Assembly: GCF_025629245.1 (NCBI RefSeq)
Contig: NZ_JANZXN010000008.1
Coordinates: 1-40,428, forward strand
Source of the DNA: Natronobiforma cellulositropha
GTDB taxonomy: Archaea; Halobacteriota; Halobacteria; Halobacteriales; Natrialbaceae
Length of the DNA: 40,428 bases
Reading direction: 5' to 3'
Below, piece after piece: positions 1 through 40,428 of the stretch (the stretch's first letter is position 1; each line of letters starts with the position of its first letter). The notes beneath the pieces were generated by a model that did no database searches, was not told where the DNA came from, and worked only from the letters and a program-made list of their open reading frames with translations. A program made the position numbers and the translations under genes.

Positions 1-110
1 AGCCAGGCTACGGAACGTACCGGGCAGCGCTCTACCAGCGCTCGAGCGACCTCTACGAACCCTACTACGACGAGTCGGCGACGATCGAGTCGTGGCAGCC
101 AGGTCACTGA
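1..110 (+). CDS. C-terminal end of an unrecognised protein (5' cut by window)
   Basis: The frame starting at base 3 is open to a TGA at 108-110 and gives about 35 residues rich in Tyr, Asp and Glu, ending WQPGH. The composition fits a real haloarchaeal protein end better than the two other frames. It overlaps the start of the next open frame by up to 19 nt, or lies 5 nt before it if that gene starts at GTG 116. This suggests co-transcription with the two unknown genes that follow. No family can be named from so short a piece. Confidence 0.5.
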   Translation, partial: PGYGTYRAALYQRSSDLYEPYYDESATIESWQPGH

Positions 111-343
111 CCATCGTGGTCCAGCCGCTCGTCTCGGAGTACGGACTGAGCCAGCCCGAAGCGATGGCGGTGACGCTCGCTGTCGGTGGAACCATCCACG
201 TCGGTAAAGACCGGCTCCACCGCGAAGATATCTACCTCACGCTCGAGGTCGCTCGAGTGCTCGGAGAAGAGGAGCGGATTCTAACCGTCATGGAACGTAT
301 GGGATTCGAGAAACCATCGGAAAGCGAAGCAGAATACAAGTAA
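92..343 (+). CDS. hypothetical small protein
   Basis: This gene encodes 83 residues from GTG 92, or 75 from the in-frame GTG at 116. The later start avoids most of the overlap with the upstream gene and is about as likely. The product looks mostly helical and ends in an acidic tail. I do not recognise a domain. The stop is only 2 nt before the ATG of the next gene (346), so these genes probably share a transcript and translation may be coupled. The codon for Asn and the AT-rich end are less GC-biased than the rest of the window. Confidence 0.55.
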   Translation: MAARSLTIVVQPLVSEYGLSQPEAMAVTLAVGGTIHVGKDRLHREDIYLTLEVARVLGEEERILTVMERMGFEKPSESEAEYK

Positions 344-345
344 TT

Positions 346-1389
346 ATGGATGCCACGATTGGCGGTGAAGACGACTCTGGGTGTGGGGTCCAAGTCACAG
401 ACAATAACGGAATTGAACACTGGATCGAGATAAAATACGACAGTGGAGCAGTCACCCACCATGACGATGAGGAAGCCTATCCGAACTCCGCTTCTGAACA
501 GACTCCAAACGACGTTGTCCACTTGCGACAGGCTCAGGAGTACGCCAAGTACTACGTCCAGCGCGAGCGCGGCTATCCAACGCTCCCCCCACACCTGACA
601 CCGGAGTGGATTCCCTACTCGCTCGGCGCGGTGTTCGGTCTCGAGTTCGAGGGTTTCGAGCGACAGTTCGGTCCCTACGCCCAGCAGTACCACAGTGCGC
701 TCCACCCCGAGGTTCCCCCCATCGTGGAGATGCCCGACGAGACCGCTCCCGTCGGCGGTATCGTCTACCGCGCCGACGTGTTTCTCGCCCTCGAGTTCGA
801 CGCCTATCTCGAGGATCCAGCGGCGATGTCGCCGATAGACGCCGTCGCGGGAACCACCGACGCGTACGACCTCTACGAGGCGCTGGCGGCCGAACTCGAG
901 GCGCGCCTGCCGCCGGACACGGCACCGATCACCGAAGTGTCGGCGCTCGATCTCCAGTACCAGCGCCGCGCCAACGACGGCAGTGTCGAGGAGCCGGTCG
1001 TCGGCGAGCGTAGCCACACTAGCGCAGGACCGCCCGATGCACAGCTCCAGATGACGCCTCCACAGGCCACCCTCGAGTCGGAACTGACGACCGAGATTAT
1101 CCAGGGTTTACTCTGTCACCACCTCCAGTGTCAGGTCCGCGATGCGTATCTCCGGCTCGGGCTCGAACCGCCGGAGGCGTTTCGCGTCCTCGGCCAGGGC
1201 TTCGCCGAACAGACGATGCACTATCAGCACGCCGACCTCTACCCGCCGTACCATCTCACCGATGCCGAGATCGAGGGCTACCGGCCGCCGGGAATCGAAC
1301 AGGGGGCACTGGCGAGCGGTGAATTCGCTGGCCCGGGCCAGCCCGGCCCACTGCTGCGGCGCATCGTCCGTGCGTTGTTCGGCCGGTAG
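346..1389 (+). CDS. hypothetical protein, compositionally mosaic
   Basis: This is a 347-residue protein that I cannot assign. Residues 1 to about 65 are polar, with many Asn, Gln, Lys and His codons of lower GC (aataac, aaa, aac). From about residue 66 the gene switches to the GC-rich codon use typical of the window. The middle is acidic and rich in Tyr and Pro. The C-terminal third holds a helical CHHLQCQVRDAYLRLG segment and a basic tail ending RIVRALFGR. There is no signal peptide and no clear membrane span. It lies 2 nt after the preceding gene and is probably the last gene of that unit. The composition step suggests recombination or a fast-evolving N-terminal part. Confidence 0.65.
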   Translation: MDATIGGEDDSGCGVQVTDNNGIEHWIEIKYDSGAVTHHDDEEAYPNSASEQTPNDVVHLRQAQEYAKYYVQRERGYPTLPPHLTPEWIPYSLGAVFGLEFEGFERQFGPYAQQYHSALHPEVPPIVEMPDETAPVGGIVYRADVFLALEFDAYLEDPAAMSPIDAVAGTTDAYDLYEALAAELEARLPPDTAPITEVSALDLQYQRRANDGSVEEPVVGERSHTSAGPPDAQLQMTPPQATLESELTTEIIQGLLCHHLQCQVRDAYLRLGLEPPEAFRVLGQGFAEQTMHYQHADLYPPYHLTDAEIEGYRPPGIEQGALASGEFAGPGQPGPLLRRIVRALFGR

Positions 1390-1455
1390 CAACCACGGGT
1401 GAACAGGTCCGCGTCGGTCGAGTGTCCGAATACTAATACCTGATAGAATCGAACA

Positions 1456-1474
1456 GTAATTGTCTGACAATTAC
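1456..1474. promoter_or_regulatory. perfect 19-bp palindrome, candidate operator
   Basis: GTAATTGTC-T-GACAATTAC has 9-bp arms with no mismatch and one central base. It lies in the only AT-rich stretch of the 217-bp gap 1390-1606, about 133 nt before the gene at 1607. The dyad, AT content and size fit a binding site for a dimeric regulator. A small transcript hairpin is an alternative. Confidence 0.45.
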
Positions 1475-1502
1475 CAATGCAGCAACAGCCGAGGTGGGAT
1501 GG

Positions 1503-1610
1503 ATGAGCTTCGGCCGGGATCGGCGCGACCGGTCGAACGGTGACAGCGAGCGAAACGAACGGACACGGCGCGCTCGAGCGCAGCCCCAGACACAAATGGT
1601 GAGCCAATGA
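1503..1610 (+). other. possible 35-codon leader ORF overlapping the next start
   Basis: An ATG at 1503 opens a basic, Arg-rich frame of 35 residues. Its TGA (1608-1610) overlaps the ATG of the 1607 gene as ATGA. The composition is unlike a normal halophilic protein, so it may be a chance frame. It is listed because the same ATGA arrangement occurs at other operon joints in the window and could couple translation of the downstream gene. Confidence 0.2.
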
Positions 1611-2308
1611 GCACCGAAGACCTCCACGTCGAGTTCGTCTATCCCTCCGGGGACGACGAGGAGTGGCACCGACTGCACTGGGAGGCACTCGAGCGGGCGG
1701 CCGCGTTCGAACTGGTCGGGGGCCGAATCGTGGAGACCGAACGGACCGACCACGTACACGTCGTCTCCTCGCCGGACCTCCACGAGCTGTGGCCGTACGA
1801 CGCTGGTGGATCGATGCGACACACGAAAGACGACGGAGACGTGATCGACCTGACGACCTGTCCCGTCGTCTCTTACGAGTTCGCAGACCTGCGGTTTCTG
1901 CTCGGAAACGACGAGTATCCGCCACCGGGGACCGACCGTGAGATCGTCACCGAGATACTCGAGTTGGTCACACTCGGCTACGAAGCGACTGACGAGCCGC
2001 CGTACGTGGCTTACTCGATAACGCCGGATATGCCGTACATCGGGCGGCCACCGATCACGGCAGCGTCGCTCGCGAACGCGGAACTGACCCACCTGTGCTG
2101 GCTGACGGTGTTCACCCCGCCGCTGGTCGAAACCTACGGCCGCGAGACGCTGCTTTCTGCGCCCGCCTGGCACGTCGAGGAACTCGAGGACGGCGCGATC
2201 ATCCTCGTCTGTCACGACGATCCGACCTGGGAGACCTCGCTCCAGCCGGTCGCAGACCACATCGGCCTGCCCGCTCCCGAAGAGATACGCACCGAAGAGC
2301 GCTGGTAG
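1607..2308 (+). CDS. hypothetical acidic protein
   Basis: This gene encodes 233 residues with the strongly acidic composition of a soluble haloarchaeal protein. No signal peptide or membrane span is visible. Segments such as EWHRLHWEALERA and a Pro/Tyr-rich middle do not match a family I can name. It stands alone: the gene before it ends 217 nt upstream and the cupin gene starts 159 nt downstream. The 19-bp palindrome at 1456-1474 is the obvious candidate regulator site. It may belong with the unknown upstream genes as an accessory island, which is inference from location only. Confidence 0.7.
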   Translation: MSTEDLHVEFVYPSGDDEEWHRLHWEALERAAAFELVGGRIVETERTDHVHVVSSPDLHELWPYDAGGSMRHTKDDGDVIDLTTCPVVSYEFADLRFLLGNDEYPPPGTDREIVTEILELVTLGYEATDEPPYVAYSITPDMPYIGRPPITAASLANAELTHLCWLTVFTPPLVETYGRETLLSAPAWHVEELEDGAIILVCHDDPTWETSLQPVADHIGLPAPEEIRTEERW

Positions 2309-2467
2309 CGCCAGCGAAACGACGACTGGTTCCGGCCGACTCGAGAACCGACGGACGCCACGAGCGACGGCGTACTCACCGGCGAGCCCTCCGAAACGGC
2401 GGCCACGACATCGCTCCCCACTCGAGCGAACACAGGGGCTTTGTCACTCGAGCGTGAGCCTCGAGCC

Positions 2468-2788
2468 ATGCACCACATCGACACCGACGAGACGAGCGGC
2501 TTCTTCGAGGTGGTCGGCGAGACCGAGCGCTCGAAGGCCGCGGTGATGAACCTCGAGCCGGGCCAGGCGGTCGGCGGCCCCGAGAACCGCCACCCGACGA
2601 GCGACCAGTGGCTCTACGTCAAATCGGGGCGGGGAACCGCCGTCGTCGAGGGCGAGTCCTACGACCTCCGGGCGGGCGTGCTCGTCTGCTTCGAGGCCGG
2701 GGAGACCCACGGGCTCAGAAACGAGGGTGAGAAGGCGCTCGAGACGGTCTCGTTCTACGCGCCGCCGGATTACCACGCCGAGGGCTAG
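2468..2788 (+). CDS. cupin-domain protein
   Basis: This is a 106-residue single-domain cupin. The start is placed at ATG 2468 (MHHIDTDET); an upstream in-frame TTG would add only unlikely residues. The first cupin motif is recognisable around GGPENRHPTSDQWLYVKSGRGTAVVEG and the second around VCFEAGETHGLRNEG. His residues in both are suited to metal binding. Small cupins of this type act as isomerases, dioxygenases or sensors, so the substrate cannot be stated. The gene converges on the exported protein gene, and their stops overlap by 4 nt (2785-2788). Confidence 0.8.
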   Translation: MHHIDTDETSGFFEVVGETERSKAAVMNLEPGQAVGGPENRHPTSDQWLYVKSGRGTAVVEGESYDLRAGVLVCFEAGETHGLRNEGEKALETVSFYAPPDYHAEG

Positions 2789-4086
2789 CCACCGTAGACG
2801 GTGACCGCCTGGGTGGCCGAGCCGGTCTCGGCCGCGACCGTCACGTCGAAGGTGACGTCTCGCCTGACGGGGTAGGTCTCGTAGCCGAGGGTGAGCGTCA
2901 CCGCCGACCCGGCCGCGACGGTCACCGTCCGGCTGTCGACCACCTCACCGGCGAGCAGCTGAACCGTCTCGGTGACCGCCTGCGCGCTCGGGTTCTCGAG
3001 GCGCGCAGTCACCGAGAGCACCTGCCCCGCGTGGACCGGCGCGTTGGTCCCGAGGATCGACACCGAGAGGCCGCCACCGTCGCCACCACCCCCACCGTGC
3101 TCGTCGATCCGCCAGGGATTTTCCTCGACGAAACAGCCGTGTTCGTCGATCACCCAGACGACAATGTCGCAGGTGTGACAGCCGAAGGAGGCCGCGTCGT
3201 CGGTGTAGGTCGCGGTATCCTGTGCGCCCGAGACCTCGGAGACGCCGAGCACCACGTCGTACTGGTGCATCCACCAGACGACGCGCTCGAGGTCGCCCCC
3301 GGACGAGGAGATGTCCACCTCGAGGTCGACCGTCTCGCCGGTCGGCGTGAGCGCGCCCCCGCTGGGGCGGACGGCGTCGACCGACGGGGGGCCGTGGCCG
3401 TCGCCGTCGACGTGGACGGTCCACTCGACGGCGTGCTCGCCGGCACCACCCTCGTGAGGCGGGTCGACGACCGCGCGGACCGGCGTGGTCCCGGCGGACT
3501 CGAACGTGTGCTGGAAGTAGTCCGCACCCTGGTGGTCGTAGTAGGCAGCCTGCCAGGGGTCGCCGATGGGCCCCATCGACTCACCGCCGACGGTCCACTC
3601 CGTCCCGCCGAACGACCCGAGCAGCGGCGAGGCCACCTCGAACATGACCGTCGTCCCGGGGCTGACGGTCACCTCCTTCGGTGGGTGGACGCGGCGCACG
3701 CCGGGTTCGTCGCCCGCGTAGACGCTGACCTGGCGCGCTGCGGCGTGGTCGTCGGTCGCCACCGTGACCGGAAACGTCACGTCCTGCTGGACGGGGTAGG
3801 TCTCGTAGGCGAGCGTGAGCGTCTCGCTCGAGCCACCACCGACCGTCACCGACCGTGAGTCGACGGTCTCCTCGCCGGCGACGAGGTGGACCGTCCGCGT
3901 CACCGTCGACCCACTCCGGTTCTCGACGCGAGCGCGCACCGAGAGTTCCGCCCCCGCAGCGACCGGTGCGTTCGTCTCGGTGATCGACACCACCACCGTC
4001 GGCTGGGCCGCACCGGGGGTCACACTCACCAGCGCGCCGCCGCTGGCGAGCAGCCCCAGATACGCCCGTCTGGTGTAGACACCCAT
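2785..4086 (-). CDS. exported protein with two CARDB-like beta domains
   Basis: This gene encodes 433 residues from the ATG at 4086 (MGVYTRRAYLGLL). The N-terminus has a twin arginine followed by a hydrophobic run and ends near GAAQP, so Tat or Sec export is likely. Residues about 30-130 and the last 95 residues are two copies of the same CARDB/DUF11-like immunoglobulin-type repeat: both share SITETNAP or SILGTNAP, then LSV.AR.EN and YETYPV..DVTF.VTVA. Between them is a PKD-like region with a Cys-x-x-Cys (CHTC) and a further Cys, followed by a Gly-rich linker. It is probably a surface or extracellular protein. No catalytic motif is visible. Confidence 0.7.
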   Translation of the reverse strand: MGVYTRRAYLGLLASGGALVSVTPGAAQPTVVVSITETNAPVAAGAELSVRARVENRSGSTVTRTVHLVAGEETVDSRSVTVGGGSSETLTLAYETYPVQQDVTFPVTVATDDHAAARQVSVYAGDEPGVRRVHPPKEVTVSPGTTVMFEVASPLLGSFGGTEWTVGGESMGPIGDPWQAAYYDHQGADYFQHTFESAGTTPVRAVVDPPHEGGAGEHAVEWTVHVDGDGHGPPSVDAVRPSGGALTPTGETVDLEVDISSSGGDLERVVWWMHQYDVVLGVSEVSGAQDTATYTDDAASFGCHTCDIVVWVIDEHGCFVEENPWRIDEHGGGGGDGGGLSVSILGTNAPVHAGQVLSVTARLENPSAQAVTETVQLLAGEVVDSRTVTVAAGSAVTLTLGYETYPVRRDVTFDVTVAAETGSATQAVTVYGG

Positions 4087-4172
4087 ACGTGAACGTGTTC
4101 GGAGTGGACACATCAACCCCTGTTCAGGTGTGGGTGAGGGTCACGGCGGCCGACCGGTTCCAAACGTCACGC

Positions 4173-4180
4173 TTTTACAC
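4173..4180 (+). promoter_or_regulatory. TATA-like box for the VOC gene
   Basis: TTTTACAC lies 22-29 nt before the ATG at 4202, the spacing expected of an archaeal TATA element on a leaderless transcript. No Shine-Dalgarno sequence precedes the ATG. Confidence 0.45.
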
Positions 4181-4201
4181 ACCCGCTCTGAGACCTCAGC
4201 C

Positions 4202-4579
4202 ATGGACGTCTTACACACGGCGATCTGGGTCGAGAGCGTCGAGGCGATGGACGCATTCTACCGCGAGGGACTCGGTCTCGAGTACTCCCGCGAGTTCGTC
4301 GGCGACGACGGCGTGACGAACTACTTCCTGACCGGCGAGAGCGAGACGGAACTCCAGTTCAAGTACCGCGAGGACGACCCCGCACCGGTCGACCCCTCCG
4401 GGTTCGATCACACCGCCATCGCCGTCGCAGACGTCGACACGACCGTCGAACGACTCGTCGAGGACTACGGCGGGGCGGTCACCGGCGAACCGACGACGAT
4501 CGAAGAGATGGGCGTTAGAATCGCCTTCGTCGACGACCCCGACGGCTACGGCGTCGAGTTGATCGAGTCACTCGAGTGA
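4202..4579 (+). CDS. VOC-superfamily (glyoxalase/dioxygenase fold) protein
   Basis: This gene encodes 125 residues, the usual length of a one-chain glyoxalase I-like protein. Two beta-alpha-beta-beta-beta modules are visible: MDVLHTAIWVESVEAMDAFYREGLGLEY and FDHTAIAVADVDTTVERLVEDYG. His5, a Glu in the ELQFKY strand, the His of FDHTAI and the Glu of GYGVELIE are in the positions of the four metal ligands. Lactoylglutathione lyase is the nearest named enzyme, but haloarchaea lack glutathione, so the true substrate is open. The start is supported by the promoter spacing. Confidence 0.8.
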   Translation: MDVLHTAIWVESVEAMDAFYREGLGLEYSREFVGDDGVTNYFLTGESETELQFKYREDDPAPVDPSGFDHTAIAVADVDTTVERLVEDYGGAVTGEPTTIEEMGVRIAFVDDPDGYGVELIESLE

Positions 4580-4886
4580 CACCGGCCGTCCGGTCGAACA
4601 TGCCTACAGGTGGCGGAGCGGCCACCGAACGGGTGCCGGGGCGTTTACACCCGCGTGGTGGCCGTGACGGACAGTCCGTCGAGCACCGTCCGACGGTACG
4701 TCGGGCTGGGCGTGTCGGTGGTCGCACGAGACGGGTATGGTTGGCCACGCACGCCGATCGATCGGAGGAGACGACCCGATATGAACCTGTATAATTCCTG
4801 TCACGAGGACTATAGAGACCACGGGAGGGACGCCACCCCGCAGCCGCTTGCCGACCGTTTTTCCGGCCGACTGCGCTAGCCCGGCT
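4580..4886. other. 307-bp intergenic region with two short dyads
   Basis: No convincing gene is present. Two small perfect inverted repeats occur close together: GACGGAC-A-GTCCGTC (4666-4680) and CCGACG-GTA-CGTCGG (4690-4704). Both follow a GCGTTTACACC motif at about 4641-4651 that resembles the TATA box of the gene before. An AT-rich patch (about 4780-4817) and a run of five T at 4858-4862, 25-29 nt before ATG 4887, are promoter candidates for the next gene. A short regulatory RNA starting near 4668 is possible but unsupported. Confidence 0.3.
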
Positions 4887-5258
4887 ATGAGCGACGAGCA
4901 CGACCCCAGCGAGGTCACCAGACAGGCGAACGAACGGCGCTCGAGCAGGGCCGAGAGTACCGAAACCGTCCTCGAAGACGTCGAGCGCCGCCTCGGCGAC
5001 ATCGAGTATCCCGTCTCCGGCGAGGAACTCGCGACCGAGTACGCCCTCGACGAGATCGACCTCCCGAACGAGACGGAGTCCCTCGGGAGCGTCTTCGACC
5101 GCCTGGCGACCGAGCGGTTCGACTCGAGTGCGGAGATTCGCGAGACCGTCCTCGGCGAGGTGACCGGCGAGGCTGGCGACCCGAACGAGGCGAACCCGGA
5201 GCGTGACCTCGAGCGACTCGACGAGCACGTCAGCGAGCGTGGAAGCGACGCGCGGTGA
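4887..5258 (+). CDS. DUF5789-like haloarchaeal protein
   Basis: This is a 123-residue, highly acidic soluble protein starting at ATG 4887 (MSDEHDPSE). The central sequence (VLEDVERRLGDIEYPVSGEELATEYALDEIDLPNETESLGSVFDRL) resembles the short haloarchaeal family named DUF5789 and the related DUF2795 fold, a small helical domain of unknown role. The family assignment is from memory of its pattern, not from a search. The T-run at 4858-4862 is placed like a TATA element of a leaderless transcript. It is probably transcribed alone, 78 nt before the aIF2-beta gene. Confidence 0.7.
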   Translation: MSDEHDPSEVTRQANERRSSRAESTETVLEDVERRLGDIEYPVSGEELATEYALDEIDLPNETESLGSVFDRLATERFDSSAEIRETVLGEVTGEAGDPNEANPERDLERLDEHVSERGSDAR

Positions 5259-5308
5259 GTTGTCAGCCGAGAAGACCGAGGAGTGGCTCCCCCCGAGAGC
5301 AGAACGGA

Positions 5309-5314
5309 TTTACG
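5309..5314 (+). promoter_or_regulatory. TATA-like box for the aIF2-beta gene
   Basis: GATTTACG at 5307-5314 lies 23-28 nt before ATG 5337, as expected for a leaderless transcript. No ribosome binding site is visible. Confidence 0.4.
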
Positions 5315-5336
5315 TTCCCGTCGTCTTCACCACGGT

Positions 5337-5948
5337 ATGGATTACGAAGCGAGTCTCGGCCGGGCGATGGAGAACGTCCCGGACATCGGCGCGGATACCC
5401 AGCGGCTCCAGATTCCGGACGCACAGCCACAGAAAGACGGTGCGTTCACCCGGTTTACGAACCTCGGTGAGATCGCCGACGTGCTCTCTCGAGAGGACGA
5501 ACACCTCCACCGGTTCGTCCAGCGCGAACTCGGGACCAGCGGGAAACTCGAGGACGGCCGCGGACGCTACAACGGGACCTTCTCCCACAGCGACTTCGAC
5601 GCGACCATCGACGCCTACGTCGACGAGTACGTCCTCTGTTCCGAGTGTGGTCTCCCCGACACCCGCCTCGTCCGCGAGGACCGCACCCCCATGCTCCGGT
5701 GTGACGCCTGTGGGGCGTTCCGTCCGGTGACCAAACGCAGTTCCGGCAGCCAGCAGCAACAACAGCGCGATGCCGTCGAGGAGGGCAAGACCTACACCGT
5801 CGAGATCACCGGGACCGGCCGCAAGGGCGACGGCGTCGCCGAGAAGGGCAAGTACACCATCTTCGTCCCCGGCGCGAAGAAAGGCGACGTCGTCGAGATC
5901 TACATCGAGAACATCTCGGGCAACCTCGCGTTCGCCCGGCGCGCCTGA
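5337..5948 (+). CDS. translation initiation factor IF-2 subunit beta with C-terminal TRAM domain
   Basis: This gene encodes 203 residues. Residues 1 to about 135 are the aIF2-beta/eIF5 fold: FVQRELGTSGKLEDGRGRYNG followed by a C4 zinc ribbon with Cys101, Cys104, Cys122 and Cys125. In the aIF2 heterotrimer this subunit helps bring initiator tRNA to the small ribosomal subunit. After a Ser/Gln linker (Q-rich at 139-143), residues about 147-203 form a TRAM domain (KTYTVEITGTGRKGDGVAEKGKYTIFVPG.KKGDVVEIYI), a beta-barrel that binds RNA. The fusion is longer than the usual beta subunit of about 135 residues, as I recall for haloarchaeal copies. The start is chosen at ATG 5337 because of promoter spacing and the conserved MDYEASL beginning. 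Confidence 0.88.
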   Translation: MDYEASLGRAMENVPDIGADTQRLQIPDAQPQKDGAFTRFTNLGEIADVLSREDEHLHRFVQRELGTSGKLEDGRGRYNGTFSHSDFDATIDAYVDEYVLCSECGLPDTRLVREDRTPMLRCDACGAFRPVTKRSSGSQQQQQRDAVEEGKTYTVEITGTGRKGDGVAEKGKYTIFVPGAKKGDVVEIYIENISGNLAFARRA

Positions 5949-6085
5949 TACTGTCGGCTGTACCGCTAGTCAGGTGGAGACGAACGACGGTGCGCGCCCC
6001 CGCCGGGAGGAACGGACAACCGACGGTACGAAACCGGCCACCCCAGCGCGAAGACTAACGGTTCTCCGTCACGTCACCTCGAGAC

Positions 6086-7221
<1,136 letters not shown>

Positions 7222-7225
<4 letters not shown>

Positions 7226-7680
7226 CGCTCGAACGACGGCTCGCGGTCGTCATCGTGCTCGTGAGCGCTACCCCGGTCACCGTCACGCGAAGACTCGAGA
7301 GACCGGTTTCGGTCGCGTCGCTCGATGTACGCCGTCGGGTCGCCGTCGTCGGTCTCGAGCAGCGCCTCGAGCCGGCGCTCGAACTCCTCGTCGTCGATCT
7401 CTCCGCGGGCGTAGCGCTCGCGGATGGTCTCGAGGGGATCCTCACCGACGGCCCGGCGGTCGGCGTCGGCCGCGGTCTCCTCGGCGTCCCAGTTCTCGAT
7501 GTCGAGCACCTCCTCGAGGAAGATGGCGGTCAGCGGCAAGACGCCGACCCACATGAACAGCGCGAACGCGCCAGCGTACCACACCCCGAAGACGAACGCG
7601 AGGAGCATCGCCAGGGGGAGCGTCCCCACGGCGATGAACGCCGGAAGCGCGCGCAGGAACCGAATCGTCGTCTCGTTCAC
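7222..7680 (-). CDS. SHOCT-domain membrane protein
   Basis: This gene encodes 152 residues. Two hydrophobic spans (about residues 8-32 and 34-56) come first, then an acidic linker. A SHOCT motif follows near residues 82-110 (DPLETIRERYARGEIDDEEFERRLEALLE), and the tail is charged and rich in Asp, His and Arg. SHOCT segments are short helical oligomerisation modules found at the ends of many prokaryotic membrane proteins, so no enzyme activity is implied. A run of five T on this strand (7705-7709) lies 25-29 nt before the ATG, compatible with a leaderless promoter. It is transcribed divergently from the cobalamin operon. Confidence 0.78.
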
Positions 7681-7771
7681 AGGATCCGAGACGAAAGCGG
7701 GTTGAAAAAGCGTTCCGGTGAGAACCGAACCGACCGCGAGAGTAAAGACGACGGCTACGAGTCACAGTGAC

Positions 7772-8410
7772 GTGGCAGTCTCGTTCGACCTCTTCGGTAC
7801 GCTCGTCTCGCCGGACCCGCCCGCAGACCCCGCGAGCGCGATCGCTGCCGAACTGACCGCCCGCGGCGTTTCCGTCCCCGACGACTGGGGGGCGAGCTAC
7901 GCACATCCCCACCTCGAGATTGCCGACGGGCACGAACTCGCCCTCACGGATCACGTCGCTGCAGCGCTCGCGAGTGCGGGCGACCCGGCCGAGCGCTCGG
8001 CCGTCGAGGCAGCGGTGTTCGCCGCCTTCGACCGGCCAGTCGAGATGCGTGCGGGCGCACTCGAGGCGGTCGACGCCGCCCGGGCGGCGGGTCCGGTCGC
8101 GATCTGTTCGAACTGTAGCGTCTCCGGTCTCGTCGAGCACAGTCTCGAGCGCGCCGGCATCGGCACCGAGCGCTTCGACGCGGTCGTCTCGAGCGTCGAC
8201 TGTGGCTGGCGAAAGCCCGCCCCCGAGATCTTTCTCGAGACCGCGAGCGCACTCGGGGTCGAGCCTGCGGCCCTGCTCCACGTCGGCGACGACCCGCAGG
8301 CAGACGGCGGCGTCGAGCGCGTCGGCGGGACGGCGGTGTCGGTCACCGAGACACCGCTCTCGGAGCTGGGCGCGGTACTGGAAACCTCTCGCGCGGGTGA
8401 CGAGCCGTGA
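7772..8410 (+). CDS. HAD-family phosphatase, first gene of the cobalamin operon
   Basis: This gene encodes 212 residues from GTG 7772, which places the first HAD motif (SFDLFGTLV) immediately after the start. The second motif is ICSNCS, the Lys motif is WRKPAPEIF and the final acidic motif is HVGDDPQAD, so the catalytic set is complete. The helical cap lies between motifs I and II. Its TGA overlaps the GTG start of cbiB (GTGA), so it is translationally tied to cobalamin assembly. Nucleotide-loop assembly needs a phosphatase for adenosylcobalamin-5'-phosphate or alpha-ribazole-phosphate, and no CobC/CobZ-like gene is present here. That role for this protein is inference. Confidence 0.8.
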   Translation: MAVSFDLFGTLVSPDPPADPASAIAAELTARGVSVPDDWGASYAHPHLEIADGHELALTDHVAAALASAGDPAERSAVEAAVFAAFDRPVEMRAGALEAVDAARAAGPVAICSNCSVSGLVEHSLERAGIGTERFDAVVSSVDCGWRKPAPEIFLETASALGVEPAALLHVGDDPQADGGVERVGGTAVSVTETPLSELGAVLETSRAGDEP

Positions 8411-9495
8411 CGGTCCTGACGGCGCTCGCCGCCATCGCCCTGGCGTTCAGCCTCGACTTACTGATCGGCGAACCGCCGACGGCGCTCCACCCGGTCGCGT
8501 GGTTCGGCCGTCTCGTCGCCCTCGTCGACCGCGAGTGGATCGACGACGAGCGCGCCCACAGCGCCATCGGCGTCGCCGTCGCGCTCGCGCTCCCGGTGGC
8601 GGCCGCAGGTGTAGTCTGGTGGCTCGTCGCGGCTGCAGGAGCCGTCTCGTCGATGGCCGAAGCCGTCGCCGCCGCGGTCGTCCTCTTTCTGACCGTCAGC
8701 CTCCGGCGCTTGCTCGATCTGACCCGGGAGGTCGTCGACGCGAGCGAGACGGACCTCGAGAGCGCCCGCGAACGGGCCATCGGTCTCGTCGGCCGAGAGA
8801 CGGACGCCCTCTCACCCGCCGAGATCAGAAGCGCCGCACTCGAGAGCGCCGCCGAGAACCTCGCCGACGGCCTGGTCTCGACGCTGCTCCCGTTCGCGCT
8901 GCTCGCGCCGATCTCGCTCCCACTCGCGGCTGCGGCGGCCGTCTGGGTGAAGGCGGTCAACACGCTCGACTCGATGCTCGGCTACCACTCGAACCCCATC
9001 GGCGCGGCGAGCGCCCGCCTCGACGACCGCGTGATGTGGCTCCCGGCGCGGATCAGCGCCCTCACACTCGCCGTCGCCGCGCTCGACCCGCGGGCGCTCT
9101 CGAGTGCCCGGCGGTGGGCGCGGGTACCCGCCTCGCCGAACTCCGGGTGGCCGATGGCGACGCTCGCGGCGGCGCTCTCGGTCCGCCTCGAGAAACCCGG
9201 CGCGTACGTCCTGAACCCCGACGCGGAGCTACCGACGCCCGACGACGGCACGCGGGCGATCCGACTGGTCGGCCGCGCGGGCGTGCTGGCGGTCGCACTC
9301 GCGGCGGCGCTCGCGGCCGCCGGTCCCGGACTCGAGGCGGCCGTCGTCCCGGTGCTCGAGACGGTCGTCGAGACGCTTACGATGGTCGTCGACGCGCTCG
9401 TGACAGCCGTCGACACCCTGACCGACGTGCTCAGGGCGGCGCTCGAGTGGCTCGCGTCGCTCCCCGGCCGCCTCCGCGAGGCGGTGAGGTGGTGA
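8407..9495 (+). CDS. cbiB: adenosylcobinamide-phosphate synthase CbiB
   Basis: This is a 362-residue integral membrane protein. The N-terminal signature (LDLLIGEPPTALHPVAWFGRLV) is typical of CbiB/CobD. Several hydrophobic helices follow, with a conserved loop SAAENLADGLVSTLLPF and KAVNTLDSMLGYHSNPIGAASARLDD. The enzyme attaches aminopropanol phosphate to adenosylcobyric acid, giving adenosylcobinamide phosphate. The C-terminal 60 residues (Val- and Thr-rich helix) extend beyond the core. The GTG start overlaps the stop of the phosphatase gene, and cobS follows after 4 nt. Confidence 0.92.
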   Translation: MTVLTALAAIALAFSLDLLIGEPPTALHPVAWFGRLVALVDREWIDDERAHSAIGVAVALALPVAAAGVVWWLVAAAGAVSSMAEAVAAAVVLFLTVSLRRLLDLTREVVDASETDLESARERAIGLVGRETDALSPAEIRSAALESAAENLADGLVSTLLPFALLAPISLPLAAAAAVWVKAVNTLDSMLGYHSNPIGAASARLDDRVMWLPARISALTLAVAALDPRALSSARRWARVPASPNSGWPMATLAAALSVRLEKPGAYVLNPDAELPTPDDGTRAIRLVGRAGVLAVALAAALAAAGPGLEAAVVPVLETVVETLTMVVDALVTAVDTLTDVLRAALEWLASLPGRLREAVRW

Positions 9496-9499
9496 GCGG

Positions 9500-10258
9500 A
9501 TGAGAGGGCTCGCTCGAGGCGTACGCGGCGGGGTCGCCTTCCTGACGCGGCTGCCGGTCGACCACCACGAGGGCGACTGGGCGGCGTTTCTCGCCCGGCC
9601 GGTCGTCTTCCCGCTCGTCGGGTTCGGCGTCGGGGTCCTCGCCGCCCTCCCGTTTCTGGCCGCTGGCAGCCTGCCCGCGGCAACCGTCGCGCTCGGCTAC
9701 CTGCTCGCGGTGTACCTGCTGACGGGCGTCCACCACCTCGACGGGGTCGCCGACCTCGGCGACGCGGCGGCCGTCCACGGCGACCCGGCACGCCGCCGGG
9801 CGGCGATGACGGACACGACGACCGGCGTGGGTGCCCTGCTGGCCGTCTCGCTGGTCGTCGCGGGGGTCGCCCTCGGCGGCCTGGCGCTGGCGGGCGCGCC
9901 GCTCCAGATCGCGATCGCCGTCGTCGTCGCGGCCGAAGTCGGGGCGAAACTCGCGATGGCACTGCTGGCCTGCCTCGAGACGGCGACCCACGACGGGATG
10001 GGCGCACGCGTGCTCGAGGCGGCGGACCCGAAGGCGGCGCTCACCCCGCTGGCCGTCGCGCTTCCGGCCGCGGCGCTGGCGTGGCCCCACCCGGCGGCCG
10101 CGGTCGCCCTCGGTGGCGCGCTCTGTGGGGCGTGTCTGCCGTGGGCCTGGGCGCGCCGGAATCTCGAGGGTGTCAGCGGCGACGTCTTCGGCGCGGTCAA
10201 CGAGGTCGGCCGCGTCGCCGGTCTCCACGCGGGGGTGATCGCGTGGACGCTCTGGTGA
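9500..10258 (+). CDS. cobS: adenosylcobinamide-GDP ribazoletransferase CobS
   Basis: This is a 252-residue membrane enzyme with 6-7 predicted helices. The active-site signatures are TGVHHLDGVADLGDAA near residues 75-90 and GVSGDVFGAVNEVGRVAG near the C-terminus. Both carry the Asp and Glu residues expected for the metal-dependent joining of adenosylcobinamide-GDP and alpha-ribazole (phosphate). It acts at the membrane with CbiB. Its last 16 nt overlap the start of cobY. Confidence 0.92.
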   Translation: MRGLARGVRGGVAFLTRLPVDHHEGDWAAFLARPVVFPLVGFGVGVLAALPFLAAGSLPAATVALGYLLAVYLLTGVHHLDGVADLGDAAAVHGDPARRRAAMTDTTTGVGALLAVSLVVAGVALGGLALAGAPLQIAIAVVVAAEVGAKLAMALLACLETATHDGMGARVLEAADPKAALTPLAVALPAAALAWPHPAAAVALGGALCGACLPWAWARRNLEGVSGDVFGAVNEVGRVAGLHAGVIAWTLW

Positions 10259-10833
10259 TGTGCGGCGGTGCCGGGACGCGACTCGAGAGCGACCGCGAGA
10301 AGCCGCTGTATCCGATCGGCGGCGAGGCGATGGTCGAGCGCGTCCTCGGCGCACTCGAGGCGAGCCGTCTCGAGCGGACCTACGCGGCCGTCTCGCCGCA
10401 GGCGCCGGCGACGCAGGCCCACCTCGAGCGCCGCGGCGTCACGTGTATCGAAACCGCGGGGGCGGGCTACGTGAGCGACCTCCTCGATGCGCTGCGCGAC
10501 GAGCGCCTCAGCCCACCCGTGCTGACGGTCGCGGCCGACCTGCCGCTGCTCGAGGGCAGCGTCCTCGACCGGGTGTGTGCGGCGTACGGCCGGGTGCGCG
10601 AGCGGACCGAGAAGCCGCCCTCGCTGACCGTCTGCGTCCCGGTGGCGCTGAAGCGACGGCTGGGAGCCAGCGTCGAGACGACGCTCGAGGGCGGCCACCT
10701 CGCGCCGACGGGCGTGAACGTCGTCGGCGATGGCTCGAGCGAGCGGCAGTTCGAAAGCTACGACCGACGGCTGGCCGTAAACGTGAACAGACGTGCGGAT
10801 GCCCGTCTGGCGGACCGACTGGTGAGTACATGA
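10243..10833 (+). CDS. cobY: adenosylcobinamide-phosphate guanylyltransferase CobY
   Basis: This gene encodes 196 residues, matching the archaeal CobY length. The GTG at 10243 is chosen because it places the nucleotide-binding loop MCGGAGTRLESDREKPLYPIGG at residues 6-27, as in other NTP transferases. Further motifs include TVAADLPLLEG with the metal-binding Asp. CobY transfers GMP from GTP to adenosylcobinamide phosphate and replaces the bacterial CobU in archaea. The start lies inside cobS (16-nt overlap) and the stop overlaps the ATG of a 30-codon ORF. Confidence 0.9.
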   Translation: MDALVMCGGAGTRLESDREKPLYPIGGEAMVERVLGALEASRLERTYAAVSPQAPATQAHLERRGVTCIETAGAGYVSDLLDALRDERLSPPVLTVAADLPLLEGSVLDRVCAAYGRVRERTEKPPSLTVCVPVALKRRLGASVETTLEGGHLAPTGVNVVGDGSSERQFESYDRRLAVNVNRRADARLADRLVST

Positions 10834-10922
10834 GAGCGCGACGAGACGACGAGTACGGACGGTTGCTGAATCGAACCCAGAACGGCGAGCGCAGAGACCC
10901 GGGTGAGCACCCATGCGAGTGA
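10830..10922 (+). CDS. possible 30-residue bridging ORF between cobY and cobT
   Basis: The ATG at 10830 overlaps the cobY stop as ATGA, and the frame ends at 10922, ten bases into cobT (ATG 10913). The product would be a charged, Arg-rich 30-residue peptide without a recognisable motif. Its most likely effect, if translated, is to carry ribosomes across the 79-nt gap between cobY and cobT so that coupling is not broken. It could equally be a chance frame. Confidence 0.3.
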   Translation: MRARRDDEYGRLLNRTQNGERRDPGEHPCE

Positions 10923-11932
10923 TGCTCGCCGCGGGGACGACCGAGACGGGGCTGATCGAGGGGATCAGCGCTGCCGGTGCCTCGCGCGACGTGCTGGCGC
11001 AGACGCCGCCCGCAGACGCCGAGATTCTCGTCTACGGCGAGCCGGTCTGTGCGCCGGTGACGCCGGTGAGTCCGAGCGGGTGTCCGACACCCGCAGCGGT
11101 CACGCGTGCCGTCCGCGAGGTGGTCGGCTTCGAGGTGACCGTCATCGACGCGGGACTCGCCGAGCCGACCGTCGCGCCGACGGTCGACCTCGAGACGGCG
11201 CCCGGAGGCGACATCCGCGAGGCGGTCGCCGTAGCTGATGCAGAAACTGTCTTCGAAGCGGCCGCCCGTCTCGGCGCGAACCTCCCGGAGGAGCGCCTCC
11301 TGATCGGCGAGACGATTCCCGGCGGCACGACGACCGCCCTGGGCGTGACGAGCGCGCTCGGCGAACCGATCGGCGTCTCCTCCTCGCTGGCCGAGAACCC
11401 GCTCGAGCGGAAACGGGCCGTGGTTCGCGAGGGACTCGCGGCGAGCAGTCTCGAGGCGGGCGCCTGCGCGGGTGAGCCACTCGCGGCGATTCGCGCGGTC
11501 GGCGACCCCGTCCAGGCCGCCGTCGCGGGCGTCGTCACGGGCGCACTCGAGTCGGGGACGGCAGTGACGCTCGCGGGCGGGACCCAGCTCGTCGCGGTGG
11601 CCGCACTGGTGCGCCACGCAGGTATCGGAGGACCGCTCTCGCTCGCGACGACCTCGTTCGTCGCCGGGGACCCGGCGGTCGACCTCGAGCGGGCGGCCGA
11701 ACGGTTCGACCTCGAGCTCACGGTGACCGACCCCGGCTTCGACGAGTCGGAGCACGTCTCGATGGCGCGCTACTGTGCCGGGGAAGGAAAGGAGGGCGTC
11801 GCGATGGGCGGGGCGCTCTCGCTCGTCCCCGATGGCGAGCTGGAGACCGTGCGCGACCGCCTCGAGCGCGTCTGTGCGCGCCTCGGAATCGACGGCCGGG
11901 TACCGCTCGAGACGGATGCGGAGGGCGCGTGA
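10913..11932 (+). CDS. cobT: archaeal nicotinate-nucleotide-dependent phosphoribosyltransferase CobT
   Basis: This 339-residue protein matches the archaeal UPF0284/TIGR00303 group, which is distantly related to bacterial CobT. Signatures are MLAAGTTETGLIEGISAAG at the N-terminus, GETIPGGTTTALGV near residue 140 and LAGGTQLVAVAAL near 223. It activates the lower-ligand base by moving phosphoribose from nicotinate mononucleotide, giving alpha-ribazole phosphate. The ATG follows the bridging ORF, and the TGA overlaps the GTG of the next gene (GTGA). Confidence 0.88.
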   Translation: MRVMLAAGTTETGLIEGISAAGASRDVLAQTPPADAEILVYGEPVCAPVTPVSPSGCPTPAAVTRAVREVVGFEVTVIDAGLAEPTVAPTVDLETAPGGDIREAVAVADAETVFEAAARLGANLPEERLLIGETIPGGTTTALGVTSALGEPIGVSSSLAENPLERKRAVVREGLAASSLEAGACAGEPLAAIRAVGDPVQAAVAGVVTGALESGTAVTLAGGTQLVAVAALVRHAGIGGPLSLATTSFVAGDPAVDLERAAERFDLELTVTDPGFDESEHVSMARYCAGEGKEGVAMGGALSLVPDGELETVRDRLERVCARLGIDGRVPLETDAEGA

Positions 11933-12963
11933 ACCGCGAGGCGGTCGGGCGGACCGAACGGGTCCCCCACGGCGGCGAGAGCGACCCCGCGGTACTCGAC
12001 TTCAGCGCGAACGTCAACCCCCGCACGCCGCCGGGCGTCGAGGCGGTCTACCGCGAGGCGCTCGAGCGCTCCCGGCGCTACCCGGACGACGAGTACCGCG
12101 AATACCGCGAGGCGGCGGGGGCCTACGTCGGCTGTTCGCCCGAGGAGGTGATTCCGACACCCGGTGGGCTGGCGGCGATCAGGCTGGCCATCGAGACGAC
12201 GGTCGAGGCGGGCGACACCGTCCTGGTGCCGTACCCGAGTTTCGGCGAGTACGCCCGCGAGGTGCGCCTCCAGGGGGCGACGCCGGTATTCGTCCGTCAC
12301 GACGACATCCTCGAGTGCGAGCCGGCGGGCCACGCGCTCGCGGTCGTCTGTACGCCGAACAACCCGACCGGCGAGTGTGCGCCCGCGGCTAAATTGCGCC
12401 GGTACGCCGCGCGCTGTCGCGAGGCGGGGACGACGCTGCTCGTCGACGAGGCGTTTCTGGGGTTCACCGACGAGCCGACGCTCGCGGGCGAAGACGGCGT
12501 GATCGTCGCGCGCTCGCTCACCAAACTCTTCGGCCTGCCCGGCCTGCGCGCCGGCTTCGCGGTGGCGAGTGGAGACCAGCGCGAGGCACTCGAGCGCGCC
12601 CGGCCCGCCTGGAACCTCGGTACGCCCGCCGCGATGGTCGGCACACACTGCCTGCGCCAGGAGGCGTTCGTCCGGGAGACGCGGACGACGGTCGCACGCG
12701 AGCGTGCGAGACTGCGTGGGGCGCTCGAGCGCCGGTTCGACGTCTCCCCCTCCGACGCACCGTTTCTGCTCTGTGAACTCACGGCGGCCGATCCACTGGC
12801 CGACGAGCGAGCGCCGGTGGCGGCGCTGTGTGCGTCTGCGCGCGAGGCGGGGGTCGCCCTCCGCGACGCCCGGACCTTCCGCGGTCTCGATTCCCACGTC
12901 CGCGTCGCCGTGAAAGACCGGGCGGCGAACGGCCGGCTACTCGAGGTGCTCGTCGGTGAGTGA
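11929..12963 (+). CDS. cobD: threonine-phosphate decarboxylase-type PLP enzyme
   Basis: This gene encodes 344 residues with the class I/II aminotransferase fold. The sequence begins HGGESDPAVLDFSANVNPRTPP, as in CobD and histidinol-phosphate aminotransferases. CTPNNPTGE, LVDEAFLGFT and SLTKLFGLPGLRAGF give the PLP Asp and Lys sites. In a cobalamin operon the expected role is decarboxylation of L-threonine phosphate to aminopropanol phosphate, the side chain used by CbiB. Histidinol-phosphate aminotransferase is the alternative, made less likely by context. The GTG start overlaps cobT, and the gene overlaps cbiZ by 8 nt. Confidence 0.87.
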   Translation: MNREAVGRTERVPHGGESDPAVLDFSANVNPRTPPGVEAVYREALERSRRYPDDEYREYREAAGAYVGCSPEEVIPTPGGLAAIRLAIETTVEAGDTVLVPYPSFGEYAREVRLQGATPVFVRHDDILECEPAGHALAVVCTPNNPTGECAPAAKLRRYAARCREAGTTLLVDEAFLGFTDEPTLAGEDGVIVARSLTKLFGLPGLRAGFAVASGDQREALERARPAWNLGTPAAMVGTHCLRQEAFVRETRTTVARERARLRGALERRFDVSPSDAPFLLCELTAADPLADERAPVAALCASAREAGVALRDARTFRGLDSHVRVAVKDRAANGRLLEVLVGE

Positions 12964-13669
12964 GCGACTCGAGGCGACGGTCAGCGAGGGGGTGCTCCAG
13001 CTCCGACGGCCGGGGACCGAGTGGCTCTCGACCGGGTGGAACGGCGGCCGCGAGCGCGCGCCAGCCGTCTACAACGTCTCCGTTCCGGAGGGCTGGCACT
13101 GCGAGCGACTCGCCCCCTACGTCGAGGCGCGACTCGAGCGGGCCGGATTCGACGAGGCGGGACCCGTCCTGCTGACCGGCGTCGACCTCGAGCACGCCCG
13201 CGGTGCACGCTGTGGTCCCGTCACGGCCTACGCGACGGCGGGCGTCTCGAACCCCGCCGCGCTGCCGATGGAGCCTCCCGGTGGAGCGCTGCCGGACGGG
13301 CGGGTCGAACCCACGGCCGGGACGGTCAACCTGGTCGTCTTCACCACGCGAGCGCTCGCGGCGGGTGCGCTCGCGAACCTGGTGGCGGCCGCCGCGGAGG
13401 CGAAGGCGGCGACGCTGCTCGCGGCGACTGGGATACCGGGAACGACGACCGACGCGGTCGTCGTGGGCCACGACCCGGACGGGCGGACGGGCGAGTTCTC
13501 GGGCAGCGCGACGGCCGTCGGCGCGGCGACGCGCGCCTGCGTTCGCGAGACCGTGCTGGCGTCGCTGCGCTCGCGCTACGGCGACCTCGAGCGAGCGGCT
13601 GAGGCGGCGTCGGACGCACCCTACGGCACCTCGACCGACGTCGAGGCGAGCGTCGTTCGACTCGAGTGA
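12956..13669 (+). CDS. cbiZ: adenosylcobinamide amidohydrolase CbiZ
   Basis: This gene encodes 237 residues from GTG 12956. The CbiZ/DUF105 pattern is visible in YNVSVPEGW, LTGVDLEHARGARCGPVTAYATAGVSNPA, GTVNLVVFTTRALAAGALANLVAAAAEAKAATL and a GIPGTTTDAVVVGH loop. CbiZ removes the aminopropanol side chain from imported (adenosyl)cobinamide to give cobyric acid, which re-enters the pathway at CbiB. Its position as last gene shows that the operon covers both late synthesis and salvage. The product appears cytosolic. Confidence 0.9.
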   Translation: MSERLEATVSEGVLQLRRPGTEWLSTGWNGGRERAPAVYNVSVPEGWHCERLAPYVEARLERAGFDEAGPVLLTGVDLEHARGARCGPVTAYATAGVSNPAALPMEPPGGALPDGRVEPTAGTVNLVVFTTRALAAGALANLVAAAAEAKAATLLAATGIPGTTTDAVVVGHDPDGRTGEFSGSATAVGAATRACVRETVLASLRSRYGDLERAAEAASDAPYGTSTDVEASVVRLE

Positions 13670-13710
13670 GAAACCGTCTTCGGCGGCGAGCGCGTAGTCA
13701 CGCTCGAGCG

Positions 13711-14124
13711 ATGAGTGATCCCGACGAGAGCGGCGCGGACCCGCGTGTCATCCGCTCGCTCGCGGTAACGACGGCGGACGTCCTCGACGCGTTCGTCTAC
13801 ACGCGCGAGAACCCGGCGACCGCGGTGGTGCGCGTCACGCCGCCGTTTCACGGCCGGATGCGCGCTCGGCTCCACGTCTACGTCAGCGACGACGCGGGCG
13901 AGACCGGCGCGCTCCACCTCGAGCCAGCGGCGTTGCTCGAGGACGACGTGGTGGCGGCCTACCCCGCGCCCGCGGCCGGAGCGGGAGACGCCGAACCCGC
14001 GGGTGCGCGCTACGCCGATGCCGTCGACGCCTGGCGCGAGCGCGCACGGGAGGCGCTGGTGGAGACGGTGACGCTCGAGACCGCCGCTGGCGAACACGAG
14101 GTCACGGTGGCCCGACTCGGCTGA
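13711..14124 (+). CDS. hypothetical protein next to the cobalamin operon
   Basis: This gene encodes 137 residues from ATG 13711 (MSDPDESG). A stretch around AVVRVTPPFHGRMRARLHVYVSDDAGETGALHLEP looks like a compact alpha/beta domain. It is followed by an Ala/Gly/Pro-rich linker and a helix. I do not recognise the family. It starts 41 nt after cbiZ on the same strand, so read-through from the cobalamin operon is likely, but nothing in the sequence shows a cobalamin role. Confidence 0.65.
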   Translation: MSDPDESGADPRVIRSLAVTTADVLDAFVYTRENPATAVVRVTPPFHGRMRARLHVYVSDDAGETGALHLEPAALLEDDVVAAYPAPAAGAGDAEPAGARYADAVDAWRERAREALVETVTLETAAGEHEVTVARLG

Positions 14125-14206
14125 GTCCACGGCACCGCGTCACCTCCCACGTTCACTTTCACTCCCCTTGGCTCGGATTGACGTGGGACCGTTCCAATCG
14201 AGGAGT

Positions 14207-14395
14207 ATGAACCTGTGTGTGGAGGGGCGTGAGAGCGAGCCGGGAGCCACCGGGACGAGCGACGGGCGACGACGCATCGACGTGACCGACGTCCACGCCG
14301 CGGGCGTGGCCGCCTACGCCCGCGAGTGTGTCGGCTCGACCGCCGTCTCACTCGAGCACCGCGGCGCACGGACGTACCTCGTCGTCGACGAGTAG
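14207..14395 (+). CDS. hypothetical small protein
   Basis: This gene encodes 62 residues from ATG 14207 (MNLCVEG). The second half (RIDVTDVHAAGVAAYARECVGSTAVSLEHRGARTYLVVDE) looks like a small alpha/beta unit with codon use normal for the window. No family is recognised. It lies 82 nt after the preceding unknown gene and 81 nt before the FAH-family gene. An upstream TTG in frame is an unlikely alternative start. Confidence 0.5.
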   Translation: MNLCVEGRESEPGATGTSDGRRRIDVTDVHAAGVAAYARECVGSTAVSLEHRGARTYLVVDE

Positions 14396-14476
14396 TTCTC
14401 GAGCGAGCGGCGGCGCTCGGGCGGAAAAACCGACGCCAACCGCCACAGCTACGTCACGACGGCCGAGAGTGAGCGC

Positions 14477-15217
14477 ATGCGACTCGCACGACTCGCGACG
14501 CCGACGGGACCGGTGGCCGGCCGTTACGAAGACGGCGTGGTCTACGCCGACGACGGGGCGTACACCGTCGGCGTCGACGGGCCGTTACTCCCGCCGTGTG
14601 CGCCCTCGGCGCTCTACTGCGTCGGGCGCAACTACGCGGCGACGCTCGAGCAGATGGCGTACGACAGGCCGGCAGAACCAGACTTCTTCATCAAGCCGCC
14701 GACGGCGCTCGTCGGTCACGAGGCGGCGATTCCGTACCCGACGTTCACCGAGGAACTGACGTACGCAGGGGAACTCGCGGCGGTGATCGGCCAGCGCTGT
14801 CGGGCACTGACACCCGAAGACGTGCCGGCGGTCGTCCGCGGCTACACCGTGTTGAACGACGTCGACGCGCTCGATCAGCAGGGGCGCACCGCCCGCAAGG
14901 CCTTCGATGGGTCGGCCCCGCTCGGTCCCTGGATCGAGACCGACGTCGATCCGACGGCGCTCGAGATGTGGACCGACGTGGCCGGAGAGCGCCGCCAGGA
15001 GGCCTCGACCGCGCAGATGCTGTTCGACCCGTTCGAGGTGGTCGCCTTCCTCTCCGAGCGGTTCACCCTGCGGCCGGGTGACGTCGTCGCGTTCGGGAGT
15101 CCGGCGAACCCGGGCCTGCTCGAGCCAGGCCAGACGGTCGAGATCACCTACGAGGGCGTGGGAACGCTGCGGAACACGGTCGCCGAGACGGGACTCGAGG
15201 CGACAGCGCGCTTCTGA
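14477..15217 (+). CDS. fumarylacetoacetate hydrolase (FAH) family protein
   Basis: This is a 246-residue single FAH domain. YCVGRNYAATLEQM, PDFFIKPPTALVGHEAAIPYP and FTLRPGDVVAFGSPANPG are the family landmarks. The metal site is normally built from Glu-x-Glu and a later Asp. Here the first position is Ala97 (TYAGELAAVIG keeps only Glu99), while the Asp of NDVDALDQQ remains. The family includes hydrolases, decarboxylases and isomerases of keto acids, so the reaction cannot be assigned. It may be a subfamily with altered metal binding. The next gene converges from the other strand, 27 nt away. Confidence 0.8.
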   Translation: MRLARLATPTGPVAGRYEDGVVYADDGAYTVGVDGPLLPPCAPSALYCVGRNYAATLEQMAYDRPAEPDFFIKPPTALVGHEAAIPYPTFTEELTYAGELAAVIGQRCRALTPEDVPAVVRGYTVLNDVDALDQQGRTARKAFDGSAPLGPWIETDVDPTALEMWTDVAGERRQEASTAQMLFDPFEVVAFLSERFTLRPGDVVAFGSPANPGLLEPGQTVEITYEGVGTLRNTVAETGLEATARF

Positions 15218-15244
15218 GGGCGGCCAAGACGGACGCGGACCGGT

Positions 15245-15643
15245 TCAGGTCTCGTGACGGATGCCGTAGGTGATCGCCACCTCCGCGATCCGCCACTCGC
15301 CGTCGACGCGACGGAAGGTGTCGTCGTAGCGCGCCTGCGTGAAGGAGACGCCGTCTTCGGTCTGGGCGAGCAAGAGGAGGTACCAGCGGCCGGTCGCCTC
15401 GTCGCCGTCGACCTCGACGACCGGGTTCGTCACGAGGTGGGCCGACCGCTCGAAGGCGGCGTCGAAGACCTCGGTGGCGAACGCCGCGAGTTCGTCCGTC
15501 CCCTCGTAGACGTCGACGTCGCCGCGGACGAACCGGCCGTCGTCGGTGAACAGCGAGACCCAGGCGTCGTAGGCGCCGCTGTCGATGGTGAAACAGTACT
15601 CGTGTTTGAGCCGTTCGATGGCCCGAGCGTCGGTTTCGGACAT
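15245..15643 (-). CDS. SnoaL-like/NTF2-fold protein
   Basis: This gene encodes 132 residues that fit a SnoaL-like NTF2 cone domain. An N-terminal helix pair (AIERLKHEYCFTIDSGAYDAWVSLFTDDGRFV) is followed by curved strands containing HLVTNPVVEVDGDEATGRWYLLLL and a final VDGEWRIAEVAI. Such proteins act as small-molecule isomerases, dehydratases or binding proteins, and the aromatic-ring-dioxygenase beta subunit shares the fold. No substrate can be proposed. It is a single-gene unit flanked by unrelated genes. Confidence 0.8.
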   Translation of the reverse strand: MSETDARAIERLKHEYCFTIDSGAYDAWVSLFTDDGRFVRGDVDVYEGTDELAAFATEVFDAAFERSAHLVTNPVVEVDGDEATGRWYLLLLAQTEDGVSFTQARYDDTFRRVDGEWRIAEVAITYGIRHET

Positions 15644-15787
15644 ACCTCCCAGACGACGACCGAGGGCTATAACGGTGGCAGATTTCGGGTCGGGTGTCTG
15701 GTGGTGTGAGCGGAGCGCTCGAGTCTCCCCCCGTTACCGCCGGCCGAAAGGACCCACAGTTATCGTCCCCCGAGCGAACGGACAGGT

Positions 15788-15949
15788 ATGAGTGATACGG
15801 GAAACGACGGGATGGAACTCGGGGCGGGCATGGCCATCGGCGTCTCGCTCGGCATCTCGCTCGGCATCCTGACCGACAACCTGGCGCTGTGGCTCCCGGT
15901 CGGTGTCGCGATGGGTGTGGCGTTCGGCGCGGCCTGGAGCCAGGGGTGA
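15788..15949 (+). CDS. small glycine-rich membrane protein
   Basis: This gene encodes 53 residues from ATG 15788 (MSDTGNDG). After nine polar residues there are two short hydrophobic segments with a Gly-every-four pattern (GAGMAIGVSLGISLGIL, then LWLPVGVAMGVAFGAAW). This is a glycine-zipper arrangement that favours tight helix packing in a membrane. A TTAT motif about 30 nt before the ATG could be its promoter. Similar tiny proteins are common in haloarchaea and uncharacterised. Its stop lies 1 nt before the end of the convergent regulator gene. Confidence 0.6.
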   Translation: MSDTGNDGMELGAGMAIGVSLGISLGILTDNLALWLPVGVAMGVAFGAAWSQG

Positions 15950-15950
15950 G

Positions 15951-16742
15951 CTACTCGAGCGACCCGGTCTCGAGCGGTGTCGCTTCCTCCCAGTAGCGCT
16001 CGTAGGTCTCTCGAGCCCACGCCGTGACCGCCGGGTGGTCGGTGTCGAGTGAGGCCTGCAAGACGCCGTCGTCGTCGCGTAACAGCAGGTGGGCGTGGCG
16101 GTCGGTGATCGTCAGCGCGAGCGGGATCTCGCCGTCGAAGCGGCGTATTTCGGCGGTGTCGGCGGCGACGAGGTCCCGCAAGCCCCGGCGGAGTGTCGCG
16201 TCGTCTGCGACGGCGTCGAGGGCGTCGGCCGAGAAGACGCCGGAGACGGTGAGTCCCTCCTCGAGCGCGCGGCGTCTGGCACGCTCGAGCGTACGGTCGT
16301 TGAAGGCGTAGGAGACGAGCGAGAGCCGGTCGGTGTGGGCGGTGAGGTCGCTCACGCGGTCGACGGGCGCGGTCGGCCGGGTTCGGCTGGGGACGGTGAC
16401 CGTCGCCTCGCGCAACGCGCGCAAATCGACGTCCATCACCTCGGTCGGCAGCCAGGCGACGACCTCGCGGAGTCGCAGTTCCGTCTCGACGATCTCGCGG
16501 AGGTCGGTGATGCCGGCCGCGACGAGTCTGCCCGTCGCGCTCGCCTCGTAGCCGTCGTCGGTCCGGGTGATCCACGCCCGCTCCTCGAAGTCACGCAGGA
16601 TGCGCCCGAGCGTCGGCTGTGACGCGCCGGTCGCCGCCTCGAGTTCACGCCGGGTGTATCGGCCGCCCGCGAGCGTCTCGAGGACAGCGACGCGGTTCGC
16701 CGAGAGGGCGAGAAACTCGATCTCCTCGAGTGCGTCGTCCAT
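15951..16742 (-). CDS. HTH transcription regulator with FilR1/DUF1724-type sensor domain
   Basis: This gene encodes 263 residues. Residues about 5-80 form a winged helix-turn-helix (NRVAVLETLAGGRYTRRELEAATGASQPTLGRILRDFEERAWITR). Residues about 120-255 match the FilR1 (DUF1724) sensor region found in many archaeal regulators (DRLSLVSYAFNDRTLERARRRALEEGLTVSGVFSADALDAV and ALTITDRHAHLLLRDDDG). It is transcribed away from the DMT transporter gene. A palindrome 50-66 nt upstream of its own start is the likely operator, which would allow self-regulation and control of the transporter. Confidence 0.82.
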   Translation of the reverse strand: MDDALEEIEFLALSANRVAVLETLAGGRYTRRELEAATGASQPTLGRILRDFEERAWITRTDDGYEASATGRLVAAGITDLREIVETELRLREVVAWLPTEVMDVDLRALREATVTVPSRTRPTAPVDRVSDLTAHTDRLSLVSYAFNDRTLERARRRALEEGLTVSGVFSADALDAVADDATLRRGLRDLVAADTAEIRRFDGEIPLALTITDRHAHLLLRDDDGVLQASLDTDHPAVTAWARETYERYWEEATPLETGSLE

Positions 16743-16791
16743 GTCTCGCCGTTACACCCGGGAGACGAAGGGCGTTTCGAACTGTGAATTC

Positions 16792-16808
16792 ATTTCACCC
16801 TGTGAAAT
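16792..16808. promoter_or_regulatory. 17-bp palindrome, candidate operator of the FilR1-type regulator
   Basis: ATTTCAC-CCT-GTGAAAT has perfect 7-bp arms. A further half-site, GTGAA, lies just upstream (16784-16788), so three similar half-sites are within about 25 bp. The element lies between the divergent regulator (start 16742) and transporter (start 16967) genes, the usual place for a shared operator. Confidence 0.5.
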
Positions 16809-16910
16809 ACTGGCGTGCAGGGAACGCTGGTCGGGGCAGGATCGACTGTCGAGGTATGATTGTTTTTCTGATATTTCTTATGTAGCGCCGGGACCTTCGA
16901 TCCAGTAGAG

Positions 16911-16973
16911 ATGCGCTCGAAGACGAAACACGGGAGATCGGCGTCGCTCGCCGGAGGTGTGGTGAGATGGTAG
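16911..16973 (+). promoter_or_regulatory. 20-codon leader ORF and Shine-Dalgarno site before the transporter
   Basis: ATG 16911 opens a basic 20-residue frame that ends in TAG at 16971-16973, overlapping the transporter start (ATG 16967). GGAGGTG at 16952-16958 is a strong Shine-Dalgarno sequence 8 nt before that ATG, unlike most genes here. AT-rich promoter-like DNA (about 16859-16882) suggests a transcript starting near the leader ATG. The leader may gate translation of the transporter. Confidence 0.35.
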
Positions 16974-17983
16974 ACTCCCGTCAGGTCTGGCTGTTCGCGC
17001 TCGCGAGCCTCTTCTTCGGCGGGACGTTCGTGGCGGCGAACGCGGGCCAGGCGTACATCCCGCCGCTGCTGTTCGTCGCCTTGCGCTTCGACGTGGCGGC
17101 GCTGTTGCTGGCGGGCTACGTCCTGCTGACGGTGCCGCGAGGGGAGCGACTCCCGCGGACCCGTGGCGACCTCGCTGGCATCCTCGCCGCAGGACTCCTC
17201 GCCATCGGCGCGGCCAACGCCCTGCTGTTCGTCGGCCAGGGCTACGTCACGAGCGCGGTGGGCGCGATCGTCTTCAGCCTCGTGCCGATCCTCTCGCCGC
17301 TGTTCGCGACCGCCGTCCTCGCCGACGAGCGCCTCACGGTAGCGGGCGCACTCGGTGGGTTCGTCTCGCTGGTCGGCGTCGCGCTCGTGATCGGCATCGA
17401 TCCCGGAGACCTCGCCGGCGCCGTCGACCCGTGGGCACTCGTCGTCCTCGCGGGGGCGGTGAGCGCCGCACTCGGTGCCGTCCTGATCCGTCGAGTCGAG
17501 ACCACGACCTCGAGTACCGTCAGAACGGCGTGGGCGCTGCCGATCAGCGCGATCGCCCTCCACGGGGCGAGCCTCGCGGCAGGCGAGTCACCCGCGGCGA
17601 TCGAGTGGACGCTCGAGGCCGTCCTCGCGCTCGGCTACCTCAGCGTGCTCGCGGGCGCGGTCGCCTACATCGCTTACTTCGAACTGCTCGAGGAGGTCGG
17701 CGCGATCCGCTCGAGTCTGACCTTCTACGTCAGCCCCGTGGTCGCGAGCCTCGGCGGGTGGGCGCTTCTCGGCGAGACGCTCTCGGCGCTCGCGCTGGTC
17801 GGGTTCGCGACCATCGTCCTCGGCTTCGCGGTGATGGGCCACCGGACGCTCCAGTCGGCGGTCGCGGGGCACCTCGGGCGCTCGAGCGATGAGGAGCGCC
17901 GTCCCGCCGTCACGACGAGTGAGACGGTGCGAACGCGGTCGGGAAACCGCTACGTCACGTCGTTCGATCTCGACGGAGACTGA
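16967..17983 (+). CDS. EamA-family (DMT) transporter
   Basis: This gene encodes 338 residues with about ten predicted membrane helices arranged as two EamA repeats of roughly 140 residues. Each repeat starts with a conserved short helix: LFFGGTFVAANAGQAYIPPLLFVALRFD in the first, AGAVSAALGAVLIRRVETTTS in the second. A polar C-terminal tail of about 45 residues lies in the cytoplasm. The family exports or takes up small metabolites such as amino acids or nucleotide sugars; substrates cannot be read from sequence. The strong Shine-Dalgarno site indicates a leadered transcript. Its regulator is probably the divergent FilR1-type protein. Confidence 0.85.
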   Translation: MVDSRQVWLFALASLFFGGTFVAANAGQAYIPPLLFVALRFDVAALLLAGYVLLTVPRGERLPRTRGDLAGILAAGLLAIGAANALLFVGQGYVTSAVGAIVFSLVPILSPLFATAVLADERLTVAGALGGFVSLVGVALVIGIDPGDLAGAVDPWALVVLAGAVSAALGAVLIRRVETTTSSTVRTAWALPISAIALHGASLAAGESPAAIEWTLEAVLALGYLSVLAGAVAYIAYFELLEEVGAIRSSLTFYVSPVVASLGGWALLGETLSALALVGFATIVLGFAVMGHRTLQSAVAGHLGRSSDEERRPAVTTSETVRTRSGNRYVTSFDLDGD

Positions 17984-18026
17984 CCGCGCGACGGGTGTGA
18001 CCGGACTCGAGGCGTCGGACGAGGGG

Positions 18027-18431
18027 TCACTCGGAGGCGTTCGGCGTCTGGACGTGCGAGAGGTAGGCCGCCAGGTCGCTCGTCGTGATCATCCCGACGA
18101 CGCCTTCGACCTCGTCGGCGACGGGCATGTGGTGGAAGCCGTGTTCGATCATCGCGTCGGCGACGTCGCGGATCGACTCCTGAGCGGTCGTCGTGACGAC
18201 GTCGGTGGTCATGTAGCGGGCGACGGTTGTCTCCGCTTTCGGGTGGCTCTCGGCGACGATTTCGACGAAGTCCGTCGTCGTCAAGATTCCCGCGAGTTCC
18301 CCATCCTCGAGGACGACGAGCGAGCCGATACCGTGCTCGAGCATCTCCTGTGCGGCGTCCTCGACGAGCGTGTCGGGCGTGACCGAGCGGACCGACGTAG
18401 ACATGAGCCGTGCGACGAAAATATCGTCCAT
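18027..18431 (-). CDS. CBS-domain pair protein
   Basis: This gene encodes 134 residues from ATG 18431 (MDDIFVARLM), forming one Bateman module. CBS 1 covers about residues 5-60 (VTPDTLVEDAAQEMLEHGIGSLVVLEDGELAGILTTTDFVE). CBS 2 covers about 70-128 (TTDVVTTTAQESIRDVADAMIEHGFHHMPVADEVEGVVGMITTSDLA). Such stand-alone pairs bind adenine nucleotides and act as energy or ligand sensors for partner proteins. The open frame continues far upstream, but the ATG is supported by family length and by a T-run 23-27 nt before it. Confidence 0.85.
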   Translation of the reverse strand: MDDIFVARLMSTSVRSVTPDTLVEDAAQEMLEHGIGSLVVLEDGELAGILTTTDFVEIVAESHPKAETTVARYMTTDVVTTTAQESIRDVADAMIEHGFHHMPVADEVEGVVGMITTSDLAAYLSHVQTPNASE

Positions 18432-18585
18432 ACCGCTCACTCTCGCGGGACGCAAAAAGGTGTATCGGAGCGCGACAGCGCCAGACCCACACCCTGTGAG
18501 CGGAGAACGGCTCACGAGCGTGTTCCTCGACACCGATAGAAGTTGAGCCGTTTCGTTCAGAGAGAAATGGAGTTGGGCTGTCAAG

Positions 18586-18591
18586 TTATAG
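18586..18591 (+). promoter_or_regulatory. TATA-like box for the acidic lipoprotein gene
   Basis: AAGTTATAGC at 18583-18592 lies 25-30 nt before ATG 18616, fitting a leaderless transcript. Confidence 0.45.
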
Positions 18592-18615
18592 CGCTGGAGG
18601 GTGGAGTAGCCGGCG

Positions 18616-18861
18616 ATGGTAGCAAACAGACAGTCTCGACGGAGAGTACTGAAAGGCGCCGGCGTCACACTCGCTGCGGTGGCCATCGCAGGCTGTGGCG
18701 GTCCCGGTGAGGAAGAAGACACCGCCGAAGAGGACGCAGAGGGCGTCGAAGAGGACGTCGAAGAGGACGCGGAAACGGGTGAAGAGGACGTCGAAGACGC
18801 CGGCGAAGACGTCGAGGAGGACGCTGAAGAAGGCGAACAGGACGTCGAAGAGGACGTCTGA
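18616..18861 (+). CDS. small extremely acidic lipoprotein with Tat-type signal
   Basis: This gene encodes 81 residues. SRRRVLKGAGVTLAAVAIAGC (residues 7-27) combines a twin-arginine motif with a lipobox ending at Cys27, so the protein is probably folded before export and lipid-anchored outside the membrane. The mature part is almost entirely Glu, Asp, Gly, Val and Ala in irregular repeats of EEDVEEDAE type, without aromatic residues. It is likely disordered or helical and strongly hydrating. It has no catalytic features. The GAAGAGGACGTC-type codons make the gene internally repetitive at DNA level. Confidence 0.7.
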   Translation: MVANRQSRRRVLKGAGVTLAAVAIAGCGGPGEEEDTAEEDAEGVEEDVEEDAETGEEDVEDAGEDVEEDAEEGEQDVEEDV

Positions 18862-18874
18862 GACCGCAAGCGGT

Positions 18875-18940
18875 GAGCGGTGCGACGACGAGCGGTGAGC
18901 GGTGCGACGACGGGCGGTGAGCGGTGCGACGACGAGCGGT
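18875..18940 (+). repeat. three tandem 22-bp repeats
   Basis: Three adjacent 22-bp units start at 18875, 18897 and 18919, each beginning GAGCGGTGCGACGACG. The middle one differs by a single A to G change. They begin 14 nt after the lipoprotein stop and end 37 nt before the GTG of the cysteine-cluster gene. The period is not a multiple of three, and no hairpin is obvious. It may be a local slippage product. Confidence 0.85.
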
Positions 18941-18977
18941 GGAAAGACACTTGCCGCTCGCCCCCGACGCTCGAGTC

Positions 18978-19505
18978 GTGTCTACGCGTTCGTCGGCGAG
19001 CGGAACGCCACGACGGGTCGAGGTCCACCCCGGCCGGACGGCCGTCGTCGAGTTCGACCCCGAGTTGACGTTCGAGTGCGTCGAGGAGTGTACCTGGTGT
19101 TGTCACCACGGCGTGCTGTTGTACGACCAGGACCTGATCGAACTCGCCGCCAGGGCGAACCTCGCCGAGACGACGACCCAGTTTCGCGGCGAACCGTTCG
19201 TCCGCCGCGAGGAGAAAGGCCGCGAGGAACACGTCGGCGACGACGGCGAGGCCTGTGCGTTCCTCCGGGCGGATGGGCTGTGCTCGCTCCACCTCGAGCA
19301 CGACTGGAAGCCGACCCGGTGTTCGGTGTTTCCGCTCGGCGTCTGGCGCGAGGACGACGAGTTACACGTCGGCATCCGCGAGTCGGCCCACGACCACTGT
19401 GAGGGACTCGGAGTGAGCGAGCGGCGCGTGGTTGACCACCTCGACGCCTTCCTCCCGGAGCTGCTCTGGGAACTCCCGAATCCCGACAGCGACCGGGTAT
19501 TGTGA
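18978..19505 (+). CDS. YkgJ-family cysteine cluster protein
   Basis: This gene encodes 175 residues from GTG 18978. A cysteine cluster CVEECTWCCHHGV near residues 35-47 and later Cys residues (ACAFL, LCSLH, TRCSVFP, DHCEG) match the YkgJ/UPF0153 family, predicted to bind zinc or an iron-sulfur cluster. KPTRCSVFPLGVW is the usual second landmark. The role is unknown; some relatives associate with flagellar or redox functions. GTG 18924 is an alternative start, but it would place Arg-rich residues from the repeat region in the protein. The MATE gene follows 83 nt downstream. Confidence 0.8.
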   Translation: MSTRSSASGTPRRVEVHPGRTAVVEFDPELTFECVEECTWCCHHGVLLYDQDLIELAARANLAETTTQFRGEPFVRREEKGREEHVGDDGEACAFLRADGLCSLHLEHDWKPTRCSVFPLGVWREDDELHVGIRESAHDHCEGLGVSERRVVDHLDAFLPELLWELPNPDSDRVL

Positions 19506-19588
19506 GGAGACGGCGGCCGCCACCTCGGCCCCTGCGTCGGCTCTCCGCAACCTCAACGTACAACTGCTAGAGCGCCAAAGCACCGCCA

Positions 19589-20998
19589 GTGACCACGTCC
19601 CGGACGGCGCTTCGCGCTCGCGTCCTCGCGCTCTGGCGGCGCGTGTTCAGCCTCTCCTGGCCGGTGATGACCGAGCAGGTGCTGCGGACGCTGATGCGGA
19701 CGACCGACATCGTCGTCGCGGGTCTCTTCTCCCCCGCGGCAGTCACCGCCGTCGGTCTCGCCGACATCTACGGCCGACTGCCGCTGTGGCTCGGTCTCGG
19801 CGTCGGCGACGGCGCCATCGCGCTCTCGAGTCAGGACACCGGGAGCGGCCAGACGGCCAACCGGAACGAGGCGATCACGCAGGCGCTGTTGCTCGGCGTG
19901 GTGATGGGGATTCCGTTCGCCCTCCTGGGTCTCGTCGGCAGTTACGCGGCCATCGCCGTCCTCGGGGCCGACAACGAGACGGTGCGACTCGGTGGCCAGT
20001 ACCTCGCGGTCATCCTCCTCACCGCGCCGGCGTTTCACGTGACGCTCATCGCTGCGCGCTCGATTCAGGGCACCGGCGACACGCGGACGCCGATGTACAT
20101 CAACGCCTGTGCCAACGCGCTCAACATCGTCCTGACGGTGACGCTGGCGTTCGGTCTGGGTCCGTTCCCCGAACTCTCGATCCTCGGCATCGCCGTCGCG
20201 ACCGCGGTCGGCGACGTGCTCGCGGCGACGGCGTTCGTCCTCGTGATCGTGAGTCCGTGGAGCGAGCTACGGCTGGTCCGCCCGAGCGAGTGGGTGATCA
20301 CGAAACAGCTCGTCGTCGTCAGCGCCCCGCGGGTCGCAGAGGGCGTCACCGAACTCGTCGCGGAGTTCCCGTTCAACGCCATCTTACTCACCTTCGGGAC
20401 CGAGGTCAACGCCGCCTACCACATCGGCCGACGCGTCTACCAGCAGGTCGCCGCCCCGCTCGCCCGCGGCTACGGCGTCGCCGCGAACGTCCTCGTCGGG
20501 CAGGCGCTCGGCCGCGGCGACCCCGACGAGGCCTACTTCGACGGACTCGCCGCGGCCGCCCTCGCAATGGTCACCATCGGCGCCATCGGGGTCGCCCTCT
20601 TCGCCGGTGCCGACGAAATCGTCCGCCTCTTCACCAGCGACCCCACGACGGTGGCCTACGCCGCGGACTTCGCTCGAGCCTACGCCGTCGCGACCGTCCT
20701 CATCGCGCTCTACGTCGTCCTCTCGGGGTCGCTTCGTGGCGGCAGCGAGACCCGCCCGCCGTTCGTCGCGAAACTCACCGGCGCGGTGGTCTTCCTCCTC
20801 GGCGTCACCTACGTCTTCGGCGTCGGACTGGGTTACGGCGTGGTCGCCGCCTACGTCGCCATCGTCGCCGACTTCGCCTGGCGAAACGTCGTCATCGGTG
20901 GCGTCTACCTCCGCAAGAACTGGCTCGAGCGCGGCGCGTCGATGATGCGCGACCGGGGCAGTCTCCCGACGGAAGGGGACGATCCGGAACGGGCGTGA
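19589..20998 (+). CDS. MATE-family efflux transporter
   Basis: This gene encodes 469 residues from GTG 19589, the normal length of a MATE protein, with twelve predicted helices in two halves. The N-terminal SLSWPVMTEQVLRTLMRTTDIVVAG and the repeat-related LVVVSAPRVAEGVTELVAEFPFNAILLTFG mark the starts of the two halves. Members exchange sodium or protons for drugs and metabolites. The C-terminal tail is acidic, as usual for halophiles. It ends 49 nt before crtD, which has its own promoter, so the two are probably separate units. Confidence 0.88.
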   Translation: MTTSRTALRARVLALWRRVFSLSWPVMTEQVLRTLMRTTDIVVAGLFSPAAVTAVGLADIYGRLPLWLGLGVGDGAIALSSQDTGSGQTANRNEAITQALLLGVVMGIPFALLGLVGSYAAIAVLGADNETVRLGGQYLAVILLTAPAFHVTLIAARSIQGTGDTRTPMYINACANALNIVLTVTLAFGLGPFPELSILGIAVATAVGDVLAATAFVLVIVSPWSELRLVRPSEWVITKQLVVVSAPRVAEGVTELVAEFPFNAILLTFGTEVNAAYHIGRRVYQQVAAPLARGYGVAANVLVGQALGRGDPDEAYFDGLAAAALAMVTIGAIGVALFAGADEIVRLFTSDPTTVAYAADFARAYAVATVLIALYVVLSGSLRGGSETRPPFVAKLTGAVVFLLGVTYVFGVGLGYGVVAAYVAIVADFAWRNVVIGGVYLRKNWLERGASMMRDRGSLPTEGDDPERA

Positions 20999-21016
20999 TC
21001 CGTGTGAGGGTACACG

Positions 21017-21022
21017 TTTATC
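21017..21022 (+). promoter_or_regulatory. TATA-like box for the bacterioruberin operon
   Basis: CGTTTATCACC at 21015-21025 lies about 26-31 nt before ATG 21048, a good haloarchaeal TATA element for a transcript with no or very short leader. Confidence 0.5.
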
Positions 21023-21047
21023 ACCGCGTCGATACTCACGAACGAGT

Positions 21048-22529
21048 ATGCATTCGCTTGCCGACGCGTCGGTCGTCGTGATCGGCGCCGGCGTCGGCGG
21101 TCTCTCGACGGCCTGTTACCTCGCCGACGCCGGGGCCGACGTACGCGTCCTCGAGAAGAACGAACAGCTCGGCGGGCGCGCCTCGAGACTCGAGACCGAC
21201 GGCTTCCGCTTCGACATGGGACCGTCGTGGTACCTGATGCCCGACGTCTTCGAGCGCTTCTTCGACGCGTTCGACCGTACCCCGGAGGAGTACTACGACC
21301 TCGAACAGCTCGACCCACACTACCGCATCTTCTTCAAAGACGGCGACCGGATCGACGTCACGCCGGACCTCGAGCGGACCAAACGCCGCTTCGAGGAGTA
21401 CGAGGCGGGCGCCGGTGAGAGCTTAGAGCGCTACCTCGAGAAGTCGGCGCTGAACTACGAGGTGGGGATGGAACACTTCGTCTACGAGGACCGGACCCGG
21501 CTTCGCGACTACCTCGACCTCGACGTGGCGCGCCAGGCGCGTGGTCTCTCGCTGCTGGGGTCGATGCAGGGCCACGTCGAGAAGTACTTCGACCACCCGA
21601 AACTCCAGCAGATCATGCAGTACACGCTGGTGTTTCTCGGCGGCTCACCGCAGAACACGCCCGCGCTGTACAACCTGATGAGCCACGTCGACTTCAACCT
21701 CGGTGTCTGGTACCCCGACGGCGGTCTCGGCGCGGTGGTCGACGGCATGGTCGAACTCGGCGAGGAACTCGGCGTGAGCTACGAGACCGGCCGGCCGGTG
21801 ACGAAGATCAAAGGCCGCGAGGACGCGTTCGTCCTCGAGACGCCCCAGGGCGCGGTTCGGACGGACCTCGTGGTGAGCAACGCCGACTACGCTCACACCG
21901 AGGAGGATCTCTTACCGCCCGACGGCCGGGGCTTCGACGCCGACTACTGGGAGTCACGGACCTACGCGCCGTCGGCATACCTGCTCTATCTCGGCGTCGA
22001 GGGCGACGTCGAGGAACTCGCCCACCACACGCTCGTCCTGCCGACCGAGTGGGAAGAGCACTTCGCCCAGATCTTCGACGAGCCGGCGTGGCCAGAAGAC
22101 CCCGCCTACTACTGCTGTGTCCCCTCGAAGACCGACGAGACGGTCGCTCCCGACGGCCACAGCAACCTCTTCGTCCTGGTCCCCATCGCCCCCGGACTCG
22201 AGGACGGACCCGAAACGCGGGCGCGTTACCGCGAGGTTGTCCTCGCGGACCTGGCCGAACACACGGGTGTCGACCTGCGCGAGCGGATCGTCTTCGAGGA
22301 GACGTTCTCCGTCTCCGACTTCGCGGACCGGTACAACAGCTACAGGGGATCCGCCCTCGGGATGGCCCACACGCTCCGCCAGACCTCGCTGTTTCGCCCA
22401 CCCCGGCGCTCGAAGGCCGTCAGCGGTCTCTACTTCGTCGGCTCCTACACGACTCCCGGCATCGGCGTCCCCATGTGTCTCATCAGCGGCGACCTGACCG
22501 CAGAGGCGGTGCTCGAGGATCACGGATGA
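21048..22529 (+). CDS. crtD: carotenoid 3,4-desaturase CrtD (phytoene desaturase family)
   Basis: This gene encodes 493 residues. An FAD-binding Rossmann motif VVVIGAGVGGLSTACYLADAGADVRVLEKNEQLGGRA is at residues 9-45, and the CrtI-type C-terminal signature ends near GLYFVGSYTTPGIGVPMCLISGDLTAEAV. The protein alone could be CrtI or CrtD. The order with lyeJ and cruF downstream matches the gene set shown to make bacterioruberin in Haloarcula japonica, so the carotenoid 3,4-desaturase is preferred. CrtD introduces the end double bonds of the C50 pigment. The last four codons (Glu-Asp-His-Gly) and the stop lie inside the first 29-bp repeat. Confidence 0.85.
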   Translation: MHSLADASVVVIGAGVGGLSTACYLADAGADVRVLEKNEQLGGRASRLETDGFRFDMGPSWYLMPDVFERFFDAFDRTPEEYYDLEQLDPHYRIFFKDGDRIDVTPDLERTKRRFEEYEAGAGESLERYLEKSALNYEVGMEHFVYEDRTRLRDYLDLDVARQARGLSLLGSMQGHVEKYFDHPKLQQIMQYTLVFLGGSPQNTPALYNLMSHVDFNLGVWYPDGGLGAVVDGMVELGEELGVSYETGRPVTKIKGREDAFVLETPQGAVRTDLVVSNADYAHTEEDLLPPDGRGFDADYWESRTYAPSAYLLYLGVEGDVEELAHHTLVLPTEWEEHFAQIFDEPAWPEDPAYYCCVPSKTDETVAPDGHSNLFVLVPIAPGLEDGPETRARYREVVLADLAEHTGVDLRERIVFEETFSVSDFADRYNSYRGSALGMAHTLRQTSLFRPPRRSKAVSGLYFVGSYTTPGIGVPMCLISGDLTAEAVLEDHG

Positions 22530-22703
22530 TCGAGACCACACGCGAGGATCACGGATGATCGAGACCACACGCGAGGATCACGGATGATCGAGACCACACG
22601 CGAGGATCACGGATGATCGAGACCACACGCGAGGATCACGGATGATCGAGACCACACGCGAGGATCACGGATGATCGAGACCACACGCGAGGATCACGGA
22701 TGA
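22515..22703 (+). repeat. six perfect 29-bp tandem repeats plus a 15-bp partial copy
   Basis: Units start at 22515, 22544, 22573, 22602, 22631 and 22660, all identical (begin GAGGATCACGGATGA, end GACCACACGC). A 15-bp partial copy lies at 22689-22703. The first unit includes the last four codons and stop of crtD. There are no spacers, so this is not a CRISPR array. The identity between copies points to recent expansion or ongoing homogenisation. Confidence 0.97.
22526..22703 (+). other. chain of six identical 10-residue mini-ORFs with ATGA overlaps
   Basis: ATG 22526 overlaps the crtD stop (ATGA) and opens MIETTREDHG followed by TGA at 22556-22558. The last base of the Gly codon and the TGA again form ATGA, starting the next copy. 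Mini-ORFs are 22526-22558, 22555-22587, 22584-22616, 22613-22645, 22642-22674 and 22671-22703. Each is 33 nt and overlaps the next by 4 nt, which explains the 29-bp period. The frame steps by one base each time, yet coupling is never lost. Whether the peptides are made is unknown. Confidence 0.6.
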
Positions 22704-22762
22704 CTGTGCACACGACACTCGAGCGGCGCGGTCCCGGACCGACGTGCGAGGGCGACGGATGA
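22700..22762 (+). other. 20-residue ORF linking the repeat chain to lyeJ
   Basis: This ORF starts at the ATGA that ends the sixth mini-ORF and runs 20 codons of non-repeat sequence (MTVHTTLERRG...CEGDG). Its Gly codon plus TGA again give ATGA, whose ATG (22759) is the lyeJ start. It completes an unbroken series of eight stop-start overlaps from crtD to lyeJ. The ending GDG-stop resembles the HG-stop of the repeats, so it may be a diverged older copy or the original spacer. Confidence 0.5.
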
Positions 22763-23610
22763 CCGGGACGACGACGCGCGGCCAGCTCCGATACCTGCTG
22801 ACGCTCTCGCGGCCGCGCTTCTGGCTCTACCTCGCCGGGCCGGTGCTCGTCGGCGTCGCCTACGCCGCGGCGTCGCCCGCCGACCTGTTCACGCCCGCGA
22901 GCGTCCTCCTGTTCGCCTACTTCCTGCTCCCGGCGAACGTCTTCCTCTACGGGATCAACGACATCTACGACCGCGAGATCGACGCCGAGAACCCGAAGAA
23001 AGCGGGGAGAGAAGCCAGATACGGCGGCCAGTCGGTCGTCCCCATCGCCGTCACGGCGTGTGCGCTCGCGCCGCTCGCGTTCGCCCCGCTCCTCCCCGCG
23101 AGCGCCTGGCCCTGGCTCGCGCTGTTTCTCCTCCTCGGGGCGGCCTACAGCGCGCCGCCCGCGCGTCTGAAGACGACGCCGCCCCTCGACTCGGTCTCGA
23201 ACGGACTCTACGTCACGCCGGGCATCGCCGCCTACGCGGCCGTCGCGGGGACCGCCCCGCCGGTGGCGGCGATCGTCGGCGGCTGGCTCTGGGCGATGGG
23301 GATGCACACCTTCTCGGCGATTCCCGACATCGGACCCGACCGTGCGGCGGGCATCCGGACGACCGCGACCGTCCTCGGGGAGACGCGCACCTACGCCTAC
23401 GTCGGCGCGTGCTGGCTCGCCGCCGCCGCTGCCTTCGCCACGCTCGACCCCCGCCTCGGAGCCGTCCTCCTCGTCTACCCGGCGCTCGTCCTCGCCGTCG
23501 CGACCTCGAGCGTCGGCGTCTCCCGGGCCTACTGGTGGTTCCCCGGCGTCAACACGGCCGTCGGTGCAGCGCTCACCGTCGGCGGTCTCTGGAGGGTCGT
23601 CCATGGGTGA
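22759..23610 (+). CDS. lyeJ: lycopene elongase LyeJ (UbiA-family prenyltransferase)
   Basis: This gene encodes 283 residues with eight or nine predicted membrane helices. The two Asp-rich motifs of UbiA enzymes are present: NDIYDREIDAEN near residue 73 and DIGPDRAAGIRTT near residue 193. In haloarchaea this enzyme adds C5 units to both ends of lycopene (with hydration), starting the route to C50 bacterioruberin. The start is ATG 22759, set by the ATGA overlap and the family N-terminus; a GTG at 22744 is an alternative. It overlaps cruF by 8 nt. Confidence 0.87.
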   Translation: MTGTTTRGQLRYLLTLSRPRFWLYLAGPVLVGVAYAAASPADLFTPASVLLFAYFLLPANVFLYGINDIYDREIDAENPKKAGREARYGGQSVVPIAVTACALAPLAFAPLLPASAWPWLALFLLLGAAYSAPPARLKTTPPLDSVSNGLYVTPGIAAYAAVAGTAPPVAAIVGGWLWAMGMHTFSAIPDIGPDRAAGIRTTATVLGETRTYAYVGACWLAAAAAFATLDPRLGAVLLVYPALVLAVATSSVGVSRAYWWFPGVNTAVGAALTVGGLWRVVHG

Positions 23611-24466
23611 GAGCGCCTCGCTCGAGGGCGTGACCCGTGCGCGCGTCCAGACGCGACTCGAGGACGTCGTGCGGGAGAACCGCTTCACCATCGCGGTGGT
23701 CTTCCCCGTCGTCGGCGCGGTGACGCTCGTCGGGAGCGCCGAGGGGCTGTTGCCGGGACCGCTCGAGTACAACCCGCTGTTGATCCTCTTCGGGACGCTG
23801 GTGATGCGCTCGCCGCTGATCGTCGGCCTGCTGCCGAAGATTGGCTGGCGTGCGCTCGGCCTGCTGGGGGTGCTCACCGCCTACACCTACGCCATCGAGG
23901 TCGTCGGCGTGCGCACCGACTGGCCCTACGGCGCGTTCGAGTACACCATCCAGCTCGGACCGATGCTCTTCGGCGAGGTGCCGCTGGCGCTGCCGCTGTT
24001 TTTCGTCCCGCTCGTGCTCAACGCCTACCTGCTGACGCTGTTGGTCCTCGGCGAGCGCCGGGAGAATCCGCTGGTTCGCCTCGCCGCGGCGGTCGTCGCC
24101 GTCGTCGCCATCGACCTCGTGCTCGACCCGGCCGCGGTCGCCGTCGGCTTCTGGGCGTTCGTCCCGCCGGGACCGTACTACGGTGTTCCCGTCTCGAACT
24201 ACCTCGGCTGGGTGCTCTCGGGCACCGTCGCCGTCGTCTGCGTCGACCTCGCGTTCGACCGCGAGGCGTTACTCGAGCGGGTTCGCTCCTGCGTCTTCGT
24301 CCTCGACGACCTGGTGAGTTTCGTCCTCTTGTGGGGGACGGTCAACCTCATCTACGGCAACTGGCTCGCCGCCCTCGTCGCCTGTGGATTCGGTCTCGCG
24401 CTGGTGAGGACGGGGCACTACGAACTCACGGCGACGGGGTCGTTCGTGGGGCGACGAGACCGGTGA
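23603..24466 (+). CDS. cruF: bisanhydrobacterioruberin hydratase CruF
   Basis: This gene encodes 287 residues from ATG 23603, which overlaps the lyeJ stop by 8 nt. Seven or so hydrophobic helices and the pattern YTYAIEVVGVRTDWPYGAFEYTIQLGPMLFGEVPLALPLFFVPLVLNAYL fit the CruF/DUF422 carotenoid-hydratase family. It adds water across the end double bonds, yielding bacterioruberin with its four hydroxyl groups. It is the last gene of the operon. The gap to the following small exported protein contains a separate promoter. Confidence 0.87.
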   Translation: MGESASLEGVTRARVQTRLEDVVRENRFTIAVVFPVVGAVTLVGSAEGLLPGPLEYNPLLILFGTLVMRSPLIVGLLPKIGWRALGLLGVLTAYTYAIEVVGVRTDWPYGAFEYTIQLGPMLFGEVPLALPLFFVPLVLNAYLLTLLVLGERRENPLVRLAAAVVAVVAIDLVLDPAAVAVGFWAFVPPGPYYGVPVSNYLGWVLSGTVAVVCVDLAFDREALLERVRSCVFVLDDLVSFVLLWGTVNLIYGNWLAALVACGFGLALVRTGHYELTATGSFVGRRDR

Positions 24467-24530
24467 CGTCGCCCACGTACGAGGGCGAGCGACCAGTAGC
24501 CGAAACAGTTATTACAGAATAGGAGAGAGT

Positions 24531-24538
24531 AATTTATG
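24531..24538 (+). promoter_or_regulatory. TATA-like box for the cysteine-rich mini-protein gene
   Basis: AATTTATG at 24531-24538 lies 27-34 nt before ATG 24565 in an AT-rich stretch (24507-24551) that contrasts sharply with flanking DNA. It is one of the clearest promoters in the window. Confidence 0.55.
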
Positions 24539-24564
24539 GCCATATCCAATGGCAATGGTGATCG

Positions 24565-24798
24565 ATGAAAGACACTCACGACGCGACCGACGACGTCCCC
24601 GTGCTCAACCGGCGCTCGATGCTCCGGAGAACGGCACTGGGAACGGCAGGCATCGCAGGACTCACCGCACTGGTGGGTACCGGAGCGGCCAGCAACTGCA
24701 CCAAGACTGACCGCTACTGCGACGGCCACGGCCGCGAGTGGATCGAAGTGTGTTGCGACGACGGAACCTGTCACGACGTCCAGATCGGGATGTGTTGA
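24565..24798 (+). CDS. secreted six-cysteine mini-protein with Tat-type signal
   Basis: This gene encodes 77 residues. Two twin-arginine pairs (Arg16-Arg17 and Arg21-Arg22) precede a hydrophobic run, LGTAGIAGLTALVGTGAAS, with likely cleavage near residue 43. The mature part, about 34 residues, holds Cys45, Cys52, Cys63, Cys64, Cys69 and Cys77. The spacing is C-X6-C-X10-CC-X4-C-X7-C. The order C-C-CC-C-C is that of inhibitor-cystine-knot (knottin) peptides. All six Cys could pair after Tat export of a folded chain, or bind metal. It has no similarity I can see to halocin C8. The role could be antimicrobial, inhibitory or signalling; all are inference. Confidence 0.65.
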   Translation: MKDTHDATDDVPVLNRRSMLRRTALGTAGIAGLTALVGTGAASNCTKTDRYCDGHGREWIEVCCDDGTCHDVQIGMC

Positions 24799-24872
24799 CC
24801 CCCGTCCGAACTGCGTCGTGACACCCGCCCCACCGCGCTGACCGCTGTATCGCCCGACGAACACGAGCTCCA

Positions 24873-25005
24873 CACCGTTTCCCCCAACGGTGCTTCTGCT
24901 GTAGTGATAGTAGCCACTGAAAGTCAGTGCACACCCGCTCGCGATCGTTCCCCCGGAGACCGCCCTCTCGGGCCGGTCTCCGGGCGATGGCTGCGAGCGG
25001 TGTGT
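24873..25005. other. structured intergenic element with three hairpins
   Basis: In the 292-bp gap 24799-25090 three dyads follow each other. CACCGTT-6 nt-AACGGTG is at 24873-24892. CACTGA-AAG-TCAGTG is at 24915-24929. The large hairpin spans 24931-25005: its inner stem is CCCGGAGACCG (24952-24962) with CGGTCTCCGGG (24974-24984), extended by CCC/GGG around a TCTC tetraloop. The outer stem is ACACCCGCTCGC (24931-24942) with GCGAGCGG-TGTGT (24993-25005), broken by one bulge. It lies between two converging genes. It could be a bidirectional terminator, a small RNA or a REP/MITE-like element. Confidence 0.55.
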
Positions 25006-25090
25006 AACTCGTTTCAATTGGTACGATACCGACGCCGAGCGAGCGCTCGCGGCGTCGCCTCGAGCGTCCCGACGGACGCACGCCGACCGG

Positions 25091-26047
25091 CTAGCGTGTC
25101 GGCACGCCGTCGGGTTCGTGGTGGTCGACGCCGGTGTGACCACCCTCGCCGGCCGAAACGGCCGCGACCCGCTGGAAGACGGCTTCGGGGTCGCGGTTCC
25201 AGTGCCAGTGCCAGCGCGTCTTCGCGACACACCAGAGCTTTCGCGGCGTCGAGAGCGACGGTTCCGTGGTGAGAACGTCGTAGCCCTGAGTGCGGATCAC
25301 CCGGTGGTGTTCGGCGTAGAGCACCGCCGCGAGCAGGACCGGGAGCTGACAGTCCTCCGGGAGGTACCGGATGCCGGCGACGCCCTCCCGGTAGCGACGT
25401 TCGGCGCGGTGGAGTTCCTCGGCCATCGCCGTCGCGAGCGACTCGGTCATCTCGAGGCGTTCGATCTGGTCGTTCGAGACGCCGTGGTCGCGGAGGGTCT
25501 CCTGAGGGAGGTAGATGCGGCCGCGGTCTTCGACGTCCTCGCGGACGTCGCGTAAGAAGTTCGTCAGCTGGAACGCCTCGCCGAGGGCGATCGCGTGTGG
25601 GAGCGCCGTCTCCGGGTCTTCGGGATCCATGATCGCCGTCATCATGACGCCGACGGCCGCGGCCGACCCGCGCATGTACGCCTCGAGGTCGGCGTAAGTC
25701 TCGTAGCGGTCCGTGTGGATATCACTCGCCATGGCGTCGACGAACACCTCGACCTCGGTGTCGGGAATGTCGTAGCGACGCCTGAGTTCGTCGAAGGCGA
25801 CGAGCACCGGGTCTTCGGGGTCGGCCCGTCCGAGCGCCTGTGCTCTGAGCGCGTCCAGTCGGGCCGCCTGCTCGGCCGGGGGGACGCCCACAGCGTCGTC
25901 GACGACCTCGTCGGCGATGCGAAAGAACGCGTACAGGACGTGCGTGGCGTGGCGAACCCGACGGGGGAGGAACCGCGTCGCGAGGTAGAACGTCTTTCCA
26001 GTCCGCTTCTGTATCTCCTTTCCGGCGTCGATGTGTTCCTGTTGCAT
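25091..26047 (-). CDS. crtB: phytoene synthase CrtB
   Basis: This gene encodes 318 residues from ATG 26047 (MQQEHIDAGKEIQKRTGKTFYLATRFLP). An upstream in-frame extension to about 26098 lacks family similarity. The two Asp-rich motifs of squalene/phytoene synthases are FFRIADEVVDD near residue 46 and QLTNFLRDVREDVEDRGRIYLP near residue 165. It joins two geranylgeranyl diphosphates to phytoene, the first committed carotenoid step, and feeds the crtD-lyeJ-cruF products after a CrtI desaturase encoded elsewhere. It faces the bacterioruberin operon, separated by the cysteine-rich protein gene and the hairpin element. Confidence 0.92.
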   Translation of the reverse strand: MQQEHIDAGKEIQKRTGKTFYLATRFLPRRVRHATHVLYAFFRIADEVVDDAVGVPPAEQAARLDALRAQALGRADPEDPVLVAFDELRRRYDIPDTEVEVFVDAMASDIHTDRYETYADLEAYMRGSAAAVGVMMTAIMDPEDPETALPHAIALGEAFQLTNFLRDVREDVEDRGRIYLPQETLRDHGVSNDQIERLEMTESLATAMAEELHRAERRYREGVAGIRYLPEDCQLPVLLAAVLYAEHHRVIRTQGYDVLTTEPSLSTPRKLWCVAKTRWHWHWNRDPEAVFQRVAAVSAGEGGHTGVDHHEPDGVPTR

Positions 26048-26103
26048 TCTGACTCCCACGGTGTAGCTGAGGGCGATACGGTAGGACTCCTTCAACAAAT
26101 AGG

Positions 26104-26110
26104 TATAAAA
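26104..26110 (-). promoter_or_regulatory. TATA box for crtB
   Basis: TTTTATA on the minus strand, in the wider TTTTATACCTATTTG, lies about 57 nt before the crtB ATG. A start 25 nt downstream would leave a leader of roughly 30 nt containing GAAGGAG. It also lies upstream of the divergent lipoprotein gene. Confidence 0.45.
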
Positions 26111-26166
26111 GGACTTACCCTACACTGCAGCAGTTGGTACCGCGAGCGGGGACCGTTGGGACGACC

Positions 26167-26172
26167 TTTAAC
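26167..26172 (+). promoter_or_regulatory. TATA-like box for the lipoprotein gene
   Basis: CTTTAACACG at 26166-26175 lies 25-30 nt before GTG 26197 and supports that start codon on a leaderless transcript. Confidence 0.4.
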
Positions 26173-26196
26173 ACGGATCGACCCGCAGATACGGCC

Positions 26197-26997
26197 GTGT
26201 CGCGACTCAGCGTCGGACTCGTCTTCGCGCTCGTCGTCCTCGCAGGCTGTGCTGGGTTCGGCGACGACCCGGCCGACGAGCGAGCGCCGTACACCGTCGA
26301 GAACCCGCTCGAGTCGTCGCTCGACGCCGGCGACGAAGCCGCCTGGCAGGACGAGGCGTGGATCGAAGACGAGTTCGGCGTCGACGACCACGAACGCGCG
26401 CTCGAGGGGCGGTCACACACCATCTTCGCCCGGACGACCGCGACGTTCGCGAACGGGAGCCTCTTCGCGGTGAGCATCGAGCGCCACGAGATCAGTGCCG
26501 ACCGAACGGCGGCCGTCTCCTACGAGCAACACCGCGGGTCGTGGGACGAAGACGGGCTGACGGGCGAGGAGAACCGGACGACGGTGCGCCGGTGGTACGA
26601 CGGCACGGACGCCGTCGAACGGATCGAGGACGCGAACGGGACGCTCGAGACGGCCCGCAGCGAGTGGACCCCGGCATCGGTCGACGGCCACGAGTTCATC
26701 GCAGCGGCGACGGCGGCGACCGACGCCGACCTCGAGTGGCGCGAAGACGGCGGCGAACGGTACGCGTTTCTCGTCACCTACGATCCGCCGGCCGACTCGG
26801 CGTTTCGCGCCGACGACCCGTTCGGGCTGCAGGTGCTCGTCCGCGAGGATGGACTGGTTCGCACCTGGACGGCCGAAGGAACCCAGCGAGCGGGCGAGGA
26901 ACCGATCACGGTCGTCCGCGAGTTCCGCATCCTCGACGTCGACGAGACGGAACCGGAGCGGCCGCGTTGGGCCGACGACGCCCCGAGTAGTGACTGA
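26197..26997 (+). CDS. lipoprotein of unknown function
   Basis: This gene encodes 266 residues from GTG 26197. The N-terminal VSRLSVGLVFALVVLAGCAGFG is a lipoprotein signal with lipobox LAGC (Cys16). The remainder is an acidic soluble domain with alternating strands (TIFARTTATFANGSLFAVSIERHE, RTTVRRWYDGTDAVERIE, FGLQVLVREDGLVRTWTAEG). It resembles the outer-surface haloarchaeal lipoproteins of LolA/LppX-like beta architecture only in general pattern, so no family is claimed. It is divergent from crtB, and the intergenic region holds both promoters. Confidence 0.7.
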   Translation: MSRLSVGLVFALVVLAGCAGFGDDPADERAPYTVENPLESSLDAGDEAAWQDEAWIEDEFGVDDHERALEGRSHTIFARTTATFANGSLFAVSIERHEISADRTAAVSYEQHRGSWDEDGLTGEENRTTVRRWYDGTDAVERIEDANGTLETARSEWTPASVDGHEFIAAATAATDADLEWREDGGERYAFLVTYDPPADSAFRADDPFGLQVLVREDGLVRTWTAEGTQRAGEEPITVVREFRILDVDETEPERPRWADDAPSSD

Positions 26998-27062
26998 GCC
27001 GCCGTCTCGAGGAATCGGCAAGTTCGCCTGGCCGCTCGAGTCGGCAGGCGCCCGGACGTGCG

Positions 27063-28289
27063 TCACTCGAGCAGTTCGTCGGCGAGCATGGGGAGGAAGG
27101 TGCCGATGTCGGTGACCATGCCGATGGCCTGTGCGCTGCCGCGGTCGAGCAACTGGGTGACGGTTGCGGGGTTGATGTCGACGCAGACGGTCTTGGTCGT
27201 CGAGGGCAGACAGTTGCCGACGGCGACCGAGTGGAGCAGCGTCGAGAGCATGAGGACGATGTCGGCGTCGTGGGCCTGGTCGCGGATCGCCGCCTGCGCC
27301 TCGATGGCGTCGGTGACCGTGTCCGGCAGCGGGCCGTCGTCGCGGATCGATCCGGCGAGGACGTAGGGGACGTCGTTCTGGACGCACTCGTACATCACGC
27401 CGCTCTCGATCGTTCCCGCCTCGACGGCGGCCTCGATGCCGCCCGCACGGCCGATCTCGCTGATCGTGTAGATGTGGTGTTTGTGCCCCTTTCGCGGGTG
27501 CTCGAGCGTTTCCGTGTCGACGCCGAGTGAGGTGCCGTAGAGGTCGCGCTCTAGGTCGTGGACGGCGAAGCCGTTCCCGGCGCTGAGCGCGTCGATGTAG
27601 CCCGCACGGACGAGGTCGGCGAGCGCATCACGCCCGCCGGAGTGGACGATGGCCGGCCCGCAGACGACGAGGACGGTGCCGTCGTTCTCGCGGACGTCGC
27701 GCATCTCGTCGGCGATTTCGGCGATCAGCGACGCCGAGGGGCGTTCGCTGCTGACGCCACCTTGCATGAAGCCGAAGGAACTCCCGCCGTTTCGGGGTCG
27801 CTCCGGCGGTTCGACGCGGATGCCCGTCTCGCCGGTGACGACGAGATCACCCTCCTCGATGGCGTTGAGCACCTTCGTCCGAACCCGTGGCTCGCCGTCG
27901 CGGTCCTCGACGACGAGCGCGCAGTCCATCTCCGGCTCCTCGACGGCGAGCCACTCGCCCTCGACGCGGATGTAGGTCGGGTGGTTCGTCGTCGAGTAGA
28001 AGTCGATGGGGACGACCTGGTCGTCCGGTGCGGTCTCGAGCGTGGCGTCTCTGGCACCCGTCACCGTCGCGCCGTTCTGGTTCAGTTCGTGGAGGATGGC
28101 GCGCAGTTCCGCCTCGGTGTCGGCGGAGACGAGCATCCGACAGTAGGTCTCCGCGTGTTTGTGCCGTCCGACGTCGAACTCCTCGACCTCGAACTCGCCA
28201 CCCATGTCCATGACCGCGTTGAAACACCGTGCCATCAGCCCCGAATCGATGATGTGGCCCTCGAGTTCGACGGCCCGTGCGACTGTCAT
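27063..28289 (-). CDS. ornithine cyclodeaminase (LOR/SDH) family protein, TIGR00300-like
   Basis: This gene encodes 408 residues from ATG 28289 (MTVARAVELEGHIIDSGLMARCFN). The first 100 residues match the LOR/SDH conserved region (VMDMGGEFEVEEFDVGRHKHAETYCRMLV). The C-terminal half has a dinucleotide-binding region (GTVLVVCGPAIVHSGGRDALADLVRAGYIDALSAGNGFAVHDLERDLYGTSLGVD) and VCVDINPATVTQLLDRGS. The group includes archaeal ornithine cyclodeaminase and the C-terminal half of cyanobacterial AgrE/ArgZ, which convert ornithine to proline and ammonia using NAD. The open frame continues upstream, but the ATG is where family similarity begins. Confidence 0.82.
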   Translation of the reverse strand: MTVARAVELEGHIIDSGLMARCFNAVMDMGGEFEVEEFDVGRHKHAETYCRMLVSADTEAELRAILHELNQNGATVTGARDATLETAPDDQVVPIDFYSTTNHPTYIRVEGEWLAVEEPEMDCALVVEDRDGEPRVRTKVLNAIEEGDLVVTGETGIRVEPPERPRNGGSSFGFMQGGVSSERPSASLIAEIADEMRDVRENDGTVLVVCGPAIVHSGGRDALADLVRAGYIDALSAGNGFAVHDLERDLYGTSLGVDTETLEHPRKGHKHHIYTISEIGRAGGIEAAVEAGTIESGVMYECVQNDVPYVLAGSIRDDGPLPDTVTDAIEAQAAIRDQAHDADIVLMLSTLLHSVAVGNCLPSTTKTVCVDINPATVTQLLDRGSAQAIGMVTDIGTFLPMLADELLE

Positions 28290-28491
28290 GCGTTGGCGTA
28301 AGTGGTCCTCCGTCGTCAATCTGTGTATCTTCGCTCGCACCGCTGGCGGCGAACGGCCGGAACCGGGTGCCGACGGGACCCACCGAGCACCGGTGACCAG
28401 CCTCGAGCAGTGGTCACCGATCCAGCACATACGTCAGTTCCACGGCAAGATTTTTATGGACGTTCGTGGAGCGTCTCCTCGGAGATCAGCC

Positions 28492-29037
28492 GTGGATAGA
28501 GACCACCTCATCGGATCCGACTCGGATGCTGTCGCGCGTGAAACCGTCGAGCGAACGCTCGAGCTGTGGGTTCGCTCTACCCCGACCGCGGGCGGAGCCG
28601 TCCGCGAGCGAGCACTCGAGCACGCGACGCACCTCGTATCCCGTGGTCTCGTCGAGGACGTGCAGGTCCGCGAGTGGCCGAGCGTGATCGACCGCAACCG
28701 CCGGCCCGAGCGCGAGTCGGTCGCCACACTCGAGGCGTTCGAACGGTGGGCCGAGGCGGCCGACCGGACGCTCGAGCCGTGTTTCCGAACGCGTGAAGCC
28801 GTCTCGACGATCACGGGTGAGTCGACCGTCGTCTGTCGGCCGCCGACGGTCGCGCTCGCGGAGTACCACGACGGCGACCTGGCGTTCGTCGCCCCGTCGC
28901 GAGCGGACGAGGCGGTGGTCGACGCGTGTACCCGACTCGAGGCGCTCGCCCGCAGGAGCGACGCTGGAGCGGAGCCAGACGAGCGAACGGGCGAGACGAA
29001 CACGCCCGAACTCGAGCGCTCGCAGGCCAACCCCTAG
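28492..29037 (+). CDS. HTH-domain protein of the haloarchaeal HTH_63 type
   Basis: This gene encodes 181 residues from GTG 28492, or 193 from ATG 28456. The later start is preferred because ATTTTTATG (28449-28457), the likely TATA element, overlaps the ATG. The pattern ETVERTLELWVRS, HLVSRGLVEDVQVREWPSVIDR, LEAFERWAEAADRTLEPCFRTREAVSTITGE and VALAEYHDGDLAFVAP fits the small haloarchaeal proteins I recall under HTH_63. DNA binding has not been shown for most of these. A disordered acidic tail follows. It is divergent from the cyclodeaminase gene and converges on the flavoprotein gene with a 4-nt stop overlap. Confidence 0.65.
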   Translation: MDRDHLIGSDSDAVARETVERTLELWVRSTPTAGGAVRERALEHATHLVSRGLVEDVQVREWPSVIDRNRRPERESVATLEAFERWAEAADRTLEPCFRTREAVSTITGESTVVCRPPTVALAEYHDGDLAFVAPSRADEAVVDACTRLEALARRSDAGAEPDERTGETNTPELERSQANP

Positions 29038-30077
29038 GGGCGCTCGAACCGTTCTCGAAGCCGATCACCGACCGCGAGTCCACACTCGAGCGCCGCGGAG
29101 AGCCGACGCTCGCCGTGGACGCAGTCGCTCGCGAGGAAGAGACCCGCGTCAGCGAGCGCCCGGGGCACGCGACACGCTTCTTCCGGCAGGGCGTGGTCCC
29201 ACTGGACGCGTTCGGCCCAGTTGGGCGTCTCGAGGCGCTGTTCTCCGAGGAGCGTCGCGACGAGACCGGCCACGTCGGCTGCGGTCTCGTCCGCGGGCGT
29301 CTCGGCGTTCGCGAGCGACCACTCGGGCGCCAGCTGGGCGATCAGCAGCGTCTCCTCCGGCGGGACGTGGCCGCGTTTCTCGCCCTCGCGTGCCAGCCAG
29401 CCAACGGCGTGCTCGCGGTCGGTGTCGACCAGCGCGTAGTAGGGGCGCTCGAGCGCGAACGGGTAGTGGAGCGCGACCGAGTGGACGGTGCGGTAAGCGA
29501 CCGTGGCGGCGTCTGCAGCGAACGTACCGAGGGCCGTCTCGAGCGGTCTCTCGACGACGCTCGAGGCGAGGATGGGTGCGAGCGCGGGTCCCGGCGGGGT
29601 GAGGACGACCGCGTCGGCCCGAACCGGGCCGCCGTCGGTTACCACCCGCCAGCGGCCGTCTTCACGCTGCTCGAGGCGCTCGACTGACGTCTCGAGTCGC
29701 ACCGTCGCCCCCGTGCGCTCGAGCAGCGCTCGCGGCAGGGTCGCGATGCCGTCTTCGAAACTCCAGGCGTGGCGCTCACGGTCGTCACCCGGCGAGACGA
29801 CGCCGTCAGCGTCGTGCGTCCAGACCGGTGACTCGATCTCGAGCAGTCCCTCGTCGGTGAGCGAGCGGACGAGTTCCGAGACGCGCGGAGAGCCGTCGGT
29901 GACGTAGTTCGCGCCCACGTCGAAGGTACAGCGCCCACGCCGACGGGTGGCCGCCCGGCCGCCGACGGCGGGCGCGCGCTCGAGGACGGTAACCGAACAC
30001 GGCGCGTCGGCGAGCGCCGTCGCGACGCCCGCAGCGGCGACGCCAGCACCGACGACGGCGACAGTGGGGGCGCTCAC
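29034..30077 (-). CDS. FAD-dependent amine oxidase/renalase-like protein
   Basis: This gene encodes 347 residues. An N-terminal dinucleotide-binding motif VAVVGAGVAAAGVATALADAPCSVTVLERAPAVGGRAATR is followed by CTFDVGANYVT, typical of the short renalase-like oxidoreductases. The C-terminus has GLFLASDCVHGERRLSAALECGLAVGDRL, the closing FAD contact. The length is shorter than classic monoamine oxidases. The substrate is unknown; a role in carotenoid chemistry is possible but not indicated by context. The start is ATG 30077. Confidence 0.8.
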   Translation of the reverse strand: MSAPTVAVVGAGVAAAGVATALADAPCSVTVLERAPAVGGRAATRRRGRCTFDVGANYVTDGSPRVSELVRSLTDEGLLEIESPVWTHDADGVVSPGDDRERHAWSFEDGIATLPRALLERTGATVRLETSVERLEQREDGRWRVVTDGGPVRADAVVLTPPGPALAPILASSVVERPLETALGTFAADAATVAYRTVHSVALHYPFALERPYYALVDTDREHAVGWLAREGEKRGHVPPEETLLIAQLAPEWSLANAETPADETAADVAGLVATLLGEQRLETPNWAERVQWDHALPEEACRVPRALADAGLFLASDCVHGERRLSAALECGLAVGDRLRERFERP

Positions 30078-30209
30078 GGCGAGTCACCGGTGGCGGAACC
30101 GACGTGGCTGTCGCGAAGCCGCGAGTGAGAGCGCTCGAGAGAGGAGGTCATCGCTCGAGTGGACGCGCGCCAGGCGAATACCGCTTCGGATCACGGGGAC
30201 TCACGGGTG

Positions 30210-30222
30210 AGTGACAGTCACT
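30210..30222. promoter_or_regulatory. short overlapping palindromes between divergent genes
   Basis: AGTGAC-A-GTCACT (30210-30222) overlaps ACAGT-C-ACTGT (30214-30224). The site lies in the 190-bp region between the flavoprotein gene (start 30077) and the zinc-finger gene (ATG 30268). It is a candidate but weak operator. Confidence 0.25.
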
Positions 30223-30267
30223 GTGGGCGAAAAAATGCCTATGGCAGTCCGTGACATATCCCGAACT

Positions 30268-30426
30268 ATGGCGAGCACACCCACACTCGCGGTCTCCCGA
30301 TGCCTGAACTGCGGCTTCGAAGCACCGAGCGGTGACGACGCGTGGCTCGAGGTCCACGTCCCCGGACTCGGACGGATGACACAGTGTCCCGACTGCAACA
30401 GCACCAACATCATCACCGGCCGGTGA
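30268..30426 (+). CDS. small CPxCG-type zinc-finger protein
   Basis: This gene encodes 52 residues from ATG 30268 ([12 protein letters not shown]). CLNCGFE near residue 11 and CPDCNST near residue 41 form a four-Cys zinc ribbon separated by a short acidic loop. Tiny zinc-finger proteins of this kind are numerous in haloarchaea and often affect growth or regulation, but this one has no assigned role. An in-frame upstream GTG at 30211 is rejected because it would begin within the palindrome. It is followed by msrB after 46 nt. Confidence 0.68.
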
Positions 30427-30472
30427 ACACGCCGGAGACAGACACTTAGGTGCCAGACGCCTCCACTCGAGT

Positions 30473-30880
30473 ATGAGCCAGGACTCGAGTGAGCTTCCGA
30501 GTAACGAGGCGGAGTGGCGCGAGCGTCTCTCGGCGGAGGAGTATCGGATTCTTCGTGAGGCGGGAACGGAAGCCCCGTTCAGCGGCGAGTACGTCGATCA
30601 CGACGGCGAGGGCACCTACGCCTGTGCGGGCTGTGGGGCGACGCTGTTCGAATCGGAGACGAAGTACCACTCGGGGTGTGGCTGGCCGAGTTTCTACGAC
30701 GTGGACGACGACCGGATCGAGACGCGTTCCGACACCAGCCACGGGATGCGCCGTACCGAGGTCCTGTGTGCGACCTGCGGCGGCCACCTCGGACACGTCT
30801 TCGAGGACGGCCCGGAGCCGACGGGCCAGCGCTACTGCATCAACTCGGTCGCCCTCGAGTTCGAGGACGGCGAGCGCTGA
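30473..30880 (+). CDS. msrB: peptide-methionine (R)-S-oxide reductase MsrB
   Basis: This gene encodes 135 residues, the normal single-domain length. The zinc site is formed by CAGC and CATC pairs ([13 protein letters not shown] and [22 protein letters not shown]). The catalytic Cys is in the closing [11 protein letters not shown] motif. GWPSFYDV and HGMRRTEV are substrate-site landmarks. It repairs the R form of oxidised methionine in proteins, using thioredoxin-type reductants, in the cytoplasm. A CTTAGG box about 28 nt before the ATG may be its promoter. Confidence 0.93.
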
Positions 30881-30926
30881 GCCTGCAGGCACCACGTTTT
30901 TCGAGCGCATCGACCCAGGTTCGGCC

Positions 30927-31133
30927 ATGGCAGGAGAGCGACCCAGCGCCGACGACCTGACCCAGGGCGTCACCGTCCGTATCGTCCAGGAAGAACAGTC
31001 CGTCGCCTCGAGCGACGACCAGGCGGTTCTCGGCGAGGTCAGGGAGATCATCGGCGACGAACCCGAGGGGGCGAAGGTCGACCTCAAAAGCGGCGTCGTC
31101 GGCCACGTCCAGTCGATCGTCACCGGCGAGTGA
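30927..31133 (+). CDS. YwbE-family protein (DUF2196)
   Basis: This gene encodes 68 residues from ATG 30927. The pattern LTQGVTVRIVQEEQ, GEVREIIGDEPEGAKVDLKSGVVGHVQSIV matches the small YwbE/DUF2196 family, likely a beta-barrel of unknown function. TTTTT at 30897-30901, 26-30 nt before the ATG, could be the TATA element. The start is supported by the family N-terminus. Confidence 0.78.
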   Translation: MAGERPSADDLTQGVTVRIVQEEQSVASSDDQAVLGEVREIIGDEPEGAKVDLKSGVVGHVQSIVTGE

Positions 31134-31225
31134 GCCCCCAGCCGTCGGCCGTCGCCGGGCAACGGCTGTCGTCGGCGGGACGTGAACCGGTGGATTCTAG
31201 CGGTGAGCGCACCTACCGTGGAGCG

Positions 31226-34054
31226 ATGGCAGTCGAACCGACCCGGCAGGCGACGGTGTCGCTGATCGCGGGCGACGGGGTGATCCGGGACGCACTCGAG
31301 GATGCCGGCTACGACGTTCGACGGGGCAACCCAGACGCGACGGCCGACACCGGGGAATCCGCCGACTGCGTCGTCGTCGCCGGCGGTCCGACGGAGACAG
31401 CAGCGTTCCTCCGCACACGGGACGAGGCGAGCGAGGTGCCGATCGTCTACTGTCCCGACGCGGTCGACAGCGAGGCGCTGAGCGAGGCGCTCGCCGTCGG
31501 TGTCGCGGCGTACGTCGCCCCGTCGGCTCGAGACGCGGCGCGCGTCCGGGAGGCGGTCGACGGGGCGATCGGCGAGACCCGACGGCGCGAGCGCGACCGA
31601 GAGCGCGCCCGCGCGTTCGAGGCGATCTTCGACGACGAACACACCCACACGGCGCTGCTCGCAGCCGACGGCACGGTGGTACGGGCCAACGAGCGCCTCC
31701 GGCGGGCCCTCACGGGTGCGGAGACCGAGCGGGTCGCGGGGCGGGCGTTCACCGACGTCGCGTGGTGGGCCGACGACGACGTTCGGACGTGCGTTCGCGA
31801 GGCGGTCGAGCGAGCGCGCGAGGGGGACGTCGCCCAGTGTGACCTCGGGGTCACGGTCGACGGCGAGCGGCGGACGCTCGAGGCGACCGTCCGGCCGGTT
31901 CGAGACGGTGACACCGTCGTCTCACTCGTCGCGGAGGCGACGGACGTGACCGAGCGCGTCCGCCTCGAGTCGGAACTGCGCCGTTCGGAGGAACTCCACC
32001 GGGTGACGCTCAACAACATGACGGACACGGTGTTGATCACCGACGACGACGGGGCGTTCACCTACGTCTGTCCGAACGTCCACTTCATCTTCGGCTACAC
32101 CGACGAGGAGATCCACGAGATGGGGACGATCGACGAACTGCTCGGGAGTGACCTCTTCGAGCGGGCCGCGCTCGAGGAGGCGGGCGTGTTGACGAACGTC
32201 GAGTGTACGGCGACCGACCGGACGGGGCGAGAACACACCCTGCTGGTCAACGTCAGGGAGGTCTCGATCCAGGAGGGGACGGTGCTCTACAGCTGTCGCG
32301 ACGTGACGAAGCGCAAACAGCGCGAGGAGGCGCTGGCGTCGCTCCAGCGGACGGCGCGGCGGCTGCTCTACGCCGAGACGGACCGCGAGATCGGCGGGAT
32401 CGTCGTCGAGGACGCCCCCGCGATTCTCGACGTGGAAGCGAGCGCGGCGTTCGTCTTCGACACCGACGAGAACGTGTTGACGCCGGTGGCCACCTCGAGT
32501 GCGATGGAGCGCTTACACGGGCCGTACCGGCCGGTCCGAGCGAGCGACGACAGCCTCGTGGGGCGGTGCTACGTCGAGGGAGCGGCGCGCTTTTTCGACG
32601 ACGTCCGCGAGACCGAGGTGACGTCGAACACGACGCGACTGCGAAGCGGTGCGTTCGTCCCACTGGGCGATCACGGCCTGTTCGTCGCCGGGTCGGGAAC
32701 CGTGGGTCGCTTCGACGAGGTCACCCGCGAACTGACCGACCTGCTCGCGGCGACGGCCGAGGCGGCGCTCGACCGCGTCGAGCGCGAGACGAGGCTGCGC
32801 GAGCGCGACCGGGCGCTCGAGCGACAGAACGAGCGGCTCACCCAGCTCGACCGGCTCAACGAGATCATCCGCGAGATCGATCAGGTGCTGGTGCGCGCGG
32901 AGACGCGCGAAGAGATCGAACGCGCGGTCTGTACGCGGCTGACGGCGACCGACCGCTTTCGCTTCGCCTGGATCGGTGAGCCGAACGCGGCGGGCGAGGC
33001 GCTCACCGCGCGGGCGTGGGCGGGCGACGACCGGGGCTACCTCGACAGCGTCGCGTTCACACTCGTTGACGCGGGTGAGGAGGGGGGAGAACCCGCGGGG
33101 CGGGCGGCGGCGAACGACACGGTCGCGGTCGTCTCGAACGTCGTCGACCGACTGCGAGAGAGCGAGTGGCGCAAGGAGGCGCTCTCGCGTGATTACCAGT
33201 CGGTCATCAGCGTCCCGCTAGCCTACGACGAGTTCGCCTACGGGGTGTTGAGCGTCTACGCCGACCGACCCGCGGCGTTCGACGACGTCTCGGGCGAGGT
33301 CTTCGCCGAACTGGGCGAGACGATCGCCTCGGCCATGGGGGCCGTCGAACGCAAGAGTGCGCTGCTCGCGACCTCGAGTACGCGCCTCGAACTCGAGGTG
33401 GGCGACCCGACGTTCGTCTTCCGACGGCTGGCGACGGACGCGGGGTGTACGGTGTCGTTCGGCGGTGGCGTCCAGCGGACGGCGGACGGAACGTCGGTGT
33501 TCGCTACGGTGAGCGACGCGTCGGCCGAGGCGGTGGCCACCGTCGCGGCCGACCTCGCCGCGGTCGAACGCGTCCAGGTGCTCACCGACGACGGCGAGCG
33601 CGGTGGAACGCTCCGTCTCGAACTCGCCCGGCCGTTTCTGGCCTCACGCCTCGCAGACCACGGCATCGTCCTCCGGCGGGTCGAAGCGACGCCAGCGGGT
33701 GCGACGGTCGTCATCGACGTGCCGAGTACGGTCGACCCGCGTCGGAGCGTCGGTCTCGTCGAGAACGCCGTCGACGACGTCCACCTCGTCTCGAAGACGA
33801 CCGTCGACGACGCGCGAGGCGACCTCGAGTCGACGCTCCTCTCGGCGGTGACCGACCGCCAGCTCGAGGTGATTCAGGTGGCCTACTACGGCGGGTTCTT
33901 CGAGTCACCGCGCGAGCGGACGGGCGAAGAGATCGCAGCGACGCTCGGCATCTCCCCGGCGGCGTTCTACCGCCACCTCCGAACGGTCCAGCGAAAGGTC
34001 TACGCGTCCCTCTTCGGCGACGGCGCGACGGCCACACGGACGGGGGTTGAATAG
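31226..34054 (+). CDS. Bat-type regulator with PAS, GAF and HTH_10 domains
   Basis: This gene encodes 942 residues from ATG 31226. The order is: a degenerate receiver-like N-terminal region (about 1-118), PAS (about 132-245), PAS (about 257-365; LNNMTDTVLITDDDGAFTYVCPNVHFIFGYT), GAF (about 369-520), a coiled linker, a second GAF (about 541-700), a Bat-associated region (about 715-870) and a C-terminal HTH_10 (about 871-930; TGEEIAATLGISPAAFYRHLRTVQRKVY). The N-terminal region lacks the classic phosphoacceptor arrangement. Bat of Halobacterium controls bacterio-opsin and carotenoid genes under low oxygen and light. Whether this paralogue acts on the carotenoid genes upstream is inference. The cytosolic sensor may bind small ligands or a chromophore. 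Confidence 0.85.
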   Translation: MAVEPTRQATVSLIAGDGVIRDALEDAGYDVRRGNPDATADTGESADCVVVAGGPTETAAFLRTRDEASEVPIVYCPDAVDSEALSEALAVGVAAYVAPSARDAARVREAVDGAIGETRRRERDRERARAFEAIFDDEHTHTALLAADGTVVRANERLRRALTGAETERVAGRAFTDVAWWADDDVRTCVREAVERAREGDVAQCDLGVTVDGERRTLEATVRPVRDGDTVVSLVAEATDVTERVRLESELRRSEELHRVTLNNMTDTVLITDDDGAFTYVCPNVHFIFGYTDEEIHEMGTIDELLGSDLFERAALEEAGVLTNVECTATDRTGREHTLLVNVREVSIQEGTVLYSCRDVTKRKQREEALASLQRTARRLLYAETDREIGGIVVEDAPAILDVEASAAFVFDTDENVLTPVATSSAMERLHGPYRPVRASDDSLVGRCYVEGAARFFDDVRETEVTSNTTRLRSGAFVPLGDHGLFVAGSGTVGRFDEVTRELTDLLAATAEAALDRVERETRLRERDRALERQNERLTQLDRLNEIIREIDQVLVRAETREEIERAVCTRLTATDRFRFAWIGEPNAAGEALTARAWAGDDRGYLDSVAFTLVDAGEEGGEPAGRAAANDTVAVVSNVVDRLRESEWRKEALSRDYQSVISVPLAYDEFAYGVLSVYADRPAAFDDVSGEVFAELGETIASAMGAVERKSALLATSSTRLELEVGDPTFVFRRLATDAGCTVSFGGGVQRTADGTSVFATVSDASAEAVATVAADLAAVERVQVLTDDGERGGTLRLELARPFLASRLADHGIVLRRVEATPAGATVVIDVPSTVDPRRSVGLVENAVDDVHLVSKTTVDDARGDLESTLLSAVTDRQLEVIQVAYYGGFFESPRERTGEEIAATLGISPAAFYRHLRTVQRKVYASLFGDGATATRTGVE

Positions 34055-34103
34055 AGAACGGGGCGAGAAGAACGGGGCTAGACTGTGAACAAGTAGAATC
34101 ATC

Positions 34104-34121
34104 CTTATATTCCTATTATAC
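34104..34121 (+). promoter_or_regulatory. AT-rich promoter region of the zinc-ribbon/GDH unit
   Basis: CTTATATTCCTATTATAC at 34104-34121 holds two overlapping TATA-like boxes about 50-67 nt before ATG 34171. It is the most AT-rich spot in this part of the window and predicts a leader of 20-35 nt. Confidence 0.45.
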
Positions 34122-34170
34122 AGGCCAGCGGAGCGCCCGCGCGACGACCCGACCGTCGCAGAGACAACCC

Positions 34171-34311
34171 ATGATAGACGTCGAATACGACCCCAACGAG
34201 GAACAGCGCTACGAGTGTTTCGACTGCGGAACGATCGTCCGGACGGCCCGGCCGACCGTCTGCCCCGACTGCGGGAGCGAGATGCGAAACCAGAACATTC
34301 CACTCGAGTGA
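34171..34311 (+). CDS. rubrerythrin-like zinc-ribbon mini-protein
   Basis: This gene encodes 46 residues. CFDCG near residue 16 and CPDCG near residue 31 form a rubredoxin/zinc-ribbon fold, with a short acidic N-terminus ([15 protein letters not shown]) and ending NIPLE. Haloarchaeal genomes carry many such proteins annotated as rubrerythrin-like. The metal may be zinc or iron. Its stop is only 7 nt before the glutamate dehydrogenase ATG, so the two genes are probably co-transcribed. The upstream AT-rich promoter would then serve both. Confidence 0.72.
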
Positions 34312-34318
34312 ATCGCCG

Positions 34319-35608
34319 ATGGCATCAGAACCGACGCACGACCGACCCCCACACGCCGACGGTATCGACGACGCCTCGGCGCTCGAGACCGCCCGCGCAC
34401 AGCTCTTACGGGCGAGTTCGTACGTAGACATCGACGAGAACGTCCTCGAGCGCCTCGCTCACCCGACGGCGGTCCACGAGGTGACGGTTCCGATCGAACG
34501 CGACGACGGAACGGTCGCCGTCTACACCGGCTACCGCGCCCAGCACGACGACGTGCGTGGTCCCTACAAGGGCGGACTCCGGTACCACCCGGGCGTGACG
34601 CGAGACGAGTGCGTCGGCCTGGCGATGTGGATGACCTCGAAGTGTGCCGTCATGGACATTCCCTTCGGCGGGGCCAAAGGCGGCATCGTCGTCGACCCGA
34701 AGTCGCTCAGCCCCGACGAGCACGAGCGACTCACCCGCCGCTTCGCCCAGGAACTGCGCGACGTCATCGGCCCGACACGGGACATTCCCGCGCCTGACAT
34801 GGGGACCGACGCACAGACGATGGCCTGGTTCATGGACGCCTACAGCATGCAGGCCGGCGAGACCACCTCCGGCATCGTCACCGGCAAACCCCCCGCGATC
34901 GGCGGCAGTCCCGGCCGCGAGGGCGCACCCGGCAAGAGCGCCGCCATCGTCGCCCGCGAGACCTGCCGGGACGAAGGCATCCCGCTCGAGGGGGCGACCG
35001 TCGCCGTCCAGGGCTTCGGCAGCGTCGGCGCGAACGCCGCCCGGACGCTCGACGAGTGGGGTGCGCACGTCGTCGCCGTCAGCGACGTCACCGGTGCCGT
35101 CTACGACCCTGACGGTCTCGACGTGGCCACGATCCCCTCTCACGAGGAAGAGCCAGAGGCCGCCACGCGCAACGCCGAGGTCGTCATCTCGAACGACGAA
35201 CTGCTCGCGCTCGACGTGGACGTGTTGATCCCGGCGGCGATCGGCAACGCCATCACCGAGGCGAACGCCGACGAGGTCGCCGCGAGTATCGTCGTCGAGG
35301 GCGCGAACGGCCCGACGACGACCGCGGCCGACGCGATTCTCACCGAGCGCGGGATTCCGGTCGTCCCCGACGTCCTCGCCAACGCCGGTGGCGTGACGGT
35401 CAGTTACTTCGAGTGGCTCGGCGACGTCAACCGGCGACGCTGGTCGCTCGCCGACGTCGAGCGCGAACTCGAGACGGCGATGGTCGACGCCTGGGAGACT
35501 GTCCGCGGGGTGCGAGACGAACGCGGCGTGACCTGGCGCGAGGCCGCCTCCATCGTCGCCCTCGAGCGGGTCGCCGAAGCGCACACGGCGCGCGGTCTCT
35601 GGCCCTGA
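34319..35608 (+). CDS. gdhB: Glu/Leu/Phe/Val dehydrogenase (glutamate dehydrogenase)
   Basis: This gene encodes 429 residues, the normal length. [16 protein letters not shown] and [16 protein letters not shown] contain the substrate and catalytic lysines, and [10 protein letters not shown] carries the catalytic Asp. [16 protein letters not shown] is the dinucleotide-binding motif, and [19 protein letters not shown] closes the active site. It interconverts glutamate and 2-oxoglutarate plus ammonia with NAD(P). The letter in the symbol is a naming convention among haloarchaeal paralogues and is not certain. It shares a transcript with the zinc-ribbon gene. Confidence 0.9.
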
Positions 35609-35625
35609 GACGGGCCACCGTCCCA

Positions 35626-35630
35626 TTTTT
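35626..35630 (+). terminator. possible T-rich terminator after gdh
   Basis: Five T residues follow the gdh stop by 17 nt in the 35-bp gap between converging genes. Archaeal termination often uses such T-tracts. On the minus strand it reads as A-tract, so it would act only for gdh. Confidence 0.3.
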
Positions 35631-35643
35631 CGGGCCGTCCGAC

Positions 35644-36273
35644 TCACCTGTCGAGGTAGCGGACCGCCTCGGCGTCGCTCACCTGTCCGAAGTCGTGGTA
35701 GTACTGGCCGACGGCGCGAAAGTCCGGCGGCGTCAGCAGGGAGACGACCTCGTCGGTCTCGCGCTCGAGACGCGCGAGCGACTCCGGCGACCCGACGGGG
35801 ACGGCGAGGACGACCCGTGCGGCGTCGGCCTCGCGAAGCTGTCGCAGACAGGCGATGGCGGTCGCCCCGGTCGCGACCCCGTCGTCGACCACGACGACGC
35901 GTTCCCCTTCGAGCGCGGGTAGCTCGGGACGGGTCTCCGGCCGGTAGCGACGCGCCTTCTCGTCGGCCGCCGCTGCCTCTCGCGCCCGTTCGCGCTCGAG
36001 GTACTCCTCGGAGACGCCCAGGTGCTCGAGCAACGGCTCGTTGAGCCAGACAGTGCCGTCGCTCGCTACCGCTCCCAGAGCGAGTTCGGGGTTGGTCGGC
36101 GCACCGATCTTCCGGGCGACGACGACGTCGAGGGGTGCCTCGAGCGCGTCGGCGACGGGGCGGGCAACCGGGAGCGCGCCCCGAGGAATCGCGAGGACGA
36201 GGTCCGCCTCGACGCCGCGGCGCTCGAGGTCGGCGGCGAGGCGCTCACCGGCGTCGGTTCGGTCGTCGAACAC
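35644..36273 (-). CDS. phosphoribosyltransferase family protein
   Basis: This gene encodes 209 residues from GTG 36273 (VFDDRTDAGERLAADLERRG), where family similarity begins; longer Arg-rich extensions upstream are rejected. The PRPP-binding motif is RVVVVDDGVATGATA near residue 119. LAIPRGALPVARPVADALEAPLDVVVARKIGAPTNPELALGAV is the usual N-terminal half of this uncharacterised subfamily. Members may salvage purines or have lost nucleobase specificity. It is divergent from the exported DUF6517-like gene. Confidence 0.82.
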   Translation of the reverse strand: MFDDRTDAGERLAADLERRGVEADLVLAIPRGALPVARPVADALEAPLDVVVARKIGAPTNPELALGAVASDGTVWLNEPLLEHLGVSEEYLERERAREAAAADEKARRYRPETRPELPALEGERVVVVDDGVATGATAIACLRQLREADAARVVLAVPVGSPESLARLERETDEVVSLLTPPDFRAVGQYYHDFGQVSDAEAVRYLDR

Positions 36274-36392
36274 GGGAATCCACCGCGAGCGAGTACGCCA
36301 GCGACGCACTTGTCGCTTCGGCCGTCGAGAGCCAGTGGCTCGACGGTCGCTCCCAGAAGACACTTGACGGCGCTCGAGAGACCCACGCGAAC

Positions 36393-37208
36393 ATGAAACG
36401 TCGACACGTCATCGCCGGGCTGGCAGGTACGGCCGTCCTCGGAGCGGGCGGGGCGTTCGTCCTCTACGGCGACCAGCTGACCGAACACGCGGCATCGCCC
36501 GTCAGCGTCGCCGCGAGCGCCAGAGCGGACACCGGCTACGAAGAGACCGACTTCGAGGCGATCGTCGTCAGCGAGTCGGTCGCTGGCGTCGGCGAGGTCA
36601 CCGTGACCAACTACCTGACCGAACACGAGAAACGCGTCGACATGGGTCCACTCGGCGACCAGCGCGGCGCAGTCTTCATCGCGCTCTCGACCCCACAGGT
36701 ACGCCTGCTCGGCCGGGAGTTCAACCCCGTCGAAGACATGTCGAGCGACGACCTCGTCGCGCTCGTCCAGGACAACTACGACGGCATCTCGAACGTCCGC
36801 CGCGACGAGGACGCGAGCGTGACGATTCTCGAGCAGTCGACCGGCCGCACCCGCTACGTCGCCGACGCCGAGTTCGACGGCTCGAGCGTCGAGGTCGACC
36901 TCCACGTCAGCGAGGCGGTCGCGACCGACGAGGACCTCGTCGTCACCATCGGCGTCTACCCGCGTGAGTTGCGCTCGCTCGAGGAGGAGAACGTCCTCGA
37001 ACTGATGCGCGAGGTCGTCGACGAGCGGCCGGACGCCGCCGAGGAGGAGTCGACAGAAAGCGAGAGCGACGGTGACGACGGTGGCGACGACGAACGCGAC
37101 GGCGCGGACGATAGCGAGAGCGATGGCTCGGGCGGGAGCGACGACGGTGACGCGGATGAAAGTGACGACGAGAGCGACGACGGCGACGGCGGACTGCTCG
37201 CGGTCTGA
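36393..37208 (+). CDS. exported DUF6517-like protein with acidic tail
   Basis: This gene encodes 271 residues from ATG 36393. MKRRHVIAGLAGTAVLGAGGAFVLYG has a twin arginine and one hydrophobic helix, giving Tat export or an N-terminal anchor. No lipobox Cys is present, unlike many relatives. Residues about 45-205 match the haloarchaeal DUF6517 pattern (GYEETDFEAIVVSESV, TVTNYLTEHEK, LSTPQVRLLGREFNPVEDMSSDDLVALVQDNYDGI). The last 60 residues are almost pure Asp, Glu, Ser and Gly, a disordered low-complexity tail. Function unknown. Confidence 0.72.
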   Translation: MKRRHVIAGLAGTAVLGAGGAFVLYGDQLTEHAASPVSVAASARADTGYEETDFEAIVVSESVAGVGEVTVTNYLTEHEKRVDMGPLGDQRGAVFIALSTPQVRLLGREFNPVEDMSSDDLVALVQDNYDGISNVRRDEDASVTILEQSTGRTRYVADAEFDGSSVEVDLHVSEAVATDEDLVVTIGVYPRELRSLEEENVLELMREVVDERPDAAEEESTESESDGDDGGDDERDGADDSESDGSGGSDDGDADESDDESDDGDGGLLAV

Positions 37209-37216
37209 TCACCGCC

Positions 37217-37579
37217 TCACCGGCTAGAGACGGTGACGACGGCGGAGGCGAGTGCGAGGCCGAAGATGAAACTCTGGAGGGCCGGGGTGAACGTGATCCG
37301 CCACAGCAGTTCGAACCCGATCGCCAGCACGAGCGCACAGGCGAGCAGCGACAGGAGGAGGACCGGGACGTCCTGTGAGTGCCAGAAGCCGCGGGCGACG
37401 CCCTCGAACGGCTGAGTCCGAAAGATCGGGAAGTAGACCGCCCCCGTGAGCATCCCAGCGGCGGCGGCGGAGAGTGAGATCGCCGAGAACGAGAGTGAGA
37501 AGCCGACGATACCGAGCGTCACGAGCGAGGTTGTCACCCCCCAGTCGTGGGTCGATTCGTCACTCGAGTCCCGGTCCAT
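37217..37579 (-). CDS. small membrane protein
   Basis: This gene encodes 120 residues from ATG 37579 (MDRDSSDES). Four hydrophobic segments are visible after a charged N-terminus, including TSLVTLGIVGFSLSFSAISL, AAAGMLTGAVYFPIF and VPVLLLSLLACALVLAIGFELLW. No domain is recognised. GTTTAGCC on this strand (37605-37612), 26-33 nt before the ATG, is a likely promoter. It converges on the DUF6517-like gene and is divergent from the methyltransferase gene. Confidence 0.68.
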   Translation of the reverse strand: MDRDSSDESTHDWGVTTSLVTLGIVGFSLSFSAISLSAAAAGMLTGAVYFPIFRTQPFEGVARGFWHSQDVPVLLLSLLACALVLAIGFELLWRITFTPALQSFIFGLALASAVVTVSSR

Positions 37580-37679
37580 TACTAACCTCGGGGACACCAC
37601 GGTGGGCTAAACCTGTTTCGTATCTATCTGGTTGCTCGCGCGGCGAACCGTTACCCGTCTCCGTGTCGTGGCTCGACCT

Positions 37680-38306
37680 GTGAGCGAACACGACATCTCC
37701 CACCCGGTGTTCGCAGCCGTCTACGACCACCTCCCCGACGAACCCGTCATGGGTCCCCAGCGCGAGTACCTCACTGCCGGACTCTGTGGGCGCGTCCTCG
37801 ACCTCGGCGCGGGCACCGGTGAGACGTTTCCGTACCTGAAAGCGGCTGACGGGCCACTCGAGGTCCACGCGGTCGAACCCGACCCGCACATGCGCCGCCG
37901 GGCGGAGCGGCGAGCGCGGGCCGTTGGGGTCGCAGTCGACCTCCGAGACGCGCGGGCGGAGTCGCTACCGTACCCCGACGACTCGTTCGACGCCGTCCTC
38001 GCGAGCGTCGTCTTCTGTACCATCGAGGACCCCGAGCGCGCACTCCGTGAGGTCGCCCGCGTGCTGGTCCCCGGCGGCGAGTTCCGCTTCGTCGAGCACG
38101 TCCGCGGCGACGGCTGGCGCGCGAGCGTTCAGGACGGCCTGACGCCGCTGTGGAAGCGCGCCGCGGGCGGCTGTCACCTCGACCGCGACACCGTCGCGCT
38201 GTTCACCGGCGACGAGGCGTTTTCCGTCCTCGAACTCGAGCGCGTCGACGCCGGGGTGTTCCCCGCCGCGCCGTTCGTCCGCGGGCGACTCGAGCGCCGG
38301 CGGTAG
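37680..38306 (+). CDS. class I SAM-dependent methyltransferase
   Basis: This gene encodes 208 residues from GTG 37680 (VSEHDISHPVFAAVYDHL). Motif I, RVLDLGAGTGETFPYL, binds S-adenosylmethionine. AVEPDPHMRRRAERRA is the acidic loop after strand 2, and SLPYPDDSFDAVLASVVFCTIEDPERALREVARVLVPGGEFRFVEHV covers motifs II and III. The Methyltransf_11 fold and short C-terminus resemble UbiE/COQ5-like and arsenite or thiopurine methyltransferases, but the acceptor is not identifiable. Confidence 0.82.
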   Translation: MSEHDISHPVFAAVYDHLPDEPVMGPQREYLTAGLCGRVLDLGAGTGETFPYLKAADGPLEVHAVEPDPHMRRRAERRARAVGVAVDLRDARAESLPYPDDSFDAVLASVVFCTIEDPERALREVARVLVPGGEFRFVEHVRGDGWRASVQDGLTPLWKRAAGGCHLDRDTVALFTGDEAFSVLELERVDAGVFPAAPFVRGRLERRR

Positions 38307-38378
38307 CGAGAGCGGCGTCAGTCACGAGGCGAGCATCGGTCGCCAGGGCGAACCGACGCGCGCGACCGGCCGCGTGGA

Positions 38379-38384
38379 TTTATG
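38379..38384 (+). promoter_or_regulatory. TATA-like box for the class V aminotransferase gene
   Basis: GATTTATGCG at 38377-38386 lies 24-29 nt before ATG 38408 and supports a leaderless transcript. Confidence 0.5.
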
Positions 38385-38407
38385 CGCCGTCGACCCCGGG
38401 TTCGACT

Positions 38408-39475
38408 ATGGACGACGACCTCCTGCGGCTGACCCCCGGCCCGACCGAGGTGCCAGCGGCGGTCCGCGAGCGGATGAGCCGTGCAGCCTGGAACCCCGAC
38501 GTCGAACCCGCGTTCTACGCCTTCTACCGCGACCTCGTCGGGAAACTCGAGGCGGTCTACGGCCCGAACGACGTCGTGATCCTCAGCGGCGAGGGGATTC
38601 TCGGACTCGAGGCGGCGGTCGCCTCGCTGGTCGAGGCGGGCGACCGGGTGCTCTGTATCGCCAACGGCCGCTACGGCGAGGGCTTCGCCGACTTCGTCGG
38701 CCTGTACGGTGGGGAGGCGGTCGTCTGTCGCTCGCCCTCGACGGGTGGCTACGACCTCGAGCGGATCGAAGCCGAACTCGAGGCGGGATCCTTCGACGTG
38801 GCGACGATGGTCCACTGTGAGACGCCGACGGGCGTGCTCAACGACCTCGAGCCGGTGCTCGAGTTGCTCGAGGCTCACGAGGTGGTGAGCGTCGTCGACG
38901 CGGTCTCCTCACTCGGCGGGACGCCCGTCCCGGCGGCGCGAATCGACGTCTGTATCGGCGCGACCCAGAAGTGTTTCAGCGCGCCGCCGGGGCTGACGGT
39001 GCTCTCGGTGAGCGAGCGCGCCTGGGAGCGCATCGAGTCGTTCGAGACCCGCTCGTACTACGCGGACCTCGCCCCCTGGCGGGAGGCGCTCGAGAACGAG
39101 TGGTTCCCCTACAGCCACGCCGTCTCGAACCTGCTGGCGCTCGACGCAGCGGTCGACCTGCTGCTCGAGGAGGGTCTCGAGTCGGTGTTCGCCCGCCACG
39201 AGGCGTGTGCCGAGCGCTGTCGCGAGCGGGCGAGGGCGGTGGGACTCGAGACCTACCCCGAGCACGATGGTCTCGCCTCGCCGACGGTGACCGCGCTCTC
39301 ACTCGAGGGGGCGAGTGCCGTCAGCCAGCGGGTGCGCGAGGAGCACGGAATCGTCCTCGCGACCGGTCTCGGCGAGCACGAAGACGACATCCTCAGGATC
39401 GGCCACATGGGACACAACGCCCGCCTCGAGCACGTCGTGCGGGCGATGGACGCGCTCGAGGCGGTGCTCGCGTAG
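38408..39475 (+). CDS. class V aminotransferase (alanine-glyoxylate/serine-pyruvate type)
   Basis: This gene encodes 355 residues from ATG 38408 (MDDDLLRLTPGPTEVP). LSGEGILGLEAAVASLVEAGD, HCETPTGVLNDL and VVDAVSSLGGTPVPAARIDVCIGATQKCFSAPPG are typical; the Lys in ATQK is the PLP site and the Asp of VVDAVSS holds the pyridine nitrogen. The C-terminus reads LRIGHMGHN, as in alanine-glyoxylate aminotransferases. The exact amino donor is uncertain; serine-glyoxylate and phosphoserine-type reactions are alternatives. Confidence 0.87.
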   Translation: MDDDLLRLTPGPTEVPAAVRERMSRAAWNPDVEPAFYAFYRDLVGKLEAVYGPNDVVILSGEGILGLEAAVASLVEAGDRVLCIANGRYGEGFADFVGLYGGEAVVCRSPSTGGYDLERIEAELEAGSFDVATMVHCETPTGVLNDLEPVLELLEAHEVVSVVDAVSSLGGTPVPAARIDVCIGATQKCFSAPPGLTVLSVSERAWERIESFETRSYYADLAPWREALENEWFPYSHAVSNLLALDAAVDLLLEEGLESVFARHEACAERCRERARAVGLETYPEHDGLASPTVTALSLEGASAVSQRVREEHGIVLATGLGEHEDDILRIGHMGHNARLEHVVRAMDALEAVLA

Positions 39476-39586
39476 CGAGGCGGTGCTCGAGCACGCACCG
39501 CCGGCCGGTATCGGTGGCGTCCGCCGCGGCGTGAGTGGCGAGAGTCCCTCACCCCCGGGAGAGCGGCCGGCGGCGTGACCGGGGTG

Positions 39587-39592
39587 TTTATC
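39587..39592 (+). promoter_or_regulatory. TATA-like box for the pnuC remnant
   Basis: GTTTATCG at 39586-39593 lies about 34-39 nt before ATG 39626, giving a transcript start close to the gene. The box is similar to that of crtD. Confidence 0.4.
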
Positions 39593-39625
39593 GCTTTCTG
39601 GTTCCACGACGACGTAGATGATTTT

Positions 39626-39907
39626 ATGATGGGAACCTCGCACGGATTCGATCCGCGTTCACAGCTTCGGGCAGCGTTCGCCGGGTGGACGGTGTTCGAA
39701 CGGCTCTGGCTGTTGCTCTTCTGTTCGACCGCCGTCTACGTCTCTCTGGCGATGGGCGGCACCACCCTCGAGCTGGTGGCGTCGATCACGGGGATGATCA
39801 CGGTAGTGCTCGTCGCCAAGGGGCGCATCAGCAACTACTACTTCGGACTCGTGAACACCGTCCTCTACGCCTATCTCGCCTACGCGAGCGGATTTTACCT
39901 GAATTAA
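39626..39907 (+). pseudogene. pnuC: truncated nicotinamide riboside/mononucleotide transporter PnuC
   Basis: The open frame gives 93 residues from ATG 39626 (or 39629); PnuC proteins are about 200 or more. TLELVASITGMITVVLVAKGRISNYYFGLVNTVLYAYLAYASGFY matches the first part of PnuC, including the conserved GRISNYYFG. Similarity ends after the TAC codon (39896-39898); only Leu, Asn and a TAA follow, in DNA that begins the IS-like region. The bases TTAC (39895-39898) are the target used by some IS200/IS605 elements. The remaining membrane helices and substrate site are missing, so the product is probably inactive. Confidence 0.72.
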
Positions 39908-39971
39908 GGCGCTAAGGCCCCTTCCTCAACGAACGAGCGAAGCGAGTGAGTAGGGAGGGGATACAGCGTCC

Positions 39972-40020
39972 CCAGAAATCTTCGATTTCTGGTGTGCGAA
40001 CGAGACGCTTCGCGTCTCGT
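39972..40020. repeat. two perfect hairpins with TTC loops
   Basis: Two 9-bp perfect stems with identical TTC loops lie 7 nt apart (39972-39992 and 40000-40020). Subterminal hairpins are the hallmark of IS200/IS605 ends, recognised as single-stranded DNA by TnpA. Confidence 0.75.
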
Positions 40021-40112
40021 CAACGCCGCACAGTTCTCAAACACGTCCAACGCTCGGCCCACAGGCCCACGCAATCGCAACCCTTGTTTGTGTAGTTTGT
40101 GTATTGTGTGGT

Positions 40113-40235
40113 GTGGCAACGCGCAAGAACATCTCTATCCGCGACGACCAAGCCGAGTGGGTCGAGGACAACCACCTCAACCTCTCGTCGTTCGTCCAAG
40201 AGAAACTTGACGAACTCATCGAAGAACGCTCGTAG
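40113..40235 (+). CDS. 40-residue RHH-like protein preceding tnpB
   Basis: GTG 40113 opens VATRKNISIRDDQAEWVEDN, continues with a helix (LNLSSFVQEKLDELIEER) and ends at TAG 40235. The beta strand KNISIRDD followed by two helices is the ribbon-helix-helix pattern of small DNA-binding antitoxin-like proteins. Such ORFs commonly precede TnpB genes in haloarchaeal IS elements, as I recall. The stop is immediately followed by the tnpB ATG (40236). It may regulate the element. Confidence 0.6.
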   Translation: MATRKNISIRDDQAEWVEDNHLNLSSFVQEKLDELIEERS

Positions 40236-40337
40236 ATGAACTACAACTACAGGTATCGACTCCGACCGTCCGACGCGCTCGAAGAGCGATTAGCGTGGAC
40301 TGTTGATACCTGTAGACAAGTCTACCATCCGTTCTAG
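40236..40337 (+). pseudogene. tnpB: truncated tnpB (IS200/IS605-family RNA-guided nuclease remnant)
   Basis: ATG 40236 starts MNYNYRYRLRPSDALEERLA, the characteristic N-terminus of haloarchaeal TnpB. It continues to WTVDTCRQVYHPF and then a TAG at 40335-40337. TnpB proteins have about 400 residues with a RuvC-like DED site, all of which is missing. The sequence after the stop does not continue the family in any frame I can see, so an internal or 3' deletion removed the rest. Confidence 0.65.
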
Positions 40338-40428
40338 CTTAGTGGCTGGCTGAGATGGCGATCACGCCGAAATTGCGTCGAGTCTGACCGCAATCATGCT
40401 GAGATGACTGCTGTTCCAGCAAACCAGT
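40338..40428. other. window end, no gene recognised
   Basis: These 91 bases hold a 9-bp direct repeat GCTGAGATG (40349-40357 and 40398-40406) and a 6-bp inverted repeat ATTGCG/CGCAAT (40372-40394). They may be the edge of another mobile element, but no coding frame is convincing. Confidence 0.25.

Follow-up and report, generated by a model that had tools for sequence, protein, structure and literature searches.

The crtD and lyeJ genes of Natronobiforma cellulositropha are separated by a spacer of 229 nt that consists of six 29-bp units and one 59-bp step. The question raised by this locus is whether lyeJ can be translationally coupled to crtD across such a spacer, and what part the repeated units would have in it.

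Flanking genes and structure of the crtD–lyeJ junction

The window, which is the whole stretch of 40,428 nucleotides that was analysed, carries a carotenoid gene cluster with crtD, lyeJ and a putative cruF, all on the + strand. The product of crtD (21048..22529), of the bifunctional phytoene desaturase/3,4-desaturase type, scored 766 bits against the NCBIfam model CrtID (NF058655), which is above the cutoff of 640. The final codons of the gene are GAG GAT CAC GGA TGA (EDHG and stop). The lyeJ gene (22759..23610), encoding a UbiA-family lycopene elongase, passed both the prenyltransferase equivalog and the Pfam UbiA models, and a GTG at 22744 is its sole in-frame alternative start downstream of the crtD stop and ahead of the conserved region. 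The putative cruF (23603..24466), taken from the ORF list and named after gene order, overlaps the 3' end of lyeJ by 8 nt (ATGGGTGA). Upstream of the carotenoid genes, two adjoining blocks of low-complexity tandem repeats, with periods of 33/12 and 22, are present at 18726-18941.

The top-scoring TRF array of the whole window is the 29-bp array at 22514..22703 on the + strand (period 29, score 380, with 6.6 copies at 100% match). Its opening 16 bp are the 3' end of crtD. Six perfect copies of the 29-mer, as counted in a draft assembly of 60 contigs from a genus represented by one genome, start at 22526, 22555, 22584, 22613, 22642 and 22671, spanning 22526-22699. With its head-to-tail, near-identical copies the array is a candidate variable-number tandem repeat. 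When up to three mismatches were allowed, the 3.76-Mb assembly gave no match to the 29-mer beyond the crtD–lyeJ locus.

The unit reads ATG ATC GAG ACC ACA CGC GAG GAT CAC GG, and the stop TGA of its mini-ORF is shared with the ATGA of the following unit, giving the peptide MIETTREDHG. Six such relay ORFs are present on the + strand. The first (22526..22558) has its start on the crtD stop in an ATGA overlap, and the following five, found both by direct reading and by the chain search, are located at 22555..22587, 22584..22616, 22613..22645, 22642..22674 and 22671..22703. The seventh relay ORF, also on the + strand (22700..22762), has 20 residues (MTVHTTLERRGPGPTCEGDG and stop) and its stop lies on the lyeJ start, again in an ATGA overlap; its 3' end is similar to the 3' end of crtD (P ~0.02 vs shuffles). 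The chain search from crtD to lyeJ included these seven relays with a -4 overlap at all joins, so that ATGA is found at all eight stop-start steps, while crtD and lyeJ have no mutual overlap. Also the motif GAGG, with seven bases between it and the ATG, precedes all eight starts, those of the seven relays and that of lyeJ, and a short inverted repeat, GATCA-CGGA-TGATC, is present in every unit at the stop-start site. The first-pass annotation had described six perfect 29-bp repeats with MIETTREDHG mini-ORFs and ATGA overlaps, leading from the crtD stop through a 20-codon ORF to the lyeJ ATG, and the sequence, TRF and the chain search all confirmed this description.

A relay at -4 requires a start-to-start spacing of 2 mod 3, and both 29 and 59 satisfy this. 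In simulated arrays with 0-12 copies the path from crtD to lyeJ was intact in all, and the earlier statement that the coupling path survives any change of copy number holds by these simulations as well as by the chain search. Since each duplication brings its own start and stop, crtD and lyeJ would stay coupled at any copy number. A specific requirement for 29 bp was considered and rejected, as duplicating most lengths across the overlap preserves the path. Both the anatomy and the frame arithmetic of the ladder are direct observations.

Proposed mechanism

The ladder is, rather probably, a series of relay ORFs by which lyeJ stays translationally coupled to crtD, with repeated termination and reinitiation spanning a 229-nt spacer that would be too long without them. 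A ribosome terminating crtD at the TGA would reinitiate on the overlapping ATG, make a 10-residue throw-away peptide and stop at the next overlapping ATGA, and eight stop-start transfers in total would lead from crtD to the initiation of lyeJ. The relay peptides themselves would be functionless, and just the frame and the stop-start ends would count. The array probably originated when a segment with an ATGA junction inside it was duplicated in tandem: the 3' part of the unit copies the crtD end, and the 5' part is similar to the lyeJ start. We infer that ribosomes use the ladder path, and crtD and lyeJ are presumably located on one transcript.

Reinitiation in Haloferax volcanii is strict where genes overlap (PMC6728339), and coupling is substantially lower at a distance of 13-14 nt and abolished or near zero at about 22-23 nt (PMC10666635). 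Because reinitiation in Haloferax fails beyond ~20 nt, relays would account for coupling across long spacers; a plain gap of 229 nt would uncouple crtD and lyeJ, which a chain of -4 overlaps need not do. For coupling in E. coli, the final 15 nt of the upstream gene are enough, and in the ladder every 29-bp unit contains a copy of the 16 bp with which crtD ends, through its stop.

A separate promoter of lyeJ within the spacer seems unlikely from the base composition. There is no A/T run longer than 2 nt in 22497-22758, and a TATA box is therefore absent there. Neither were TATA-like 5-mers found in spacers of at least 60 nt, whether bridged or unbridged.

Junctions in related genomes

The crtD–lyeJ junctions were gathered by LyeJ similarity, from 80 loci in named records and from 123 family genomes with a match. 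After removal of duplicates, 119 distinct junctions from the family Natrialbaceae and 33 from outside the family were compared, using predicted start codons. Abutment or overlap of the two genes is the usual arrangement outside the family (23 of the 33 junctions within -8 to +8 nt), and inside it 32 of the 119 junctions abut and 87 are non-abutting. Altogether 62 of these 87 are bridged by at least one relay via -4/-1 overlaps only. When strict joins were applied to all 119 family junctions, 57 had one relay, six had two, one had seven, 23 were direct and 32 had none; the sole junction with seven relays is that of Natronobiforma cellulositropha. The relays range from 2 to 50 codons and were found in 18 of the 29 genera of the family. 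Across the family, only 36-39% of the starts of relays and of lyeJ have an SD core. Bridging is non-essential in some species, because 25 of the 87 non-abutting junctions are not bridged under the strict definition.

In four loci of one genus (L044, L049, L174 and L196), an 8-nt overlap route with a GTG at -8 replaces the relay and enters a long N-terminal extension of lyeJ. Tandem units of other lengths were also observed: ~25-bp units forming no chain in the junction of L067 (~2200-2470), 9-bp units within a 46-codon relay in the junction of L079 (~2290-2430), and 15-bp units inside the lyeJ N-terminus of L083.

Constraint on the path

The background consisted of 400 kb of one family genome, ~260 kb of Natronobiforma cellulositropha and the window (~0.7 Mb in total), with genes predicted by a simple codon-usage finder and the identical chain test applied. 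Bridging was detected in five of the 170 co-directional background gaps of 9-130 nt (about 3%), and in nine of the 256 gaps of up to 400 nt when crtD–lyeJ was excluded. The ends of the spacers also differ from the background: the crtD stop is RTGA in 71 of the 87 non-abutting junctions, compared with 21-30% of the background genes before a gap, and the lyeJ start is RTGA in 80 of the 87, compared with 37-42%. Spacer length mod 3 is distributed as 64/17/6 among the 87 non-abutting junctions, class 1 being the one-relay class. A deletion of one nucleotide anywhere in a one-relay spacer leaves the chain intact in just 9% of cases. In the spacers of the one-relay class that are at least 30 nt long, stops are present at 3 of the 989 codons of the relay frame, while the two remaining frames have 20 and 10.

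As the species of the family share history, independent pairs with unequal spacer length were drawn with a tree constructed from CrtD and LyeJ. The spacer difference was a multiple of three in 18 of the 30 pairs (P=0.0025 vs 1/3). The raw junction counts overstate independence because the species are related; the conservative measure is the test with independent pairs. Another count of independent pairs (23/31) was discarded, as chain-chosen starts inflate the figure. Dinucleotide-shuffled spacers were rejected as a null, bridging being nearly as frequent in them (52.8 expected, 62 observed); the shuffles make a poor null because they preserve spacer length, and length mod 3 holds the signal.

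Some of the exceptions to the multiple-of-three difference have retained a path otherwise. In L100 one base is missing in comparison to its close relative L036, and the 26-codon relay is split into 4 + 22 codons, the split falling at an internal ATGA. In L118 one base is missing in comparison to L028 and its relatives, and here too an internal stop-start divides the relay in two. The constraint found in the relatives concerns the frame only. The junctions of the relatives lend strong, if indirect, support to the coupling interpretation of the first-pass annotation.

Ladders at other gene pairs and origin of the unit

Ladders recur at other gene pairs of haloarchaea. When 293 genomes from the order were scanned for sets of four evenly spaced RTGA, diverse types of arrays came up, and these were assessed by their gene context. 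With period 29, three of the 12 located arrays form complete chains between co-directional genes (Natronobiforma cellulositropha, L251 and L255), and with period 32 two of the 23 located arrays do so (L351 and L356). None of the 21 arrays with period 28 bridges, a control result that is partly produced by construction because 28 is unable to form -4 ladders. Arrays with period 30 were set aside, as they mostly resemble repeats within genes. The four further ladders join unrelated gene pairs with three to six relays each. Two of them have period 29 and are located at 1504-1587: L251 (G257) bridges co-directional genes, and L255 (G032), on the array strand, bridges the genes of a RibD-C-type reductase and an HD protein. 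The two with period 32 lie near 1504 on the array strand, L351 (G226) between the genes of a CbiQ-type permease and an ABC ATPase, and L356 (G327) between a co-directional gene pair.

The 3' end of the unit resembles the 3' end of the upstream gene in all five ladders (12-20/20 identical, P <=0.04), and in three of the five also the 5' end is similar to the start of the downstream gene. In the unit of Natronobiforma cellulositropha, MIETTR matches MTGTTTR of lyeJ and EDHG matches the crtD end. Because the observed signature of resemblance to the upstream 3' end is present in 5/5 units, the probable origin of ladders is that DNA at a gene overlap was duplicated in tandem.

Two more ladders on the array strand lead into a gene start and are unjoined to the upstream gene. 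These are the 5 x 32 bp MTARLYWRQSV ladder of L267 (array 1468-1600) and the 6 x 23 bp MTDRGPRP ladder of L275 (array 1454-1573), both possible chains of upstream ORFs.

Alternative explanations

The mini-ORFs could act through their products, as a regulatory or otherwise functional micropeptide, for example a leader peptide that causes ribosomes to stall or responds to an amino acid; in bacteria, short ORFs 5' of genes are often regulatory. The composition of the relays leaves next to no probability for such a function. No coding signature was found in the relay peptides across the family by GC1-3 or codon-position substitutions: GC1-3 is 0.67/0.68/0.65 in the relays and 0.71/0.43/0.81 at the crtD end, and the substitutions in the relays between close pairs are evenly distributed over codon positions 1/2/3 (43/42/35). 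Nor did the family show the conserved peptide of a regulatory leader, as both the length and the sequence of the relays vary. The peptides thus look unconstrained and the frame, the open length and both RTGA ends look maintained, and this combination of conserved frame, openness and ends with variable sequence is what is expected if the ORFs merely carry ribosomes. The regular 29-bp spacing, together with the inverted repeat at each stop-start site, might also indicate repeated protein-binding sites or an RNA structure controlling lyeJ. However, the predicted folding of the ladder was not better than that of shuffles (z = 0.56), and what the relatives have in common is the frame, not the sequence; control by such an element is very unlikely.

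Another explanation is a neutral minisatellite, in which chance slippage at a direct repeat has expanded the array, the ladder is a passive by-product of duplicating an overlap, and lyeJ initiates independently or does not need the ladder. Tandem repeats are indeed common and often located away from junctions, no gene pair is bridged by the 21 period-28 arrays or by most of those with 29 or 32 bp, the crtD–lyeJ spacers of L067 and L079 include unrelated tandem repeats, and duplications across an overlap tend to preserve the path at whatever length. Against these stand the family-wide relay frame, the enrichment of RTGA ends and the compensated frameshifts, all pointing to constraint on the path at this junction, and we regard a neutral array as unlikely. 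Selection could also act on the number of steps: if some ribosomes were lost at each step, copy number would set the LyeJ:CrtD ratio and the C40/C50 balance, as a fast and reversible form of dosage tuning or phase variation. The perfect identity of the six copies implies that they expanded or were exchanged recently, the path is kept at any copy number, and in the parallel case of MIRU the copy number differs among BCG strains (PMC9392950). The relatives, however, retain zero, one or two relays, and seven are therefore unneeded, and a literature search found no measured per-step loss in archaea. Tuning by copy number appears quite improbable.

With the relay chain as the preferred reading, an operon could gain a long spacer and still keep its genes translationally coupled, with the gap cut into throw-away ORFs of which the frame alone is retained. 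Such stretches appear as empty intergenic DNA in gene-finder output. If the relays work, gap length would be a poor predictor of coupling in archaea, and the crtD–lyeJ junction would provide dozens of natural variants, with zero, one, two and seven relays, for measuring the loss of reinitiation per step. A wider generalization, in which ladders and single relays are general and recurrent elastic operon linkers in haloarchaea, made by duplication and selected for frame, with the number of steps setting stoichiometry (here LyeJ:CrtD and the pigment mix), is doubtful and is offered tentatively.

Comparison with known systems

Searches of an open-access library found no account of relay ORFs lying between genes in archaea, and nothing closer to them than the MIRU. 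The first-pass annotation knew of no repeat array built from reinitiation steps, but the mycobacterial MIRUs are such a precedent (PMC12548453, PMC9392950). In MIRUs an ORF is coupled at -4 nt (PMC12548453). The MIRUs between senX3 and regX3 are 77-bp tandem repeats, the copy number of which is variable between BCG strains (PMC9392950). In both systems tandem repeats are present in an operon junction, each with a short ORF coupled to its neighbour at -4 nt, and the unit length of 77 bp is, like 29, 2 mod 3. MIRUs are dispersed and apparently mobile, whereas the crtD–lyeJ unit is found at one locus only (with up to three mismatches), resembles the ends of the neighbouring genes, is archaeal and is shorter. 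The ladder would work like tandem MIRUs, yet it is not classed as a MIRU because of its single locus and its resemblance to the ends of its neighbours.

The termination-reinitiation (TeRe) of gene pairs in Haloferax volcanii shares with the ladder the ATGA overlaps, the co-directional genes and the haloarchaeal host (PMC6728339, PMC10666635). It joins two genes directly, whereas the ladder inserts between them one to seven stepping-stone ORFs that are not genes. Also the leaders of bicistronic designs and uORFs have a short dispensable ORF with a stop overlapping the next start, but they are loaded from the 5' leader, while in the ladder ribosomes would come to the first ORF from a complete upstream gene, and several ORFs are chained.
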